Origin: Tropicimonas sediminicola
Lineage (GTDB): Bacteria > Pseudomonadota > Alphaproteobacteria > Rhodobacterales > Rhodobacteraceae
NCBI RefSeq assembly: GCF_900188335.1
Contig: NZ_FZOY01000004.1
Span: 248,001-312,000 of the forward strand
Length of the DNA stretch: 64,000 bases
Direction of reading: 5' to 3'
Position numbers and translations under genes: made by a program. Below the pieces are notes generated by a model. It did no database searches and had not been told where the DNA came from. It saw only the letters and a program-made list of their open reading frames with translations. Each line of letters begins with the position of its first letter. Position 1 is the first letter of the stretch. This document shows positions 1-64,000 of the stretch, in pieces.

Positions 1-125
1 GCCCCGCAGGTCGCCGTCTTGACCCCGGCGCGCACCAGCGCCAGCAGCCGGTCGCACAGAGCGCGGCTGTCGCCGAAGGTGAAGGTTTCCGCTCCCGGAT
101 AGCGCTGACCGATCTCTTCGAGCAT
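1..125 (-). CDS. ASCH domain protein, N-terminal fragment
   Basis: Partial gene running off the left edge; only the first 41 residues are visible. They start MLEEIGQRYPGAETFTFGDS and continue through a segment resembling LLALVRAGVKTATCG. The F-GDS ... ALV-AG-KTAT pattern is characteristic of the start of ASCH (ASC-1 homology) domains, small PUA-like proteins thought to bind RNA or modified nucleosides; no specific substrate can be assigned. An ATG preceded on the minus strand by a strong GGGAGGAGG ribosome site supports the start. It lies 101 bases downstream of pheS on the same strand and could be cotranscribed with it. Confidence 0.75.
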   Translation of the reverse strand, partial: MLEEIGQRYPGAETFTFGDSRALCDRLLALVRAGVKTATCG

Positions 126-226
126 GCCCCCTCCTCCCGTCACCCCGCCGCGCAGCGGCGCCCGGCCCCAAGGGTCGTCGATGCCTTTGGCATTGTCGGC
201 CGAGGGGCACCCCCGGCCGCCGTGGG

Positions 227-1297
227 TCAGCGGTTCAGCCCGCCGTGCACTGTCGGCATGTCGAGCGTGGCGAAGCCGTAGTGGCGCAGCCAGCGCAGGT
301 CGCTGTCGAAAAAGGCGCGCAGGTCCGGGATGCCGTATTTCAGCATCGCGAGCCGGTCGATCCCGATGCCGAAGGCAAAGCCCTGCCAGGCCACCGGGTC
401 GATATTGCCGGCGGTGAGTACCTTGGGGTGCACCATGCCCGAGCCCAGAACTTCCAGCCAGTCGTCACCCTCGCCGACCTTTACCGTGCCGCCTTCCCAG
501 GAGCAGCGGATGTCGACCTCGGCCGAGGGCTCGGTGAACGGGAAGTGCGAGGCGCGGAACCGCGTCTCGACATGGGTGCCGAAGAAGGCGGAAAAGAACT
601 CCTCGAGCACCCACTTCAGGTTGGCCATCGAGATATCCTTGCCGATCGCCAGCCCCTCGACCTGGTGGAACATCGGAGTGTGCGTCTGGTCGTAGTCGCA
701 GCGATAGACCCGGCCCGGGCAGATGATCCGGATCGGTGCACCGTGCTTCATCATCGAGCGGATCTGCACCGGCGACGTATGCGTGCGCAACACGTGCGGC
801 GGACGATTGTCGCCCTCGGCGCGCGCCATGTAGAACGTGTCCATCTCGGCCCGCGCAGGGTGGTGGCCCGGGATGTTGAGCGCGTCGAAATTGTGCCAGT
901 CGTCCTCGACCTGCGGGCCTTCGGCCACCGCAAAGCCCATGTCGGCGAAGATCGCGGTGACCTCTTCGGTCACCTGGCTGATCGGGTGGATCGTGCCCTG
1001 TCGGCGCGGCCGGCCGGGCAGCGTCACGTCGAGCCACTCGGCCCGCAGCCGCTCTTCCAGAGCCACGTCGGCCAGCGACGCCTTCTTGGCCGCCAGGGCG
1101 GAGTTGATCTCGTCCTTCAGCGCGTTCAGCGCGGGGCCTGCGACCTGGCGCTCCTCCGGGCTCATCTTGCCCAGCTCTCGCATCTTCAGGCTCACCTCGC
1201 CCTTCTTGCCGACGGCCTGCACCCGCAGGGCCTCCAGCGCGCCCTCGTCGGCCGCCTCGGCAATCGCCGCGATGTATTTCTGCCTCAGCTCTTCCAT
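227..1297 (-). CDS. pheS: Phenylalanine--tRNA ligase alpha subunit
   Basis: Catalytic subunit of the cytoplasmic (alpha-beta)2 phenylalanyl-tRNA synthetase, charging tRNA-Phe with phenylalanine at the cost of ATP. The 356-residue length is normal. Residues 1-85 form the helical tRNA-binding arm. The class II core follows: [13 protein letters not shown] near 144-156, motif 2 around [21 protein letters not shown] (196-216), and motif 3 [18 protein letters not shown] (307-323). The ATG follows a GGGAG site by a few bases. The beta subunit gene pheT is not next to it in this window: the next minus-strand gene is the ASCH protein, so pheT must lie further left or elsewhere. Confidence 0.97.
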
Positions 1298-1468
1298 GGC
1301 TGGCTCCCGTCACTCCGCGCAGCACCGCCCGCACCGGGCAGCGCCGAAAATCCTGCGCGTGGGTATCACACCGGCGTTCAAAGGCAAGGGCGCCCGCGTC
1401 CTGCGACCTGTCGGCGCGGGCATGTGCCCCCCTTGTTCGCTGCGGCGCAGAGAGCTTAAGACGCTCAT

Positions 1469-2731
1469 ATGAAGCCCAAAATCATTACGACGCTGGAGTC
1501 GTATGACCGCGCGCTCTTCCTGGCCGATCTCCAGGCCGGGGTGACGGTGGCGATGGTCGCGATTCCTTTGAGCCTTGCCATAGCCATCGCCTCCGGCGCC
1601 GATCCCGGCGTCGGGCTGGTGACGGCCGTGATCGGCGGATTCCTGATCTCGCTGCTCGGCGGCAGCCGGGTGCAGATCGGCGGGCCGACCGGTGCCTTCA
1701 TCGTCGTGGTCTACGGGGTGATCGCGCAATACGGCTACGACGGGCTGGTGCTCGCCACCTTCCTCGCCGGCCTGATCCTGCTGACCGCCGGGGCGTTCCG
1801 GGCGGGCAATCTCATCGCCTTCGTGCCGGAACCGGTGATCGACGGCTTCACCATCGGCATCGCGGTCATCATCGCGGCCAGCCAGATCAAGGATCTCTGC
1901 GGGTTGAGCATGGCCGAGGTCCCGGCGGACTTCCTCGAAAAGGTCCCGGCGCTCTGGGCGGCGCGCGACACGCTGGCCCCCGCCAGCCTCGGCATCGGCC
2001 TGGCTACCATGGTGCTGATCATGCTGCTGCGGCGCCTGTTCCCGCGCTTCCCGGGCCTGATCGTCGCGGTGTCGCTCACCTCGGTCGCGGCGGCCCTGCT
2101 GGCCCTGCCGGTCGACACGATCGGCGGCCGCTTCGGGGCGCTGCCCAATCACCTGCCGATGCCGAAGCTCCCGGACCTGAGCCTGCAGCGGGTCACCGAG
2201 CTCCTGCCCTCGGCTTTCGTGATCGCCTTTCTCGCCGGGGTTGAGTCGCTGCTCTCCGCGATGGTCGCCGACCGGATGATCGGCGGCCGCCACCGCCCGA
2301 ATGCCGAGGTGCTCGCACAAGGTGCGGCCAATATCGGCTCGGCGCTGTTCGGCGGCCTGCCGGCGACTGGCGCAATCGCGCGCACCGCGACCAACGTGCG
2401 CGCCGGCGGCAAGACCCCTGTCGCGGGCCTCGTGCATGCGCTCACCATCCTCGCGGTGATGATGCTGGCCGCCCCGCTCGCGGGTCACCTCGCCATGCCG
2501 GCGCTCGCCGGGCTGCTCATGCTGACCGCCTGGAACATGAGCGAGCCGCACAAGTGGCGGCACCACCTGCAACAGCGGACATCCGACAAGGTGCTGCTGG
2601 TGCTGACCCTGGTGCTGACGGTCGTTGCGGACCTGACGGTTGCGATCGGCGTCGGAATCGCACTTGGCCTCGCCCTGCGCCTGCGCCGACGCCATGTGCC
2701 CGAAGCCGAATGGACGCCGCCGGAACGGTAG
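1469..2731 (+). CDS. SulP-family anion transporter lacking a STAS domain
   Basis: Inner-membrane transporter of the SulP/SLC26 family (sulfate, bicarbonate or related anions). Residues 1-410 contain many hydrophobic segments with family-typical stretches: an early AIPLSLAIAIASG, then GGSRVQIGGPTGAF (the substrate-site loop) and GFTIGIAVIIAASQIKD. At 420 residues it ends just after the last membrane helix (RLRRRHVPEAEW...), so the cytoplasmic STAS domain present in most SulP proteins (500-570 residues) is absent. It stands alone, divergent from pheS and convergent with the Hint gene, with only three bases between the two stop codons. The substrate cannot be decided from sequence; bicarbonate or sulfate are the usual choices. 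Confidence 0.88.
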   Translation: MKPKIITTLESYDRALFLADLQAGVTVAMVAIPLSLAIAIASGADPGVGLVTAVIGGFLISLLGGSRVQIGGPTGAFIVVVYGVIAQYGYDGLVLATFLAGLILLTAGAFRAGNLIAFVPEPVIDGFTIGIAVIIAASQIKDLCGLSMAEVPADFLEKVPALWAARDTLAPASLGIGLATMVLIMLLRRLFPRFPGLIVAVSLTSVAAALLALPVDTIGGRFGALPNHLPMPKLPDLSLQRVTELLPSAFVIAFLAGVESLLSAMVADRMIGGRHRPNAEVLAQGAANIGSALFGGLPATGAIARTATNVRAGGKTPVAGLVHALTILAVMMLAAPLAGHLAMPALAGLLMLTAWNMSEPHKWRHHLQQRTSDKVLLVLTLVLTVVADLTVAIGVGIALGLALRLRRRHVPEAEWTPPER

Positions 2732-2734
2732 GCG

Positions 2735-3808
2735 TCAGGCGGCCAACCCGAACATGGCGCGCGCCTCCCAGCCCCTGAGAACCGGACGGGCCAGGTCTCC
2801 CTGCCGGGCATGATCGGTGATCAGCTCCGGAAAGAGCACTTTGAACTCCGCAAGCATCTCCGGGGTCATCGCCGAGACGCTGTTGCTGGCCACCAGAAAG
2901 CTCTCGGCCGGGACGCCGTTGGCCCAGACCAGCTCATGCTGGTCGAACATGAAATGGTGGTAGGTGACGGTGCCCCCTTCCTGGCGGGCGACATCGCGCC
3001 CGTTGACCAGGTGCTTGGCCGCCACCAGCGCCTCGCAGGAGCCCGTCGCCAGCTCCAGGTCCGCCGAGCTGACGAGCATCCGGTGCTGCGGCGAGACGAG
3101 CAGCTCCCGCTCCGCGCCGAGCGCCCCGGGCGCGAAGCGGATCGGCGCCATCTCACCCGTCGCCTCGACCTCGCGCGCCCCGATCCAGCGGATCGGCCGG
3201 GCGCCGCTGTCGAGCGTCAGCACCAGGTCGCCGACCCGCAGGTCCTCCACCGGGCGCTCGCCCAGCGGTGTGGTGATCATGGTGCCGGAGGCAAAGCAGA
3301 TCATGCCGCTCGACGCCGGGTTCACCGAGGTCAGGGTCACGGTGTCCGGGTTCGGCTGGTTGAACTGGATCGTGTAGGTCGCCGCATTCGGCTCGGTCGG
3401 GACGGGGATATTCTCCGACACCGCGCCGGCTGCCGGACCGTTCAGCGCGGTGATGTTCGTCGTGCCGCCGCCGATGTCGTAGAACTGCAGCACCTCCGAC
3501 GTGCTGCTGTTGACCAGCGCCGCCGCCTCGAAATTTCCGGCGGCGTTGCTGTCGGGATCTGTCAGCAGAAGAGGCAGATTCTCCGACGACAGGACATAGA
3601 CATACTCGTTCGCCTGCGCGTCATAGCTGACCCAGACCCGCGGGTCGGTCAGATCGACGACGAGCCCGACCGCGCCGTCCGCCTCGTAGAACGCAACAGT
3701 AAAGTCCGCCGGATCCTCGTCCGGGGACAGGGCGACCTCCAGGAACTCGTCGATCCCGGAACTGGCCGCATAGGCGTTCGAATAGTGAAGTTCGCTGATA
3801 CGCGCCAC
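2735..3808 (-). CDS. Hint-domain protein (Hint_2 type)
   Basis: A 357-residue protein with two parts. Residues 1-165 begin ARISELHYSNAYAASSGIDE and resemble a lamin-tail-like beta domain. From about residue 170 a Hint domain starts at MICFASGTMITTPLGERPV, with the usual VEDLRVGDLVLTLD and RPIRWIG blocks and a later SPQHRMLV motif. Cys171 is the candidate nucleophile for autoprocessing, the chemistry shared by inteins and hedgehog proteins. No signal peptide is visible; such roseobacter proteins are often thought to be exported by type I secretion, but that is inference. I chose the GTG at 3806-3808 because the matching homologous N terminus begins there; an upstream TTG at 3868 would add 20 unlikely residues. 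Confidence 0.82.
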   Translation of the reverse strand: MARISELHYSNAYAASSGIDEFLEVALSPDEDPADFTVAFYEADGAVGLVVDLTDPRVWVSYDAQANEYVYVLSSENLPLLLTDPDSNAAGNFEAAALVNSSTSEVLQFYDIGGGTTNITALNGPAAGAVSENIPVPTEPNAATYTIQFNQPNPDTVTLTSVNPASSGMICFASGTMITTPLGERPVEDLRVGDLVLTLDSGARPIRWIGAREVEATGEMAPIRFAPGALGAERELLVSPQHRMLVSSADLELATGSCEALVAAKHLVNGRDVARQEGGTVTYHHFMFDQHELVWANGVPAESFLVASNSVSAMTPEMLAEFKVLFPELITDHARQGDLARPVLRGWEARAMFGLAA

Positions 3809-3952
3809 AAAGCAACCCTGACAACCAAAGCCCCGCACACCCCGGGCACAGCGGTCACCCTCGCGCAAAAATCCGAAGAAATTCCTTCATTCTGACGGCG
3901 ATTTTGAGGCGAAACGGGCAACAATGGCGCCATCCGCCAGCCATCGGACACG

Positions 3953-3986
3953 AAAAAGCCCCGCGCGGCGTCGCCGGCGGGGCTTT
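3953..3986 (-). terminator. Rho-independent terminator of rpmI-rplT
   Basis: Perfect stem AAAGCCCCGC (3955-3964) with GCGGGGCTTT (3977-3986), a 12-base loop, and five T residues on the minus strand. It lies 22 bases past the rplT stop codon. Confidence 0.88.
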
Positions 3987-4008
3987 GATCTTGTGGCTGC
4001 GGTCAGGC

Positions 4009-4371
4009 TCAGGCCAGCGCGGCCTTGGCCTTTTCCACGATCGTGCCGAAGGCTTCCGGCTCGTGCACGGCCAGGTCGGCCAGCACCTTGCGGTCCACCT
4101 CGATGCCGGCCTTGGCCAGGCCGTTGATGAAGCGCGAATAGGTCAGCGCCTCGTCGTGGGCACGAACGGCCGCGTTGATTCGCTGGATCCACAGCGCACG
4201 GAACTGGCGCTTGCGGGCCTTGCGGTCGCGGGTCGCGTACTGGTTGGCCTTGTCGACGGCCTGGGTCGCAGTCCGGAAGTTGGTCGACCGGGCGCCATAG
4301 TAGCCCTTGGCGGCCTTCAGGACCTTCTTGTGACGTGCGTGGGTGACGGTTCCGCCTTTAACTCGGGACAT
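4009..4371 (-). CDS. rplT: 50S ribosomal protein L20
   Basis: Large-subunit ribosomal protein, needed early in 50S assembly and binding 23S rRNA. The 120 residues are full length and match the family throughout: [19 protein letters not shown] at the N terminus, the GYYGARS block near 23-29, [20 protein letters not shown] in the middle, and a C-terminal globular region. It follows rpmI with a 13-base gap and is the last gene before a strong terminator. In many bacteria infC precedes rpmI-rplT and L20 represses the operon; here infC is absent from this position. Confidence 0.98.
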
Positions 4372-4384
4372 ATCTCAAGCCTCC

Positions 4385-4585
4385 TCAGCGCGCGTAGGGC
4401 ATGTATTTCTTGACGATCTTGGTATCCGGCTCGGAAAGAACCGTGGTACCGCGGGCGTCGCGAATGAACTTGTTGGTGCGCTTGATCATGCCGTGGCGCT
4501 TGCCGGCCTGGGCGGATTTGATCTTGCCGGTCGCGGTCACCTTGAACCGTTTCTTGGCGCCGGACTTTGTCTTCATCTTGGGCAT
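4385..4585 (-). CDS. rpmI: 50S ribosomal protein L35
   Basis: Small basic large-subunit protein of 66 residues, starting [17 protein letters not shown], which is the usual L35 N terminus, and ending in [10 protein letters not shown]. The ATG at 4583-4585 is set by this conserved start and by an AAGGAG ribosome site just upstream; a longer open frame upstream is not supported. It is the first gene of the rpmI-rplT pair and is read from the promoter at 4666-4694, leaving an untranslated leader of roughly 75 bases in which no L20-type regulatory fold is obvious to the eye. Confidence 0.97.
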
Positions 4586-4665
4586 TTGCCTACTCCTTGA
4601 CTGGATCGGTCGTTCCGTCCCGACAGGCATGCCACTTTCGGCCCGCCGCAACGGCTGAAGCCGGG

Positions 4666-4694
4666 CGTATAGGCGCAGATGCGTCGACAGGCAA
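4666..4694 (-). promoter_or_regulatory. Sigma-70 type promoter of rpmI-rplT
   Basis: On the minus strand TTGCCT (4689-4694) and TATACG (4666-4671) are separated by exactly 17 bases, a good match to the alphaproteobacterial housekeeping promoter. It points at rpmI about 80 bases downstream. Confidence 0.62.
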
Positions 4695-4759
4695 GGGGAA
4701 ATCGGCCCTTCAGGGCGCGACAGAGCACCCTGCCCGTGCGCGCATTGCCAGAGGTGGGA

Positions 4760-4990
4760 TCAGTTCAGCAGGCGGTTGAACACGCGCACCACGACATCGG
4801 GCGCGTCGGCCACCGAATAGCCCGAGGGCTTCATGATGACGGCGGTGGTGATCAGACCGATGCAGATCATGAAAAGGACGGCCGCCGTGCGAGGCGAGCG
4901 GCCACCCGAGAAGGCGCTGAGAAGGGACGGAAAGGCCAGGAGACCCATCAAGATACCGATGGTGAAGATCAGATCGGAATCGAGTATCAA
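4760..4990 (-). CDS. Small conserved two-helix membrane protein
   Basis: A 76-residue protein I cannot assign to a named family. Residues 4-24 (LDSDLIFTIGILMGLLAFPSL region) and about 37-55 (AAVLFMICIGLITTAVIMKP) are hydrophobic and look like two membrane helices joined by a short loop SGGRSPRT. The start is inferred to be the TTG at 4988-4990 because a strong GGAGGG ribosome site sits seven bases upstream; an earlier TTG at 5014 would put that site inside the gene. It lies 32 bases after the pyk stop codon on the same strand, so it is probably cotranscribed with pyk, and before the separate rpmI promoter. Confidence 0.68.
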   Translation of the reverse strand: MILDSDLIFTIGILMGLLAFPSLLSAFSGGRSPRTAAVLFMICIGLITTAVIMKPSGYSVADAPDVVVRVFNRLLN

Positions 4991-5022
4991 GCGCCGTCCC
5001 TCCGAGGAATTCAATCCTTCGA

Positions 5023-6471
5023 TTATTCGGGATCGGTGTTAAAGATCAACCTCTCATCACACGGAGCCACACGCAGGATGTTGGTGGAGCCGGGGATGTT
5101 GAACGGAACGCCCGCAACGACAACGACGTTGTCGTCGGAATCCGCGAACTGGCCCTGACGGGCTGCGCGCGCCGCGGAGACCACCGCCATCTTGAAGCGG
5201 CTCACGTCGCCATGGGTCATGAAGCAGTTCACGCCCCAGGACAGGCACAGCCGCCGCGCAGTCGACGTGAAGGGCGTCAGTGCGAGGATCGGCACGCGGG
5301 GACGCTCGCGCGCCGTCTTCAGCGCGGTGGTGCCGGAATGGGTAAAGCAGCAGATCGCCTTGACGCCAGTGTTCTCGGCGATTTCGCGTGCCGCGGCGAC
5401 GATGCTGTCAGCGGTCGATGTCCGGTCGACCACGCGTGCGGCCTCGATGATGTCGCGATACATCTGGCCCTTCTCGACCTCGACGGCGACCGCATCCATC
5501 GTGCGCACGGCTTCCAGCGGGTACTCGCCGGCAGCCGATTCCGCGCTCAGCATCACCGCGTCGGCGCCCTCGTAGATGGCGTTGGCCACGTCGGAGACCT
5601 CGGCCCGCGTCGGCATCGGGCTCTCGATCATCGATTCCAGCATCTGCGTGGCGACGATCACCGGCTTGGCAGCAGCGCGGGCGCCGCGGATCAGCCGCTT
5701 CTGGATCGGCGGAACGGCCTGCACCGGCAGTTCGACGCCCAGATCGCCGCGCGCCACCATGATCCCGTCGGAGACCGCGAGGATATCGTCATAGGCTTCC
5801 ACGGCGGCCGGCTTTTCGATCTTGGAGAGCACGGCAGCGCGGCCGTTGACCAGTTCCTTGGTCTGCAGCACGTCGTCCGGACGCTGCACGAAGGAGAGCG
5901 CCACCCAGTCCACGCCCAGCTCGCAGACGAACTCGAGGTCCGCCTTGTCCTTGTCCGACAGGGCCGCCACCGGCAGCACCACGTCGGGCACGTTCACGCC
6001 CTTGCGGTTGGAAATCGTGCCCCCCGTCACCACGGTGCAGTTCGCGAAGTCGTCGCCGCACTTCTCGACCCGCAGTCGGATCTTGCCGTCGTTGACCAGC
6101 AGGCTCGCGCCGGGACGCAGCGCCTTGAAGATCTCGGGATGCGGCAGGCACACGCGGCTCGAGTCGCCCTCGGTGGGATCGAGATCCATCCGGAAGGCCG
6201 CGCCTTCGACCAGTTCCTCGGAATCGCCGGCGAACACGCCGACGCGGAGTTTCGGGCCCTGAAGATCGGCGAGGATGGCGATCGGCCGCCCGAGTTCACG
6301 CTCGATCTGGCGGATGATCGTGTGGCGCTCGCGGATCTCGTCGTGGCTGCCGTGGCTCATGTTCAGGCGGAACACGTCGGCCCCGACTTCGAAGAGCCGT
6401 CGTATCGTGTCGTAGTCGTCCGAGGCGGGGCCAAGGGTGGCCACGATTTTCACATTTCGCATCCGTCTCAT
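5023..6471 (-). CDS. pyk: Pyruvate kinase
   Basis: Glycolytic enzyme converting phosphoenolpyruvate and ADP to pyruvate and ATP. The 482-residue length is typical. The N terminus MRRMRNVKIVATLGPAS carries the family start; RLNMSHG near 40, the active-site lysine block ALSKIEKPAAVE mid-protein, MVARGDLGVELP with the metal ligands, and the TQMLESMI and AESAAGEYP blocks are all present, followed by the C-terminal regulatory domain with FTHSGTTALK. I use the ATG at 6469-6471, preceded by AAAGG; an upstream TTG frame (to 6540) carries no conserved residues. The small membrane protein gene follows it. Confidence 0.96.
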   Translation of the reverse strand: MRRMRNVKIVATLGPASDDYDTIRRLFEVGADVFRLNMSHGSHDEIRERHTIIRQIERELGRPIAILADLQGPKLRVGVFAGDSEELVEGAAFRMDLDPTEGDSSRVCLPHPEIFKALRPGASLLVNDGKIRLRVEKCGDDFANCTVVTGGTISNRKGVNVPDVVLPVAALSDKDKADLEFVCELGVDWVALSFVQRPDDVLQTKELVNGRAAVLSKIEKPAAVEAYDDILAVSDGIMVARGDLGVELPVQAVPPIQKRLIRGARAAAKPVIVATQMLESMIESPMPTRAEVSDVANAIYEGADAVMLSAESAAGEYPLEAVRTMDAVAVEVEKGQMYRDIIEAARVVDRTSTADSIVAAAREIAENTGVKAICCFTHSGTTALKTARERPRVPILALTPFTSTARRLCLSWGVNCFMTHGDVSRFKMAVVSAARAARQGQFADSDDNVVVVAGVPFNIPGSTNILRVAPCDERLIFNTDPE

Positions 6472-6614
6472 CGGACAACCTTTCGTATGGTGCAGGGTTG
6501 GTGCTGGGTCGCGCGGGACAGTTAGCGGTAAAGTTCCCAAATTGCCAGAGCGTCGGGCTCTGGCTCTTCGCCGCAGGACGCATTACACCCATGCGCGGAA
6601 CACACGACACCACC

Positions 6615-7358
6615 ATGACATATCACGCCTTTCATACCGCCGGAGAAGACCGGGACAGCCGCTGGCTGATCACCTGCGATCACGCCACCAATACCGTACC
6701 ACCGCAGATCGGCGGCGGCACGCTCGGATTGCCGCAGGCGGACATGGCCCGACATATCGCCTACGACCCCGGTGCAGCAGGGGTGGCGCATGCGCTGGCC
6801 GACAATCTCGGCGCGCCGCTGATCACCTCGAATTTCTCCCGGCTGGTGATCGATCCGAACCGCGGCGAGGACGACCCGACGTTGCTGATGCGGCTCTATG
6901 ACGGCACGATCATCCCGCAGAACCGCCATGCCGACGCAGCCGAGACCGAACGCCGCATGGAGCTTTGCTACCGCCCCTACCACGCGGAACTCGGCCGCCT
7001 TGCGGCCTCCCGCGCCGACCGTGTGATCGTCGCGGTGCACAGTTTCACCCCGCAGCTGCGCGGCCGGCCGCCCCGGCCCTGGCATGTCGCGATCCTGCAC
7101 TCGCCGCCCCACAATGCCCTGTCCGTGAGCCTTATCCGCAGACTGCGTACCGATCCGGAGCTTTGCGTCGGCGACAACGAGCCCTATGCCGGACACCAGC
7201 CCGGTGACTCCATCGACCGTCACGCCCTGCAACACCGGCGGCCCCACGTGCTATTGGAACTGCGGCAGGATCTGCTGGAGACGGTGGAGCAGCAGAAGGC
7301 CTGGGGGCGCAGGCTGGCTCCGCTGCTGCAGGGCGCGCTGCAGGACTGCAAGATCTGA
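6615..7358 (+). CDS. N-formylglutamate amidohydrolase family protein
   Basis: Zinc amidohydrolase of the N-formylglutamate deformylase (HutG-like) family, which releases formate and glutamate at the end of histidine breakdown. The 247-residue protein shows the family opening WLITCDHATNTVPP (metal-binding His), DPGAAGVAHALAD, RLVIDPNRGEDDPTLL, the YRPYHAEL block and VAVHSFTP. No other hut genes are in the window, so the true substrate may be another N-acyl amino acid. The start is uncertain: ATG 6615 gives the usual N terminus; ATG 6591 in frame adds eight residues. Neither has a strong ribosome site. It is divergent from pyk and is followed 21 bases later by the DUF1244 gene. Confidence 0.85.
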   Translation: MTYHAFHTAGEDRDSRWLITCDHATNTVPPQIGGGTLGLPQADMARHIAYDPGAAGVAHALADNLGAPLITSNFSRLVIDPNRGEDDPTLLMRLYDGTIIPQNRHADAAETERRMELCYRPYHAELGRLAASRADRVIVAVHSFTPQLRGRPPRPWHVAILHSPPHNALSVSLIRRLRTDPELCVGDNEPYAGHQPGDSIDRHALQHRRPHVLLELRQDLLETVEQQKAWGRRLAPLLQGALQDCKI

Positions 7359-7379
7359 ATTCCCGGAGGAGGACCGACC

Positions 7380-7700
7380 ATGGACGACCAGACCCGCATC
7401 GAACTCGAAGCCGCCGCCTTCCGCCGGCTCCGCAAGCACCTCATGACCGATCGCGTCGACGTGCAGAACATCGACCTGATGAACCTGGCCGGTTTCTGCC
7501 GCAACTGCCTGTCCCGCTGGTATCAGGAAGCCGCCGCCGAGCGCGGGCTGGAGATTGACCAGGCCGAGGCGCGGGAGATCTTCTACGGGATGCCCTACGA
7601 CTCGTGGAAGGCGCGCAACCAGAGCCCGGCCAGCCCCGAGAAACAGGCCGAGTTCGAGAAGGCGTTCCGCGACAACGTCGGCCCCGCAGACAAGGTCTGA
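7380..7700 (+). CDS. DUF1244 family protein
   Basis: A 106-residue soluble alpha-helical protein of unknown function, clearly of the DUF1244 family known from alphaproteobacteria and gammaproteobacteria. Diagnostic blocks are AAAFRRLRKHL near the start, NIDLMNLAGFCRNCLSRWY (about 29-48, with two cysteines spaced CRNC), and EIFYGMPYDSWKA (about 65-77). The ATG follows GGAGGAGG by a normal distance. It is 21 bases downstream of the N-formylglutamate amidohydrolase gene and likely in one transcript with it. Confidence 0.9.
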   Translation: MDDQTRIELEAAAFRRLRKHLMTDRVDVQNIDLMNLAGFCRNCLSRWYQEAAAERGLEIDQAEAREIFYGMPYDSWKARNQSPASPEKQAEFEKAFRDNVGPADKV

Positions 7701-7897
7701 GCTCGGGGCGAGCCAGCGCCCGACGGGCGATGACCGATTCTCGCCTCCTTTTGGCCCTTCTCGACCGGAATTGACCAATCCCCGGCAACAGAGCGGGACC
7801 CGGGCGAGAACTGTTGTCGGAAATTTCCGGAATTCGGCAGAAGTTTGACCGAATTGCGGTGGCTGGCTAGCTTTTCCTCGGGGGCGAAAGGAAGAGC

Positions 7898-8290
7898 ATG
7901 CTGAACATCATCGCACTTGGCATCATCCTTGTCGCCATCGTCCTGGCCTACACGGACCTGTTGCGCTCCACGCGCGATGTCTCGCTCTCCATCACCACAT
8001 CCGCCCACAGGGACGCCGCCGGCGCGCCGCGCAGAACGCCGGGCGTGGCGCTGGACCTGTCGCGGGGCGTGCCCGTCACCCTGCACGGCTTCGACCCGCG
8101 GCACGAAGCGCTGGTGGTGCAACTGTCCCGCGTCGCCTCGTCCGACAACGAGGACGCGGGCTTCGCCATCCAGCCGGATGCGCGCGGCCGGGGGCTCGAG
8201 GTCCTGTTTCTCGGCCGCGTGCTCGTGCGGCTCCCCGGGGTGCCCGCCGACAGCGATCTCGACCTGTATCTCGAAACACCGGCCGCCTGA
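7898..8290 (+). CDS. Uncharacterised membrane-anchored protein
   Basis: A 130-residue protein with one N-terminal hydrophobic segment (about residues 3-20, LNIIALGIILVAIVLAY), likely a membrane anchor or uncleaved signal, then a soluble beta-rich part. I recognise no family. The ATG is preceded by AAAGGAAGAG, a good ribosome site, and codon use matches the neighbours, so it is very probably a real gene. It stands alone after a 197-base gap and converges on the dat gene, with a terminator between them. Confidence 0.62.
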   Translation: MLNIIALGIILVAIVLAYTDLLRSTRDVSLSITTSAHRDAAGAPRRTPGVALDLSRGVPVTLHGFDPRHEALVVQLSRVASSDNEDAGFAIQPDARGRGLEVLFLGRVLVRLPGVPADSDLDLYLETPAA

Positions 8291-8308
8291 CCCCTTCCAT
8301 CACGTATG

Positions 8309-8332
8309 AAAAAGGGCGGGGAATCCCCGCCC
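8309..8332 (-). terminator. Rho-independent terminator of the dgcN-dgcA-dat operon
   Basis: GGGCGGGG (8314-8321), loop AAT, CCCCGCCC (8325-8332), followed on the minus strand by TTTTT. It lies about 50 bases past the dat stop codon. Confidence 0.85.
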
Positions 8333-8380
8333 TCTCCTGTCCGTATCGCCTTGCCGCCACTCACAGCCGGCCGTGCGGCC

Positions 8381-9241
8381 TCAGACCGCGACCTTGCGGC
8401 TCTCGTCGAGATAGATCTCGCGCAGCCGCTGCGACACCGGACCCGGCGTTCCGTCGCCCAGAACCGAGCCATCGATCTCCACCACCGGCATCACGAATGC
8501 CGAGGCCGAGGTAAAGAAGGCCTCGTCCGCCTGCTGCGCCTCCTCGATGGTGAAGGGACGCTCCTCGACCTCCATCTGCGCTTCTCGGGCGAAGCGCAGC
8601 ACAGCCGCGCGGGTGATCCCGTGCAGGATCTCGGTGCCGAGGTTGCGGGTGATGATCTTGCCGTTCTTGACGATGTAGGCGTTGTTCGACGTCCCCTCGG
8701 TGACGAACCCGTCCTCGACCATCCAGGCATCGTCGGCGCCAGCCTTCTTGGCCATCATCTTGCCCATCGAGGGGTAGAGCAGCTGCACCGTCTTGATGTC
8801 GCGACGGCCCCAGCGAATGTCTTCGACCGAGATCACCTTGATCCCCTTACGGGCCTGCGGGCTGTCGGCAAGGCCGGGCTTGGACTGGGTGAACAGCACC
8901 AGCGTCGGCGGCACCTCCTCACCGGGGAAGGCGAAATCACGGTCGGCCGGAGCGCCGCGCGTGACCTGCAGATAGACGAGACCCTCGTCGATCTCGTTGC
9001 GCGCCACCAGCTCCCGGTGGATCTCCAGCAACTCGCCCATGGCGGCAGGCTCGGGCATCGACAGCTCGTTCAGCGAACGGCGCAGGCGCGCCTCGTGACC
9101 GGCGAAATCGATCAGCTTGCCCCCGAGCACCGAGGTCACCTCGTAAACCCCGTCCGCGAACAGGAACCCCCGGTCGAAGACCGAGACCTTGGCCTCCTCC
9201 TCCGGCAGATATTCTCCGTTGACGTAAACGATCCGGCTCAT
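8381..9241 (-). CDS. dat: D-amino-acid transaminase (class IV PLP enzyme)
   Basis: Fold-type IV PLP aminotransferase of 286 residues, the normal size for D-amino-acid transaminases. Visible features are VNGEYLPEEEAKVSVFDRGF near the start, the cofactor lysine in RRDIKTVQLLYP (Lys150), and EGTSNNAYIV in the cofactor phosphate region. Branched-chain transaminases share this fold, but the DRGFLFADGVYE N terminus and the neighbours favour the D-amino-acid type, interconverting D-glutamate/D-alanine and 2-oxo acids. It is the last gene of a minus-strand operon, nine bases after dgcA, ending in a strong terminator. Together the three genes point to use of D-glutamate and related D-amino acids. Confidence 0.86.
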   Translation of the reverse strand: MSRIVYVNGEYLPEEEAKVSVFDRGFLFADGVYEVTSVLGGKLIDFAGHEARLRRSLNELSMPEPAAMGELLEIHRELVARNEIDEGLVYLQVTRGAPADRDFAFPGEEVPPTLVLFTQSKPGLADSPQARKGIKVISVEDIRWGRRDIKTVQLLYPSMGKMMAKKAGADDAWMVEDGFVTEGTSNNAYIVKNGKIITRNLGTEILHGITRAAVLRFAREAQMEVEERPFTIEEAQQADEAFFTSASAFVMPVVEIDGSVLGDGTPGPVSQRLREIYLDESRKVAV

Positions 9242-9250
9242 GGCGGTCTC

Positions 9251-10216
9251 CTATCCCCACAATTCCCGCGACGGCGGGTGTACGCCCTCGCTGTCATAAA
9301 TCAGCGGCGTGCCGCGGTCTTCGGCCAGCAGCAGCGGGCCGTCAAGGTCCACGACGGCCACGCCTTGCGCAAGTATCACGGCCGGCGCCATCGCCAGCGA
9401 GCTTCCCACCATGCAGCCGACCATGATCTCGAACCCGGCGGCCTCGGCCTCGGCCCGCAGGGCCAGCGCCTCGGTCAGCCCGCCGGTCTTGTCGAGCTTG
9501 ATGTTGATCATGTCATACTTGCCCTTGAGCGCCGCCAGCGAGGCGCGGTCGTGCACGCTCTCGTCGGCGCAGAGCGGCACCGGCCGCTCCAGGCCCAGAA
9601 GGTCGTCGTCCGCCCCGGCCGGCAGCGGCTGCTCCACCATCGCCACCCCGAGGCGCAGCAGATGCGGCGCGAGGTCGGAATAGACCTCGGCGCTCCAGCC
9701 CTCGTTGGCATCCACGATGATCTTCGACGCCGGAGCGCCGGCCCGGACGGCCTCGAGCCGTGGCATGTCGTCGGGCGTGCCCAGCTTGATCTTGAGCAGC
9801 GGGCGGTGCGCATTGGCGGCGGCGCTGGCCTGCATCGCCTCCGGCGTGTCGAGCGACAGCGTGTAGGCCGTTTCCAGCGGCCCCGGCGCGGCGAGCCCGG
9901 CAAGCTCCCACACCCGCTTGCCCGCACGTTTCGCCTCGAGGTCCCACAGCGCGCAATCCACCGCGTTGCGCGCCGCACCGGGCGACATCAGTTCCTGCAA
10001 GCCTGCACGGTCGAACCGCTCGGGCAGCGCCGCGATCTCGGCGGTCACGCTCTCCAGGGTCTCGCCATAGCGAGCATAGGGCACACACTCGCCCCAGCCT
10101 TCGGTCTCGCCCTCCTTCAGGACGGCGGTGATGACCTGCGCCTCCGTCTTGGAACCTCGTGCTATGGTGAACACCTGGGCCAGCCGGAAAACGTCCGGCC
10201 GTATCGTCACTTCCAT
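9251..10216 (-). CDS. dgcA: N-acetyl-D-glutamate racemase DgcA (enolase superfamily)
   Basis: Mandelate-racemase-type member of the enolase superfamily, 321 residues. The capping domain is followed by the barrel with LLKIKLG (Lys142/Lys144 as base), IIVDANEGW (Asp169), VEQPLP (Glu195), CADES (Asp218) and NIKLDKTGG (lysine around 240-243): all three metal ligands and both catalytic lysine sites are present. Such proteins were long annotated as dipeptide (L-Ala-D/L-Glu) epimerases; those paired with DUF1611 proteins have been assigned as racemases of N-acetyl-D-glutamate. The pairing here with dgcN supports that reading. The start is the ATG at 10214-10216, after AGGAAAGG. Confidence 0.87.
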   Translation of the reverse strand: MEVTIRPDVFRLAQVFTIARGSKTEAQVITAVLKEGETEGWGECVPYARYGETLESVTAEIAALPERFDRAGLQELMSPGAARNAVDCALWDLEAKRAGKRVWELAGLAAPGPLETAYTLSLDTPEAMQASAAANAHRPLLKIKLGTPDDMPRLEAVRAGAPASKIIVDANEGWSAEVYSDLAPHLLRLGVAMVEQPLPAGADDDLLGLERPVPLCADESVHDRASLAALKGKYDMINIKLDKTGGLTEALALRAEAEAAGFEIMVGCMVGSSLAMAPAVILAQGVAVVDLDGPLLLAEDRGTPLIYDSEGVHPPSRELWG

Positions 10217-10250
10217 ATTCACGCCTTTCCTCTGCCGAACGCCGCCCGGC

Positions 10251-10282
10251 TTCTTCTGTCCGGAAATATCCCCGCCGGAGGC
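10251..10282 (-). repeat. GGATATTTCCGGACAG intergenic motif, copy 1
   Basis: Read on the minus strand: GCCTCCGGCGGGGATATTTC then CGGACAGAAGAA, in the 104-base gap between dgcN and dgcA and oriented with them. It matches the copy at 44451-44482 at 31 of 32 positions. Confidence 0.8.
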
Positions 10283-10320
10283 ATGAAGACTCACGCCTCC
10301 GGATTTCGCAAGCGGCGCGC

Positions 10321-11325
10321 TCAGGTGACCGCGACCAGCGCGTCCACGAGCTTGCCCGCGCCATGCCGGAAAGGATCCACCGCCGGCAGTCCGAACTCGG
10401 CCTCGAGCCCGGCAAGATAGGCGTTCGCCTCGTCGTCCGACATGTGCTGCGTGTTGACCGAGATGCCCACCACCTGCACATCCGGGTTCACCCGGCGGGC
10501 GAGGGTCAGCGACAGGTCGCGCAGTTCCTCCAGCGAGGGCAGCGTGTAATCCGGCAGGCCCCGCATATGCGCCCGGGTCGGCTCGTGGCAGAGGATCAGA
10601 GCGTCGGGCTGGCCGCCATGGACCAGCGCCAGGGTCACACCGGAATAGGAGGCGTGGAACAGGCTGCCCTGGCCCTCGATCAGGTCCCAGTGGTCGTCAT
10701 CGTTGTCCGGCGTCAGGTACTCGATGGACCCGGCCATGAAATCGGCGATCACCGCATCGAGCGGGACACCGTCGCCAGTGATCAGGATGCCGGTCTGGCC
10801 GGTCGCGCGGAAGGTCGACTTCAGGCCACGCTTCTGCATCTCGGCATCGATGGCGAGCGCCGTGTACATCTTGCCGACCGAGCAATCGGTGCCGACCGCA
10901 AGGCAGCGCTTGCCGGTCCGCTTCTTGCCGTTGGCGATCGGGTACTTGACCGACGGGATCCGCACATCGTGCAGCAGCCGACCCTCGGCCTTGGCAATCT
11001 CCACCAGCTCCGGCTCGTCCCGCAGCAGGTTGTGCAGGCCCGAAGCCAGGTCGAAGCCGGCCAGCAGCGCCTCGGCCAGCACATGGCGCCATTCCGGCGA
11101 AATCACCCCGCCCCGGTTGGCGACGCCGATCACCAGCGTCTTCGCGCCGGCGTCCAACGCCTCTTGCAGGCTCATGTCGGGGAGGCGCATGTCGGCCTTG
11201 CAGCCTTCCATGCGGAACTGGCCGACGGCGAACTCGGGGCGCCAATCCTTGATGCCCTGGGCCACCTTGGCGGCGAGTTGGTCCGGCGCATCGCCGAGGA
11301 ACAGCAGGTAGGGGGTTTCGATCAT
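10321..11325 (-). CDS. dgcN: D-glutamate N-acetyltransferase DgcN (DUF1611)
   Basis: DUF1611 protein of 334 residues, a family recently assigned as the enzyme that acetylates D-glutamate before DgcA racemises it. Visible features are the N-terminal ETPYLLFLGDAPDQLAAKVAQG, VIGVANRGGVISPEW (about 65-79), a P-loop-like GTDCSVGKM (145-153), and GQGSLFHASYSGVTLALVHG with CHEPTRAHMRG further on. The ATG at 11323-11325 follows TTGGAGA. It is the first gene of the dgcN-dgcA-dat operon; a repeat copy sits between it and dgcA. If the pathway is as described for marine bacteria, a deacetylase elsewhere must then release L-glutamate. Confidence 0.86.
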   Translation of the reverse strand: MIETPYLLFLGDAPDQLAAKVAQGIKDWRPEFAVGQFRMEGCKADMRLPDMSLQEALDAGAKTLVIGVANRGGVISPEWRHVLAEALLAGFDLASGLHNLLRDEPELVEIAKAEGRLLHDVRIPSVKYPIANGKKRTGKRCLAVGTDCSVGKMYTALAIDAEMQKRGLKSTFRATGQTGILITGDGVPLDAVIADFMAGSIEYLTPDNDDDHWDLIEGQGSLFHASYSGVTLALVHGGQPDALILCHEPTRAHMRGLPDYTLPSLEELRDLSLTLARRVNPDVQVVGISVNTQHMSDDEANAYLAGLEAEFGLPAVDPFRHGAGKLVDALVAVT

Positions 11326-11550
11326 CTTCGCATCTCCAATTTCGGGGCACGCTAGCACAGGGCGATACGCGAAATTTTTCGGCAGTTGCGCAGATCGACG
11401 CCAGAAGAGCGATTTTTTCCGATCAGGCGAAGCAAATTTCGAACAGGATTCCAATGCCCGCCTATTGTGCAGTTTGAAAACTCGTCGGAAAGCGATTGAT
11501 TCGGACCAGAGGTCGCGCCTGCCGCCCGGATGCTGCCGGGCGGCGCCTGA

Positions 11551-12510
11551 TCAGGCCGCCAGCCCCTTGGCGCCAAGGCCGAGGTATTTCTTGCGGCGCT
11601 GCGCGACGAGGGCCTTGCGGTCGAGGCCGTCGAGTTCCGCGAGCATCGCACCGACAGCCTTGCCGACCCCCTCGATGGCGCGCGCGGGATTGCGATGCGC
11701 GCCGCCCAGCGGCTCCGGGATCACCCGATCGGTGACGCCAAGCTCCTTGAGGTCCTGCGCGGTCAGGCGCAGCGCCTCGGCAGCCTCGCGCATCTTTTCC
11801 GCGTCCTTCCACAGGATCGACGCACAGCCCTCGGGCGAGATCACCGAATAGACCGAGTGCTCCAGCATCGCCAGGCGGTCGGCCGTTGCGAAGGCCACCG
11901 CGCCGCCGGACCCGCCTTCGCCGATGATCACCGAGACGAGCGGCACACCGATCCGCAGGCAGGCCTGCGTCGAGCGCGCGATCGCCTCGGATTGCCCGCG
12001 CTCTTCCGCGCCCTTGCCAGGGTAGGCGCCGGGCGTGTCGACCAGCGTCACAACCGGCAGGCCGAACTTGTCGGCCATCTCCATCAGGCGGATTGCCTTG
12101 CGGTAGCCCTCGGGCCGCGCCATGCCGAAGTTGTGCTTGATCCGGCTGGCGGTGTCGTCGCCCTTTTCCTGACCGATCACCACCACGGGGCGATCCTGGA
12201 ACCGCGCCAGCCCGCCCATCACGGCGTGGTCATCGGCAAAGTTCCGGTCACCGGCGAGCGGCGTGTATTCGGTGAAGAGGGACTTGATGTAGTCCCGGCA
12301 ATGCGGCCGCTCGGCGTGACGGGCGACCTGGCACTTCTGCCAGCGCGAGAGCTTGCCATAGAGGTCCTTGAGCATGGCCTGCGCCTTGGCGTCGAGCGCG
12401 GCGGCCTCAGACTCCACGTCCATCTGCTCGTTCGACCGGGCCAATGCCCTGAGTTCCTCCGCCTTGCCTTCGATCTCGGCCAGAGGTTTCTCGAACTCCA
12501 GATAGTTCAT
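11551..12510 (-). CDS. accA: Acetyl-CoA carboxylase carboxyltransferase subunit alpha
   Basis: Alpha chain of the carboxyltransferase that moves the carboxyl group from biotin to acetyl-CoA, making malonyl-CoA for fatty-acid synthesis. The 319-residue protein is full length and begins [20 protein letters not shown] as usual. [58 protein letters not shown] and [12 protein letters not shown], which build the CoA and biotin sites, are all present. Start ATG 12508-12510 follows GGGAG. It appears monocistronic; accD is not nearby. A possible promoter lies at 12538-12566. Confidence 0.97.
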
Positions 12511-12537
12511 GCGGCGGCTCCCTATGTGAACGGATCT

Positions 12538-12566
12538 CATATGCCCCCGAGGCAGCGGATTTGCAA
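12538..12566 (-). promoter_or_regulatory. Possible accA promoter
   Basis: Minus-strand TTGCAA (12561-12566), 17-base spacer, CATATG (12538-12543), about 28 bases before the accA start codon. A plausible sigma-70 site by eye only. Confidence 0.38.
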
Positions 12567-12724
12567 CCGACCGCCATAGCGCAGGATCTGGTTATCGCGA
12601 CCCGCCCCTCGCGTGCCCGCGAACCCGTATCAAAGCCGCGCCGATTGCACGGCACACCGCCTGAAAACAGCACCGGCCGGGAGCCTCCCCTCTCCCGGCC
12701 GGCTGGGCAGAACGATACGGCCGG

Positions 12725-13681
12725 TCAGCCGGCGATCAGTTCAGCCTGTTTTACAACCACCTCGGCCTGCTTGATCGAGGCGATATCCACCAGGCGCCCC
12801 TTGTAGACGGTCGCACCCGCGCCCTCGGCCTTGGCCTTTTCCATGGCGGCAAGGATTTCGCGGGCCTCGGTCACGGCCTCTTCCGAGGGCGTAAAGACCT
12901 CGTTGGCCAGCACCACTTGCTTGGGGTGAATCGCCCATTTCCCGACCATGCCGAGCGTCGCCGAGCGCCGCGCCTGGGCAACGTAGCCCTCGTCGTCCGA
13001 GAAATCGCCGAACGGCCCGTCGACCGGCAGCACGCCGTGGGTCCGGCAGGCCGCCACGATCGCCGCCTGCGCCCAGTGCCATGGATCCGACCAGTGCTTC
13101 ACGCCCTCGCGGATCATGTAATAGTTCTCCTGAGTGCCGCCGATACCGGTGGTCTGCATGCCCATGGAGGCCGCGAAATCCGCAGCGCCGAGGCTCATCG
13201 CCTCCATCCGCGGCGAGGCGGCGGCGATTTCCTCGACATGGGCAATGCCGGCGGCGCTCTCGATGATCACCTCGAAAGCGATGGGCTTGGTGCGCCCCTT
13301 CGCCCGCTCGACGGCCGTCACCAGCGCGTCGACGGCATAGATATCGCCCGCGCAACCGACCTTCGGAATCATGATCTGGTCCAGCCGGTCGGAGGCCTGC
13401 TCCAGCAGGTCGACCACGTCGCGGTACCAATACGGCGTGTCGAGCCCGTTGATCCGCACGCTCAGCGTCTTGTTGCCCCAGTCCACATCGCCAATCGCCT
13501 GGATGATGTTCTTGCGGGCTTCCGCCTTGTCGTCCGGCGCAACGCTGTCCTCGAGATCGAGGTTGATCACGTCGGCGGCGCTGCCTGCCATCTTCTCGAA
13601 GATCGCGGGGCGCGACCCAGGACCGAACAGTTGACACCGGTTCGGGCGGGCGGGGGCAGCGGGCTGAATGCGGAAACTCAT
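12725..13681 (-). CDS. mcl1: L-malyl-CoA / beta-methylmalyl-CoA lyase
   Basis: HpcH/HpaI-fold (CitE-like) lyase that reversibly cleaves L-malyl-CoA to acetyl-CoA and glyoxylate and beta-methylmalyl-CoA to propionyl-CoA and glyoxylate, a step of the ethylmalonyl-CoA pathway and related acetate-assimilation routes. The 318-residue length equals that of the Rhodobacter Mcl1 enzyme. MSFRIQPAAPARPNRCQLFGPGSRPAIFEK is the typical start; the magnesium ligands Glu141 (FEVIIESAAG) and Asp168 (LGAADFAASMG) are in place. The ATG at 13679-13681 follows GGAGAG. It is a single gene, with no other ethylmalonyl-CoA genes in the window. Confidence 0.93.
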   Translation of the reverse strand: MSFRIQPAAPARPNRCQLFGPGSRPAIFEKMAGSAADVINLDLEDSVAPDDKAEARKNIIQAIGDVDWGNKTLSVRINGLDTPYWYRDVVDLLEQASDRLDQIMIPKVGCAGDIYAVDALVTAVERAKGRTKPIAFEVIIESAAGIAHVEEIAAASPRMEAMSLGAADFAASMGMQTTGIGGTQENYYMIREGVKHWSDPWHWAQAAIVAACRTHGVLPVDGPFGDFSDDEGYVAQARRSATLGMVGKWAIHPKQVVLANEVFTPSEEAVTEAREILAAMEKAKAEGAGATVYKGRLVDIASIKQAEVVVKQAELIAG

Positions 13682-13871
13682 ATATCTCTCCGGCAACGAT
13701 ATTTCGCTCTGGGTCCGGAATTGGGTAGATTATTGCTCGCCTGCTGGCAAGTGTCTTTTCGCACAAGCAGCATTCCGGCCTGCAGGGACGGTATCACAGG
13801 CGACCTCAAAGGGCCGCATCCCATTAGAAAAATTAAGAAATGAACCGTCTCCCGAAGCTCTCGGGCGCGCT

Positions 13872-14843
13872 TCAGCCCTCGGTTCCGCCGTCCTGCGGCG
13901 AGCCGGACACGATGTCGCGCAGGGTCCGGTCGAGCCAGACCCGCCCGGCATCGACCGTGGCGACATACCCGGCGAGGGGCTCCGCCGAAGAGGGGATCGA
14001 CTCGGCAATCTTGTCCGACCTTGCATAGACCAGCGCGAGTGCGCCGAAGATCAGGAAGGCCAGCCCGACACCGATCCGCGAGCCGCGCTTGCGCATCTGC
14101 CGGGTCTCGTAATCCACGTAGCCGCGACCGTCGTAGCCTTCCTCGTCCCCGTCCAGCGAGGGGGAAATCTCTTCGACATCCGGCAGCAGCTCCCGGCGCG
14201 ACGATACAGGCGCCGGTGCAGGATACCCGGCGGAAGTATACCCGTAGGGCGCGAACTCGTCCCGCTCCGGAGCCTTTTCCGCATAGTCGGCGGTGCCATG
14301 CCTCGGCGTCGGCTCGGGCTCGGGCATCGCCAGTTCAGGCTGGTACTCCGGAATCGCGGTTTCGGCGCGGCGGGCGGCCTGCTCACGCTCCGCCTCTTCC
14401 CGCAGAACCGACAGCACGTCTTCGTCGACCCGGCGCCGCGCAGGCTCCTCCACCGGTTCCTCGGCCACCGGCTCGGTGGCTGCATCCATCGGGGCCTGCT
14501 CGGGCGCGGCGCCGAATTCCGCGCTGTAGTCCGGCTCCTCCGGCGCTTCGTCGATTTCGTCTGCCTGCGGGGCCGCGTCCTCGTACTCCCCCACGGTCTC
14601 CTCGGCCGTGTCCGCCTGCCGAGCCACGGGCTCAGGTTCAGGCTCCGGGGCTGGCGATGGCGACTGCAGCCCCCGCGAGGGTTGCTCCCAGCCAAGTTCC
14701 TCGGCCAGTTCCGGATCGTGATCGGGGTGCCGCTGGAACCAGGTGTGCCCGCAGCTCGAACATTGCACATCCCGCCCGGTCTCCGGGATCACCCGGTCGT
14801 CAACCGCGTATTGCGCCCCGCAATTCGGACAGATGAGCTTCAT
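13872..14843 (-). CDS. MJ0042-type zinc-ribbon membrane protein
   Basis: A 323-residue protein in three parts. Residues 1-36 are an MJ0042-type zinc finger with Cys5, Cys8, Cys28 and Cys31 (CPNC ... CSSC). Residues about 40-250 are acidic, rich in Pro, Glu and Ala, and probably disordered. A single membrane helix spans about 258-273 (GVGLAFLIFGALALVY), followed by a 50-residue tail. The topology suggests a cytoplasmic zinc finger anchored to the inner membrane. Function is unknown. It is divergent from ftsE across a 174-base gap, an arrangement that I associate with Rhodobacteraceae, which hints at a link to the cell envelope or division. Confidence 0.85.
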   Translation of the reverse strand: MKLICPNCGAQYAVDDRVIPETGRDVQCSSCGHTWFQRHPDHDPELAEELGWEQPSRGLQSPSPAPEPEPEPVARQADTAEETVGEYEDAAPQADEIDEAPEEPDYSAEFGAAPEQAPMDAATEPVAEEPVEEPARRRVDEDVLSVLREEAEREQAARRAETAIPEYQPELAMPEPEPTPRHGTADYAEKAPERDEFAPYGYTSAGYPAPAPVSSRRELLPDVEEISPSLDGDEEGYDGRGYVDYETRQMRKRGSRIGVGLAFLIFGALALVYARSDKIAESIPSSAEPLAGYVATVDAGRVWLDRTLRDIVSGSPQDGGTEG

Positions 14844-15017
14844 GGCGTCCTCTCGACCCGGGCAAAAAACCGCCGCCCGTCTAAGGTGTTGTTTTGCGGT
14901 TTTGTAGCAGCGGCAAGTGAAAACTCAAAGCCAATGCAGCCCATTGCTGGCTGCGACCCGTTGAAACCGCTTCCCGCCTCGGGCAGAACGGGCACAAATG
15001 GCAGGGAAACCCCACGC

Positions 15018-15695
15018 GTGATCGACTTCCAGAACGTCGCCTATTCCTACGGCAGCGACGCCCTCCTGCGGGATGTCTCGCTGCATCTGGCCCCGGGCTC
15101 GTTCCACTTTCTCACCGGCCCCTCGGGTGCTGGAAAGTCGACGCTGCTCAAGCTCTGCTACATGGAGCTGATGCCCAGCAGCGGACAACTCGATGTCTTC
15201 GGCCGCGAAGTGCGCAGCATGAGCCGGGACGACATCGCCCGTACGCGCCGCCGGATCGGCGTCGTGCACCAGGACTGCCAGTTCCTCGACCACCTGCCGC
15301 TGACCGAGAACCTCGCCCTGCCGCTCACCGTCGCGGGCCGCGATCCGGAAGCCGAGGCCGGCAACATCCGCGACCTGATGGGCTGGGTCGGTCTGGCCGC
15401 GCGCGCCGGCGCGACGCCGCCGGAACTGTCAGGCGGCGAACGTCAGCGGGCCGCGCTGGCCCGCGCCGTGATCATGGACCCGGAACTGCTGCTGGCCGAC
15501 GAGCCGACCGGCAACGTCGACTGGGAGATGTCGCTCAGGCTGCTGCAGCTGCTGGTGGAGCTCAACCGCCTCGGCAAGACTGTGCTGGTTGCGACGCACG
15601 ACCTGAACCTGATCCGCGCCGCCAAGTCCCAAGTTCCGGCGCGGGTGCTGCGGATCGCCAATCGCGGGCTTCACCTGGCGGGGGCGGACCTGTGA
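15018..15695 (+). CDS. ftsE: Cell-division ABC ATPase FtsE
   Basis: ATPase of the FtsEX complex, which works at the division septum and activates periplasmic peptidoglycan hydrolases. The 225-residue protein has the FtsE start IDFQNVAYSYG, Walker A GPSGAGKST, Q-loop VVHQDCQFL, signature LSGGERQR, Walker B LLLADEPTGNVD and switch histidine VATHD. The GTG at 15018-15020 fits the family N terminus and has AGGGAAA upstream; the in-frame ATG at 14934 would add 28 unmatched residues. It overlaps ftsX by four bases (GTGA), so translation is coupled. Confidence 0.93.
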   Translation: MIDFQNVAYSYGSDALLRDVSLHLAPGSFHFLTGPSGAGKSTLLKLCYMELMPSSGQLDVFGREVRSMSRDDIARTRRRIGVVHQDCQFLDHLPLTENLALPLTVAGRDPEAEAGNIRDLMGWVGLAARAGATPPELSGGERQRAALARAVIMDPELLLADEPTGNVDWEMSLRLLQLLVELNRLGKTVLVATHDLNLIRAAKSQVPARVLRIANRGLHLAGADL

Positions 15696-16594
15696 GCCGC
15701 CTTGCCGACATTCTTGCCCTCGTGAGCGGCCGCTTCGGCGCCGACCGCGTCGTGCCGCCGACCGGCTTCACCGCCCGGCTCACCGTCTTCACCTCGGCCG
15801 CCATGGCGTTCCTCGCCGTGTTCGCTCTCGCCCTTTCGCTCGCCACCGACCGGCTGGCGACCCGCTGGTCCGAAGCGCTGGCCCGGACGGCGACGGTGCG
15901 GATCTCGGCCCCTGCCGGCCAGGTCGAGGCCCAGCTCGCCGCGGCGCTGGAAGTTCTTCGCACGACGCCGGGCGTGGCCGAGGCCCGCCCCCTCTCCGAT
16001 GCCGAGCGACGCGCCCTGCTCGAGCCCTGGTTCGGTCCCGACCTGCCGATCGAACGGCTGCGGATCCCGGCGCTGATCGAGGTGGTGGAAACCTCGGAGG
16101 GCATCGACGCCACCGGCCTGCGCGCCCGCCTTGCCGGCGAGGCCCCCGGGGCGCTGTTCGACGACCACACCCAATGGCGCGAGCCGCTGGTCCGCGCCGC
16201 CAACCGGCTGCGCACGCTCGGGCTGCTGTCGCTGCTGCTGATCTCGGCTGCCACGGCGGCGATGATCACGCTGGCCGCCCAGGCCGCGCTCGCCGCCAAT
16301 GCCCGGGTGATCGCCGCGCTGCGCCTGGTCGGCGCGCTGGACACCTATATCGCCCGCGCCTTCGTTCGGCGTTATACCTTGCGGGCGCTGATGGGCGCGC
16401 TGGCCGGCAGCCTGCTCGGCCTGCTCGCCATCGCCGCCCTGCCCCGGGCCGACGCGGCCGGCGGCTTCCTCACCGGCCTGGGCTTCGTCGGGCCGCAGTG
16501 GGCGCTGCCGCTGCTCGTGCCGCCCATCGTGGCGCTGGTCGCCTTCGCCGCCACGCGCTTCGCCGCCTTCCGGCAATTGCGGGAGACACCCTGA
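15692..16594 (+). CDS. ftsX: Cell-division protein FtsX
   Basis: Integral-membrane partner of FtsE, 300 residues. There is one N-terminal membrane helix (about 34-52, TVFTSAAMAFLAVFALALSLA), a periplasmic domain of about 110 residues that would contact the hydrolase regulator, and three C-terminal helices in FtsX/MacB order (about 175-205, 225-250, 265-290). The GTG start overlaps the ftsE stop codon. The sequence is divergent, as FtsX proteins usually are, but size, topology and pairing with ftsE are convincing. plsC starts one base after its stop codon. Confidence 0.92.
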   Translation: MSRLADILALVSGRFGADRVVPPTGFTARLTVFTSAAMAFLAVFALALSLATDRLATRWSEALARTATVRISAPAGQVEAQLAAALEVLRTTPGVAEARPLSDAERRALLEPWFGPDLPIERLRIPALIEVVETSEGIDATGLRARLAGEAPGALFDDHTQWREPLVRAANRLRTLGLLSLLLISAATAAMITLAAQAALAANARVIAALRLVGALDTYIARAFVRRYTLRALMGALAGSLLGLLAIAALPRADAAGGFLTGLGFVGPQWALPLLVPPIVALVAFAATRFAAFRQLRETP

Positions 16595-16595
16595 C

Positions 16596-17321
16596 ATGAT
16601 CCAGTACCTGCGTTCGCTCATCTTCGTGGGCCAGATCTACCTGATGATGGCGTTGATGGCCGTTGCCTTCACGCCCTTCGTGCTGTTCTACCGGCCGCTC
16701 GCCTACACCGCCTGCCGCACCTGGTGCCGCTGGGTCCGCTGGAGCGCCGCCTGGATGGTCGGCCTGCGCACCGAGGTGCGGGGCGAGGTGCCGACGCAGG
16801 AATGCCTGATCGCCTCGAAGCACCAGTCCTTCCTCGACATCATCCTGATCGTCTCCGAGGTGCCCCGGCCGAAATTCATCATGAAACGCGAACTGCAATG
16901 GGTGCCGATCGTCGGCTGGTACGCGAAATGGATCGGCTGCGTTCCGGTGGATCGCGGCCGGCGCACCGAGGCGATCCGCCAGATGAAAGAGGGGGTCGCG
17001 GCGGGTCGGGCCAAGCCGGGCCAGCTGATCATCTATCCGCAAGGGACGCGGGTCGCGCCCGGCGTCTCGAGGCCCTACAAGATCGGCGCGGGAATCCTGT
17101 ATGAAGAGCTTGAACAGGGGTGCGTGCCCGCGGCCACGAACGTCGGCGTCTTCTGGCCGCGCACCGGGATCGGTCGCAAACCCGGCCTCGCGGTGGTCGA
17201 GTTCCTCGATCCGATCGGCCCCGGCCTGCCCCAGACGGAGTTCATGAAGAAGCTTGAAAGCGTGGTCGAGACCGCTTCCGACCGCCTTATGGCAGACGCA
17301 GGCTTCACGCCACTCCCCTGA
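16596..17321 (+). CDS. plsC: 1-acyl-sn-glycerol-3-phosphate acyltransferase
   Basis: Membrane-bound acyltransferase making phosphatidic acid from lysophosphatidic acid, 241 residues. An N-terminal hydrophobic segment (about 8-32) anchors it. The catalytic HX4D motif is KHQSFLD (His76, Asp81); KFIMKRELQWVPIVGWY and the YPQGTR block, the substrate-phosphate site, follow in the usual order. It is the third gene of ftsE-ftsX-plsC, starting one base after ftsX. The 222-bp repeat element begins 19 bases after its stop codon and may serve as its 3-prime boundary. Confidence 0.93.
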   Translation: MIQYLRSLIFVGQIYLMMALMAVAFTPFVLFYRPLAYTACRTWCRWVRWSAAWMVGLRTEVRGEVPTQECLIASKHQSFLDIILIVSEVPRPKFIMKRELQWVPIVGWYAKWIGCVPVDRGRRTEAIRQMKEGVAAGRAKPGQLIIYPQGTRVAPGVSRPYKIGAGILYEELEQGCVPAATNVGVFWPRTGIGRKPGLAVVEFLDPIGPGLPQTEFMKKLESVVETASDRLMADAGFTPLP

Positions 17322-17340
17322 AAAGGCCAGCGACGGAGCG

Positions 17341-17562
17341 CTCCCGCCTGTCTTCGATGCCTTGCGGCATCTCATCCCGTTGGGCCGGGCAGGCTTCGCC
17401 TGCATCCACTCCCTGAAGCGACCTCAGCAAGCTCGAGCATCCGTGCGCCGCGGCCACCTTCACCTGTATGGAAATATCCCCGCCGGAGGCACCGCGCGCG
17501 GCGCGCGCGGCCCGGCCCAACGGGAGGAGGCGCATCTTTGATGCGCTGACGACGGGCGGGAG
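17341..17562 (-). repeat. 222-bp inverted-repeat element, copy A
   Basis: It is bounded by inverted arms 17341-17386 and 17514-17562. Each arm runs from CTCCCGCC-GTC to CCCGTTGGGCC (as its reverse complement on the right) and carries its own hairpin (GATGCC-TTGC-GGCATC on the left, GCGCATC-TTT-GATGCGC on the right). Between them are a GC hairpin (17492-17510) and the GGGGATATTTC motif (minus strand, 17471-17490). It fills the gap between the convergent genes plsC and puuD. A same-length partner is at 20918-21139. Confidence 0.85.
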
Positions 17563-17586
17563 CCTCTGCCCCTCGCCAGAACGACT

Positions 17587-18828
17587 TCAGCCCTCAAGAC
17601 CGGCCTCGTACCAGCGGACAACCGTGGCCCGGTCGGCCGGTTCCATGAAGGAGGCGCGTCCCGGCGGCATTGCGCGCGTCACGCCAGATTGCAGGTAGAT
17701 CTCCGTCGCGTGCCGCGCAACGTCGCTCTCGGTCACCAGCTTCACGCCGCGTGGCGTGACCGGAATGCCCTCCCACACTGGTTCCGGCGCATGGCACATC
17801 GAACAATTGCCCTGCACGATGTCGTAGACCTCGGCAAAGCCCTCGGCCTCCACGAACCGCTGTTGGGCCGGGCTGAGCGCGCTCTCTTCCCAGCCGCCAT
17901 CCTCGCCATAGATCGGCGCCATCGAGAGCCAGACGATCGCGGCAAAGAGCAGCGCCGTTGCACCCCAGGTCCAGAGCGGGCCCTTCTTGGGGAAGTCGCT
18001 GGCGTGGAACGAGTTGAAATAGTGCCGGATAGTCACCCCCATCAGGAAGACAAGGCTGGCGATCACCCAGTTCCACTCGCTCGCGAAGGCCAGCGGATAG
18101 TGGTTGGACAGCATCAGGAACAGGACCGGCAGCGTCAGGTAGTTGTTATGGGTCGAGCGCTGCTTGGCGATCTTGCCGTATTTCGCATCCGGCACGCGCC
18201 CGGCCTTCAGATCCTCCACCACGATCTTCTGGTTCGGGATGATGATGAAGAACACATTGGCCGACATCACCGTGGCCGTGATCGCGCCGAGATGCAGCAT
18301 CGCCGCCCGCCCCGAGAAGACGTGGGTATAGGCGAAAGCCATGACGACGAGGATCAGGTAGAGCAGGAGCATCAGCTTGGTGTTGTCCTCGCCGAAGGGT
18401 GACTTGCAGATCCGGTCGTAGGCCACCCAGCCCAGGCCGAGCGAGGCCACCGAAATCAGGATCGCCAGCCAGGAGGGCATGTCGAGCACCTCCGGATCGA
18501 CCAGGAACAGGTCTGCGCCGAGGTAATAGACCAGGATCAGCATCGCGAATCCGCTGAGCCAGGTCGTATAGCTCTCCCACATGAACCAGATCAGGTGCTC
18601 GGGCAGCCGCGCCGGGGCGACTATGTACTTCTGGAGATGATAGAATCCGCCGCCATGCACCTGCCATTCCTCGCCGCCCACGCCCTCCGGCATGTCCGGC
18701 GCCTTCCTCAACCCGAGGTCGAGCGCGATGAAATAGAAGGATGACCCGATCCAGGCGATGCCCGCGATCACATGCAGCCATCGAACGGCAAGTTCCGCCC
18801 ACGCCATGAGAAAAGTCGTTTCAACCAA
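17587..18828 (-). CDS. puuD: Urate hydroxylase PuuD (membrane protein with cytochrome c domain)
   Basis: Membrane urate oxidase that converts urate to 5-hydroxyisourate, passing electrons to its own haem domain. The 413-residue protein has about eight membrane helices (WLHVIAGIAWIGSSFYFIALDLGL at the start; HGGGFYHLQKY and STHNNYLTLPVLFLMLSNHYP are family blocks). A C-terminal cytochrome c domain has CSMCH (Cys342, Cys345, His346) and a likely axial Met387 in MPPG. The start is inferred as the TTG at 18826-18828, because GGAGG lies six bases before it; ATG 18807 is seven codons inside and has no ribosome site. Divergent to allantoicase, consistent with purine breakdown. Confidence 0.92.
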   Translation of the reverse strand: MVETTFLMAWAELAVRWLHVIAGIAWIGSSFYFIALDLGLRKAPDMPEGVGGEEWQVHGGGFYHLQKYIVAPARLPEHLIWFMWESYTTWLSGFAMLILVYYLGADLFLVDPEVLDMPSWLAILISVASLGLGWVAYDRICKSPFGEDNTKLMLLLYLILVVMAFAYTHVFSGRAAMLHLGAITATVMSANVFFIIIPNQKIVVEDLKAGRVPDAKYGKIAKQRSTHNNYLTLPVLFLMLSNHYPLAFASEWNWVIASLVFLMGVTIRHYFNSFHASDFPKKGPLWTWGATALLFAAIVWLSMAPIYGEDGGWEESALSPAQQRFVEAEGFAEVYDIVQGNCSMCHAPEPVWEGIPVTPRGVKLVTESDVARHATEIYLQSGVTRAMPPGRASFMEPADRATVVRWYEAGLEG

Positions 18829-19159
18829 GATGCGCCTCCAGATCCTGTCTGACGAAGAGTTCAGCAAACCCGCCCCGATATCAAACCGAAACCGCCTCCT
18901 CGCGCCGCCTGTTGCGCGATCGTTCGGCATTCGACTAGGAATTGGGCGCACCACGCGGCGGCGGTGCGAACTCCCGGCAGCGGGCCCACATCCGTCGCGC
19001 GGCCTCTTGTCTTGCCTGCAGCCGCGGGCCAGAACATCCGACAACCAGACCGCGACGATACCGTTCGGCCCCGACGTCCCTCCGAAGCCGCGAATGGCCC
19101 CCGAGGCAGAGGGGCGGAACGTGCCGGACCGGCCCCGCCAACGACCGAAAGACACCCCG
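18829..19159. other. Divergent intergenic region, puuD/alc
   Basis: A 331-base gap between the two divergent purine-catabolism genes, which should hold both promoters. The alc frame stays open through it, but the translated residues are Arg/Pro-rich and match no family, and no ribosome site precedes any start. I see no clear operator palindrome. Confidence 0.6.
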
Positions 19160-20170
19160 ATGCCCACGATCGAATCCCTCAACGCCGACGTTCCGCTCTA
19201 CGCCCGGACCGGCATCAACCTCGCGTCCGCCGGTCTCGGCGCGCGCGGACTGTCCTCCACCAACGAGTTCTTCGCGCCGCTGGAACGCATGCTGGCCGAC
19301 GGCGAGCCGGTCTTCATCGAGGGCAAGTTCGATGACCACGGCAAGTGGATGGACGGCTGGGAGACCCAGCGGCGGCGCGATGGCGGCCACGATCACGCCG
19401 TGATCAAGCTCGCCGCACCTGGCCGCATCCTCGGCTTCGACGTCGACACGCGGCATTTCACCGGCAACTACGCCCCGGCCTGCCGGATCGAGGCCGCCAG
19501 CACCCGCGAGGTCACCGAGGAGACCAGCTGGGCGCAGATCCTGCCGCACCGGGCGCTCGGGCCGGACGGACATCACTTCTTCCGCTGCGAAAGCTTCGAA
19601 AGCTGGACCCACATCCGGCTGCACATTTACCCCGATGGCGGCGTGGCGCGGCTGCGCGTCTTCGGCGTGCCGGAACTCGACCCGACGCATGACGGGCAGG
19701 AGATCGACCTTGCCGCCTCGCTGAACGGCGGCCGCATCCTGGCGATGTCGGACGCCCATTACGGCGACTACAACCGCCTGCTCGCGCCCGGGCGCGGCAC
19801 CAACATGGGCGACGGCTGGGAAACCCGCCGTCGGCGCGAGCCGGGGTACGACTGGATGGTGATCGCGCTCGGGGCGCGTGGCGTCGTCGAACGGATCGAG
19901 GTCGATACGGCGCATTTCAAGGGCAACTACCCCGACCGCTGCTCGCTTCAGGCGGCGGACATGCTGAACTTCGGCGACGGGCTGACCGATGCGCTGGTCA
20001 CCGACTCGATGTTCTGGAAAACCTTGCTGCCGGAGCGCAAGCTCGGCCCCGACGCGATTCACGACTTCCGCGAAGGGCTGGAAGCGCTCGGCCCGGTGAC
20101 CCACGTGCGCTTCAACATCCACCCCGATGGCGGGGTCAGCCGGCTGCGCCTGTTCGGACGGCCGGCCTGA
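19160..20170 (+). CDS. alc: Allantoicase
   Basis: Hydrolyses allantoate to ureidoglycolate and urea in purine breakdown. The 336-residue protein is a tandem duplication of a beta-sandwich domain: the first copy has KWMDGWETQRRRDGGHDHAVIKLA and DVDTRHFTGNYAP, the second has NMGDGWETRRRREPGYDWMVIALG and EVDTAHFKGNYPD, and both end in RLHIYPDGGVARLR / RFNIHPDGGVSRLR. This internal repeat is the hallmark of allantoicases. The ATG at 19160 fits the family N terminus (SLNADVPLYARTGINLAS) although its ribosome site is weak. Other pathway genes (allantoinase, ureidoglycolate lyase) are not in the window. Confidence 0.95.
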   Translation: MPTIESLNADVPLYARTGINLASAGLGARGLSSTNEFFAPLERMLADGEPVFIEGKFDDHGKWMDGWETQRRRDGGHDHAVIKLAAPGRILGFDVDTRHFTGNYAPACRIEAASTREVTEETSWAQILPHRALGPDGHHFFRCESFESWTHIRLHIYPDGGVARLRVFGVPELDPTHDGQEIDLAASLNGGRILAMSDAHYGDYNRLLAPGRGTNMGDGWETRRRREPGYDWMVIALGARGVVERIEVDTAHFKGNYPDRCSLQAADMLNFGDGLTDALVTDSMFWKTLLPERKLGPDAIHDFREGLEALGPVTHVRFNIHPDGGVSRLRLFGRPA

Positions 20171-20178
20171 GCCAAGGA

Positions 20179-20211
20179 CCGGCGCCGCGCCGTTCACGGC
20201 TCCGGCGCCGG
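20179..20211. terminator. Hairpin between convergent alc and pqiC
   Basis: CCGGCGCCG (20179-20187) pairs with CGGCGCCGG (20203-20211), with an inner GCCG-TTCA-CGGC stem. It lies between two converging stop codons. There is no T run, so termination is possible but not certain. Confidence 0.45.
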
Positions 20212-20220
20212 GCCCCTGAC

Positions 20221-20778
20221 CTAGATCCCGCGGGACGCGATCAGCCGCGCCAGGTCGCGCACGGCGACGGCCCGCGCGGCGGCAATGCCGGACGACCCGC
20301 TGTCGGGCGCGATCGGCGCGCTGACGTTGAACGTGCCGGAGTAGTCGCGCCCGGCGGAGAGCCGCGAAACGAAGTACTGCCCCGAAAGCCGGAAGCGGCC
20401 ATCGGCGCCGGCGACCATCTCGCTGACGCGCACGATCAGCCGCGCTTGCGGCAGGTCCTCGAAGGGCCAGGGCTCGGCAGCCACCCGTGCGCCGGTGAAG
20501 GCGGCGAGATGCTGGCTGAGCTCCATCGTCACGCCGCGCGCCGGATCATCGGCCCAGAGCGCCGAGGCATCCGCCTCGAGCGCGCCCCCCTCGCCCTCGC
20601 GCCAGATTTCCTCGGACTGGGCGTAGGTCGGCAGCGAGACCTCCCGCACCTCCAGTTGGGACACGGAGATCCCGATGCGATCCCCCGAAGCGACGGGCGC
20701 CGCGGCATACCGGACGGGCGGGGCGCTGCATGCGGTCAGCAACAGCGAAAAGGCGAGAGCGGGAAGCACGAGGCGCAT
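20221..20778 (-). CDS. pqiC: PqiC-like outer-membrane lipoprotein (ABC_trans_aux)
   Basis: A 185-residue lipoprotein of the ABC-type transport auxiliary family. The signal MRLVLPALAFSLLLTACS has a lipobox with Cys17, so it should be lipid-anchored in the outer membrane. The C-terminal part (ARAVAVRDLARLIASRGI) resembles the end of the DUF330/PqiC domain. In the Pqi system it forms the outer-membrane base for the PqiB channel that carries lipids across the periplasm. It is the last gene of the minus-strand pqi cluster but is separated from pqiB by 368 bases that contain a repeat element. The start ATG 20776-20778 is set by the signal peptide. Confidence 0.85.
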   Translation of the reverse strand: MRLVLPALAFSLLLTACSAPPVRYAAAPVASGDRIGISVSQLEVREVSLPTYAQSEEIWREGEGGALEADASALWADDPARGVTMELSQHLAAFTGARVAAEPWPFEDLPQARLIVRVSEMVAGADGRFRLSGQYFVSRLSAGRDYSGTFNVSAPIAPDSGSSGIAAARAVAVRDLARLIASRGI

Positions 20779-21146
20779 GACTGTCCGATCGGTCTGAGAT
20801 TTTTCGTTCGGCGCAGCATAGCGGCGCGGCGGGTGGCGGCAAGATGCTGCGACGGCGCATTTCATCGGGATGGAACACAGGGCCAGACCCCGGGCAACTG
20901 AAAGCTGCAAAGCGGCGCTCCCGCCCGTCTTCGATGCCTTGCGGCATCTCATCCCGTTGGGCCAGGCAGGCTTCGCCTGCTTGCCCACCACCCTAGGTTT
21001 CAGCAACCACCTCCAGCCGAGCCGCGCCGCCATTTCACCAGCCTCGAAACATCCCCGCCGGAGGCGCCGCGCGCGGAACGCGCGCGGCCTGGCCCAACGG
21101 GAGGAGCCGCATCTGCGATGCGGTGACGACGGGCGGGAGCCCTGCC
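20779..21146. other. Gap inside the pqi operon holding a repeat element
   Basis: The 368 bases between pqiB and pqiC are occupied mainly by repeat copy B (20918-21139). The remaining 139 bases directly before pqiC show no gene; a promoter for pqiC could lie here. Confidence 0.7.
20918..21139 (-). repeat. 222-bp inverted-repeat element, copy B
   Basis: Arms 20918-20963 and 21091-21139; overall length identical to copy A. The left arms agree at 45 of 46 positions and the right arms at 45 of 49. In the right-arm hairpin the closing pair changes from G-C to C-G (CCGCATC-TGC-GATGCGG), a compensatory change; the other two differences are in the loop. The central part has diverged apart from the GC hairpin and the GGGGATGTTTC motif (21046-21065). 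It begins seven bases after the pqiB stop. Confidence 0.85.
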
Positions 21147-23540
21147 CTACTTGCCGGTGACCAGAGCGTTCGGCTTGCGCTCCAGCATCCGGGCCAGCGA
21201 ACGCACCGAATCCGCCGCGCGGGCGACCTGGCGCAATGCCTCGCGGGCGTCGCGGTTGAGCGCGCCGGTGTCCGACAGGCCCGCCAGCGCCAGCTGGGCC
21301 TCGCGCAACACCTGTTCGGTCTGCTGCACCAGCCCGGGCAGATCGTCCGTGACCTGCGCCACCGAGCTCGCCGCCTCGCGCGCGGACGCGAGAGTGGCAT
21401 TGACGTTCTCCACGGTGCCGCCCTCGCGGAGTTCGGCCAGTGCCGCGCCCATCTCGTCGAGTGCCGCGTTGAGGCTCTGCGGCAGCGCTTGCGCGGCCTC
21501 GGTTCCGATCAGCGCCTCGGCGCTCTCGACCAGCGAAGTCACCTCGTTGACCAGCGCGTCGAGTTCCATCGCCTCGGCCTTGGCGGCCACGGCCTCGATC
21601 TGCTCGACGAGCGCCGGCACGCCCTCGACCGCGGCGCTCACGCCGTCGGCCGCGCGGCCAGCGGCGGCGATCGCCTCGTTGAGCTGCGCCGCTGCATCGG
21701 CCTCGTTGAATTCCGCGATCAGCGAGGTGGCTTCGGTGACCGCCTTCTCGACCTCTCCCAGTGCCTGCGTCAGCTGCGCGGGCAATGCCTTGGCGGCCTC
21801 TGTCCCGAGAATGCCGTTCGCGTTCTCCACGAGCCCGGTCGCCTGCGCCAGCAGCGCCTCCAGGTCCAGCGCCTCGGCCTTCGCAGCCACGCCCTCGATA
21901 CGCTCCAGCAGAGCAGGCACGTCCTGCACCGCATCGGCAACGCTCGCCGCCGCGGCACTGGCGTTGTCCACCGCGTCGATCAGCTTGGCAACGCCTTCAC
22001 GCTCCTGCAGATCGTCGAGCACGGCGATCATCTGGTCGGCGATGCCGGTCAGACGGTCCGGCAATTCCTTCAGCGCCTCGGAGCCGATCACCCCCCGAAC
22101 GTCGGTCACGACGCCGCGGACTTCGGCGGGCAGCGACTGGATGTCGTCGCTCGACACCAGCGCGGCGGCATTCTCCATGAAAGTCGAAACGGATTGCAGG
22201 AGCTCCTCGATGGGCAGCTCGTTGACCCGCTTCAGCAGGCCTTCTGCCGATGCCGTCACGCCGGTCAGATCCGCCTCGACGCTTGGGAAGATCGGATAGG
22301 GCTCGGCCTCGCGCATGAAGGTCGCGGGCGCGGCGTCGGGGATCTGGACCATCTCGATCTTCAGTCCGCCGGTCAGCAGCGAAGCCTTGGAGAGCCGGGC
22401 CCGCCAGCCTTCGGAAACCGCCTGCTCGAAGAAATCGAGCACGTCCTCGTCCTCCGTTGCATCCTGCCCCAGCTGGAGTTGCTCCAGTTCGATCGCCAGG
22501 ACAACGACCAGCCGGACGCGGTCGTCGCCAAACTGTTCCGGATCGACCTTGCCGGTGAGCCCGACGACCTCGCCGATCTGGAGCCCGCGCAGGGTAACCG
22601 GCGCGCCAACGGTGAGCCCGTTCACGTTCTCCTCGAAGACCATCGCGATCTCCAGGGTGCCGCCGTCGGCGGTCGTCCCGTCGAACAGGCTGGTGCGCGC
22701 GTCGTCCTGGTTGCCGAAGACCGCGAAGCGCGCACCATCCGCCACGGGCGCCCCGCCCGAGACGACGGTCTCGAAGCTGATGCCGCCGGAGATCAGCGCC
22801 GAGATGCTCTCGACATCGACCGTCGCGCCGCCAGCGCCTAGGTTGAACGAGAAACCCGAGGCGTCCCAGAAGCGGCTGCGGCTGGTTAGGAGCTGGTCAT
22901 GAGGCGCGGCGACAAAGGCCTCGGCGGTGATCGTCACCCCGTCGGAGGAAAGCTGCGGGCGGCCGACGCGGCCGACCTCCAGCCCCTTGAACAGGATCGG
23001 CGTGCCCTCGCTCAGGCCCTTGCCGGTGTTGGTGGTCAGCACGATCCGCCGCCCCTTCTCGTCCGGGCGGGACACCGGGCGCTGCTCGAGACCGGTGAAA
23101 TGTCTCTCAAGTCCGCCGGGCACACCGTCCCAGCTGCCCTCAATGTAGACCCCGCTCAGCACGGTATTGAGCCCGGAGATGCCGCGGGCCGAGACTTCCG
23201 GCTCGACCACCCAGAAGACCGCGCCGGAATCGACGTAGGGCTCCACCTCCTTGTCGAGCCGGACATGGGCGACGACGGCGCTTAGATCCTCGGTGAAAGT
23301 CACTTCCTCGACGACCCCGACCGAAACCTCGCGATAGCGAAGGTGGGTCTGTTCGGCCACGATGCCAGAGGCGTCGGCAAAGGCGATCTCGATCAGCGCG
23401 CCACGGTTCTGCAGGCTGTTCCAGGCAATGCCGAGCGCGATCGCCAAGGCAACGATCGGGATGACCCACACGATGGACACCCGGTCGAGCAGGCTGCGCT
23501 TGGCCGGCTTTACCGGGGTCTGGGGGATGTGGTCGGTCAC
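21147..23540 (-). CDS. pqiB: PqiB-type intermembrane lipid transport protein (MlaD/MCE domains)
   Basis: A 797-residue inner-membrane-anchored protein. One membrane helix (about 23-42, SIVWVIPIVALAIALGIAW) is followed by MCE/MlaD domains, including GIVAEQTHLRYREVSVG, TNTGKGLSEGTPILFKGLEVG and GAPVTLRGLQIGEVVGL, giving the three MCE repeats expected for PqiB. From about residue 450 to the end it is a long helical region with at least two near-copies of an AVAAKAEALDLDALV...LVE-A--ILGTEAA-ALP unit, longer than in the E. coli protein (546 residues). MCE hexamers with such helices form needle-like channels across the periplasm. The GTG start overlaps the pqiA stop by four bases. Confidence 0.9.
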   Translation of the reverse strand: MTDHIPQTPVKPAKRSLLDRVSIVWVIPIVALAIALGIAWNSLQNRGALIEIAFADASGIVAEQTHLRYREVSVGVVEEVTFTEDLSAVVAHVRLDKEVEPYVDSGAVFWVVEPEVSARGISGLNTVLSGVYIEGSWDGVPGGLERHFTGLEQRPVSRPDEKGRRIVLTTNTGKGLSEGTPILFKGLEVGRVGRPQLSSDGVTITAEAFVAAPHDQLLTSRSRFWDASGFSFNLGAGGATVDVESISALISGGISFETVVSGGAPVADGARFAVFGNQDDARTSLFDGTTADGGTLEIAMVFEENVNGLTVGAPVTLRGLQIGEVVGLTGKVDPEQFGDDRVRLVVVLAIELEQLQLGQDATEDEDVLDFFEQAVSEGWRARLSKASLLTGGLKIEMVQIPDAAPATFMREAEPYPIFPSVEADLTGVTASAEGLLKRVNELPIEELLQSVSTFMENAAALVSSDDIQSLPAEVRGVVTDVRGVIGSEALKELPDRLTGIADQMIAVLDDLQEREGVAKLIDAVDNASAAAASVADAVQDVPALLERIEGVAAKAEALDLEALLAQATGLVENANGILGTEAAKALPAQLTQALGEVEKAVTEATSLIAEFNEADAAAQLNEAIAAAGRAADGVSAAVEGVPALVEQIEAVAAKAEAMELDALVNEVTSLVESAEALIGTEAAQALPQSLNAALDEMGAALAELREGGTVENVNATLASAREAASSVAQVTDDLPGLVQQTEQVLREAQLALAGLSDTGALNRDAREALRQVARAADSVRSLARMLERKPNALVTGK

Positions 23541-24184
23541 GTCAGGTCTTCCTCTTCACCGTCGCGTTCGATGCTGTCCCAGATCAGCCGGCTGTCGAAG
23601 GACCGGGCCGAGAGCATGGTGAACACCACCGAAAGCGCGAAATTCAGGGCCGCCGGGCCGGGTTGGATCGAAACCACGACGGATAGCTGTACAAGGGCCG
23701 AGAGCACCGCGACGACGAAGACGTCGATCATCGACCACCGGCCGATGAATTCCACCATCTCGTAGAGCTGTGTCCGACGGAGTTTGCTGGTGTGCCAGCC
23801 GCGCTGCACCGACAGCGCAAGATAGGCGACGGCGACGAACTTGCCCATCGGGATCGCCACCGAGGCGATCAGGATGACGAGCGCCACCGCGATCGCGCCA
23901 TGCATGGCCAGCGTCACGGCGCCGCCGACGATCGTGTCGCCCGATGTCTTGCCCATGAAGGTCGTGTTGAGCATCGGGTACAGGTTGGCCGGGATGTAGC
24001 AGATCAGCCCGACGACCCACCAGGCCCAGACCCGGCTGAGGCTGTGGCCGTCGCGCGAAACGAGCTTGGCGCCGCAACGCGGGCAGCGCTCGGTTTCCAG
24101 CGGCCAGACCCGCGTGCAATCGGTGCAGGCCACCATCCCCGCATCGCGGGCCGTCAGCAGGTGCGTCGGATGGGCCTCAGCCAT
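23537..24184 (-). CDS. pqiA: PqiA-like membrane protein, second half
   Basis: A 215-residue PqiA-domain protein. A zinc ribbon near the N terminus (CTDC ... CPRC, residues about 20-40) is followed by four membrane helices with the PqiA blocks IPANLYPMLNTTFMGK, PMGKFVAVAYLALSVQ and LYEMVEFIGRWSMIDVFVVAVL. E. coli PqiA is one protein with two such domains; here each domain is its own gene, and they overlap by eight bases. Together they would form the membrane partner of the PqiB channel. The ATG 24182-24184 is used; upstream Arg-rich codons do not match the family. Confidence 0.88.
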   Translation of the reverse strand: MAEAHPTHLLTARDAGMVACTDCTRVWPLETERCPRCGAKLVSRDGHSLSRVWAWWVVGLICYIPANLYPMLNTTFMGKTSGDTIVGGAVTLAMHGAIAVALVILIASVAIPMGKFVAVAYLALSVQRGWHTSKLRRTQLYEMVEFIGRWSMIDVFVVAVLSALVQLSVVVSIQPGPAALNFALSVVFTMLSARSFDSRLIWDSIERDGEEEDLT

Positions 24185-24866
24185 GGGCTGGCGCCTCCTC
24201 CGCCGGCGCGAGCGACGGCGGGGCTCCCGGCTCCGGCGACTCTTCCAGCGCATGCCAGATCGACCAGCGGCAGAGATACCCGTCCTGGAATACCGTCACC
24301 ACGACCAGAAGGGCAAAGAGCCAGAAAGCCATGCCGAGCTCCACATGGGCCATTGCGGTGATCTTGACCAGCGCCACCCCGACGCCCAGCACGAAGATCT
24401 CGGCCATCGACCAGGGCCGGAGGTGTTCCGAGAGCCGGAACGCGGTATGCGCGCCCGGCCAGGGCCTGCGTCGCAGCATCAGGGGTGTCAGGACGTAGAT
24501 CAGCAGCAGCGCCCGCAGGATCGGGATGAAGATGATGAGCGAGATCACCGCCAGGGACAGAATGACCATGTGGGCCCGCGAGAACGCCAGACCCGCCTCG
24601 AAGATCGAGGTCGCATTGTGCAGGCCCGAGGCTTCGATGCTCAGGAACGGCATGAAGAGCGCCGTCACCAGCAGGATGACGATGGTCAGCGCAAGCGCCA
24701 CGACCCTCAGGATCGCGCCCTCCACCGGGGCGATCAGCACGTGGTGACAGCGCGAGCACACCGCCCGCTCGCCATTGCCCGGCGCGTCCACGCGATACAG
24801 CGCATCGCAGGTGGGGCAGGCGATCAGGTCTTCCAGATCGTCGCCGATTGTCGGGGAATGCGTCAC
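24177..24866 (-). CDS. pqiA: PqiA-like membrane protein, first half
   Basis: A 229-residue PqiA-domain protein, first gene of the pqi cluster. It has a zinc ribbon CPTC ... CSRC (about 17-39), then four membrane helices with FMPFLSIEASG, RPWSMAEIFVLGVGVALVKI and MAHVELGMAFWLFALLVVV. The GTG at 24864-24866 (MTHSPTIGDDLEDLIACPTC) is chosen because the ribbon starts soon after it; longer frames upstream run against the MscS gene. It is followed by an overlapping second PqiA half, pqiB and, after a repeat element, pqiC. Confidence 0.86.
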   Translation of the reverse strand: MTHSPTIGDDLEDLIACPTCDALYRVDAPGNGERAVCSRCHHVLIAPVEGAILRVVALALTIVILLVTALFMPFLSIEASGLHNATSIFEAGLAFSRAHMVILSLAVISLIIFIPILRALLLIYVLTPLMLRRRPWPGAHTAFRLSEHLRPWSMAEIFVLGVGVALVKITAMAHVELGMAFWLFALLVVVTVFQDGYLCRWSIWHALEESPEPGAPPSLAPAEEAPAHG

Positions 24867-25042
24867 GGGCTCTCGCTGGTCTAATTCGGAGCGCACCCTA
24901 CCATTCGCTGCGGCTTGCGCAATGGCCACACGTGCGCTGCGGGAGACTGGGCCTTTCGTCTCGGTCCCGACCTGTGCAAGGTGGCGCCGGGCCGACAAGC
25001 GAACGGGATCGGCCCGAACTGCAGAGATCGAGGAGACGATTG

Positions 25043-26536
25043 ATGATCCACTCCGGAACACGGACCGTGGCGAGCCGGATCCTGGCGCTGCTGGCCTGCG
25101 TGACCGTGGCGGTCGCCCTGGCCTGGGCGCTGCCCCTGGCGGCCCAGACCCAACCTGCTGCCGAGGACACGGCAACGGAGACCCCCGCCGAAGCGCCGGC
25201 GGCGGAAGAGGCCGCGACCGACGAAGCAGCGACCGAAGAAGCACCGATCTATCCCGAGGAGTTGACCAACCTGGCGATGGATCTCGAGGAATTCGAGCTG
25301 CGCCTGCTGCCGCTCACGGCGGACCAGTTGGCCGCGCTGGCGGAAACCTGGCAGGGCATCGTCCAGGAGCAGACTTCGGCCGTGGTGGAGGCCACCATCG
25401 CCTCGCGCAGCGGCGGCAAGGAGGCGTCCGAGGCGGATATCGACTCGATCGTGGAGCTCAATGACCTGCGCGGAGACGGCTTCGACCGCTACAGCGCCGT
25501 GGTCGACGCGCTCGAGAAAAAGGGCGGGGATGAGGCAACCGTCGCGTCGCTCCGCAACTACCGCAGCGCGATCCTCGTCGAGGAGACGCAGCGGGCCGAC
25601 TGGCAGGCGCTGCTGCGGATGGCGGCCAACTGGACGACCTCCGAAGACGGCGGCCTGCGGATCGCCAAGAACGTGGCAATCATCGGCGCGGCCTTCCTGG
25701 CGCTGCTGATCGTCGCCCGGTTCGTCCGCTCCTATGCAAGGCGCCTGTTCGGCAAGATCCCGGACCTGTCCAAGCTTCTGCAGGCCTTCCTGGCCATGGT
25801 GGTCTACTGGGTGACCGTGGCGATCGGGCTGATGATCGTGCTCTCGGCGCTCGGCGTCGACATCTCGCCGCTCTTCGCGGTCGTCGGTGGTGCCTCCTTC
25901 ATCATCGCCTTCGCGATGCAGGACACGCTGGGCAACCTCGCCGCCGGCCTGATGATCATGATCAACCGGCCCTTCGACGAGGGCGACTACATCACCGCGG
26001 GCGGAACCTCGGGCACGGTCAAGTCGGTCTCGGTTGTCTCGACCACGGTCACCACGCCCGACAACCAGGTGATCGTGATCCCCAACTCCAAGGTCTGGGG
26101 CGACGTGATCACCAACACCACCGCCTCCGACATCCGCCGCGTCGATATGCAGTTCGGTATCGGCTACGAGGATTCCATCGAAAAGGCCCAGCAGGTGCTC
26201 GAGGAGGTCGTGACCTCGCATCCGGCGGTGCTGAAGGACCCCGCGCCGGTGATCCGGGTCGGTGCGCTGGCCGACAGCTCGGTCAACTTCATCGTCCGGC
26301 CCTGGACCAAGAGCGCCGATTACTGGTCGGTGCTGTGGGACCTGAACCGGTCGGTGAAGGAGGCCTTCGACGCCAACGGCATCTCGATCCCGTTCCCGCA
26401 GACGGACATGCACATCAAGATGCCGGCCGGCGCCGCCGCGGTCCCGATGCTGGCCTCTGGCGGGTCCGGCAGCAGCGCAGAGGCCCCCGTGGACTATGCG
26501 ACCGGGGACGACGGCGCGAAGGACGACGAGACCTGA
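25043..26536 (+). CDS. MscS-family mechanosensitive ion channel
   Basis: A 497-residue inner-membrane protein that opens under membrane tension to release solutes on osmotic downshock. A signal peptide (residues 1-37, ending LPLAAQ) precedes an acidic Ala/Glu/Thr-rich linker and a periplasmic domain up to about 190. Three membrane helices follow; the pore helix region is VVGGASFIIAFAMQDTLGNLAAGLMIMINRPFDEGDYI, with the beta domain TTPDNQVIVIPNSKVWGDVITNTT after it. The ATG follows GAGGAG. It is divergent from the pqi cluster and ends at a terminator shared with oppF. The N-terminal domain places it among the medium-size MscS relatives. Confidence 0.92.
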   Translation: MIHSGTRTVASRILALLACVTVAVALAWALPLAAQTQPAAEDTATETPAEAPAAEEAATDEAATEEAPIYPEELTNLAMDLEEFELRLLPLTADQLAALAETWQGIVQEQTSAVVEATIASRSGGKEASEADIDSIVELNDLRGDGFDRYSAVVDALEKKGGDEATVASLRNYRSAILVEETQRADWQALLRMAANWTTSEDGGLRIAKNVAIIGAAFLALLIVARFVRSYARRLFGKIPDLSKLLQAFLAMVVYWVTVAIGLMIVLSALGVDISPLFAVVGGASFIIAFAMQDTLGNLAAGLMIMINRPFDEGDYITAGGTSGTVKSVSVVSTTVTTPDNQVIVIPNSKVWGDVITNTTASDIRRVDMQFGIGYEDSIEKAQQVLEEVVTSHPAVLKDPAPVIRVGALADSSVNFIVRPWTKSADYWSVLWDLNRSVKEAFDANGISIPFPQTDMHIKMPAGAAAVPMLASGGSGSSAEAPVDYATGDDGAKDDET

Positions 26537-26588
26537 GCCGACCCAGCGGTGGGTGGCGCGGCCCGCTCCGCTGTTTCGTATCCTGCAG

Positions 26589-26622
26589 AAAGGGCGCGTC
26601 GGATCCTCCGGCGCGCCCTTTT
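26589..26622. terminator. Bidirectional terminator, mscS / oppF
   Basis: A 15-bp stem AAAGGGCGCG-T-CGGA (26589-26603) pairs with TCCGGCGCGCCCTTT (one G-T pair, loop TCC), ending in TTTT on the plus strand and TTT on the minus strand. It lies between two converging genes. Confidence 0.88.
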
Positions 26623-26639
26623 CATGTCCGAACAAGGTG

Positions 26640-27650
26640 TCAGGCGAGCTCCGCCCGGCCCTCCATCGCCGTCACCGGACAGGCGGAGTGATGTCCGGGC
26701 CCGACTGGCAGCATCTCCGGCAGCCCCGCGGCGCAGGCCGGTTTCGCGAGCGGGCAGCGGGTACGGAAAACGCAGCCGGACGGCGGCTTGAGCGGCGAGG
26801 GCAGATCGCCTTCGAGCACCGGATGCTCGCGGGCCAGCTCGACCCTGGGATCGGGGATAGGCACCGCCTGCACCAGCGAGCGGGTGTAGGGGTGGACCGG
26901 GTGCTCGATCAGCTCGTCGGCCTGGGCCGTCTCCATCACCCGGCCGAGATACATCACCAGGATGCGGTCCGAGATGTGCTTCACGACGCTCAGGTCGTGG
27001 GCGATGAAGATCAGCGACAGCCCGAGGTCGCGCTGCAGCTCTGCCAGCAGGTTGATCACCTGCGCCTGCACCGAGACGTCGAGCGCCGAGACCGGCTCGT
27101 CGCAGATCACCAGTTCCGGGTTCAGGATCAGCGCGCGGGCGATCCCGATCCGCTGGCACTGGCCGCCGGAAAACTCGTGCGGGTAGCGGTTGATCTGGTT
27201 CGGCAGCAGGCCGACGCGCTCCATCAGCTCGCCCACACGCCGCTTGACCTCGGCCTTCTTCGTCTCGGGTTTGTGGGTCACCAGCGGCTCGGCGATGATC
27301 TCGCCGACCTTCATTCGCGGGTTCAGCGCAGCGAGCGGGTCCTGGAAGACCATCTGCGCGACCTGCCGGTGCCGCCGCCGCTCGGTGGCGTTCATCGTCA
27401 GCAGGTCCTGGCCCTTCCAGAGGATGCGGCCGCCGGAGGCGGGGATGGTGTTGATGATGGCGCGGGCCACGGTAGACTTGCCGGAGCCGGACTCGCCCAC
27501 GATCCCCAGCGTCTCGCCCTTCTCCAGCTCGAAGCTCACGCCGCCCACGGCGTGCAGCTTGAGCGACGGGGTCCAGGGCCAGGCGCCGCGCGGGCGCACG
27601 TCGAACGTGACCTGAAGATCGTCGACCTTCAGCAGGGGCGCATCGCTCAT
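26640..27650 (-). CDS. oppF: Peptide ABC transporter ATP-binding protein OppF
   Basis: Second ATPase of an oligopeptide/dipeptide ABC importer, 336 residues. It has Walker A GESGSGKST, signature FSGGQCQR, Walker B LVICDEPVSALD and the C-terminal oligopeptide extension CVFRTRCPLAKPAC, whose cysteines can bind an iron-sulfur cluster in this family. The ATG overlaps the oppD stop by four bases (ATGA). It is the last gene of oppA-B-C-D-F; the terminator at 26589-26622 follows. Confidence 0.93.
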   Translation of the reverse strand: MSDAPLLKVDDLQVTFDVRPRGAWPWTPSLKLHAVGGVSFELEKGETLGIVGESGSGKSTVARAIINTIPASGGRILWKGQDLLTMNATERRRHRQVAQMVFQDPLAALNPRMKVGEIIAEPLVTHKPETKKAEVKRRVGELMERVGLLPNQINRYPHEFSGGQCQRIGIARALILNPELVICDEPVSALDVSVQAQVINLLAELQRDLGLSLIFIAHDLSVVKHISDRILVMYLGRVMETAQADELIEHPVHPYTRSLVQAVPIPDPRVELAREHPVLEGDLPSPLKPPSGCVFRTRCPLAKPACAAGLPEMLPVGPGHHSACPVTAMEGRAELA

Positions 27651-28615
27651 GCCACCTCCTCCGGGTTGCGGTGACAGGCGCGCACGCGCGTCTCCGACAG
27701 GCGTTCCAGTGCCGGCGGCTCGGTCGCGCAATGCTCCATGCGCAGCGGGCAGCGCGGCTCGAACGGACATCCCTTGAAGCCCTTCAACATGTCGGGCGGC
27801 TCGCCCGGGATGGTCGGCAGCACCTCTTCCTTGCGGTCGAGCCGCGGCACCGCCTCCAGCAGGCCGAGGGTGTAGGGATGCGTGGGATGTTCGAAGATCT
27901 CCGAGGTCAGCCCGCGCTCCATGATCCGCCCGCCATACATCACCATCGTCCGCTCGCAGGAGCCGGCGACGATGCCGAGGTCGTGGGTGATGAGGATCAG
28001 CGCGGTGTTGAACTCGTTCTTGATGTCGCGCAGCAGGTCCATGATCTGCGCCTGCACGGTCACGTCGAGCGCCGTGGTCGGCTCGTCGGCGATCAGCAGG
28101 CGCGGACGGCAAAGCAGCGACATGGCGATCATGATCCGCTGCCGCATGCCGCCGGAGAACTCGTGCGGATACATGGTGATCCGCGCCGCCGCGTCAGGGA
28201 TGCGCACCGCGTCGAGCATCCGGATGCATTCGGCGCGGGCCTCCCTGCGCGACATGCCGCGGTGCAGGGTCAGCACCTCTTCCATCTGCTCGGAGACCTT
28301 CAGGAACGGGTTCAGCGAGGTCATCGGGTCCTGGAAGATCATCGCGATCTCGGAGGAGCGGATCCGGTTCAGCTTTGCTTCCGGCAGGTTCAGGATCTCC
28401 TGCCCGTCCCACTTGACCGAACCGGCGGAGCGCCCGTTGCGGGCCAGCAGGCCGATGGCGGCGAAGGCGGTCTGGCTCTTGCCCGACCCGCTCTCGCCGA
28501 CGATGGCGAGCGTGTCGCCCTGATCCACGTTGAAGGAGACCCCGTTGACCGCCGAGACGATCCCGTCGTTGGTCTCGAACTTGACGCTGAGGTCCTTGAT
28601 CTCAAGCAGCGCCAT
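27647..28615 (-). CDS. oppD: Peptide ABC transporter ATP-binding protein OppD
   Basis: First ATPase of the importer, 322 residues: Walker A GESGSGKSQ (serine followed by Gln rather than Thr, as is usual in OppD), signature FSGGMRQR, Walker B LLIADEPTTALD, and the C-terminal CPFEPRCPLRMEHC motif. It pairs with OppF to form the nucleotide-binding dimer under the OppB-OppC channel. It starts three bases after the oppC stop codon. Confidence 0.94.
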   Translation of the reverse strand: MALLEIKDLSVKFETNDGIVSAVNGVSFNVDQGDTLAIVGESGSGKSQTAFAAIGLLARNGRSAGSVKWDGQEILNLPEAKLNRIRSSEIAMIFQDPMTSLNPFLKVSEQMEEVLTLHRGMSRREARAECIRMLDAVRIPDAAARITMYPHEFSGGMRQRIMIAMSLLCRPRLLIADEPTTALDVTVQAQIMDLLRDIKNEFNTALILITHDLGIVAGSCERTMVMYGGRIMERGLTSEIFEHPTHPYTLGLLEAVPRLDRKEEVLPTIPGEPPDMLKGFKGCPFEPRCPLRMEHCATEPPALERLSETRVRACHRNPEEVA

Positions 28616-28618
28616 GGG

Positions 28619-29563
28619 TCAGCGATCCTTCGGGTCGAGCGCATCGCGCAGACCGTCGCCGACGAAGAAGAAGGCGAAGAGCGTGATGACGAAGAAGAAG
28701 AGAGGGAAGCCGAGCATCCAGAGCGTGCCGTACTGCATCTGGCTCGCGCCCTGGCTGATCAGCGCCCCCCAGGAGGTGTTGGGCTCCTGCACGCCGAGGC
28801 CCAGGAAGGAGATGAAGCTCTCGTAGATGATCATCGAGGGCACCAGCAGCGTGGCATAGACGATCACCACGCCGAGCAGGTTCGGCACGATATGGCGGCG
28901 GATGATGGTCGAGGGGCGGACGCCGATGGCGTGGGCGGCCTCCACGAACTCCTTGTTCTTGATCGAGAGCGTCTGGCCGCGGGCGATCCGCGCCATGTCG
29001 AGCCAGGAGATCAGGCCGATCCCGACGAAGAGCATCAGCACCGACCGGCCGAAGACGACCAGCAGCAGGATCAGCACGAACATGTAGGGCACCGACATCA
29101 GCACGTCGACGATGCGCATCATCACGCTGTCGGTGCGCCCGCCGTAATAGCCGGCCGTGGCGCCATAGATCGTGCCTACGAACACGGCGATCAGCGCGCC
29201 GATCAGGCCGACCATCAGCGAGATCTGGGTGCCCTGCACGGTGCGGGCGAAGAGGTCGCGGCCCAGCTCGTCGGTCCCGAAGAAATGGGGTCTGTCGCCG
29301 GCGGGCCCGCCGAACAGGCTCGGCTTGCCCATGGTCTCGACCTGGCCGAGGACGGACCAGTCGACCTCCTCGTTGGACCAGGCGGACAGGTGGCTGCCGA
29401 AGGCGGCGAAGAGGGCCACGAGGATCAGCACGACAAGCCCGGCGACGGCCGCCTTGTTGCGGAAGAAGCGGATACGGGCGTCGGCCCAGAGGGAGCGGCC
29501 CTCGATGGCCGGCGCCATGTCGGCGCTGGCGAGGTCGGCGGCGGCCTTGCGGTTGAGCAGCAT
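28619..29563 (-). CDS. oppC: Peptide ABC transporter permease OppC
   Basis: Inner-membrane permease of 314 residues with the OppC layout: a cytoplasmic N-terminal stretch, a first helix (about 38-58), a periplasmic loop ending HFFGTDELGRDLFART, and five further helices. The EAA loop is EFVEAAHAIGVRPSTIIRRHIVPN. The ATG at 29561-29563 is preceded closely by the oppB stop codon (eight-base gap), and the frame upstream overlaps oppB and is not coding. Confidence 0.94.
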   Translation of the reverse strand: MLLNRKAAADLASADMAPAIEGRSLWADARIRFFRNKAAVAGLVVLILVALFAAFGSHLSAWSNEEVDWSVLGQVETMGKPSLFGGPAGDRPHFFGTDELGRDLFARTVQGTQISLMVGLIGALIAVFVGTIYGATAGYYGGRTDSVMMRIVDVLMSVPYMFVLILLLVVFGRSVLMLFVGIGLISWLDMARIARGQTLSIKNKEFVEAAHAIGVRPSTIIRRHIVPNLLGVVIVYATLLVPSMIIYESFISFLGLGVQEPNTSWGALISQGASQMQYGTLWMLGFPLFFFVITLFAFFFVGDGLRDALDPKDR

Positions 29564-29571
29564 GGGCGGCC

Positions 29572-30495
29572 TCAGTAGCGGATCTTTGGGTCGATCCAGG
29601 CGTAGAGGATATCGACCACGAGGTTGAACAGGACGGTCAGCGCGCCGGTCAGGATGGTGATCCCCATGATCACCGAGTAGTCCCGGTTGAGCGCCGAATT
29701 GACGAAGAAGACGCCGATGCCGCCGGTGGAGAAATACATGTCGATGACCACCGACCCGGTGATCATGCCGACGAAGGCCGGCCCGAGGTAGGAGATCACC
29801 GGCAGCAGCGCGGGCTTGAGCGCGTGGCGGAAGATCACCCGCCGCATCGGAAGACCCTTGGCCCGTGCGGTGCGGATGTAGTTGGCGTTGAGCACTTCCA
29901 GCATCGAAGAGCGGGTGAGCCGCGCGATCGAGGCCATGAAGGAGGTCGAGAGCGCGATCACCGGCATCACGATGTATTGCCACTGCCCCCCCTGCCAGCC
30001 GCCGCCAGGCAGCCAGCCGAGCCAGAGCGTGAACACCAGCACCAGGATCGGCGCCATGACGAAGTTCGGCAGCACCTGCGCGCCGACCGAGATGCCGACG
30101 GCGAGGTAATCGAGCCAGGAATTGTGATAGACGGCCGCGAGGATCCCGAGCGACATGCCGACCACCGAGGCCACGACGAAAGACCAGAAGCCATAGGTCA
30201 GCGTGACCGGGAAGCCCTGGGCGATGATGTCGTTCACCGTCTGGTCCTTGTAGATGAAGGACGGCCCGAAATCGAAGTGCACCACGACGTTCCACACATA
30301 GTTGAACATCTGCACGACCAGCGGCTTGTCGAGCCCGTACTTGGCTTCGAGGTTGGCCATGATCGCAGGCGGCAGCGGCCGTTCCATGTCGAAGGGCCCG
30401 CCGGGCGCGGCATACATGATCAGGTAGGACAGGACGACGAGGAACAGGAGCGTCGGGATGGCGACCGCGAGGCGCCGGATGATGAAGGACAGCAT
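29572..30495 (-). CDS. oppB: Peptide ABC transporter permease OppB
   Basis: Partner permease of 307 residues: MLSFIIRRLAVAIPTLLFLVV is the standard OppB N terminus, followed by six helices and the EAA loop NYIRTARAKGLPMRRVIFRHALKPA. The ATG at 30493-30495 is used; an upstream TTG would add five residues. It lies 63 bases after oppA, a gap holding a strong hairpin. Confidence 0.94.
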   Translation of the reverse strand: MLSFIIRRLAVAIPTLLFLVVLSYLIMYAAPGGPFDMERPLPPAIMANLEAKYGLDKPLVVQMFNYVWNVVVHFDFGPSFIYKDQTVNDIIAQGFPVTLTYGFWSFVVASVVGMSLGILAAVYHNSWLDYLAVGISVGAQVLPNFVMAPILVLVFTLWLGWLPGGGWQGGQWQYIVMPVIALSTSFMASIARLTRSSMLEVLNANYIRTARAKGLPMRRVIFRHALKPALLPVISYLGPAFVGMITGSVVIDMYFSTGGIGVFFVNSALNRDYSVIMGITILTGALTVLFNLVVDILYAWIDPKIRY

Positions 30496-30517
30496 GGGGG
30501 AAGCCTGCAAATGGGTC

Positions 30518-30543
30518 GGGCGCGCGACCCTTGCCGCGCGCCC
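30518..30543 (-). other. Intercistronic hairpin after oppA
   Basis: GGGCGCGCG (30518-30526) and CGCGCGCCC (30535-30543) pair perfectly with an eight-base loop, 15 bases past the oppA stop codon. There is no T run, so it more likely protects the oppA message from 3-prime decay or damps read-through than ends transcription. Confidence 0.65.
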
Positions 30544-30558
30544 TGCCTGAAGGTCTGG

Positions 30559-32175
30559 TTATTTCTCGATGCGGTAGAGGTCTTTCGAGTACCAGTTGTT
30601 TTCGGCGTTGTTGTACGGCCAGCCCTTGACGTCCGAGGACAGCAGGAAGGTGTTGGCGTAGTGGTAGATCGGCGCGATCGGCATGTCGACCGACAGCAGC
30701 TTCTCTGCCTTGGTGTACATCTCGTTCGGGTTGTCCGAGGTCTTCGAGGTCGACAGCAGCTCGTCATACTCGGCGCTGGAGTATTTCGCGTCGTTCGAGC
30801 CGTGCGGCGTGGTCAGCAGGTCGAGGAAGGTAGAGGCCTCGTTGTAATCCGCGCACCAGGCGCCGCGGGCAACGTCGAACTGGCCGTCGCGGCGCACGTC
30901 GAGATAGGTCTTCCACTCCATGTTCTCGAGCGTGGTCTCGACACCCAGCTTCTGCTTCCACATCGCCGCGACGATGGTCGCGATCGCCTTGTGGCTGTCC
31001 GAGGTGTTGTAGATCAGCTTGAGCTGCAGGTCGGAAACGCCCGCCTCTTCCATCAGCTCCTTGGCCTTCGCGTCGCGATCGGCCTGGCTCATGGAGGCGT
31101 ATTCGATCTCGGGCATCTCGAAGCCCGCGGTCTTGAGATGGGCGAAGTTGTAGGCCGGCCACTGGCCGCCCTTGAGGATCTGGTTGACGATCACGTCGCG
31201 GTCGATGGCATAGGCCAGCGCTTGCCGGACGCGCGGGTCCTGCAGCTCGGGCTTGGCGCCGTCACGCAGGTTGAACGCGTAGTAGTAGGAGCACAGGCGC
31301 GGCACCGAGGTCGCCTCGTCCGGGCGCTCTTCCTGCAGCACCGGGAACTGGCCGTCGGGCAGCGGCTCCAGGTGGTCGATCTCGCCGGCCTTGTAGCGGG
31401 TCAGCGCCTGGTTCACGTCATTGATGACGTAGCCGGTCGTCTTCTCGATGATGACGCTGTCGGCATTCCAGTACATCGGGTTCTTTTCACGGGTGTGGTA
31501 CTCGTTCAGCACCATCTCGGTCAGCACGTAGGCACCGTTGGAGACGATGTTCTCCGGATCGGTCCACTTGGCGCCATGCGCCTCGATGGTGGCGCGATGG
31601 GCCGGCATCATCGTGGCATAGGTGGTCATCGCCGGGAAATAGGGCAGCGGCTGGGTCAGCTGCACCTCGAGCGTGTGGTCGTCGATCGCCTTCACGCCGA
31701 GCTCGGTCGGGTCCATCTCGCCCGCGACGATCTCCTTGGCGTTCACGATGGACGCCAGCTCCATGTACCAGGCGTAGGGCGAGGCGTTGGCCGGATCGAC
31801 CGCGCGCTGCCAGCCGTAGACGAAGTCCTCGGCCACGACCGGGTCACCGTTCGACCACTTCGCCTCGGGGCGCAGGGTGAAGGTGTAGGTCTGGTTGTTG
31901 TTGGAGGCCTCGAAGCCGGTGGCGACACCCGGGATCAGGTTGCCGTCGGCGTCCTGGATCATCAGGCCTTCGAACAGGTCGCGGATCACGTGGTGACCGG
32001 CGGTTTCCTCGTTGAGCTGCGGATCGAGCGTCGGGAACTGGTCCAGAAGCCGATAGGAGAAGGTCTGGTTGTCGGCGAGTGCCTCGCCGGTCACCGGATG
32101 GGTGCCCTCGGCCAGCGCGGCGGTGGCAAATACCAGCGCGGCGGCGGAAAGCTTCAAGGTTGCCTTGATGTTCAT
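30559..32175 (-). CDS. oppA: Peptide ABC transporter solute-binding protein OppA
   Basis: Periplasmic binding protein of the SBP_bac_5 family, 538 residues. The signal peptide MNIKATLKLSAAALVFATAALAEG is followed by family blocks: SYRLLDQFPTLDPQLNEETAG, VIRDLFEGLMIQDADGNLIPGVA, FTLRPEAKWSNGDPVVAEDFVYGWQRAVDP (the diagnostic motif), and VSNGAYVL. It delivers oligopeptides to OppBCDF. The ATG at 32173-32175 follows GGGAG. It is the first gene of the operon, with a candidate promoter at 32245-32274, and is separated from oppB by a GC hairpin. Confidence 0.93.
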   Translation of the reverse strand: MNIKATLKLSAAALVFATAALAEGTHPVTGEALADNQTFSYRLLDQFPTLDPQLNEETAGHHVIRDLFEGLMIQDADGNLIPGVATGFEASNNNQTYTFTLRPEAKWSNGDPVVAEDFVYGWQRAVDPANASPYAWYMELASIVNAKEIVAGEMDPTELGVKAIDDHTLEVQLTQPLPYFPAMTTYATMMPAHRATIEAHGAKWTDPENIVSNGAYVLTEMVLNEYHTREKNPMYWNADSVIIEKTTGYVINDVNQALTRYKAGEIDHLEPLPDGQFPVLQEERPDEATSVPRLCSYYYAFNLRDGAKPELQDPRVRQALAYAIDRDVIVNQILKGGQWPAYNFAHLKTAGFEMPEIEYASMSQADRDAKAKELMEEAGVSDLQLKLIYNTSDSHKAIATIVAAMWKQKLGVETTLENMEWKTYLDVRRDGQFDVARGAWCADYNEASTFLDLLTTPHGSNDAKYSSAEYDELLSTSKTSDNPNEMYTKAEKLLSVDMPIAPIYHYANTFLLSSDVKGWPYNNAENNWYSKDLYRIEK

Positions 32176-32244
32176 TGGCAGACTCCCAGTTGAATGATTT
32201 TTGGCCCTCTCGGCGCCTGGACGACGAGGGCTCACACTTCGAGC

Positions 32245-32275
32245 ACTATGACCCTCGCCGATTGGTCGCGCCAAT
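32245..32275 (-). promoter_or_regulatory. Possible oppA promoter with overlapping palindrome
   Basis: Minus-strand TTGGCG (32269-32274), 18-base spacer, CATAGT (32245-32250). The inverted repeat ATTGG-TCGCG-CCAAT (32261-32275) overlaps the -35 box and could be an operator. Read by eye only. Confidence 0.35.
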
Positions 32276-32615
32276 ATTTTCTCCTGATTGACGGTCGCAA
32301 GCTTGACGTAGCGATACGCAGCGGAGGCCACATGCAGGTGCCGAGACCTGCCGGGGGGCGCAGATCGTTGCAAGTCACGCGCTTGCGCGACGACGCGGCC
32401 GGCGTTGGCGCTAAATGGTCGCGGGGCGCTCTGATGGGCCATTTACGGCCTCCGCAAGCCCGGATTCCACGTCTCAAAGCGCGATTCGGCGACGTCAGCC
32501 GGAGAGCCTGGGCCCCTCTGCCTGGATCTCTCACATCCAACGGTCGGCGTCGTGGCACGCGCTGGCACCGCGGGAATACCAGGGCCCCTCTTTCCTATTA
32601 ATTTAGTCAGGTATC

Positions 32616-32626
32616 TTGTCCGACAA
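32616..32626 (+). promoter_or_regulatory. Palindrome upstream of the imelysin operon
   Basis: TTGTC-C-GACAA is a perfect 11-base palindrome in an AT-rich stretch 78 bases before the imelysin start codon. Because the genes behind it handle iron, an iron-responsive regulator is a reasonable guess; I cannot match it to a known box with certainty. Confidence 0.38.
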
Positions 32627-32703
32627 ATTTCATATGTTAATGGTATCGGCGATCCACGTGCCGCGGCGCGCATGACCCAGACTGCAAGAAACAAGGATTT
32701 CCG

Positions 32704-33957
32704 ATGATCATTCGAACCACCGCCCTCGCGGCCCTCCTGTCCGGCACGGCGCTGGCCGCGCAGGCCGCCGAGCCGGCCGAGGTGCTTGTCACCTATGCCG
32801 ACATCGCGCTTGCCGGCTACGAGGACAGCCTGGACACCGCGCGCGCCCTGAAGGCTGCGGTCGAGGCGCTCGCCGCCGAGCCGTCGGATGCCACGCTCGA
32901 GGCCGCAAAGGAGGCCTGGAAGGCCGCCCGTATCCCCTACCAGCAGACCGAGGCCTACCGCTTCGGCAACCCGGTGGTTGACGAGTGGGAAGGCAAGGTG
33001 AATGCCTGGCCGCTGGACGAGGGCCTGATCGACTATGTCGACGGCGAGCACGGCCTGAACGACGCCAACCCGCTGGCCGGCGCCAACGTCATTGCCAATC
33101 CGCAGCTCGAGGTCTCCGGCACGACGCTGGACGCCACCGAGATCACGCCCGCCGTCCTGCGCGAGATGCACGAGATCGACGGTATCGAGGCCAACGTGAC
33201 CACCGGCTACCACGCCATCGAATTCCTCCTCTGGGGGCAGGACCTGAACGGCACCGGCCCCGGCGCGGGCAACCGTCCGGCCACCGATTTCGATACGGCG
33301 AACTGCACCGGCGGAAATTGCGACCGTCGGGTCCAGTACCTGCTGGCCGCGGCCGACCTTCTGGTGACCGACCTCGAAGACGCCGTGGCGCTGTGGTCCG
33401 AGGGCGGCCAGGGCCGCACCGAGGTGACCGCCGACCCGCAGGCCGGCATGGTCATGGCCTTCACCGGCATGGGCTCGCTCTCCTACGGCGAACAGGCCGG
33501 CGAGCGCATGAAGCTCGGCCTGCTGCTGCACGATCCCGAGGAAGAGCACGACTGCTTCTCCGACAACACGCACATCAGCCACTACTACGACGCGCAGGGC
33601 ATCCGGAACGTCTACACCGGCACATACGAGCGGGTTGACGGCAGCATGGTCGAGGGCCCGTCGCTCTACGACGTGGTCAAGGAACGCGACCCGGCGCTGG
33701 CCGATGCGCTGCTGGCCGATCTCGACGCCACGATGGAAAAGATGAGCGCCATCGTCGCCGCCGCCGAGGCCGGCACGGCGTATGACCAGCTGATCGCCGC
33801 CGGCAATGCCGAGGGCAACCAGCTGGTGCAGGACGCCATCGACGCGCTGGTCGCACAGACGCGCAACATCGAGCGCGCGGTCGCGGCCGTAGGCCTCGAC
33901 CCGATCAGCGTCGAGGGCTCCGACAGCCTCGATTCCCCCAGCTCGGTCTTCCAGTAG
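32704..33957 (+). CDS. Imelysin-family iron-regulated periplasmic protein
   Basis: Imelysin (peptidase M75/IrpA-like) protein of 417 residues. A signal peptide (1-22, ending ALAAQAAE) directs export. The family GxHxxE motif is GYHAIEFLLWGQ (His170, Glu173), the proposed metal-binding site; FGNPVVDEWEGKVNAWPLDEGLIDYVDG and EEEHDCFSDNTHISHYYDAQGI are further family blocks. These proteins are thought to take part in iron or haem uptake in the periplasm; no peptidase activity is established. AAGGAT precedes the ATG. It leads an operon-like series (bfd, bfr, di-heme protein, DUF1513), with a hairpin plus T run directly after it. Confidence 0.92.
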   Translation: MIIRTTALAALLSGTALAAQAAEPAEVLVTYADIALAGYEDSLDTARALKAAVEALAAEPSDATLEAAKEAWKAARIPYQQTEAYRFGNPVVDEWEGKVNAWPLDEGLIDYVDGEHGLNDANPLAGANVIANPQLEVSGTTLDATEITPAVLREMHEIDGIEANVTTGYHAIEFLLWGQDLNGTGPGAGNRPATDFDTANCTGGNCDRRVQYLLAAADLLVTDLEDAVALWSEGGQGRTEVTADPQAGMVMAFTGMGSLSYGEQAGERMKLGLLLHDPEEEHDCFSDNTHISHYYDAQGIRNVYTGTYERVDGSMVEGPSLYDVVKERDPALADALLADLDATMEKMSAIVAAAEAGTAYDQLIAAGNAEGNQLVQDAIDALVAQTRNIERAVAAVGLDPISVEGSDSLDSPSSVFQ

Positions 33958-33968
33958 ATCCCTCGGTC

Positions 33969-34000
33969 GGGGGCACCGGCGAAGGTGCCCCCGGCATTTT
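33969..34000 (+). terminator. Terminator or attenuator after imelysin
   Basis: GGGGGCACC (33969-33977), loop GGCGAA, GGTGCCCCC (33984-33992), then GGCATTTT. It lies 12 bases past the imelysin stop and only 20 bases before the bfd start, so it may lower rather than abolish transcription of the downstream iron-storage genes. Confidence 0.75.
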
Positions 34001-34019
34001 GACACACGGAGCCCTGGCC

Positions 34020-34274
34020 ATGATCGTCTGCCACTGCCAGAAAATTTCGGATCATGACATCCACGCCGCCGTCGACTGGATGCGCGCCGCCGACCCCGAA
34101 ACGATCATCACGCCCGGAAAAGTGTACCGCGCGCTTGGAAAGAGGGCGAAGTGCGGCGGCTGCATGCCGCTTTTCTTGTCCACCATGCGCCGGAATGCCA
34201 ACATGGAAGTCCCAGCGGATCTCCGGACGCCGGTGTTCGGAAAAGCAAAGGAAATTGGTCATGAAGGGCGATGA
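34020..34274 (+). CDS. bfd: Bacterioferritin-associated ferredoxin
   Basis: Small [2Fe-2S] protein of 84 residues that reduces the ferric core of bacterioferritin to release iron. The four cluster cysteines are Cys4 and Cys6 (IVCHCQ) and Cys45 and Cys48 (KCGGCMP), the Bfd arrangement. ACGGAG lies eight bases before the ATG. The last 14 bases overlap the start of bfr, so the two partners are translationally coupled. It is about 20 residues longer than E. coli Bfd at the C terminus. Confidence 0.9.
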
Positions 34275-34746
34275 CAAGGTTATCGACTACCTCAACAGGG
34301 CACTCCGCAGCGAGCTGACCGCCGTCAGCCAGTACTGGCTGCACTACCGCCTTCAGGACGATTGGGGCCTGAGCCGGATGGCGGCGAAGAGCCGCGAGGA
34401 AAGCATCGAGGAGATGAACCACGCCGACAAGCTGATCGAGCGTATCCTGTTCCTCGAAGGCCACCCCAACCTGCAGACGCTCGACCCGCTCCGGATCGGC
34501 CAGACGCCGAAGGAGACGCTGGAATGCGATCTCGCCGCCGAGCAGGAGGCGCAGGCGCTCTACAAGGAGGCGCGCGCCTATTGCCAGTCGATCGGCGATT
34601 TCGTGTCGATGGAGATCTTCCAGGAACTGCTGACGGACGAGGAGGGGCATATCGACTTCCTCGAGACCCAGCTCGACCTGCACGACCGGATCGGCGCGGA
34701 GCGCTATGCCCAGCTCAACGCGGGCACGATGGACGAGGCCGACTGA
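34261..34746 (+). CDS. bfr: Bacterioferritin
   Basis: Haem-containing 24-subunit iron store, 161 residues, starting [15 protein letters not shown]. The ferroxidase ligands Glu18, Glu51, His54, Glu94, Glu127 and His130 fit the family numbering as far as I can count, and Met52 (EEMNHAD), the haem ligand, is present, so this is a true Bfr rather than a Dps or ferritin. It overlaps bfd by 14 bases. The repeat motif (34764-34810) separates it from the di-heme oxidoreductase gene. Confidence 0.95.
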
Positions 34747-34763
34747 GCACGGCCCGCCAGGCA

Positions 34764-34810
34764 CCGGGGGCCAGCCCCCGGACCCCCGGGATATTTTGGG
34801 ACAGAAGAAC
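34764..34810 (+). repeat. GGATATTTTGGGACAGAAGAA intergenic motif with hairpin, copy 4
   Basis: Hairpin CCGGGGG-CCAG-CCCCCGG (34764-34781), then a GC stretch and GGATATTTTGGGACAG, AGAAC. It ends directly against the ATG of the di-heme gene, so its purine-rich end may serve as the ribosome site. Confidence 0.7.
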
Positions 34811-36355
34811 ATGAGAGCGGCGAGCCGCTATCTCGCGACTTGCGCCCTGGCATGGGCAACGATCCCGGCGCTGGCCGGGGCGGCCGAACCTGTGCAGGGC
34901 TGGGGCGAGCCTCACTTGCCCATCCTGCCGCGAACCGAGGCCGAGGCTGCGCGCGTCGCAGCGGTGACGGCGCCGGCGCAGGATTTCACCGCCCCCGAAC
35001 CGTTCGAGACGCGGTCGGCCGGGGCGGCGACGCATTTCGACAGCCTGACCCGGGTGCCGTTTTCCCTGCCCTCCGCCAATCTGCGGCCCGATCTCGGGCT
35101 CGATTTCGGGGTCGGCAATGGGCTGTTCGAGAAGCTCTGGGTCGAGTCGCCAACGGCGACGACCGCGAGCGACGGGCTAGGCCCCCTGTTCAACGGGCGC
35201 GGCTGCAAATCCTGCCACATCCGCGACGGCCGCGGCCACCCGCCCGAGAACGCCGAGGATTTCGGGGTGTCTATGGTGCTGCGCCTGTCGGTGCCCGAGG
35301 CGGCTTCGGACCTTCCCGCCGAGATCCTCGATCATCTCAACACCGCGCCGGAGCCGGTCTATGGCGCCCAGCTTCAGGACAAGTCGGTGGCCGGGTTGGC
35401 CGCCGAGGGGCGGGTGCGGGTGGACTATGCGCCGGAAACCGTCACCCTCGCCGACGGCACGGCGGTGGAGCTGCGCCGGCCGACCTACACGATTCACCGG
35501 TTGGCCTATGGCCCGCTGCACCCCGAGGTGCAGACCAGCCCGCGCGTCGCCCTGCCGATGATCGGGCTCGGGCTGCTGGAAGCCATTCCGGAGGCGGATA
35601 TCCTGGCCAATGCCGATCCCGAGGATGCAGATGGCGACGGGATTTCCGGGCGTCCGAACGTGGTCTGGTCGATAGAATACGGGCAGCGGATGCTCGGGCG
35701 CTTCGGCTGGAAGGCCGGGCAACCGACGCTGACGCAGCAGAATTCCGATGCCTTCCTCCATGACGTCGGGATCTCGACCCCGCTGCTGGCCGCCGGCTGG
35801 GGAGATTGCACCGAGGCCCAGGCCGATTGCCGCGCCGCACCGCATGGCGAGAGCGGCAATGACGAGGGCCGCGAGATCCCGACCGCGGCAATGGACCTGC
35901 TGACCCTTTACACCCGCAACCTCGCGGTGCCGGCCCGGCGGGACGTGGACGATCCGCAGGTGCTGGAAGGCAAGCGGCTGTTTCACGAGGCGGGCTGCGC
36001 GTCCTGCCACCGGCCGAAATTCGTGACCCACAGGTTGGACGGCCAGCCCGAGCAGGGTTTCCAGCTGATCTGGCCCTATACCGACCTGCTGCTGCACGAC
36101 ATGGGGCCGGGCCTGGCCGACGACCGGCCGGAAGCCGCCGCAACCGGGCGCGAGTGGCGTACGCCGCCGCTCTGGGGCATCGGGCTGACCTCCCGTGTGT
36201 CCGGTATCGAGACCTATCTGCACGACGGGCGGGCGCGCTCGCTCCTGGAGGCGATCCTGTGGCATGGTGGCGAGGCGGAACCTGCCCGCGACGCCGTGCG
36301 CGAGATGCCTGCCGCCGAGCGCGATGCCCTTCTGAAGTTCCTGAACTCCCTTTGA
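34811..36355 (+). CDS. Di-heme oxidoreductase family protein (DUF1111)
   Basis: Periplasmic c-type cytochrome of 514 residues with a signal peptide (1-25, ending ALAGAAE). Haem sites are GCKSCHIRDGRG (Cys132, Cys135, His136) and GCASCHRPKF (Cys396, Cys399, His400). The family is known as putative thiol oxidoreductase or DOMON-associated di-haem protein and is regularly encoded beside imelysins, which suggests a redox role in periplasmic iron handling, but no reaction is proven. It is followed 14 bases later by DUF1513. In the usual cluster a second imelysin gene sits between these two; it is missing here. Confidence 0.9.
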   Translation: MRAASRYLATCALAWATIPALAGAAEPVQGWGEPHLPILPRTEAEAARVAAVTAPAQDFTAPEPFETRSAGAATHFDSLTRVPFSLPSANLRPDLGLDFGVGNGLFEKLWVESPTATTASDGLGPLFNGRGCKSCHIRDGRGHPPENAEDFGVSMVLRLSVPEAASDLPAEILDHLNTAPEPVYGAQLQDKSVAGLAAEGRVRVDYAPETVTLADGTAVELRRPTYTIHRLAYGPLHPEVQTSPRVALPMIGLGLLEAIPEADILANADPEDADGDGISGRPNVVWSIEYGQRMLGRFGWKAGQPTLTQQNSDAFLHDVGISTPLLAAGWGDCTEAQADCRAAPHGESGNDEGREIPTAAMDLLTLYTRNLAVPARRDVDDPQVLEGKRLFHEAGCASCHRPKFVTHRLDGQPEQGFQLIWPYTDLLLHDMGPGLADDRPEAAATGREWRTPPLWGIGLTSRVSGIETYLHDGRARSLLEAILWHGGEAEPARDAVREMPAAERDALLKFLNSL

Positions 36356-36369
36356 GACGAGACCGAGAC

Positions 36370-37434
36370 ATGGACAGACGCCAGTTCCTCGCCACTTCCA
36401 CCGCCTTCCTCGCAGCACCGGCCTGGGCAGAGGCCGATGCCGGGGCGCCGGCCTATGTCACCGCTGCCTCGCGGCCGGACGGCAGCACCTGGATCGTGGG
36501 GCTGAGCGCCGCCGGCACGCAGCGCTTCGCGTTCCCGATCCCCGGCCGCGGCCATGCCGCCGCCCTGCACCCTTCCCGCGCCGAGGCGATCGCCATGGCG
36601 CGCCGCCCGGGCACCTTTGCCGTCGTGATGGATTGCACCGACGGGCGCGAGATCACGCGGCTGGCCTCGCCCGAGGGGCGGCACTTCTACGGCCATGGCG
36701 CCTTTACCGCGGACGGGCGCTATCTGCTGACCACCGAGAACGCCTATGACGTGCCGGAGGGGCGGCTGGGTGTCTGGGATGCCGAAGCCGGCTATGCCCG
36801 GGTCGACGACCTGCCCTCGGGCGGGATCGGCCCGCACGAGATCATCCGGCTCGCGGACGGCGGGTTCTGCGTCGCCAACGGCGGCATCCAGACCCACCCG
36901 GATTACGAGCGGCGGATGCTCAACATCCCGACGATGCGGCCGAACCTGACCTACCTGTCCGAGGCGGGCCAGATCGACGAGAGCGTCGAGCCGCCTGAGG
37001 CGATGCGGCTGAACTCGATCCGGCATATCGCGGCCAGCGGCGCGCAGGTGGCGATCGCGCTGCAATGGCAGGGCAATCCGCTGGAGCAGGTGCCGCTGAT
37101 GGCGACCCATCGGCGGGGCGAGGCGCTGCAGTACCATGACCACCCGGAGACCCGGCGGCTCAAGCAATATGCCGGTTCGATCGCTCTGGCTGTGGACGGG
37201 CGCGAGATCGTGGTGACCGGGCCGAAGGGCGGGCATGTGATCTTCTTCGACGCCGCCAGTGGCAGCCCGATCCCCGGCCGCGACCTGGAGGTGGCTGCCG
37301 GGGCGGCGCCGGCTGCCGAAGGCATGGCGATCACGGTTGCCGGCGGGCTCGCCTTTGGCGACAGCCGGAGCAGCCGGTTCGTGCCGGTTCCGGGCGACTG
37401 GTCCTGGGACAATCACCTGGTGGTCATCGGCTGA
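36370..37434 (+). CDS. DUF1513 periplasmic beta-propeller protein
   Basis: A 354-residue protein with a Tat-like signal (MDRRQFLATSTAFLAAPAWAEA), so it is likely exported folded. DUF1513 proteins are predicted WD40/YVTN-like propellers; blocks such as GHGAFTADGRYLLTTEN and GIGPHEI are visible. They are nearly always found with imelysins and di-heme oxidoreductases, as here. Function unknown; a scaffold or substrate-binding role in the iron system is inference. The ATG comes 14 bases after the preceding gene. Confidence 0.88.
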   Translation: MDRRQFLATSTAFLAAPAWAEADAGAPAYVTAASRPDGSTWIVGLSAAGTQRFAFPIPGRGHAAALHPSRAEAIAMARRPGTFAVVMDCTDGREITRLASPEGRHFYGHGAFTADGRYLLTTENAYDVPEGRLGVWDAEAGYARVDDLPSGGIGPHEIIRLADGGFCVANGGIQTHPDYERRMLNIPTMRPNLTYLSEAGQIDESVEPPEAMRLNSIRHIAASGAQVAIALQWQGNPLEQVPLMATHRRGEALQYHDHPETRRLKQYAGSIALAVDGREIVVTGPKGGHVIFFDAASGSPIPGRDLEVAAGAAPAAEGMAITVAGGLAFGDSRSSRFVPVPGDWSWDNHLVVIG

Positions 37435-37495
37435 GGAACGGGCGGAGAGTGCGGAGGGGGCTGTCTGCCCCTGGGCGGCCCTGGCCGCGCCCCAT

Positions 37496-37518
37496 GAGGA
37501 TATTTCTGGACAGGTGAA
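37496..37518 (+). repeat. GGATATTTCTGGACAG intergenic motif, copy 5
   Basis: Plus-strand copy ending GACAGGTGAA, 60 bases upstream of the methyltransferase start and oriented with the flanking genes. GGGCGGCCCTGGCCGCGCCCC just before it can form a hairpin. Confidence 0.6.
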
Positions 37519-37579
37519 CGCAGCCGGTCGCAGGAACTGCGTGGTAGCGCGGGACTGTAACCGGGTCGGGAGACAGGCG

Positions 37580-38311
37580 ATGACGGCATTGGACGAGGCG
37601 GGCGCGCTTCTGGACGGCGCGGAGGGGCGGCAGGAGATGGCCGCCCGGCTGGTGCACGGCCTCGGCTTGCGGGAGGTCCTGGAACTCGGGGTCTGGCGTG
37701 GCGATTTCGCGGCGGCGATGCTGCGGGCCTGTTCGGGGATCGAGACCTACTGGATGCTCGACCCCTGGCGCCGGCTGGACGGGTGGAACAAGCCCTGGAA
37801 CGTCTCGGATGCGGAGTTCGACGAGGTCTTTGCCGCCGCGATGGCGGCGACGGAGTTCGCCGGCGACCGGCGCCGGGTGCTGCGCGGAACGACCGTGGAG
37901 GCGATCGGGGAGATCCCGGACGGCAACCTCGATTTCGCCTATGTCGACGGCGATCACACCTTGCGCGGGATCACCGTCGACCTGCTGAACGTCTGGCCCA
38001 AGCTGCGCGACGGCGGCTGGCTGATGGGCGACGATTTCAGCCCGACGATCTGGCAGCACCGGGCGGAGTTCGAGCCGACCATGGTTTTTCCCTGGGCGGT
38101 CCATTTCGCCGAAGCGGTGCAATGTCCGATCCTTGCGCTGCCGCACCACCAGTTCCTGATCCGCAAGGATCTGGCGCGCCCGGGCTTCGCGCTGCGCGAC
38201 CCGGACGGGCGCTACGGGCCGACCGATGTGCTGGCGCAGATGCCCCCGCCCCCGGGCGGACGGGGGTGGAAGGCGCGGGCGAAGCGGTTGGTGCGGAAGG
38301 CCTTCGGCTAG
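37580..38311 (+). CDS. Class I SAM-dependent methyltransferase
   Basis: A 243-residue protein of the Methyltransf_24 type. The SAM-binding motif I is VLELGVWRGDFAAAMLRA (about 33-50), and NLDFAYVDGDHTLRGITVDLLNVWPKLRDGGWLMGDDF supplies motifs III-IV, a pattern shared with cephalosporin hydroxylase-like and glycosyltransferase-linked methyltransferases. The substrate is unknown; a sugar or surface-glycan target would suit the neighbouring phosphohexomutase. The ATG follows GGGAGACAGG. Its stop TAG shares a CTAG with the stop of the converging mutase gene. Confidence 0.85.
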   Translation: MTALDEAGALLDGAEGRQEMAARLVHGLGLREVLELGVWRGDFAAAMLRACSGIETYWMLDPWRRLDGWNKPWNVSDAEFDEVFAAAMAATEFAGDRRRVLRGTTVEAIGEIPDGNLDFAYVDGDHTLRGITVDLLNVWPKLRDGGWLMGDDFSPTIWQHRAEFEPTMVFPWAVHFAEAVQCPILALPHHQFLIRKDLARPGFALRDPDGRYGPTDVLAQMPPPPGGRGWKARAKRLVRKAFG

Positions 38312-39678
38312 GAGGCGAAGGCGGAGATCAGGCCGGTGACCTCGGCGGTGCGCGTCTCGAGCGCGACCCGGTCGCCCCGGGTTTCCACGTTGAGCCGCAA
38401 CACCGGCTCGGTGGCCGAGCGCCGCAGGTTGAGCCGCCAGTCGGGGAAGGCGAGGCCGAGACCGTCCATGCGGTCGAGCTCCGGGGCGTCGCCGGCATAG
38501 GCCGCCTCGACGGTCTGCATCGCGGCGGCCGGATCGGAGACCCGGAAGTTGATCTCGCCCGAGGACGGGAAGGCAGCCCGACGGTCGCCGATCAGCGCCG
38601 AGAGCGGCTGGCCGGTGCGGCAGACATGTTCGGCGATCAGCAGCCAGGGGATCATGCCGCTGTCGCAATACATGAAGTCCCGGAAGTAGTGATGCGCGGA
38701 CATCTCGCCGCCATAGACGGCATCGACCCGGCGCATCGCGGCCTTTACGTGGACATGACCGGTGAGGGAGGCGACCGCCTCGCCGCCCGCCGCCGCCACG
38801 AGCTCCTGCGTGTTCCACATGATGCGTGGATCGTGAACGATCCTTGCGCCCGGCACCTTGCCGAGAAAGGCGGTGGCGAGAAGGCCGACGAGGTATTCGC
38901 CGTCGATGAAGCTGCCGGTCTCGTCGAACAGGAAGCAGCGGTCGAAGTCGCCGTCCCAGGCAACGCCGAAATCGGCGGCTTCTGCCTTGACCGCCTCGGC
39001 GGTTACGGGGCGGTTCTCCGGCAGCAGCGGGTTCGGGATGCCATGCGGGAAGCTGCCGTCCGGCGTGTGGTGAAGGCGGGAGAACGTGATCTCCGCGCCA
39101 CGTTCGGCGAGGGCCCCGGCGATGGCATCGAAGGTCGGGCCGGCGCAGCCGTTGCCGGGGTTGACCAGGATCTTCAGGCCCTTGAGCGCGGTCGGTTCGA
39201 TGAAGGAGAGCACGCGCTCGACATAGGCCGGGCGCGGGTTCTCGCGGCGCAGGGTGCCGCGCGGGCCGGTGGGGGCCTCGGCACCGGCCGCGACGCGGTC
39301 GTGGATCTCCTGGAAGCCTTCCGCAGGCGGGATCGGGCGTGCGCCGGGACCGACGAGCTTGATACCGTTGTAGTCGATCGGGTTGTGCGAGGCGGTGACC
39401 ATCAGGCCGCCGCCCGCGCCGTAGTGATCGGTGGCGAAATAGACCTCCTCGGTGCCACAAAGCCCGATGTCGATCACGTCGACGCCGCTCTCCAGCAGGC
39501 CCTCCGCGAGCGCCGATGCGAAGTCCTCCGACGTAGCCCGCACGTCGCGACCGATCACGACCGTGCCCGGCGTCATGACCGCGGCAAAGGCGCGGCCGAT
39601 GGCGCGGCAGGTCTCTGCGGTCAATTCCTCACCGACGCGGCCGCGCACGTCGTATCCCTTGAAACAGGCCAGTCTCAT
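38308..39678 (-). CDS. Phosphomannomutase / phosphoglucomutase
   Basis: Alpha-D-phosphohexomutase of 456 residues (AlgC/ManB group), interconverting mannose or glucose 1- and 6-phosphates for glycan synthesis. The start CFKGYDVRGRVGEEL is typical; the phosphoserine loop is VTASHNPIDYNG, the metal loop is WDGDFDRCFLFDE, the sugar loop contains GEMSAHHYF, and the phosphate-binding loop RRSATEPVLRLNVE is near the C terminus. The sugar-loop sequence GEMSAHH is common to bifunctional PMM/PGM enzymes. It converges on the methyltransferase gene with a 4-base overlap at the stop codons. Confidence 0.94.
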   Translation of the reverse strand: MRLACFKGYDVRGRVGEELTAETCRAIGRAFAAVMTPGTVVIGRDVRATSEDFASALAEGLLESGVDVIDIGLCGTEEVYFATDHYGAGGGLMVTASHNPIDYNGIKLVGPGARPIPPAEGFQEIHDRVAAGAEAPTGPRGTLRRENPRPAYVERVLSFIEPTALKGLKILVNPGNGCAGPTFDAIAGALAERGAEITFSRLHHTPDGSFPHGIPNPLLPENRPVTAEAVKAEAADFGVAWDGDFDRCFLFDETGSFIDGEYLVGLLATAFLGKVPGARIVHDPRIMWNTQELVAAAGGEAVASLTGHVHVKAAMRRVDAVYGGEMSAHHYFRDFMYCDSGMIPWLLIAEHVCRTGQPLSALIGDRRAAFPSSGEINFRVSDPAAAMQTVEAAYAGDAPELDRMDGLGLAFPDWRLNLRRSATEPVLRLNVETRGDRVALETRTAEVTGLISAFAS

Positions 39679-39823
39679 AATTCACTCCTGCCGAATTCGC
39701 CGCGACCTTAGGGGGCAAGCCGCGAGACCGCCAGCCCTGCGACCATCGGAATCGACGCGATGACTTGGCCTCGGAAACACCACGTTGCAGGATCGCCGCA
39801 CTGGGCAAGGAGGGAGATCGGGA

Positions 39824-40480
39824 ATGGGCGACTGGGCAGAGCTGGCGGCGGCCTTTGCGGTGTTCCTGCTGAGCCATTCGCTCCCCGTCCGCCCGGCCAA
39901 CAAGGCGCGGCTTGTGGCGGCGCTCGGGCCGCATGGCTTCACGCTCGCCTATTCCGTGCTGTCGCTCGCGGCGCTGGTCTGGCTGATCGGTGCGGCGAGG
40001 CGCGCGCCGGTGGTGCTGCTCTGGGACCGCGCGCTCTGGCAGGACCATGTGACCCTTGCCGCCATGGGACTGGCCGTGGCGCTCGCCGCGCTTGCCATCG
40101 GCCGGCCGAACCCGCTCTCGTTCGGCGGTGCGCGCAACGCGGCCTTCGATCCGGTGCATCCCGGCATCGTCGGCTGGACGCGCCATCCGCTGCTGCTGGC
40201 GCTGCTGCTCTGGTCGCTGGCGCACCTTCTGCCCAATGGCGACCTGGCGCATGTGCTGCTGTTCGGCACCTTTGCCGGGTTCTCGGTTCTGGGGATGCGG
40301 ATGATCGACCGGCGCAAGCGGCGGGAGATGGGGGCGGAGGCCTGGGAAAGGCTCGCCCGCCGGGACCGTCGGATCACGCCGACCCGCGCAGGGCTGCTGC
40401 GCCTCGGGCTCGGGGCCATCGCCTATGCCGTCCTGCTGGTGCTCCACCGACCGGTCATCGGCGTGCAGCCGATGATCTGA
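39824..40480 (+). CDS. NnrU family membrane protein
   Basis: A 218-residue inner-membrane protein with about six hydrophobic segments. LLSHSLPVRP near the start, PHGFTLAYSVLSLAALVWLI, and the HPGIVGWTRHPLLLALLLWSLAHLLPNGD block are NnrU hallmarks. NnrU proteins were first found near nitrite/nitric-oxide reductase genes and resemble isoprenylcysteine methyltransferase-like proteins; their role is unknown and there are no denitrification genes here. The ATG follows AGGAGGGAG. Convergent with the following sugar ABC operon, with six bases between the stops. Confidence 0.88.
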   Translation: MGDWAELAAAFAVFLLSHSLPVRPANKARLVAALGPHGFTLAYSVLSLAALVWLIGAARRAPVVLLWDRALWQDHVTLAAMGLAVALAALAIGRPNPLSFGGARNAAFDPVHPGIVGWTRHPLLLALLLWSLAHLLPNGDLAHVLLFGTFAGFSVLGMRMIDRRKRREMGAEAWERLARRDRRITPTRAGLLRLGLGAIAYAVLLVLHRPVIGVQPMI

Positions 40481-40486
40481 GCGACG

Positions 40487-41482
40487 TCAGACCCGCGCAC
40501 CGTCGGCGTCGAAGACGTAGGCCTCCGCCGGGTCATAGGCGAGCGTGACCTCGGCGTCTCTCTGGATCTGGGACTGGCCAAAGATCCGCACCGTGACCTC
40601 GTCCCCCGCCGGGGTCCGCACCAGCAGGTGTGTGTCGCCGCCCAGCCGCTCCACATGCGCCACGGTCCCGCTGATCTGCCCGTCCTCGGCGATCCGCAGG
40701 TTCTCGGGCCGGATGCCGATGGTGTGCCCGGCCGCCCCGCCGAGCGTCTCGGCCGGCAGGAAGTTCATCGACGGCGCGCCGAGGAACCCGGCGACGAAGC
40801 GGTTCGCGGGGTTGTTGTAGAGCTCCATCGGCGCGCCGATCTGCTCCACCGCCCCGTCCCGAAGGACAACGATCTTGTCGGCCAGCGTCATCGCCTCGGT
40901 CTGATCGTGGGTGACATAGATCATCGAGGCGTCGAGCGCCTTGTGAAGGCTGGCGATCTCGATCCGGGTCTTCATGCGCAGGGCCGCATCGAGGTTGGAG
41001 AGCGGCTCGTCGAACAGGAAAAGCTTGGGCTCGCGCACGATGGCCCGCCCGATCGCGACCCGCTGGCGTTGACCGCCGGACAGCTCGGACGGGCGGCGCT
41101 TGAGATAATCCTCGAGCGACAGCATGTGGCTGGCCTTTGCGACCCGCTCCTCGATCACCGCGCGGGGCTGACCCTCCTGCTTGAGGCCGAGCGCCATGTT
41201 CCCCTCCACCGTCAGGTGCGGGTAGAGCGCGTAGGACTGGAACACCATCGCGATGCCCCGCTTGGCGGGCGGGACCTGGTTGACCATCTCCCCGCCGATC
41301 TCGACGCTTCCCTCGGTGGCGTCCTCCAAACCGGCAATCACCCGCAGCAGCGTGGACTTGCCGCACCCCGACGGGCCGACGAAGACGACGAACTCGCCCT
41401 CGTCGACTTCCAGGTCGATGTTCCGGAGCACCTCGGTCTTGCCGAAGGACTTGCAGACGTTCGAAAGTTTCAGGGCGGTCAT
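40487..41482 (-). CDS. Sugar ABC transporter ATP-binding protein (UgpC/MsmK type)
   Basis: ATPase of a carbohydrate uptake (CUT1) importer, 331 residues, with Walker [10 protein letters not shown], signature LSGGQRQR, Walker [13 protein letters not shown], the DAALRMKTR CUT1 block and a C-terminal TOBE/OB domain (IGIRPENL). It is the last gene of the minus-strand operon murQ-SBP-permease-permease-oxidoreductase-ATPase, overlapping the oxidoreductase stop by four bases. The operon context indicates an amino-sugar substrate, and the ATPase is distinct from the UgpC at 61316. Confidence 0.93.
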   Translation of the reverse strand: MTALKLSNVCKSFGKTEVLRNIDLEVDEGEFVVFVGPSGCGKSTLLRVIAGLEDATEGSVEIGGEMVNQVPPAKRGIAMVFQSYALYPHLTVEGNMALGLKQEGQPRAVIEERVAKASHMLSLEDYLKRRPSELSGGQRQRVAIGRAIVREPKLFLFDEPLSNLDAALRMKTRIEIASLHKALDASMIYVTHDQTEAMTLADKIVVLRDGAVEQIGAPMELYNNPANRFVAGFLGAPSMNFLPAETLGGAAGHTIGIRPENLRIAEDGQISGTVAHVERLGGDTHLLVRTPAGDEVTVRIFGQSQIQRDAEVTLAYDPAEAYVFDADGARV

Positions 41483-42513
41483 TCGGCGTCTCCCGTGAGG
41501 TCGATAGCCCGCCCGGTACGGATGGACTCGTCGGCGGCAAGGCAGATGCGGAGCGACTGCACGGCATCCTGGGCATGGCGGGCGAGGTCGATATCCTCGA
41601 CGATGGCGCGGATCATGAACGCCTGCTCGGCATCGCAGAGCTTCTGGTGGCCCGGCTCGCCGGGGAAGTCGACGATCTCGTCGCCCGAGAGCCGATGGAT
41701 CTTCAGCGCCCCGACCTTCGTATGTCCCTCCACGTCGTCGGATCCCTCATCCGTCAGGCTGACGATCGACACGGCCCCGTTGGGGGAGACGATATCCTTC
41801 ACGAAATGCGCGGTCTCCGACATCATCGGCCCCCAGCCGGCCTCGTACCAGCCGACGGATCCGTCCGCGAAGACCACCTGGAACTGCCCGTAATTGTACA
41901 TGTCCGGCGCGATCTCGTCGGAGAGCCTGAGCCCCATCCCGTGCACCCGCACCGGCGCGGAATCGGTGATCTGGCACATCACGTCGACGTAGTGCACGCC
42001 GCAGTCGACGATGGGCGAGGTGGTCTGCATCAGCTGCTTGTGGGTCTCCCAGGTCGGCCCGTCGGACTGCTGGTTGAGGTTCAGCCGGAAGACATACGGC
42101 CCGCCCAGGCCGCGCGCCTCCGCGATCAGCCGCTGCCACGAGGGATGGTGCCGCAGGATATAACCGACGACCAGCTTGCGCCCGGTCCGCGCTGCCGTCT
42201 CGGCCACGCGCTCGGCATCGGCCACGGTCGTCGCCAGCGGCTTCTCGACGAAGACATGCGCCCCCGCCTCCATGGCAGCGCAAGCATAGTCGGCGTGGCT
42301 GTCGGAATAGGTCGCGATGCACACCAGGTCCGGCCGCGCCTCGGCCAACCCTTCCTCGAAGGTGCGAAACCGGGGATAGCCGGCGAGCGGCTCGGGCAGG
42401 TCGCGCCCGGACCGGTCGACCAGGCCCACGATCTCGGAGCCGGGATGTTCGTGGTGGGCGAGCGCATGGCTCAGTCCCATGTTGCCGAGACCGGCGATGA
42501 GGGTGCGGATCAT
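41479..42513 (-). CDS. Gfo/Idh/MocA family oxidoreductase
   Basis: NAD(P)-dependent sugar oxidoreductase of 344 residues. The N-terminal Rossmann motif is LIAGLGNMGLSHALAH; HVFVEKPLATT supplies the EKP active-site lysine near residue 93, and the C-terminal sheet domain follows (DCGVHYVDVMCQITD carries the usual catalytic His). Substrate unknown. It is translationally coupled to the permease before it and the ATPase after it, so it should act on the imported sugar, perhaps oxidising or inverting an amino sugar or anhydro-sugar before kinase/etherase steps. Confidence 0.9.
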   Translation of the reverse strand: MIRTLIAGLGNMGLSHALAHHEHPGSEIVGLVDRSGRDLPEPLAGYPRFRTFEEGLAEARPDLVCIATYSDSHADYACAAMEAGAHVFVEKPLATTVADAERVAETAARTGRKLVVGYILRHHPSWQRLIAEARGLGGPYVFRLNLNQQSDGPTWETHKQLMQTTSPIVDCGVHYVDVMCQITDSAPVRVHGMGLRLSDEIAPDMYNYGQFQVVFADGSVGWYEAGWGPMMSETAHFVKDIVSPNGAVSIVSLTDEGSDDVEGHTKVGALKIHRLSGDEIVDFPGEPGHQKLCDAEQAFMIRAIVEDIDLARHAQDAVQSLRICLAADESIRTGRAIDLTGDAE

Positions 42514-43349
42514 TTGACGGCTCCCGAGGTGATGCCGCGGATCAGCTGCCGCGAGAAGATGACGTAGAGGATGAGCACCGGCAGGATCGCCATCGACAGC
42601 GCCGAGAGGACGGCGTTCCAGTCGGTCACGAACTGCCCGATAAAGACCTGGCTTCCAAGCGTCAGCGTCTTGGTGGCCTCCGCCGGCGCGAGGATCAGCG
42701 GGAACCACAGGTCGTTCCAGATCGGGATCATGTTGAACACGGCGACCGTGGCCATCGCCGGCCGGACCAGCGGCAGGACGAGACGGAAGAAGATCGTGTA
42801 TTCGCTGAGCCCGTCAATTCGTCCGGCGTTCTTCAAATCGTCGCTCACCTGTTTCATGAACTCGCTAAGGATGAACACGGCGAGCGGCAGGCCCTGGGCC
42901 GTGTAGACGAGTATCAACGCCAACAGCGTGTTCACGAGGCCGGTCGCCACCATCATTTCCAGGATAGCCACCGTGCCGATCCGGATCGGGATCATGATGC
43001 CGAGCGCGAGGTAGAGCCCCATCAGCGTGTTGCCCCGGAACCGGTACTCGGCCAGCGCGAACGCCGCCATCGCCCCGAAGAGCAGGATGAAGAACAGCGA
43101 GCAGACCGTCACGATCATCGAGTTCTGGAAATAGAGGAAGAAATCCCCCTGCTTGAACACGGTCTCGTAGCCGATGGTCGAAAAGGTTTCGGCCGACGGC
43201 AGGGCAAGAGGCTCGCGGAAGATCGCCTTTCGCGTCTTGAAGCTGTTGATCAGGATCACGAAGACCGGGAACAGCGCGATCACCGTATAGGTCAGCAGGA
43301 TCAGGTGCGCGGCGGCGGTGTTGAGCGGGTTGCGGCGTGCCTTGTTCAT
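42510..43349 (-). CDS. Carbohydrate ABC transporter permease (UgpE/MalG type)
   Basis: A 279-residue inner-membrane permease with six helices and the MalG-type EAA loop NAGRIDGLSEYTIFFRLVLPLVRPA. It overlaps the oxidoreductase by four bases at its stop codon and starts ten bases after the preceding permease gene. Part of the amino-sugar importer. Confidence 0.92.
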   Translation of the reverse strand: MNKARRNPLNTAAAHLILLTYTVIALFPVFVILINSFKTRKAIFREPLALPSAETFSTIGYETVFKQGDFFLYFQNSMIVTVCSLFFILLFGAMAAFALAEYRFRGNTLMGLYLALGIMIPIRIGTVAILEMMVATGLVNTLLALILVYTAQGLPLAVFILSEFMKQVSDDLKNAGRIDGLSEYTIFFRLVLPLVRPAMATVAVFNMIPIWNDLWFPLILAPAEATKTLTLGSQVFIGQFVTDWNAVLSALSMAILPVLILYVIFSRQLIRGITSGAVK

Positions 43350-43359
43350 GGCGTCCCCC

Positions 43360-44277
43360 TCAGAACTGGTAGCGGCGCAGCCGCGTCTGGATGCCGAAGA
43401 GGTAGATGCACACCCCGATCAGGATGATCACGAACATTGCCGTGGCAATCGCCGAGCCCATGTGCGGATCGCCCAGCTGCAACTGGAAGCCGAAGAAGGT
43501 GCGATAGAGGAACGTGCCGAGGATATCGGTCGAGAAATCCGGCCCCGCCAGCGCCCCCTGTGCGGCGTAGATCAGGTCGAAGGCGTTGAAGTTGCCAACG
43601 AATGTCAGGATCGAGATGATCCCGATGGAGGGCAGGATCAGCGGCAGCTTGATCTTCCAGAAAGCGGACATGCCGGTGATGCCGTCGCATTCTCCCGCTT
43701 CCAGGATCTCCTCGGGGATCGACAGCAGCGCCGCGTAGATCAGCATCATCGGGATGCCCACGAACTGCCAGACCGAGATCAGCGCCAGCGTGGTCAGCGC
43801 GTATTCCTCTTTGCCCAGCCAGGGGGCGAAGAGCGACTTGAGACCGACCGCGTCGAGCAGCGACGGCGCGATGCCCCAGATCGGCGACAGGATCAGCTTC
43901 CAGGCAAAGCCCACGATCACGAAGCTCAGGATCGTCGGGATGAAGATCGCGGAGCGGTAGAGATGGGCGAAACGCAGCCGCGGATGGCTCAGGATCGCCG
44001 CCAGGATCACGCCGATCGGGTTCTGCACCACCATGTGGATGAAGAAGAACCAGAAGTTGTTGCCAAGGGCGTTCCAGAACTGCTCCGACCAGATCGCGTC
44101 GCCAAACAACGTCCGGAAGTTCTGGAGGCCGACAAACACCCGCTCCTGCTCGACCTCGGTGAAGAGCGAAAGGCGCAGGGTGTTGAACAGCGGAAAGATC
44201 ATCACCGCCGTGTAGACGAGGACAGCGGGCGCGAGGAACACGAGGATGTGCCAGCGCGGTCGAAGTCTGTCGGACAT
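43360..44277 (-). CDS. Carbohydrate ABC transporter permease (UgpA/MalF type)
   Basis: A 305-residue permease, six helices, with the EAA loop EAGECDGITGMSAFWKIKLPLILPS and the MalF-type FVGLQNFRTLFGD block. I use the ATG at 44275-44277 because GGGAGG lies nine bases upstream; the in-frame GTG at 44286 is directly adjacent to that site and is too close to it. A 255-base gap, holding a hairpin and a repeat, separates it from the binding-protein gene. Confidence 0.91.
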   Translation of the reverse strand: MSDRLRPRWHILVFLAPAVLVYTAVMIFPLFNTLRLSLFTEVEQERVFVGLQNFRTLFGDAIWSEQFWNALGNNFWFFFIHMVVQNPIGVILAAILSHPRLRFAHLYRSAIFIPTILSFVIVGFAWKLILSPIWGIAPSLLDAVGLKSLFAPWLGKEEYALTTLALISVWQFVGIPMMLIYAALLSIPEEILEAGECDGITGMSAFWKIKLPLILPSIGIISILTFVGNFNAFDLIYAAQGALAGPDFSTDILGTFLYRTFFGFQLQLGDPHMGSAIATAMFVIILIGVCIYLFGIQTRLRRYQF

Positions 44278-44450
44278 GGTGGTCACCCTCCCGGTGCCTC
44301 GGTCTGCTTTTTGGGGGTCGCCGGCGCGCCCGTCAAATCGGACCCCGCCTGGCCTCTATCGGACGCCTGCGGCGCGGGTACTTGCGAGACGGAAGGCGCG
44401 GAATCCGCCGGACCAGGTCACCAGATCAGGTCACTTTGGACGGCTGCGAC

Positions 44451-44482
44451 TTCTTCTGTCCGGAAATATCCCCGTCGGAGGC
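44451..44482 (-). repeat. GGATATTTCCGGACAG intergenic motif, copy 6
   Basis: On the minus strand GCCTCCGACGGGGATATTTC, CGGACAGAAGAA; 31 of 32 positions match copy 1. It lies between the binding protein and permease genes, in their direction. Confidence 0.8.
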
Positions 44483-44498
44483 TCCCGAAGTGTCCGCG

Positions 44499-44524
44499 GG
44501 CGGGCCGGCATCAACCGGCCCGCC
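44499..44524 (-). other. Intercistronic hairpin after the sugar-binding protein
   Basis: GGCGGGCCGG (44499-44508) and CCGGCCCGCC (44515-44524) pair perfectly around a six-base loop, eight bases past the stop codon of the solute-binding protein. There is no T run. Confidence 0.65.
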
Positions 44525-44532
44525 GCCACGGG

Positions 44533-45789
44533 TTACTGCTGCGGTTCGTACCAGCTCGCGAGGCCGTCCTGCAGCCGCTGCCCGGCATCCTCTGGCGATT
44601 CCGCACCCTTGATCACCTGGGCCGAGGCGTTCCACGTCTCGTTCTCGAGGTTCGGCGTGCCACGCGACAGGATCTGGTAGGTCGAGCGGATCGTCGGTTC
44701 GCACTTGCCGCGCCAGGAAACGAATTCCTGCGCCAGCGGATCCTCCATCGCCACGTCATGGCTGGAGAGCGAGAAGAAGCCCGGCAGCGCGTTGGCGTAG
44801 ATCTGGGCGAATTCTTCCGAGCCGACCCAGTTGAGGAAGGTCTTCGCGGCCTCTGCGTTCGGCGAGGCGGCGTTGAGCCCGATCGCGATGTCGGTGTGGT
44901 CCGAGATGTAGCAGGTGTCGCCGGCGCTCACGACCGGCGGCGGGAAGGCGCCCATCTCGAAATCGGCCTGGGCGTTGAAGCCCGAGATCTCCCAGGAGCC
45001 GGCCGGGTAGATCGCGGCGCGGCCGAGGGTGAAGAGGTTCTGGCTGTCGGGATAGGTCTGCGCCTCGAAACCGTCGCCGAGATAGTCCTTCCACTTGGCG
45101 ATCTCGCGATAGGGCGCGACCCAGGGCTCGTCCGTCAGTTTCTGCTCACCGGCGATCAGTGCCAGCCGGCCTTCCTCGCCCTTCCAGTAGGTCGGGCCGA
45201 TGTTCTGGTAGCCCATTGTGGCGGCTTCCCACTGGTCGTTGGTGCCCATCGCCATCGGGATGTAGCTGCCGTCCTCCTTCAGCTTGTCGAGCACGGCGTA
45301 GAATTCGTCGACCGTTGCGGGAGGCTCGACGCCCACTTCCTCGAAGGCTTCCTTGTTGTAGATGAAGCCATGGATCACGCTCGCCATCGGCACGCAGAAG
45401 GTGGCCGAGCCGTCATCGGTCTGCCAGGCGGACTTGGCGACGTCGGAGAAGCTCGCCATCGCCTCGAGATCACTGAGGTCGGCCAGCTTGCCATCCTCGA
45501 ACAGCGCCAGCGAGGCGTCGAACGGGCGGCAGGTGATAAGGTCGCCCGCGCTGCCTGCATCCAGCTTGGAGTTCAGCACCGCGTTGTACTCGGCGGGCGC
45601 GGAGGGCGTGAAGTTCACCTTGATGCCCGGATTGGCCGCTTCGAAAGCCGGGATGATCTGGTCCTGCCAGAGCGTCAGGTCGTCGTTGCGCCAGCTCTCG
45701 ATGGTCAGCGTCACGTCCTGCGCCGCGGCAGGGCCGGCGACGATCGCGGTGGTGGCGAGCAACGCCGCGCCGATGATCTTGTGTGTCAT
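44533..45789 (-). CDS. Sugar ABC transporter solute-binding protein
   Basis: Periplasmic binding protein of SBP family 1, 418 residues, with a signal peptide (1-23, ATTAIVAGPAAAQ). The mature part begins DVTLTIESWRNDDLTLWQDQIIPAFEAANPGI, typical of CUT1 carbohydrate receptors, and has AAIYPAGSWEISGF late in the protein. The ligand is not visible from sequence; the linked murQ, nagA and kinase genes suggest MurNAc, GlcNAc or small peptidoglycan/chitin fragments. It follows murQ by 44 bases. Confidence 0.91.
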   Translation of the reverse strand: MTHKIIGAALLATTAIVAGPAAAQDVTLTIESWRNDDLTLWQDQIIPAFEAANPGIKVNFTPSAPAEYNAVLNSKLDAGSAGDLITCRPFDASLALFEDGKLADLSDLEAMASFSDVAKSAWQTDDGSATFCVPMASVIHGFIYNKEAFEEVGVEPPATVDEFYAVLDKLKEDGSYIPMAMGTNDQWEAATMGYQNIGPTYWKGEEGRLALIAGEQKLTDEPWVAPYREIAKWKDYLGDGFEAQTYPDSQNLFTLGRAAIYPAGSWEISGFNAQADFEMGAFPPPVVSAGDTCYISDHTDIAIGLNAASPNAEAAKTFLNWVGSEEFAQIYANALPGFFSLSSHDVAMEDPLAQEFVSWRGKCEPTIRSTYQILSRGTPNLENETWNASAQVIKGAESPEDAGQRLQDGLASWYEPQQ

Positions 45790-45833
45790 GGTCCATTCCC
45801 TCTTGGTTGGTTCGGCGATCATTGCCGCCGGTT

Positions 45834-46727
45834 TCATGTTTCTTCTGCGATCCGGGCCAGCGCGGCGCGCAGGTTTCCCTGGTGGGTCTCGAGCAGCGCC
45901 GGCACCTTTTCCGCGGACGCGCCGGCGGCCAGCAGGACGGCCGGCTTCACCTCGCCTCCCGCCGCCTCCAGGCAGGCAGCCGCGCGTGCCTCGGAGACGT
46001 CCGCGATCCGGGCGATCATGCCGGTGGCCCGGTCGATGAGCTTGGCATTGTCGGCCCGGAGATTGACCATCATCCCGTCATGCACATGACCGAGCGCGAT
46101 GCCCATCAATGTCGACATCATGTTGAGCGTCGCCTTCTGGGCCGTTCCGGCGCCCAGCCGGGTCGAACCGGAGACCACCTCGGGCGGCGTGGCGAGCAGG
46201 ATCGCGACCTCGGCTTCCTCCAGCATCGGCGTGCCCGGGTTGTTGGCGATCGCGATGGTGCGGGCGCCCCGCGCACGGGCCTCGCGGAGGAAGGCGAGCG
46301 GATAGGGGGTGGTGCCGCTGGCGCTGATCGCGATCACGGCGTCGCCGTGCTGCACGCCGGACGCGGCGACAAGCGCGGCCTGCGCGTCGTCCTCGGTCGC
46401 GCCGGGCATGTTGGCGCCCTGGGGAATGCCGCCTGCCATGTGGAGCGCGATGCGGTCGGCGGGCAGACCGAAGGTGGCCTCCAGCTCTGCGGCATCAGCG
46501 AGCGCCATCAGGCCGGACGAGCCGGCGGCGGCATAGACAAGGGACCCACCAGAGCGGATCGCCTCCGCCATCAGCTCCGCGCCCCGGGCAATCTGATCCA
46601 GGGCACCGGCGACGGAGGCGAGCGCAGCCTGCTGGCTCGACAGCATCAATGCGGCAATCTCGGGCAGCGCCCGCGCATCGAGCCCCCGGGCCTCGGGATG
46701 CAGTCCTTCCGTTTCCGGAGTCGCCAT
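45834..46727 (-). CDS. murQ: N-acetylmuramic acid 6-phosphate etherase
   Basis: Cleaves the lactyl ether of MurNAc-6-phosphate to give GlcNAc-6-phosphate and D-lactate, the key step in recycling peptidoglycan amino sugar. The 297-residue length is standard. Blocks include EIAALMLSSQQAALASVAGALDQIA, the SIS-domain loop YAAAGSSGLMALADAAELEATFGLP, VIAISASGTTPYPLAFLREARARGA, and GSTRLGAGTAQKATLNMMSTL, which is specific for MurQ. AGGGGGAA precedes the ATG. It is the first gene of the minus-strand arm and lies next to an 18-bp operator candidate. Confidence 0.95.
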   Translation of the reverse strand: MATPETEGLHPEARGLDARALPEIAALMLSSQQAALASVAGALDQIARGAELMAEAIRSGGSLVYAAAGSSGLMALADAAELEATFGLPADRIALHMAGGIPQGANMPGATEDDAQAALVAASGVQHGDAVIAISASGTTPYPLAFLREARARGARTIAIANNPGTPMLEEAEVAILLATPPEVVSGSTRLGAGTAQKATLNMMSTLMGIALGHVHDGMMVNLRADNAKLIDRATGMIARIADVSEARAAACLEAAGGEVKPAVLLAAGASAEKVPALLETHQGNLRAALARIAEET

Positions 46728-46756
46728 CTGATTCCCCCTGACACGCACCTCAACAC

Positions 46757-46774
46757 GATACCTTTCTAATACCT
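46757..46774 (-). promoter_or_regulatory. Operator candidate O1 (murQ side)
   Basis: On the minus strand AGGTATTAGAAAGGTATC: two AGGTAT half-sites 11 bases apart, ending 29 bases upstream of the murQ start. It matches O2 at 15 of 18 positions. Likely bound by the GntR protein encoded in the opposite arm. Confidence 0.66.
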
Positions 46775-46868
46775 CTTGTCTACCGCAATTTGCCAAGCCG
46801 CTCCAAAATGGCAACTCAGCACACAAGTTGCATACCAACTACGCGCTTTTCTCTTCCGTTGGATGAAT

Positions 46869-46886
46869 AGGTATCATATAGGTATC
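46869..46886 (+). promoter_or_regulatory. Operator candidate O2 (kinase side)
   Basis: AGGTATCATATAGGTATC, the same double half-site with the same 11-base period as O1, in the opposite orientation, ending three bases before the kinase ATG. Bound protein there would block both promoter clearance and the ribosome site. Confidence 0.68.
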
Positions 46887-46889
46887 TAC

Positions 46890-47768
46890 ATGACGGAGGC
46901 AGCACCCAGACCACTCATCGGCATTGACGGCGGCGGCACTTCCTGCCGCATCGCAGTGCTGCATGACGGGCGCCGCAGCGAGGTCCGGTGCGGCCCCGCC
47001 AATGTCTCCACCGACCCCGAGGCCGCGATCTCGACCATCCTCGAAGGGCTGGACGACGCGGCGCGCGCGGCGGGGTTGTCGCCGGAGCAGATGGCGCGCG
47101 GGCAGGCCTTCGTCGGGCTCGCCGGCGCAATCGACCGGCGCGAAACCGACTTCGTGGCTGACAGGATGCCCTTCGACAGGATCGCGGTGGCCGACGACAG
47201 GCCGGCCGCGGTGATCGGTGCGCTGGCCGGGCAGGACGGAACGGTCGCCGGGCTCGGCACCGGATCGTTCATGGCCCGCAGCCGGGGCGAGTCGCTGATG
47301 CTGATCGGTGGATGGGGGCTCGCGCTCGGCGACGAGGCCTCCGGCGCCTGGCTGGGGCGCGGGTTGCTGACGCGGAGCCTGCATGCCCATGACGGGCTGC
47401 TCGAGCATTCGCCGCTGACGCGCGAGATCATGGACGAATTCGAGGGCCCGCCGGGCGTGGTCCGGTTCAGCCTGCGGGCACGGCCCGGCGATTACGGGGC
47501 CTTCGCCCCGCGCATCGTGGCAGCGGCGGGGGCGGGCGACGCGGTGGCCCAAGGCCTCATGACGGATGGCGCCAACCACCTGGAACGGTCGGTCCGGGCG
47601 CTCGGCTGGCAGGAGGGCGAGCGGCTTTGCCTGATTGGCGGGCTCGCGGCCCCCTATGCCAGCGTGCTGCCGGAAGCGATGGCGCGCGACCTGCATCCGC
47701 CGCAGGGCACGGCGCTCGACGGCGCGCTGACGCTGGCCGCCCGTGTCGGCGGGGAGGTGCGGGCATGA
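46890..47768 (+). CDS. BadF/BadG/BcrA/BcrD-type amino-sugar kinase
   Basis: A 292-residue ASKHA-fold kinase of the BadF family, which includes N-acetylglucosamine and glucosamine kinases. The phosphate-1 loop is LIGIDGGGTSCRIAV (about 9-23); later ATP-site blocks are VAGLGTGSFMARS, LGDEASGAWLGRGLL and CLIGGLAAPY. It should phosphorylate the sugar brought in by the ABC system, since without a PTS it arrives unphosphorylated. ATG 46890 gives the family N terminus; an in-frame ATG at 46863 would put the operator inside the gene. The gntR start overlaps its stop by four bases. Confidence 0.88.
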   Translation: MTEAAPRPLIGIDGGGTSCRIAVLHDGRRSEVRCGPANVSTDPEAAISTILEGLDDAARAAGLSPEQMARGQAFVGLAGAIDRRETDFVADRMPFDRIAVADDRPAAVIGALAGQDGTVAGLGTGSFMARSRGESLMLIGGWGLALGDEASGAWLGRGLLTRSLHAHDGLLEHSPLTREIMDEFEGPPGVVRFSLRARPGDYGAFAPRIVAAAGAGDAVAQGLMTDGANHLERSVRALGWQEGERLCLIGGLAAPYASVLPEAMARDLHPPQGTALDGALTLAARVGGEVRA

Positions 47769-48526
47769 GCGTCGCAACCTTCCTTGATCCCGAGAACTGG
47801 ATGCAGAGCGGCAGCGGTCCGCGCTACGTCCGTTTGCGCCGCCGCATCGAGGAGGGGATCGCCGAGGGCACCTTCCCGGCCGGTGCGCCGCTTCCGCCCG
47901 AGCGCGAGATCGCCACGCTCACCGGCCTGTCGCGGGTCACCGTCCGCAAGGCGATCCAGGAGCTGGCCGAGAAGGGCGTGATCGTCCAGCGGCAGGGCTC
48001 GGGCTCTTTCGTGACCGGCCCGGATGACCGGCGGGTCGAGCAATCCCTGTCCCGGCTGACCTCCTTCACCGACGACATGGCCCGGCGCGGCATGGAGTCG
48101 ACGGCGACCTGGCTTGAACGAGGCATCTTCTTCCCCTCGCCCGAAGAGGTCGTGGCGCTCGCCCTGTCCTCCGGCGACTCGGTGGCGCGACTGTCTCGCC
48201 TGCGGCTGGCCGACGGCCGGCCAATGGCGATCGAGCGGGCCTCGCTGCCGCTGGAGATCCTGCCCGACCCGAAATCGGTCGGGCGCTCGCTCTACGAGGT
48301 TCTGGAACGCACCGGCAAGCACCCGGTGCGGGCGATCCAGAAGATCTCGGCCATCAACCTCGGCCCCGAGGAGGCGCGCCTGCTCGGCCTGCAGCCCAAC
48401 GATGCGGGGCTCAAGATCGAACGCATGAGCTATCTCAAGGACGGCCGTGCGGCCGAATTCACCCGATCCACCTATCGCGGGGATGCCTACAATTTCGTGG
48501 CCGAACTGCGCCTGGCAAGCAAGTAG
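47765..48526 (+). CDS. GntR-family regulator (HutC/UTRA type)
   Basis: A 253-residue repressor. The N-terminal winged helix-turn-helix is at about 20-88 (RRRIEEGIAEGTFPAGAPLPPEREIATLTGLSRVTVRKAIQELAEKGVIVQRQGSGSFV), and the C-terminal UTRA ligand domain starts around 105 (LTSFTDDMARRGM ... EEARLLGLQPNDAGLKIERMSYLKDGRAAEFTRS). UTRA GntR proteins such as NagR/DasR sense amino-sugar phosphates. Its place between kinase and deaminase, with paired sites at 46757-46774 and 46869-46886, suggests it controls both arms of this cluster, including itself. Confidence 0.93.
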   Translation: MSVATFLDPENWMQSGSGPRYVRLRRRIEEGIAEGTFPAGAPLPPEREIATLTGLSRVTVRKAIQELAEKGVIVQRQGSGSFVTGPDDRRVEQSLSRLTSFTDDMARRGMESTATWLERGIFFPSPEEVVALALSSGDSVARLSRLRLADGRPMAIERASLPLEILPDPKSVGRSLYEVLERTGKHPVRAIQKISAINLGPEEARLLGLQPNDAGLKIERMSYLKDGRAAEFTRSTYRGDAYNFVAELRLASK

Positions 48527-48538
48527 GACGGAAACAGC

Positions 48539-49570
48539 ATGGAACATCCCCAGACCCAGATGCGGCGCGAGATCGACGAGATTCCGACGGCGGTGGAGCG
48601 CCTGCTGTCGAAGGGACGGCTGGCGATCCAGGATGCGGCCCGCGCCGCCGCCGCCCGCGACCCGGCCTTTGCCATCACCATCGCGCGCGGCACGTCGGAC
48701 CACGCCTGCACCTATCTGAAATACGCCAGCGAACTGATGCTGGGCCTGCCCGTCGCCTCGGTCGGCCCTTCGGTCGCCTCGATATATGGCGCGCACCTGC
48801 GGCTGCAGCAGAGCCTGTGCATCGCCGTCTCGCAATCCGGCATGAGCCCGGACATCGTCGAGCTCGCCCGCATGGCCCGCTTCGACGGGGCGCTGTCTGT
48901 CGCGATCACCAACAACCGGCATTCCCCACTGGCCGAGAGCAGCTCGCACACGCTGGACATCTGCGCGGGCCCGGAGCGGTCGGTCGCCGCGACCAAGACC
49001 TTTGTGACCTCGGTCGTCACCGCGCTCCTGCTACTGGCCGAGTGGAAGCAGGACGCGGAACTCATCGCCGCGCTGCACCGCCTGCCGGACCTGCTCAACG
49101 GTGCGACCAAGCTCGACTGGCCGGAGGTGCGCGAGAACCTCACCGGCGACCGCTCGCTCTTCACGCTCGGCCGCGGCCCGGCCTGGGCGATCTCCAACGA
49201 GGCGGCGCTGAAGTTCAAGGAAACTTGCCAGCTGCACGCCGAGAGCTACTCCTCTGCCGAGGTGTTGCACGGGCCGGTCTCGATTGTCGGCGAGGGCTTC
49301 CCGGTGATCTGCTTCGCCGCCGAGGACCGGGCCGAACGGGCCGTGGCCGAGATCGCCGACCAGATCGCGCAGAAGGGGGCGAAGGTCTTCATCACCTCAC
49401 CGAAGGTCAGCCATGCCACCGCCATCGACCATGTCCGCACCGACCATCCCCTGACCGATCCGATCAGCCTGATCGTCTCGTTCTACGCCATGGTCGAGCG
49501 GTTCGCCGTCGAGCGCGGCATCGACCCCGATACGCCCCGTCACCTGCAGAAAGTGACCGAAACGCTATGA
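48539..49570 (+). CDS. SIS-domain glucosamine-6-phosphate deaminase / isomerase (NagB-II-like)
   Basis: A 343-residue protein with two SIS domains, equal to the isomerase half of GlmS without the glutaminase part. MRREIDEIPTAVERLL at the start, IARGTSDHACTYLKYASEL, AVSQSGMSPDIVELARMAR, GPERSVAATKTFVTSV and ESYSSAEVLHGPVSIV are the expected blocks. Such stand-alone proteins next to nagA act as GlcN-6-phosphate deaminases, yielding fructose-6-phosphate and ammonia. It starts 12 bases after gntR and overlaps nagA by four bases. Confidence 0.91.
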   Translation: MEHPQTQMRREIDEIPTAVERLLSKGRLAIQDAARAAAARDPAFAITIARGTSDHACTYLKYASELMLGLPVASVGPSVASIYGAHLRLQQSLCIAVSQSGMSPDIVELARMARFDGALSVAITNNRHSPLAESSSHTLDICAGPERSVAATKTFVTSVVTALLLLAEWKQDAELIAALHRLPDLLNGATKLDWPEVRENLTGDRSLFTLGRGPAWAISNEAALKFKETCQLHAESYSSAEVLHGPVSIVGEGFPVICFAAEDRAERAVAEIADQIAQKGAKVFITSPKVSHATAIDHVRTDHPLTDPISLIVSFYAMVERFAVERGIDPDTPRHLQKVTETL

Positions 49571-50721
49571 CCTCCGGCCCCACCGCCTTCGTCGGGGCGG
49601 AGATCTTCGACGGCGTCTCGATGCACGCCGGCTGCGCGTTGCTGGTCGAAAGAGAGCGCGTTTCGGCAATTGTCGCCGAGGGCGAGATCCCGGAGGGCGT
49701 ACCCCGCCACAAACTGGACGGCGGCACGCTGGCGCCGGGCTTCGTCGATCTTCAGGTCAACGGCGGCGGCGGGGTGATGTTCAACGACGCGCAGAGCGTC
49801 GAGACCCTGCGCTGCATGGCCGAGGCCCACGCCCGGCTCGGCACCGCCACGATCCTGCCGACGCTGATCACCGACACCGCCGAGCGGACCCGCGCCGCGA
49901 TCGAGGCCGCGGTCGAGGCCATCGCCGAGGGCGTTCCCGGCATCGCCGGCCTGCACCTCGAAGGGCCGCACCTGTCGCTGGCCCGTAAGGGCGCGCATGA
50001 CCCGTCGCTGATCCGGCCCATGGAGGATGCCGATCTCGCGCTGCTCTGCGATGCCGCCGGACGGCTTCCCGCGCTGATGACGACCGTCGCGCCGGAATCG
50101 GTGCGCAACGACCAGATCTCCGCGCTGGCCGCCGCCGGTGCCATCGTGTCGCTCGGCCACACCGACAGCAGCTACGAAACCTGCCGCGCATCGGTTCGGG
50201 CCGGGGCGCGCTGCGTGACCCACCTCTACAACGCCCAGAGCCAGATGGGGCACCGCGAGCCCGGCGTGGTCGGCGCCGCGCTGACGGAGGGCGCGCTCTC
50301 GGCCGGGCTGATCGCCGATTTCGTGCATGTGCACCCGGCCGCGATCCGGGTCGCGCTTGCCGCCAAGCAGGGCCCGGGACGGATCTTTCTCGTCACCGAC
50401 GCGATGGCGCCGGCGGGTACCGACCTCGACGGCTTCATCCTGAACGGGCGGCGGATCGAGCGGCAGGACGGCCGGCTGACCCTCGCCGACGGCACGCTCG
50501 CCGGGGCCGACCTCGACCTCGCAACCGCGATCCGCAACCTCACCGGCACCCTCGGCCTGACACGGGCGGAGGCGCTGGCGATGGCGACCTCGGTGCCGGC
50601 AGCCGTTGCCGGGCTCTCCGCGCGGCACGGGCACCTTGCCGCCGGGCGGGTCGCGGACATGGTGCATCTCGACCGCGCGTGCCACCTGGCCGGTGTCTGG
50701 ATGGGCGGCGCAGCGATCTGA
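49567..50721 (+). CDS. nagA: N-acetylglucosamine-6-phosphate deacetylase
   Basis: Amidohydrolase of 384 residues converting GlcNAc-6-phosphate to GlcN-6-phosphate and acetate. Metal and catalytic motifs are in order: GFVDLQVNGGGG, HLEGPHLS (Glu ligand), SLGHTDSSYE (His ligand), THLYNAQSQMGHREPG (His ligand; HLFNAM in most relatives) and FLVTDAMAPAGT (catalytic Asp). It closes the plus-strand arm. With murQ, kinase and the SIS protein it gives a full path from MurNAc/GlcNAc to fructose-6-phosphate. Confidence 0.95.
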   Translation: MTSGPTAFVGAEIFDGVSMHAGCALLVERERVSAIVAEGEIPEGVPRHKLDGGTLAPGFVDLQVNGGGGVMFNDAQSVETLRCMAEAHARLGTATILPTLITDTAERTRAAIEAAVEAIAEGVPGIAGLHLEGPHLSLARKGAHDPSLIRPMEDADLALLCDAAGRLPALMTTVAPESVRNDQISALAAAGAIVSLGHTDSSYETCRASVRAGARCVTHLYNAQSQMGHREPGVVGAALTEGALSAGLIADFVHVHPAAIRVALAAKQGPGRIFLVTDAMAPAGTDLDGFILNGRRIERQDGRLTLADGTLAGADLDLATAIRNLTGTLGLTRAEALAMATSVPAAVAGLSARHGHLAAGRVADMVHLDRACHLAGVWMGGAAI

Positions 50722-50896
50722 ACCCGCAGGCGCCATGCGCTGGCCCGGCGCGACGCCCTGTCACGCCGCCCCTATCTTGAGAAAAACACTCGGGATGATA
50801 GACCCGGTCGCGACGGGACGACCTTTGCCCGCGGCCCCGCCCGGGCGCCCATGAGACAAGATCGCCTCCGCCCTGGGATAAAAGGGATGCGACGCG

Positions 50897-51232
50897 ATGA
50901 GATACGCGATCTTCGACAAAATCGGCCTGAGGCGCGGCAAGCCCCGCGGGACCGGCTGCGGCAAGGGACGCCGCCGCTGCTGTGCAGGTGCGACGGGGGA
51001 ATGCCGCTGCGGGCTCGACGCGATGGAACCGGGCGAGCGCTGCACGATCCGCCGGCTCTGTGGATGCGGACCGGTGCGCCAGCGGCTGCTCGACCTCGGC
51101 TTCCAACCCGGACGGGAGGTCCGGATGGTGCGCAATGCACCGCTGCTCGACCCGATCGAGCTGCAACTGGACGACAGCTTCATCGTGCTCCGCCGGCGCG
51201 AGGCGGCTCAGATCCAGGTGCGCCATGACTGA
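50897..51232 (+). CDS. feoA: FeoA protein with Cys-rich N-terminal extension
   Basis: Cytoplasmic SH3-like partner of the ferrous iron transporter FeoB. The FeoA core is about residues 40-111 (MEPGERCTIRRLCGCGPVRQRLLDLGFQPGREVRMVRNAPLLDPIELQLDDSFIVLRRREAAQIQV). The first 40 residues are an extension with CGKGRRRCC and CRCG, not found in the usual 75-85 residue FeoA; with CGCG in the core the protein has nine cysteines that could bind metal. AAAAGGGATG precedes the ATG. The last eight bases overlap feoB. Confidence 0.88.
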   Translation: MRYAIFDKIGLRRGKPRGTGCGKGRRRCCAGATGECRCGLDAMEPGERCTIRRLCGCGPVRQRLLDLGFQPGREVRMVRNAPLLDPIELQLDDSFIVLRRREAAQIQVRHD

Positions 51233-53735
51233 GCCGCGGACCCCGTCCCTCGTCGCCCTCGCCGGTCAGCAGAACGCCGGCAAGTCGACGCTCTTCAACC
51301 TGCTGACCGGCCTGCAACAGCATATCGCCAACTACCCCGGCGTGACGGTCGACAAGAAATACGGCGGCTACACCGCGCGAGGCCGGCGCTTCGATGTCGT
51401 CGACCTGCCCGGCGCCTACAGCCTCTCGCCCTTTTCGCTCGAAGAGCGGGTGGCCCGGAGCTTCCTGCTGACCGAGGCGCCCGACGTGGTGGTCAACGTG
51501 CTCGACGCCACCAACCTGCGCCGCGCGCTGCCGCTCACCTTTCAGCTGCTCGAGATGGGCGCGCCGGTCGTCGTCGCACTCAACATGATGGACGCGGCGG
51601 ACCGGCGGGGACTCGAGATCGACCTCGACGCGCTGGAACGCCGGCTCTGCGTTCCCGTCGTGCCCGTCGTCGGACGGCGGGGAGTGGGAGAGGCAGAGCT
51701 GCGCAGCGCCATCGCCGAAACCGCCGCGGCCGGACGGGTCGTGCCCGCCACGCTGAACTACGGCCCGCTGGAGAAGGAGGTCGCCCGCATCCAGGCCACG
51801 CTCTCCGCCGAACCGGCGCTCTACGGCATCTCCGCCCGCTGGCTTGCCGTCAAACTGCTGGAAGGCGACAGCGAGGCCGAAGCGCTGCTCGCCGACCGGA
51901 TGGAGAATCCGCACGGGCTGCTCGACGAGCTCTACCGCGCCCGCAGCGCCTTCGAGACGCAGCACGGCTTGAGCGCAGGGGATCATATCTGCGCCTGCCG
52001 CGACAGCCATGCCGCCGAGATCGCCGCCGCCTGCGTCACCGACACCCGCGCCGGCGAGGTGCCCGTCTCCGAGCGGATCGACCGGGTTCTGCTCAACCGG
52101 TTTCTCGCCCCGGTTTTCCTGGTCGCGACGATCTGGGCGATCTACCAGCTTTCCATCGTCCAGGGATACCAGCTGACCGAGGTCACATGGCCAATCCTCG
52201 CAACCTTTCGCAGCTTCGTGGGCGGGCTGCTGCCGGATCCGGGCTTCCTCACCGATCCGCAACTCCGCGCCATGGGCCTCTGGACCGTCGATTCGATGAA
52301 CACGCTGCTGAGCTACGTGCCGATCTTCCTCATCCTCTTCGCCCTGATCGCGATCCTGGAGGATTCCGGCTACATGGCCCGCATCGCCTTTATCCTAGAC
52401 CGTATCCTGCACCGCTTCGGCCTGCACGGGCAGTCCACCCTGCCCTTCATCCTCGCGGGCGTCTTTGCCGGCGGCTGCGCCGTGCCGGGCGTGATGGCAA
52501 CCAAGGGCATCCCCGATGCGCGCGCCCGGCTCGCCACGATCCTGACCGTGCCCTTCATGAACTGCATGGCCAAGATCCCGCTCTACGCCCTGATCATCAA
52601 CATCTGGTTCCCGCAGGCCAAGGGTCTGATGCTGTTCTACCTGTCGACCTTCACCGTGATCGCGGCGCTGCTGGTGGCCAAGCTGCTCACCACCTCGCTC
52701 CTGCGGAAGGAGGAGACCGCGCCCTTCGTGATGGAACTGCCAAGCTATCACCTGCCGACGATATCCGGCGTGATGCACCGCGCCTTCAGCCGCACCTGGC
52801 TCTACATCCGCAAGGTGGCCACCGTGGTCCTGGCCGTGGCGACGGTGATCTACGCGCTGCTGCAATTCCCCGGCGTGCCGGCCGAACGCCAGCTGGACTA
52901 CCAGTCGCAGGCAGAGGCTGCGATCGCCCGCTTCTATGCCGAGATGGCCACCAACCCGCTCCGCACCGAGGTGCAGGAACCGGCCCGCCTCGTGCGACTG
53001 GTCACGCTCCAGACCGACTTCGCCGCCGAGATAAAGTCCGCGGAGACCCAGGCCGCCCGCGCCGCCCTCGCCGATGCGCTGCGCCGGGATCACCCGGACG
53101 CCGCCCTCTTCCTGCTGCCTGACGCCACGCCCGACGCCCGGGCGGCCAATGCCGCACTGCAGACGCTGTCCGAAACGCGCGCGGAACTGCGCCGGGAGTT
53201 GCGCCGCGACCGGCTGGAAAGCAGCTTCCTCGGCTACGTCGGGCGCGGGCTCGAGCCGGTGACCCGCTTTGCGGATTTCGACTGGAAGATCAACGTCGCC
53301 CTGCTGACCTCCTTCGCCGCGCGGGAGAATTCGGTCGCCACCTTCGGCGTGCTTTACGACCAGGACGACGGCCAGAATCTCTCGCTAGAGGAGCGGATGG
53401 GCGCCACGCAACTGGCCGAAGGGCGCAGCGCCGTCTCGTCCGTGGCGTTGCTGCTGTTCTTCGCGCTCTATCCGCCCTGCCTCGCCACGGTGATCGCGGT
53501 ACGGATGCAGACCGGCTCGCTCAATTGGATGCTGTTCTCCATCGCCTTTCCGACGCTGCTGGGCCTGGCCACCGCATCGGCGGTGTTCACCCTGGCCAGC
53601 GCGCTCGGCCTGACCGGGCTGCAGGCCATGGCGGCGGTGCATGCGCTGGCGCTCGGGGTCCTGATCCTCGTGGCGCTGCCCAAGCCCTGGCTCGCGCGGC
53701 TCGGCGCACAGCCGACAGTGGAGGCCGCGGAATGA
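51225..53735 (+). CDS. feoB: Ferrous iron transporter FeoB
   Basis: Inner-membrane Fe(II) importer of 836 residues. The N-terminal G domain has G1 GQQNAGKST, G3 DLPGAYSL and G4 ALNMMDAAD; Feo membrane blocks GGFA-type GVFAGGCAVPGVMATKGIPDARARLATILTVPFMNCMAKIPLYALI and AARENSVATFGVLY gating motif follow. Between the two membrane halves there is an extra soluble stretch of roughly 130 residues (about 560-690), rich in Ala, Arg and Glu, which makes it longer than E. coli FeoB (773). It overlaps feoA by eight bases and the next gene by four. Confidence 0.95.
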   Translation: MTEPRTPSLVALAGQQNAGKSTLFNLLTGLQQHIANYPGVTVDKKYGGYTARGRRFDVVDLPGAYSLSPFSLEERVARSFLLTEAPDVVVNVLDATNLRRALPLTFQLLEMGAPVVVALNMMDAADRRGLEIDLDALERRLCVPVVPVVGRRGVGEAELRSAIAETAAAGRVVPATLNYGPLEKEVARIQATLSAEPALYGISARWLAVKLLEGDSEAEALLADRMENPHGLLDELYRARSAFETQHGLSAGDHICACRDSHAAEIAAACVTDTRAGEVPVSERIDRVLLNRFLAPVFLVATIWAIYQLSIVQGYQLTEVTWPILATFRSFVGGLLPDPGFLTDPQLRAMGLWTVDSMNTLLSYVPIFLILFALIAILEDSGYMARIAFILDRILHRFGLHGQSTLPFILAGVFAGGCAVPGVMATKGIPDARARLATILTVPFMNCMAKIPLYALIINIWFPQAKGLMLFYLSTFTVIAALLVAKLLTTSLLRKEETAPFVMELPSYHLPTISGVMHRAFSRTWLYIRKVATVVLAVATVIYALLQFPGVPAERQLDYQSQAEAAIARFYAEMATNPLRTEVQEPARLVRLVTLQTDFAAEIKSAETQAARAALADALRRDHPDAALFLLPDATPDARAANAALQTLSETRAELRRELRRDRLESSFLGYVGRGLEPVTRFADFDWKINVALLTSFAARENSVATFGVLYDQDDGQNLSLEERMGATQLAEGRSAVSSVALLLFFALYPPCLATVIAVRMQTGSLNWMLFSIAFPTLLGLATASAVFTLASALGLTGLQAMAAVHALALGVLILVALPKPWLARLGAQPTVEAAE

Positions 53736-54007
53736 ACGGGGACATGGCCCAACCGATGGTGGATCTTGGTCGCGAGGCCGGGATCGCACCGGTGGAATAC
53801 GCCTTGGTCGCGCTTCTGGCCGGGCTGGCGCTGGCCTACCTGCTGCGCGGGCTCCTGCGCCGCAAGGCGCGCAGCGGATCGGGCGGCGGCTGCCCGGGAT
53901 GCGCGGGTTGCCCCGCCTCCGGCGGCTGCCCGAGCGCAAGCCGGAAGCCCTTCGAGATCAACGATAGCCCAGACGCCAAGGCCGAACCGCGAAGACGCGC
54001 CGCCTAG
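53732..54007 (+). CDS. FeoB-associated Cys-rich membrane protein
   Basis: A 91-residue protein with one membrane helix (about 22-41, VEYALVALLAGLALAYLLRG) followed by a basic stretch and a cysteine cluster CPGCAGCPASGGCP (about 54-67). Small Cys-rich proteins of this layout are often encoded after feoB, taking the place of FeoC. It overlaps feoB by four bases (ATGA), so it should be made in step with the transporter. Metal or redox sensing through the cysteines is inference. Its stop codon lies in a CTAG shared with the converging BKACE gene. Confidence 0.82.
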   Translation: MNGDMAQPMVDLGREAGIAPVEYALVALLAGLALAYLLRGLLRRKARSGSGGGCPGCAGCPASGGCPSASRKPFEINDSPDAKAEPRRRAA

Positions 54008-54837
54008 CCCGGCATCGCGAGACCGAGGATCTCGCGCGCCTGCGCCCAGGTCGCCACCGGGCGCGCGTGTTTCTCGCAGATCTCCACCGTCCGGCGAACC
54101 AGCGCGGCATTCGACGGCGCAAGCGTCTCCCGGTCGAGGCGCACGTTGTCCTCCAGCCCCGTGCGCGTATGCCCACCCGCGGCCACGGCCCATTCGTTCA
54201 ACGTGATCTGGTGCCGGCCGATCCCGGCGGCGCACCACTCGGCCTCCGGCGCCAGCCGCTCCATCGTCCGGACGTAGTAGTCGAAGACATCGCGATCCAC
54301 CGGCATCGCGTTCTTCACTCCCATGACGAACTGGACGTAGAGTCGGCCCGGAATCCGCCCGTCGCGGTTCATCGCCACCGCCTGGTGGATGTGCGACAGG
54401 TCGAAGGCCTCGATCTCGGGCTTCACGCCATAGGTCCGCATCTCAGAGGCCAGCCAATCCACCAGATCGGGGGGATTCTCGTAGACCCGCGTCGGGAAGT
54501 TGTTCGATCCGACGGAAAGCGATGCCATGTCGGGCCTCAGCGGAAGCATCCCGCCGCGCGCCGACCCCGCCCCCGAACGTCCCCCGGTGGAGAACTGGAT
54601 GATCATGCCCGGGCAATGCGCCTCGAGCCCCTCCTTGAGCCGCGCGAACTTCTCGGGGTCCGAGCTCGGCGTGCCGTCATCGTTGCGCACATGGCAATGC
54701 GCGATCGCCGCCCCCGCCTCGAAGGATTCCTGCACGCTCTCCACCTGTTCCGACACGGTGATCGGCACCGCCGGGTTGTCCTTCTTGGTGGCGACCGATC
54801 CGGTGATTGCAACGCAGATTATGCAGGGCTTGGTCAT
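54004..54837 (-). CDS. BKACE family beta-keto acid cleavage enzyme (DUF849)
   Basis: A 277-residue zinc enzyme of the 3-keto-5-aminohexanoate cleavage family, which condenses a beta-keto acid with acetyl-CoA to give acetoacetate and a new CoA ester. The zinc-site histidines are His47 and His49 (AIAHCHVRNDDG); IIQFSTGGRSG, SLSVGSNNFPTRVYENPP, PEIEAFDLSH and AAGIGRHQITLNEWAVAAGGHTRTGLEDN follow the family order. The natural substrate within the family varies (dehydrocarnitine, 3-keto-5-aminohexanoate and others) and cannot be chosen here. It stands alone. Confidence 0.92.
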   Translation of the reverse strand: MTKPCIICVAITGSVATKKDNPAVPITVSEQVESVQESFEAGAAIAHCHVRNDDGTPSSDPEKFARLKEGLEAHCPGMIIQFSTGGRSGAGSARGGMLPLRPDMASLSVGSNNFPTRVYENPPDLVDWLASEMRTYGVKPEIEAFDLSHIHQAVAMNRDGRIPGRLYVQFVMGVKNAMPVDRDVFDYYVRTMERLAPEAEWCAAGIGRHQITLNEWAVAAGGHTRTGLEDNVRLDRETLAPSNAALVRRTVEICEKHARPVATWAQAREILGLAMPG

Positions 54838-55000
54838 GGGGCTCTTCCCGGTTGCTCCGCCTTTGCCCGGCCCTCTCGCAAGGGCGGGTCAGCGGAAATG
54901 ATCTGCCGAGGACGAACTCGCCCCCTGTCGGCATTGTGGTCCGGTGTCGCCGGGCGGGCAAGAATGCTCGCCTGCCTCACATCGTCTCCCCGCCGGCCCC

Positions 55001-55046
55001 GCTCTTCCTGGCCGAAATACCCCGGGGCCAGGGGGGCGGCGCCCCG
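55001..55046 (-). repeat. GGGTATTTCGGCCAGGAAGAG intergenic motif, copy 7
   Basis: A diverged copy: on the minus strand GGGGTATTTCGGCCAGGAAG preceded by a GC-rich stretch including GGGGC-GCC-GCCCC. It lies upstream of the BKACE gene and oriented with it. Confidence 0.58.
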
Positions 55047-55135
55047 GTCGCCGACGGTGCGCGACACCGGTTGCCTTTGGCCGCGCCGCCCCCTACCGAG
55101 AGGCAACGCTCGTCCGATCCCGAAAGGCCAACGAC

Positions 55136-56104
55136 ATGACAGACAGCAGCGTCACCCCCGTCGCCGGCGATCTCGCCTTTACCCGCGAGGACCTGCGCGG
55201 CACCGTACCCGAGGCCGCCTATGCCGGCGCGCTGTCCTTCATGCGCCGCCGCTTCACGCGCGACCTCGCTGCGGCGGATGTCGCCGTGCTCGGCATCCCC
55301 TACGACCTCGCGCTCTCCGGGCGTTCAGGGACGCGGTTCGGCCCCCGCGGCGTGCGCGCCGCCTCCAGCCACATCGCCTGGTCCGGCCCCTGGCCCTGGG
55401 AAAGCGATCCGTTCGAGACCCTCGCCATCGTCGATTACGGCGATTGCGAGTTCGATCCGGGCCGTCCGATGGAGGTGCCGGAGCGGATCACCGAAACCGC
55501 CCGCAAGATCCTCGCCACCGATACCGCGCTGATGTCGATCGGCGGCGACCACTTCGTCACCTGGCCGCTGCTCAAGGCCCACGCGGAGAAACACGGGCCG
55601 CTGCGGCTGATCCAGTTCGACGCCCACAGCGACACCTGGGCCGACGAACCCGACCGGATCGATCACGGCACCATGCTGTGGCACGCGACCCGCGAGGGCC
55701 TCGTGGTGCCGGAGCATTCGGTGCAGGTGGGCATCCGCACCCACAACCCCGACCCGCTCGGCTTCAACATCATCTCTGCCCGCGACGTGCACCGCGACGG
55801 CCCCGAGGCCACCGCCCGCCGCATCCGCGAGATCGTGGGCGACGCGCCCTGCTACGTCACTTTCGACATCGACGCGCTCGATCCCTCCGCGGCGCCGGGC
55901 ACCGGCACGCCGGTGATCGGCGGGCTTACCACGCACCAGGCCAAGGAGATGCTGTTCGGCCTCGCCGGGATCAACATCGTCGGCATGGACCTCGTCGAGG
56001 TTTCGCCGCCCTTCGACCATTCCGAGATCACAAGCATCGCCGCGGCGACGCTGCTGAGCGACATGCTCGCGCTCTACGCCGCCCGACCGGGCGCGACGGG
56101 CTGA
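55136..56104 (+). CDS. speB: Agmatinase (ureohydrolase family)
   Basis: Manganese enzyme of the arginase/agmatinase family, 322 residues; agmatinase yields putrescine and urea. Metal motifs: SIGGDHFVTWP, FDAHSDTW and FDIDALDPSAAPGTGTPVIGG. ALSGRSGTRFGPRGVRAASSHI near residue 60-80 and a substrate loop HGTMLWHATREG fit agmatinase-type proteins, though guanidinobutyrase or related activities cannot be excluded. GAAAGG precedes the ATG. A terminator follows at 56144-56177. Confidence 0.88.
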   Translation: MTDSSVTPVAGDLAFTREDLRGTVPEAAYAGALSFMRRRFTRDLAAADVAVLGIPYDLALSGRSGTRFGPRGVRAASSHIAWSGPWPWESDPFETLAIVDYGDCEFDPGRPMEVPERITETARKILATDTALMSIGGDHFVTWPLLKAHAEKHGPLRLIQFDAHSDTWADEPDRIDHGTMLWHATREGLVVPEHSVQVGIRTHNPDPLGFNIISARDVHRDGPEATARRIREIVGDAPCYVTFDIDALDPSAAPGTGTPVIGGLTTHQAKEMLFGLAGINIVGMDLVEVSPPFDHSEITSIAAATLLSDMLALYAARPGATG

Positions 56105-56143
56105 TCCACCGGCGCACCGCGCCGCAGATAGCTATGGTGACCA

Positions 56144-56177
56144 GGGCGCATCCGGCTTCGACGCCGGGTGCGCCTTT
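56144..56177 (+). terminator. Terminator of the agmatinase gene
   Basis: GGCGCATCCGGC (56145-56156) pairs with GCCGGGTGCGCC (56163-56174), one G-T pair, loop TTCGAC, then TTT. It lies 40 bases past the stop codon. Confidence 0.72.
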
Positions 56178-56334
56178 GCATTTCGCCCCCCGTGTCCACC
56201 GGCCCCTTCCGCTCCCGAAAATCGCCAAACCCTCGCACTTCCCTTAGGGAACGATGGATTTGCCACAAAACTGTTGCGTTGCTGTGCGATCAGCCACATG
56301 ATTTCAACGCGGTTCGCGGGGAGACGGGCTGACA

Positions 56335-57144
56335 ATGACCACTGGATCTGCAGAAAGGCGCGGCGAGGCCGTGCCGCTTCGACTCAAGAAGTCGGAGCGG
56401 CGGCGGCAGATTCTGCTCGAGCTGAAACTGCAGCCCCACGTCCGCAACGGTGATCTTGCAGAGCGTTTCGGCGTCTCGTCCGAGACCATCCGGCGCGACT
56501 TCGACGCGCTCAGCGGCGAAGGGCTGATCCAGCGGGCGACCGGCGGTGCCTACGCGCCCGCCCATGGCCACCACCCCAGCCTCGACGAACGCAGCGCCGC
56601 CCATGTCGCGGAACGCGACCGGATCGGCCGTCGCGCCGCCGCGCTGGTCGCCGATGGCGAAACGCTCATGGTGGATTCCGGCTCCACCACCATCGCCTTT
56701 GCCCGCGCGCTGGCCATTCTCGGGACGCGCTGTACGGTGCTGACAAATTCGATCCCCGTGGCCATGACGCTGGCCACCGGCGAGGGCATCGCGATCCGGC
56801 TCTGCCCGGGCGACTACCTGCCGGCCGAGTCGGCGCTGGTCGGGACCGACACGCTCGACTTCATCGACCGCTTCAACGTCGACCGCTGCTTCATCGGCGC
56901 CTCCGCGATCTCGGCCGAGGGCCCGTCGGAGGCCGTGCAGGGCTTTGCCGCGGTCAAACGCCGGATGCTGAAACGCGCGGCGTGCGGGCACCTCCTGATC
57001 GGCAGCGCCAAGTTCGGCCGCAAGGGGCTGGCCCGTGTGGCAGGCTTCGCCGATCTCGACAGCATCGTGGTCGATCGCGCGCCGGAAGGCGAGCTCGCCG
57101 CGGCGCTTGCCGTCAGCGGTACCGACATCCTGGTGGCGCAATGA
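56335..57144 (+). CDS. DeoR/GlpR-family transcriptional regulator
   Basis: A 269-residue repressor. The DeoR helix-turn-helix is at about 21-75 (RRRQILLELKLQPHVRNGDLAERFGVSSETIRRDFDALSGEGLIQRATGGAY); the C-terminal DeoRC sugar-phosphate isomerase-like domain contains VDSGSTTIAFARAL and CFIGASAIS. Regulators of this family sense sugar or glycerol phosphates. It heads a probable operon with the HAD phosphatase and ugpBAEC, so glycerol-3-phosphate is the likely inducer. Confidence 0.92.
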   Translation: MTTGSAERRGEAVPLRLKKSERRRQILLELKLQPHVRNGDLAERFGVSSETIRRDFDALSGEGLIQRATGGAYAPAHGHHPSLDERSAAHVAERDRIGRRAAALVADGETLMVDSGSTTIAFARALAILGTRCTVLTNSIPVAMTLATGEGIAIRLCPGDYLPAESALVGTDTLDFIDRFNVDRCFIGASAISAEGPSEAVQGFAAVKRRMLKRAACGHLLIGSAKFGRKGLARVAGFADLDSIVVDRAPEGELAAALAVSGTDILVAQ

Positions 57145-57202
57145 CCGGACAGAACGCATACCGAGAACGCATTGCCTGTCGCGCAGACGCCGGGAGGCTC
57201 GC

Positions 57203-58111
57203 ATGATCCGGCTGACCTCTGCCGAGGCTTTCGAGGCCTACGAGCGCGCGCGTGGTCGCCTGCCCGCTCCGCGCCAGAGTTCCGCGGCGCCCGTCGAAGC
57301 CGCAACGCTGGCCGAGATCGCCGACCGGTTCGACGTCTTCCTGCTCGACGCCTACGGGGTGCTCAACATCGGCAACAACGCCATTCCCGGGACGGCGGAA
57401 CGGATCGAGGCACTGCGGCAGGGCGGCAAGCGCGTGCTCGTTGTGTCCAACGCCGCGAGCCTGACGCGGCAAGACCTCGGCGAGAAATACCACCGTCTCG
57501 GCTACGACTTCGATCTGGCCGACATCGTGTCCAGCCGGGCCGCCCTCGCGGTCGCGCTGGAGGCGCAGGCGCCTCGGTGCTGGGGCGTGATGGCCCCCCC
57601 GGAAGCCCGGCTCGACGATCTGTGCAACGCACGGATGATATCGCTGGAGGACGATCCCGCCGCCTACGCCGAGGCGGACGGGTTCCTGCTGGTTGGCAGC
57701 GACACGTGGACGGAAACGCGGCAGGCGCTGCTCGAAGACAGCCTGCGCGCCGCGCCGCGCCCGGTGCTGGTCGCCAACCCCGACATCATCGCACCGCGCG
57801 ACGAGGGCTTCTCTGCCGAGCCCGGCTATTTCGCGCATCGCATCGCAGACAGGCTCGGCATCGAGCCCGCGTTCTACGGCAAGCCCTTCGCCAACATCTA
57901 CGACCTCGCCCTCGCCCGGATCGGGCGGGAGGTGCCGCCGTCGCGGGTGCTGATGGTGGGCGACAGCCTCCACACCGACATCCTAGGAGCCCAGACCGCG
58001 GGCGTCGCCTCCGCCCTGGTGGCGGAGTTCGGCTTCTTCGAGGGGCTCGACATCCCGAACGCGATCGCCCGCACCGCGATCGTTCCGGATTTCATCATCC
58101 GGAGGCCATGA
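57203..58111 (+). CDS. HAD-IIA family phosphatase
   Basis: A 302-residue hydrolase of the NagD/PGP-like HAD-IIA group. The nucleophile motif is FLLDAYGVLNIG with Asp49; the second Asp of the DxD motif, the usual acid/base, is replaced by Tyr51, a variation also seen (as Trp) in some IIA relatives. VVSNAAS carries motif II and LMVGDSLHTDILGAQTAG motif IV. GGGAGG precedes the ATG. Its position between the DeoR regulator and ugpB suggests it dephosphorylates imported glycerol-3-phosphate to glycerol and phosphate; activity with the Tyr variant is unproven. Confidence 0.87.
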   Translation: MIRLTSAEAFEAYERARGRLPAPRQSSAAPVEAATLAEIADRFDVFLLDAYGVLNIGNNAIPGTAERIEALRQGGKRVLVVSNAASLTRQDLGEKYHRLGYDFDLADIVSSRAALAVALEAQAPRCWGVMAPPEARLDDLCNARMISLEDDPAAYAEADGFLLVGSDTWTETRQALLEDSLRAAPRPVLVANPDIIAPRDEGFSAEPGYFAHRIADRLGIEPAFYGKPFANIYDLALARIGREVPPSRVLMVGDSLHTDILGAQTAGVASALVAEFGFFEGLDIPNAIARTAIVPDFIIRRP

Positions 58112-58222
58112 GGGGAAGCAGTGAGAGATAACGCACGGACCATTGAAACCAGCAAAGAACGACCCTGCCCGAGACCGTGCCCGGCGCAGGAAAGACGAAA
58201 TCACTTTGGGAGAAACGCACCA

Positions 58223-59533
58223 ATGAAATACGCACTGTCCTCGCTGGCGCTGGCCGCCAGCCTCGGCTCCGCCCAGATGGCCGCCGCGCAAACCGAAATC
58301 GAGTTCTGGCACGCCTTTACAGGCCGCCTCGGCGACCTCGTCGCCGAACAGGTCGAGACCTTCAACGGCAGCCAGAGCGACTATGTCGTCAAGGCGACCC
58401 ACAAGGGCAACTACTCCGAGACGCTGAACGCCGGCATCGCCGCCTTCCGCGCCGGCGAGCAGCCGGAAATCCTGATGGTCTTCGAGGTCGGCACCGCGAC
58501 CATGATGGCCGCCAAGGGCGCCATCAAGCCGGTCTACACGGTGATGGAGGAAGCCGGCGCCGAGTTCGACCAGTCCAAGTACATCGGCTCGGTCAAGGGC
58601 TACTACACCGCGCCCGACGGCAACATGCTGTCGCTGCCGTTCAACTCCTCGACCCCGGTTCTCTGGATCAACCGCGACATGCTTTCCGAGGCCGGCATCG
58701 ACCCCGACACCGATCTCTCGACCTGGGAAAAGGTCGGCGCGGTGCTCGACCAGCTCAAGGAAGCCGGCGTGCAATGCCCGATGACCACCGCCTGGCAGAG
58801 CTGGATCCACCTCGAGAACCTCTCGGCCTACCACGACGTGCCCTTCGCGACGCAGGACAACGGCTTCGCCGGCACCGACACCGAACTGGCCTTCAACGGC
58901 GAAGCCCAGGTGGCGCACATCTCGGCCATGGGCGAGTGGGCGAAGGACGGCAAGTTCATCTACGCCGGCCGTCGCAACGAGGGCGGCGCCAACTTCCGCG
59001 CCGGTGAATGCGCGCTGTTCACCGAATCCTCGGCCGGCTACGCGGGCATCAAGTCCGAGGCCCAGTTCGACTTCGAAGTGCGTCCGCTGCCCTATTGGGA
59101 GGCGGTGACCGCGGAGCCGCAGAACACCATCATCGGTGGCGCCTCGCTCTGGGTCATGGAGGGCCACGAGGCCGAGGATTACCAGGGCGTCGCGGCGTTC
59201 CTGAACTTCCTCAGCTCGCCCGAGATCCAGGCCAAGTGGCACCAGGACACCGGCTATCTGCCGATCACCGCCGAGGCCGGCGACCTGACCCGCGAGCAGG
59301 GCTTCTACGACGAGAACCCGGGCACGGACATCGCCGTGATCCAGATGACGGCCAAGGAGCCCACCGCGAACTCCAAGGGCCTGCGCCTGGGGTCGTTCGA
59401 CCAGATCCGCACGATCATCGACGAGGAGCTGGAAGCCGTCTGGTCGGGTGACAAGGACGCCCAGGCCGCGCTCGACAGCGCCGTGGAGCGGGGCAACGCC
59501 CTGCTGCGCCGCTTCGAACAAGCCTCGCAGTAA
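58223..59533 (+). CDS. ugpB: sn-glycerol-3-phosphate-binding protein UgpB
   Basis: Periplasmic receptor for glycerol-3-phosphate and glycerophosphodiesters, 436 residues, very like E. coli UgpB. The signal peptide ends at AAAQ (about residue 22). [86 protein letters not shown] and the C terminus [12 protein letters not shown] are shared with UgpB. TTGGGAGAAA precedes the ATG. A perfect 12-bp hairpin follows its stop codon. Confidence 0.94.
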
Positions 59534-59541
59534 ACGGAAAG

Positions 59542-59570
59542 GCGGCGCTCCCGGGCAACGGGAGCGCCGC
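59542..59570 (+). other. Intercistronic hairpin between ugpB and ugpA
   Basis: GCGGCGCTCCCG (59542-59553) and CGGGAGCGCCGC (59559-59570) pair perfectly around GGCAA, eight bases after the ugpB stop and nine before the ugpA ATG. There is no T run. It probably keeps ugpB message more abundant and may cover the ugpA ribosome site. Confidence 0.7.
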
Positions 59571-59579
59571 GCATCTCAG

Positions 59580-60461
59580 ATGGAAAAACGCGTCACCTTC
59601 AAGGGCATCTGGCTGCCGATCCTGCTGGTCTTCCCGCAGATCCTGATCACGGCCGTGTTCTTCTTCTACCCGGCCGGGCAGGCGATCTGGCAGTCGCTGT
59701 TCATCCCCGATCCCTTCGGGCTGTCGATGCAGTTCGTGGGTCTGGGGAACTTCGAGTTCCTGCTGAGCGATCCCTATTACCGCGCCTCCTTCGCCACCAC
59801 GGCGGTGTTCTCCTCGCTGGTCACCATCGTCTCGATGGCCGTCGCGCTCTACCTCGCGGTGCTCGCAGAGCGGCTGATCAAGGGCTCCGGGACCTATCGC
59901 ACGCTGCTGATCTGGCCCTATGCGGTCGCCCCCGCGGTGGCCGGCGTGCTGTGGCTCTTCATGTTCAACACCCGCGTCGGCGTGGTGACCTGGTATCTCG
60001 GCCTTTTGGGCTACGACTGGAACCACGTGCTGAACGAGGGCGAGGCCATGGGCCTTGTCGTCGTCGCCTCGGCCTGGGGACGGATCAGCTACAACTTCCT
60101 GTTCTTCCTCGCCGGACTGCAGGCGATCCCGAAATCGGTGATCGAGGCAGCGGCGATCGACGGCGCGCGGTTCTGGACGCGGTTCCGCACCATCGTCTTC
60201 CCGCTGCTGTCGCCCACGACCTTCTTCCTGCTGGTGGTCAACATCATCTACGCCTTCTTCGAGACCTTCGGCGTCATCCACACGATCACCAGCGGCGGGC
60301 CGCAGCAGGCGACGACGATCCTCGTCTACAAGGTCTATGCCGACGGTTTCGTGGGCCAGGACCTCGGTTCCTCGGCGGCGCAATCCGTGATCCTGCTGGT
60401 CGTCGTGTCGATCCTGACCGTGGTCCAGTTCAAGTTCATCGAACGCAGGGTGCACTACTGA
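59580..60461 (+). CDS. ugpA: Glycerol-3-phosphate ABC permease UgpA
   Basis: Inner-membrane permease of 293 residues, six helices, starting [38 protein letters not shown] as in UgpA, with the EAA loop [25 protein letters not shown]. No ribosome site is evident between the hairpin and the ATG at 59580. Its stop codon overlaps the ugpE start by one base (TGATG). Confidence 0.94.
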
Positions 60462-61315
60462 TGGCACAGCACAACGGCATGGTCGAAAAGCGCGGCGCCG
60501 GGCTCTGGCTCACCCATCTGGGCCTGATCATCGGCGTCGCCTTCATCTTCTTCCCGATCTGGCTCGCCTTCGTCGCATCGACGGTCGAGCAGCAGGACAT
60601 CGTGCGCCCGCCGATGCCCCTGCTGCCGGGCGACCAGTTCTTCGAGAACTACTCCCGCGCGCTGACCTCGGGCGTCAACGCGCCGGTGGCGCGGATGCTG
60701 GTGAACTCGGGCGTGATGGCGCTCGGGATCGCACTCGGCAAGATCGTGATCTCGCTGCTCTCGGCCTTCGCGATCGTCTACTTCCGCTTCCCGCTCCGGA
60801 AGGTCTTCTTCTGGCTGATCTTCCTGACGCTGATGCTGCCCGTGGAGGTGCGCATCGTGCCGACCTACGAGGTGGCGGCCAATTTCGGGATGCTCAACAG
60901 CTACTCCGGCCTGATCTTCCCGCTGATCGCCTCGGCCACGGCGACCTTCCTGTTCCGGCAGTTCTTCATGACCGTTCCGGACGAGCTGGCCGAGGCCGCC
61001 CGAGTCGATGGCGCTCGGCCCATGCGGTTCTTCCTCGACATCCTGCTGCCGATGAGCCGCACCAACATCGCCGCGCTCTTCGTGATCCTCTTCATCTACG
61101 GCTGGAACCAGTATCTCTGGCCGCTGCTGATCACGACAGATCCGGAGATGAATACCATCGTGATGGGCATCAAGCAGATGTTCCCCTCCGGCGACGACAT
61201 CGCCGACTGGCCGGTGATCATGGCGACATCGATCCTGGCCATGGTGCCACCGATCATCGTGGTGATCGGAATGCAGCGGCTGTTCATCCGCGGCCTTGTG
61301 GAAAGTGAGAAATAG
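60461..61315 (+). CDS. ugpE: Glycerol-3-phosphate ABC permease UgpE
   Basis: Second permease, 284 residues, six helices. [14 protein letters not shown] near the start, [36 protein letters not shown] and the EAA loop [25 protein letters not shown] match UgpE. It pairs with UgpA as the channel. ugpC starts immediately after its stop codon. Confidence 0.94.
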
Positions 61316-62320
61316 ATGGCGACAGTTTCGCTCGAAAACCTGAAGAAGAGCTTCGGCAAGACGGACGTCATCCATGGCGTCGACATCGAGATCGAGGATG
61401 GCGAGTTCATCGTCATCGTCGGCCCCTCCGGCTGCGGCAAGTCCACCCTGCTGCGCATGGTGGCGGGGCTGGAGACGGTGACCAGCGGCGAGGTCCGGAT
61501 CGGCGGCACGCGGGTCAACGAGGTCGAGCCGATGGACCGGGACATCGCGATGGTGTTCCAGAACTACGCGCTCTACCCGCACATGTCGGTCTTCGACAAC
61601 ATGGCCTACGGGCTCAAGATCGCGAAGGTGCCGCGGGCGGAGATCGAGGCGCGCGTTCAGACGGCCGCGCGGATGTTGCAGCTCGAGGAATACCTCAAGC
61701 GCCGCCCGCGCGAGTTGTCGGGCGGCCAGCGCCAGCGCGTCGCCATGGGGCGCGCGATCGTGCGCAAGCCGGCGGTGTTCCTGTTCGACGAACCGCTCAG
61801 CAACCTCGACGCCAAGCTCCGGGTGCAGATGCGGCTGGAGATCAAGGCGCTGCAGCGCGAACTGGGGGTCACCTCGCTCTATGTCACCCATGACCAGGTG
61901 GAGGCGATGACCTTGGCCGACCGCATGATCGTGATGCACGACGGGGTCGCCGACCAGGTCGGCGCGCCACTGGAGGTCTACGCCAACCCGCAGACCGCTT
62001 TCGTCGCCGGCTTCATCGGTTCGCCGCCGACGAATTTCCTCGATGCCGGACGCGTCGGCGGCGGGCCGGCGGGCGCGCAGGTGGGCATCCGCCCGGAGCA
62101 TGTCCGGCTAGGGGCGACCGGCAAGCTCGCGGCCACGGTCGCCTATGCCGAGGCGCTTGGCGCCGAAACGCTGGTCCATCTGCGCACCGAGGACGGCGCG
62201 GCGATCACCGTTCGCCAGGACGCAGGGGAGCCGATCCCCGCGGAGGGCGCTTCGCTCCACCTCGACTGGAGCCCGGAGCACCAGATGGTCTTCGGCGCGG
62301 ACGGCCGGCGCGCCGGCTGA
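61316..62320 (+). CDS. ugpC: Glycerol-3-phosphate ABC ATP-binding protein UgpC
   Basis: ATPase of 334 residues energising UgpAE: Walker [11 protein letters not shown]-loop [12 protein letters not shown], signature LSGGQRQR, Walker [13 protein letters not shown]-loop [15 protein letters not shown] and a C-terminal TOBE domain with IRPEHVRL. It directly abuts ugpE. The operon DeoR-HAD-ugpBAEC appears to end here; a hairpin at 62328-62352 lies before the converging coiled-coil gene. Confidence 0.95.
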
Positions 62321-62327
62321 GCCTTGC

Positions 62328-62352
62328 GCCCTGCGCCGACGCGGCGCGGGGC
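62328..62352. terminator. Hairpin between converging ugpC and coiled-coil gene
   Basis: GCCCTGCGCC (62328-62337) pairs with GGCGCGGGGC (62343-62352), one G-T pair, loop GACGC. There is no T run, so termination is tentative. Confidence 0.42.
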
Positions 62353-62386
62353 GACCGTCACCAAGGACCCGAGCGGGCCGCGCAGG

Positions 62387-62644
62387 TCACTCGGACTTGG
62401 TGATCTGCTTGCGCAGCCAGCGGGCGCGGGCCATCTGGTCGTGAACGATCTTGAGCTTGGCTTCGAGACGTTCCCGTTTCGACGGCTTGGTCGCCTTCTC
62501 AAGGTCCTTGCGAAGCGCCTCCTGCTTGGCTTCGAGCTTGAGGATGACCTTCTCGACATGACGGACCTTGATCCGGTCAGCCTTGTCGCTCTTCAGCCTG
62601 GCGTAATAGTCGTCCAGCCGGGCAATCGTCTTTTCCAGGGCCAT
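62387..62644 (-). CDS. Small basic coiled-coil protein
   Basis: An 85-residue, highly charged protein predicted to be almost wholly helical: ALEKTIARLDDYYARLKSDKADRIKV, VEKVILKLEAKQEALRKDLEKATKPSKRERLEAKLKIVHDQMARARWL. Leu/Ile spacing suggests a coiled coil or helical hairpin. I do not recognise a named family. GGAGG lies eight bases before the ATG, and it follows the Na/Pi cotransporter gene by about 50 bases on the same strand, so the two are probably cotranscribed. Confidence 0.72.
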   Translation of the reverse strand: MALEKTIARLDDYYARLKSDKADRIKVRHVEKVILKLEAKQEALRKDLEKATKPSKRERLEAKLKIVHDQMARARWLRKQITKSE

Positions 62645-62693
62645 CGTGCCATCCTCCGGATGTGCCGTTGCAGCCTTCGGCGGATCGCCCCGC

Positions 62694-64000
62694 TCAGGCC
62701 GACAACTCCTGAATCTCGTCTTCCTCGAGGGCGAGGATCCGTTCAACCTCGGCAACCGCGCCCTCAGTCTCGATATAATACACCCGGGCCGCTTCGATCA
62801 GGTCCGTCATTGCCGCATAGGCATAATCGGAATCGTTGAGGAAGGAGGTCGCCGTGGCGGCGCCGATCCTGCGGTCACGGATCAATTCCTCGACCAGCCG
62901 CGTCGAGTTCTTGCGGTCGCGCTCCACCTGGATCCGTTCGTCGTCCAGCCAGAGGCTCGACCGCATCTCCGGGTCGCTCCGCTCGAGATCGTCGATCTCG
63001 ACGAGGATGCGGGCGATCTCGGTGCGCAGACCGTTGTAGAGATCCGTCGCCGTCCCCTTCGGGTGGGTGGTGTAGGCGCTGGCGTTGCGGCGCATGTGCT
63101 TGACCGCCTTGACCGCGCGGACCGTGCGCTGCGCGGCGTCCCAGAGCAGGTGAACCTGCTCCATCGTGTCCTTTGGCAGGCTCTGCGTCCCGGCCCGCGT
63201 GGCGAATTCCACGATTGCGGCATAGAGCGACTTGACCCGGGTCTCGTAGAGCTCGTCGAACTCCAGCTCCATCGGTTCGGTGCTGGCGGCCACGGTCGCG
63301 GCGATGTCGTCGCTGGCGTAGATCTCCTCGCGGTGCAGGTTCAGGCCGTGGGCGATGAGGGCGATGGCGTTGTCCTGCAGGTGCCGGACCTCGTTGCGCA
63401 TGGCTGCTACGATCGTCGCGGGGAAGCCGTCCACCGCCTCGCTGAGATACCTGGGCTTGCTGACATCCGGCTCCGGCTCGGGGATCGTCCGCTCCAGCAG
63501 GGCGATCAGCCGACCGATCAGCGGCACCATGATCGCGACGCCGAGAACGTTGAAGATCGTGTGGAAGACAGCGAGCTTGAGCGCGTAATCCTCCGCATCG
63601 ATCCCGACGAGATCGCTGATCTCGTCGACCGCCCAGACGATCTGGTTGATCAGGACGAGCGCCACCCCGGCGGTCACCAGGTTGAACAGCAGGTGCGCCA
63701 GCGCCAGCCGCTTGCCCTGGAAATTCGCGGTGAGCGACCCGATGATGGCGGTGACCGTGGTGCCGATATTTGCCCCGATCGCCAGCGCGATGGCGTTCTC
63801 GTAGGAGACCTGCCCCGCCGCCAGCGCGGTGATCGTCAGCACCATCGTCGCGTGGCTCGACTGCATGACCACCGTCGCCGCCGCCCCGATGAGCGTATAG
63901 ACCACCAGCCCGAGCACGCCCGTCATCGCGAACCGGGTGAGGTCGAACTGTTCCTTGAAGGAGTCGAACCCCTCCTTCATGTGGTGGATGCCGAGGAAGA
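62694..64000 (-). CDS. Na/Pi cotransporter family protein, C-terminal part
   Basis: The gene runs off the right edge; the visible 435 residues are the C-terminal portion. The membrane part has the second family repeat with the QSSHAT motif (VVMQSSHATMVLTITALAAGQVSYENAIALAIGANIGTTVTAIIGS), the signature of NptA/YjbB sodium-phosphate cotransporters. From about 200 residues before the end a PhoU-like helical domain follows (MRNEVRHLQDNAIALIAHGLNL ... HMRRNASAYTTHP), typical of the bacterial Na/Pi proteins with a fused PhoU region. It may move phosphate or related anions. Confidence 0.9.
   Translation of the reverse strand, partial: FLGIHHMKEGFDSFKEQFDLTRFAMTGVLGLVVYTLIGAAATVVMQSSHATMVLTITALAAGQVSYENAIALAIGANIGTTVTAIIGSLTANFQGKRLALAHLLFNLVTAGVALVLINQIVWAVDEISDLVGIDAEDYALKLAVFHTIFNVLGVAIMVPLIGRLIALLERTIPEPEPDVSKPRYLSEAVDGFPATIVAAMRNEVRHLQDNAIALIAHGLNLHREEIYASDDIAATVAASTEPMELEFDELYETRVKSLYAAIVEFATRAGTQSLPKDTMEQVHLLWDAAQRTVRAVKAVKHMRRNASAYTTHPKGTATDLYNGLRTEIARILVEIDDLERSDPEMRSSLWLDDERIQVERDRKNSTRLVEELIRDRRIGAATATSFLNDSDYAYAAMTDLIEAARVYYIETEGAVAEVERILALEEDEIQELSA

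Follow-up and report, generated by a model that had tools for sequence, protein, structure and literature searches.

What are the two 222-bp elements at 17341-17562 and 20918-21139 of the window, the 64,000-nt stretch of Tropicimonas sediminicola DNA analysed here? A sequence-only reading had offered two answers, non-autonomous mobile elements or regulators in 3' untranslated regions, and had described two copies of equal length with their parts in the same order. That description is correct. When copy 2 serves as a 228-base query, copy 1 matches it over bases 1-227 (E=1e-59), a likeness far above chance. Copy 1 lies between convergent genes and copy 2 between two co-oriented genes; the minus-strand stop codons said to adjoin the elements are indeed there, 24 bases (copy 1) and 7 bases (copy 2) past their ends.

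Layout of the elements and of their unit

The left and right arm of each element are one module in opposite orientations. The 222-bp form is an inverted dimer of one ~85-nt unit, and the dimer is not itself the unit. Each unit consists of the constant CTCCCGCCC, a variable hairpin (P2), the constant TCCCGTTGGGC and a second variable hairpin (P3). A search of the window with a covariance model, R1, returned four units at E<=2.1e-9, two of them, and likewise their two partners, being among the source sequences of R1; the next match had E=0.39.

In copy 1, the type 2 unit occupies 17338..17420 on the minus strand (57.1 bits, E=2.1e-9). Sequence and fold place its P2 hairpin, GATGCC-TTGC-GGCATC, at 17356..17371, between the constant CTCCCGCCT that starts at 17341 and the constant TTGGGC at 17380-17385; its P3 hairpin, GCAGGC-TTC-GCCTGC, follows at 17389..17403. 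The B motif TTCACCTGTATGGAAATATCCCCGCCGGAGGC (minus strand GGCGGGGATATTTCC) spans 17459..17490. The type 1 unit, at 17479..17565 on the plus strand (89.5 bits, E=1.1e-15), carries P3 at 17492-17510, GCCCAACGGGA at 17515-17525, the P2 hairpin GCGCATC-TTT-GATGCGC at 17530..17546 and GACGACGGGCGGGAG at 17548-17562. Copy 2 repeats this layout, with a type 2 unit at 20915..20997 (minus strand, 59.6 bits, E=7.1e-10) whose P2 hairpin GATGCC-TTGC-GGCATC and P3 hairpin GCAGGC-TTC-GCCTGC, again placed by sequence and fold, lie at 20933..20948 and 20966..20980, the B motif at 21034..21065, and a type 1 unit at 21056..21142 (plus strand, 84.0 bits, E=1.3e-14) with P3 at 21066-21088, the P2 hairpin CCGCATC-TGC-GATGCGG at 21107..21123 and GACGACGGGCGGGAG at 21125-21139. 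The compensatory change claimed for the right arm is exact: its P2 closes with G-C in copy 1 and with C-G in copy 2, and the remaining right-arm P2 differences lie in the loop only. Relatives of the B motif also occur apart from the unit, at 10251 and 44451 of the window.

As a single strand, each window dimer folds into one large branched hairpin (two pairs folded). Folding of the 228-nt pair gives z -5.4 for copy 1 (plus strand, as DNA) and z -7.9 for copy 2 (minus strand, as RNA), and the four single units that were folded surpass their shuffles by a modest margin only (z -0.4 to -2.4).

Hairpin shape and hairpin sequence

After removal of 3 of 211 units that had no recognisable anchors, 208 remained, of which 129 have a core of exactly 48 nt; covariation was counted in the 113 distinct cores among these, which were thinned to 87 for the counts of P1 extensions, G-U and A-C pairs, and P3. 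In P2, 105 cells changed on both sides compared with 32.2 in shuffles (0/500), and this number falls to 8-33 when the partner is slid. P2 and P3 were both built into R1, so that the P3 covariation figure is biased upward. For P2, a blind set of copies found by their constant segments alone is free of that bias. It holds 77 distinct inner sequences with 51 distinct stems, and a Watson-Crick stem of at least 5 pairs forms in 77% of them, against 8.7% in shuffles (75 of 80 loci used; L224, L238, L246, L279 and L280 excluded). The proposal that compensation maintains the hairpin thus holds over many copies, the blind set included, and fails for part of the stems at sites shared between species. 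There, 19 of 68 inner stem cells switch between paired and unpaired against 9 that change on both sides, so stems mutating without compensation, named beforehand as the outcome that would count against the proposal, do occur in part.

An outer stem, P1 (GCCC with GGGC, plus extensions), is attractive in single copies. We rejected it as unsupported because it has no two-sided change and its pair 9-45 is broken without compensation in 13 of 113 cores. Long P1 extensions occur in 2 of the 87 cores, no more than the mean of 3.3 that shuffled pairings give.

A repeat family at gene 3' ends

The absence of further copies in related genomes, which had been named as a possible refutation, is not observed: units occur, patchily across genera, in 25 of 198 family genomes with the T. 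sediminicola genome counted (24 of 197 without it), and in 8 of 9 Tropicimonas genomes, again counting its own; none was found in the genus member G004. The own genome holds at least 63 units by R1 search, a lower bound because scoring covered 150 of the 10178 first-look candidates, and 62 of these 63 rows, or all of them, match positions 1-87 of the 87-position model. The 228-base copy-2 query finds at least 51 own-genome places, itself included (40 of 165 candidates scored). The sets from G002, G006 and G007 comprise 32, 28 and 21 units out of 38, 34 and 42 matches; L090:1370-1464 (25.6 bits) and two duplicate rows in L336/L339 were left out of the counts, and further analysis made no use of a set of 89 matches from 75 named loci. 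None of 16 genomes from other families of the class was matched by DNA query. Units mostly stand alone (in the own genome, 50 of 66 are unpaired), yet mosaic combinations with B, A and P3 modules occur, and the 161 genus units include 10 inverted pairs with constant ends outward, plus 4 abutting pairs. A type 1 unit is paired with a type 2 unit in 7 of the 10 outward pairs by script, and in one more by eye. In G013, which belongs to another genus, near-identical copies of the unit sit in flanks that fail to align; the unit can therefore spread.

The units crowd the 3' ends of genes and avoid starts. Among own-genome gaps of at least 100 nt, those with a unit number 24 convergent, 28 tandem and 3 divergent, and those without one 3, 43 and 37 (Fisher p=7e-9 for enrichment in convergent gaps); the background gaps were taken from the window and from loci retrieved around units, rather than from a whole-genome sample, and genes were called with a home-made codon-score script. 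Across the 161 genus units, 80 of 120 stop-facing outer ends lie within 40 nt of the stop and 0 of 41 start-facing outer ends within 40 nt of a start, while 0 of 161 units lie inside a called gene (a unit counting as inside if over 40 nt of the gene extends to each side of it). The context count for the blind set omitted 16 of 80 copies that lie at the edges of contig stretches.

We conclude that the units probably form a family of REP/BIME-like intergenic palindromic repeats of Rhodobacteraceae/Roseobacteraceae, with REPIN-like dimers that are mostly of mixed type. PMC3733652 describes REPs as placed past the ends of genes, where the neighbouring open reading frames are convergent or co-oriented, and as in REP, BIME and REPIN families the unit is a multi-copy extragenic palindrome near the 3' ends of such genes. 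REP inverted doublets are described as folding into hairpins with compensatory changes (PMC3116915), and the Tropicimonas units likewise form inverted doublets that fold as a hairpin and carry such changes. Several features fit this assignment less well. According to PMC3116915, RAYT-linked REPs occur mostly as doublets, which do not predominate here. The unit, at ~85 nt with two hairpins, exceeds the 20-40 bp given for REPs in PMC3733652, and unlike REPs it is most conserved outside the stem, whose letters vary. The modest folding of single units and the uncompensated stem cells at shared sites also weigh against a REP-like family, as do the search results for plasmids (one match among 72,556 records) and viral contigs (no match by exact pattern), and we found no pair of empty and occupied sites with a clean insertion boundary. 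The family resembles known ones and may be an undescribed one; our open-access literature search found no earlier description of it, though one may still exist.

REP-like repeats are often attributed to the action of a mobilising transposase. We considered mobilisation by RAYT and found no such gene: the own genome yields 0 Y1/RAYT transposases, which sets its units apart from RAYT-linked REPINs and GTAG REPs and counts against a REP-like family, and a Y1 transposase is present in only 2 of 10 further unit-bearing genomes. The GTAG tag is also missing from the consensus of the 113 cores. The notion of a non-autonomous mobile element is nonetheless borne out in kind by a multi-copy intergenic palindrome, a host genome in which Y1 was not detected, and recent spread of a relative in another genus (G013).

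Rhizobium-specific intergenic mosaic elements (RIME) are intergenic palindrome mosaics of alphaproteobacteria; the Tropicimonas units resemble them in this general build. CGTC REPs, in the account of PMC3733652, are mainly alphaproteobacterial, form mixed dimers frequently in several families and have no dedicated transposase, three traits that the units share. The same account gives them a CGTC tag, an 8-9 bp stem starting with AT, a loop of 4-5 and a CCA tail, whereas in the units the letters in the place of CGTC are partly unconserved (core columns 9, 11 and 12 below 90%), the stem base is not AT, the main-type loop has 3 nt and the consensus lacks a CCA tail. Br-REP1 and Br-REP2 of Bradyrhizobium are described in PMC5082802 as an alphaproteobacterial mosaic of several palindromes located where the 3' UTRs of convergent genes overlap, a likeness to the units; Br-REP1 is given one stem-loop consensus, CCGGAATCTCGAGATTCCGG, in contrast to the widely varying stems of Tropicimonas.

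On this REP-like reading, the units would have been copied by a putative trans-acting enzyme that works on a folded single strand and may recognise the constant segments (CTCCCGCCC...GTTGGGCC). Once fixed beyond stop codons, units could persist because hairpins there would be harmless or mildly useful. By analogy with REPs elsewhere, which PMC5082802 credits with slowing 3'-to-5' decay and limiting read-through between convergent genes, a mild use might be either of these.

Selection, neutral upkeep or RNA-level function as possible explanations

An alternative that we regard as unlikely is that the units are a host element under selection, maintained copy by copy, whose constant segments bind a protein or ribonucleoprotein and which serves as a transcript-end insulator or 3'-end stabiliser. 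Enrichment between convergent genes agrees with this, and so do 26 sites shared between species, at which the two flanking genes, the orientation and the type of the unit all agree. At these sites the constant ends are 96% (CTCCCGCCC) and 100% (TTGGGC) identical, figures that are inflated because only detectable units enter the comparison and TTGGGC is an anchor; the 20 nt beside the units are no more alike (0.51) than at unrelated sites (0.50, best of 36 offsets). The patchy occurrence across genera and the result for G004 argue against a selected host element, as does the pqiB site, where 5 of the 9 genus genomes have a unit. Moreover, the likeness of shared-site cores (0.810, from the 17 of 48 shared-site pairs that have two 48-nt cores) scarcely exceeds that of cross-species pairs in general (0.795), a result that also fits homogenisation between copies.

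One could go further and envision the constant segments as a recognition code for a putative cellular factor, and the family as once-mobile, now domesticated insulators at dozens of Tropicimonas gene ends, selected for constant segments and hairpin shape and not for hairpin sequence; we hold this only as a speculation with the odds against it. The family joins variable stems and conserved outer segments with a host genome in which no Y1/RAYT transposase was found, and has copies at shared gene ends amid DNA that has diverged beyond recognition. It is therefore a test case of whether repeats lacking a transposase are relics, homogenised copies or gene-end elements that were adopted, and strains of this bacterial group can be cultivated.

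It is quite improbable that the units are neutral relics whose stems are kept paired by template switching during replication, with no selection on the hairpin. According to PMC8794818, hairpins can arise and be maintained by template switching, and the two-sided P2 changes, which run nearly always from one Watson-Crick pair to another, speak for this mechanism. Neutral upkeep leaves the near-constant outer segments beside diverged flanks unexplained, unless copies homogenise one another.

A regulator acting at the RNA level, read in the same direction as the upstream gene in the order stop, CTCCCGCCC, P2, CTCCTCCCGTTGGGCC and P3, seems to us distinctly improbable. The location claimed for a 3'-UTR regulator is supported, the CTCCC end lying a median of 20 nt past the stop in convergent gaps, and the two-sided stem changes also speak for one. 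An RNA-only regulator is made less likely by weak orientation bias, lack of wobble support and lack of an Rfam match, and by the modest folding of single units. Orientation to the gene in tandem gaps is 44 sense against 29 reversed (p=0.10), and 12 against 10 in other genera. The 87 cores contain few G-U pairs when taken as mRNA (5 against 25.8 by shuffling); A-C pairs, equivalent to G-U on the opposite strand, number 48 against 56.3. Over all copies, the helix continues past G-U in 2 of 15 cases and past A-C in 48 of 86, the latter somewhat exceeding other mismatches (42 of 109, p=0.02). Continuing A-C outnumbers G-U by 13 to 1 in the blind set, apparently favouring the D strand, but over all copies the strand test is not significant once corrected for composition (p=0.32). 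Wobble pairs thus offer nothing in favour of a folded mRNA-sense strand. Rfam has nothing at gathering threshold across the window; the three matches in 17300-21200 (E 0.31-2.4) are all far below it, including one that overlaps copy 2 at 21009-21073 (18.5 bits against a gathering score of 33.2). No intrinsic terminator (stem plus T-run) lies in the units, the sole site in 17200-21300 being 20779-20794; shuffles give 2.1 sites. We also considered CUCCUCCC, a motif of Rhodobacter sRNAs, and dropped it because the stretch varies between genera and a literature search found nothing.

That the 222-bp form is the full element, a DNA-transposon MITE of the classical kind whose terminal inverted repeats are CTCCCGCCC, is very unlikely: its palindromic ends and the equal 222-bp length of both window copies would suit a MITE, but by eye the G013 alignment shows no shared target-site duplication, the full 222 bp is matched in 3 of the 51 own-genome places among the matches listed and the others match in part, and in the genus set the 10 outward pairs have spacings anywhere between 16 and 108 nt.

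A REP-like family of modular units

The repeat family is what a REP- or BIME-like palindromic repeat looks like, and in its 222-bp form it is REPIN-like. Unit size sets it apart from the REP-type families compared, as do the position of its most conserved letters, which lie outside the stem, and the lack of any known mobiliser. We found no earlier description of it in the open-access literature.

The two 222-bp elements proposed by the sequence-only reading were borne out at 17341-17562 (copy 1) and 20918-21139 (copy 2); their component parts, lengths and distances from stop codons had all been described correctly, as had the stem change from G-C to C-G. Copy 1 is flanked by convergent genes, an acyltransferase (16596-17321, plus strand) and a urate oxidase N-terminal gene (17587-18771, minus strand), which we, like that reading, take to be PuuD. 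Copy 2 is flanked by two co-oriented genes, an ABC_trans_aux gene (20221-20778, minus strand; presumably PqiC-like) and an MlaD gene (21147-23540, minus strand; presumably PqiB-like). An allantoicase gene lies at 19163-20170 (plus strand as submitted); all five assignments are from Pfam.

With one copy as query, the T. sediminicola genome yielded at least 51 places, and among those listed the whole pair was covered in three, the remainder being fragments, mostly of a single arm. The left and right arms are one module in opposite orientations. This unit of about 85 nt reads, from its outer end inward, CTCCCGCCC-(GTCGTC)-P2-(CTCC)TCCCGTTGGGC-CGGGC-P3, where P2 and P3 are variable hairpins. Type 1 units carry GTCGTC/CTCCTCCC, usually with the stem GCATC-GATGC, and type 2 units carry GTCTTC/CTCATCCC. 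Further modules attach to the unit: the B motif and, optionally, a palindrome near GATCTTTCGTCCGAAAGATC. An optional palindrome with the sequence CGATCTTTCGTCCGAAAGATCG or close to it adjoins P3 in several copies of this genome (loci L012, L013, L016, L019 and L025). Among the 161 units collected from the genus, 10 inverted pairs have outward constant ends and a spacing of 16-108 nt; typing by script assigns 7 of these to the combination of type 1 and type 2, and inspection by eye adds the copy-1 pair as an eighth. A further four pairs abut through their constant ends. The two units of the copy-2 dimer have constant segments whose sequences are complementary at all but one position each, and the dimer as a whole folds into a branched hairpin.

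Pairing within the unit

Two-sided changes were found at all eight pairs of P2 among 113 distinct 48-nt cores, with 105 two-sided cells versus 32.2 in shuffled data (equalled in 0 of 500) and 8-33 when the pairing was slid. Because these copies came through a model containing the stem, the test was repeated on copies retrieved through their constant segments alone, which comprised 77 distinct inner sequences at 75 named loci. In this blind set, a Watson-Crick stem of at least 5 was present in 77% versus 8.7% of shuffled sequences, and 51 distinct P2 stems were seen. A P3 stem of at least 6 occurred in 172/208 units versus 27/208 shuffled, a figure biased upward by the inclusion of P3 in the search model. 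Wobble pairs gave no support to folding of the mRNA strand and singled out neither strand. A proposed outer stem, P1, was unsupported by pairing data.

Placement at gene ends

Within the genus set, 76 units lie between convergent genes, 44 in tandem sense, 29 in tandem reversed and 11 in divergent positions, and one lacks a second gene. T. sediminicola gaps of at least 100 nt that hold a unit are convergent in 24 cases, tandem in 28 and divergent in 3; for those that hold none, the counts are 3, 43 and 37. In the genus set, outer ends facing a stop codon lie within 40 nt of it in 80/120 cases, and those facing a start codon in 0/41; named genera are consistent (33/47 and 1/17). The same placement at genes is reported for REPs in section 15 of PMC3733652. 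By analogy with REP precedents, the unit hairpin would act as a barrier at transcript ends.

The motif GGCGGGGATATTTCCGGACAGAAG occurs in the window at 10253-10272, 44453-44472 and 17472-17484 (all minus strand) and, with two mismatches and from a separate search, at 34788-34807 (plus strand). It follows stop codons in all three window matches of the stricter pattern and in 6 of 7 intergenic matches at T. sediminicola loci. Some occurrences lack the repeat unit, and this may be a gene-end motif in its own right.

Range, age and spread

The covariance model of the unit returned at least 63 rows in T. sediminicola, a lower bound because scoring covered 150 of the 10178 first-look candidates, and between 0 and 63 per genome across the genus, with rows in 8 of 9 genomes. 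The exception, G004, has no unit at E<=0.001 though listed as 100% complete. Under stricter filters, units were present in 25/198 genomes and 24/197 genera of the family; a DNA query found none in 16 genomes of other families of the class. Scanning for the constant segments alone gave at least 115 stretches. Of the 80 listed, 77 bear names of Rhodobacteraceae or Roseobacteraceae; the titles of the other three name Nocardioides (two) and Bradyrhizobium (one). The repeat stands under an actinobacterial name at L279 and L280, both on JAHVJD010000003.1 (titled Nocardioides marinus DP1N28-1); the assembly may be mislabelled or mixed, as Leisingera is the title of records whose accession prefixes are neighbouring and whose strain names are similar.

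Matching both flanking genes and their orientation, 17/28 units of G006, 12/32 of G002 and 5/21 of G007, all of the same genus, have a partner in T. sediminicola. Adding unit type to the match leaves 48 pairs across the genus, which occupy 26 distinct sites. Identity at shared sites is 96% for CTCCCGCCC and 100% for TTGGGC, values inflated because only detectable units enter and TTGGGC served as an anchor; over the 20 nt adjoining the unit it is 0.51, versus 0.50 at unrelated sites. Shared-site cores are hardly closer than cross-species pairs generally (0.810, n=17, versus 0.795). These 17 core pairs have 68 inner stem cells, of which 38 are unchanged, 9 differ on both sides, 19 moved between paired and unpaired, and 2 are unpaired in both. 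Together these sequence comparisons indicate that the constant parts are under constraint or are homogenised among copies. At individual sites, stem changes are compensated only in part. At the pqiB site, units are present in 5 of 9 genus genomes, with none in G003, G004, G005 or G008.

A Y1 transposase was not found in T. sediminicola or in G013, a genome of another genus. Among the best dozen places in G013, copies of a composite mostly share 91-99% identity across some 150 nt or more and have flanks that fail to align; the family is thus able to spread. Two T. sediminicola units (L005 and L007, at 99269 and 99948 of contig C25) share an orientation, lie 679 bp apart and have similar flanks, and so look like a local duplication. 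At the G013 loci L181-L194, a B-like motif, CTTTCATCTCTTCGGCAAATACTCC, follows P3 in the sense opposite to that in the window's genus, and this part alone has matches of about 64 nt elsewhere in G013 at 96-100% identity.
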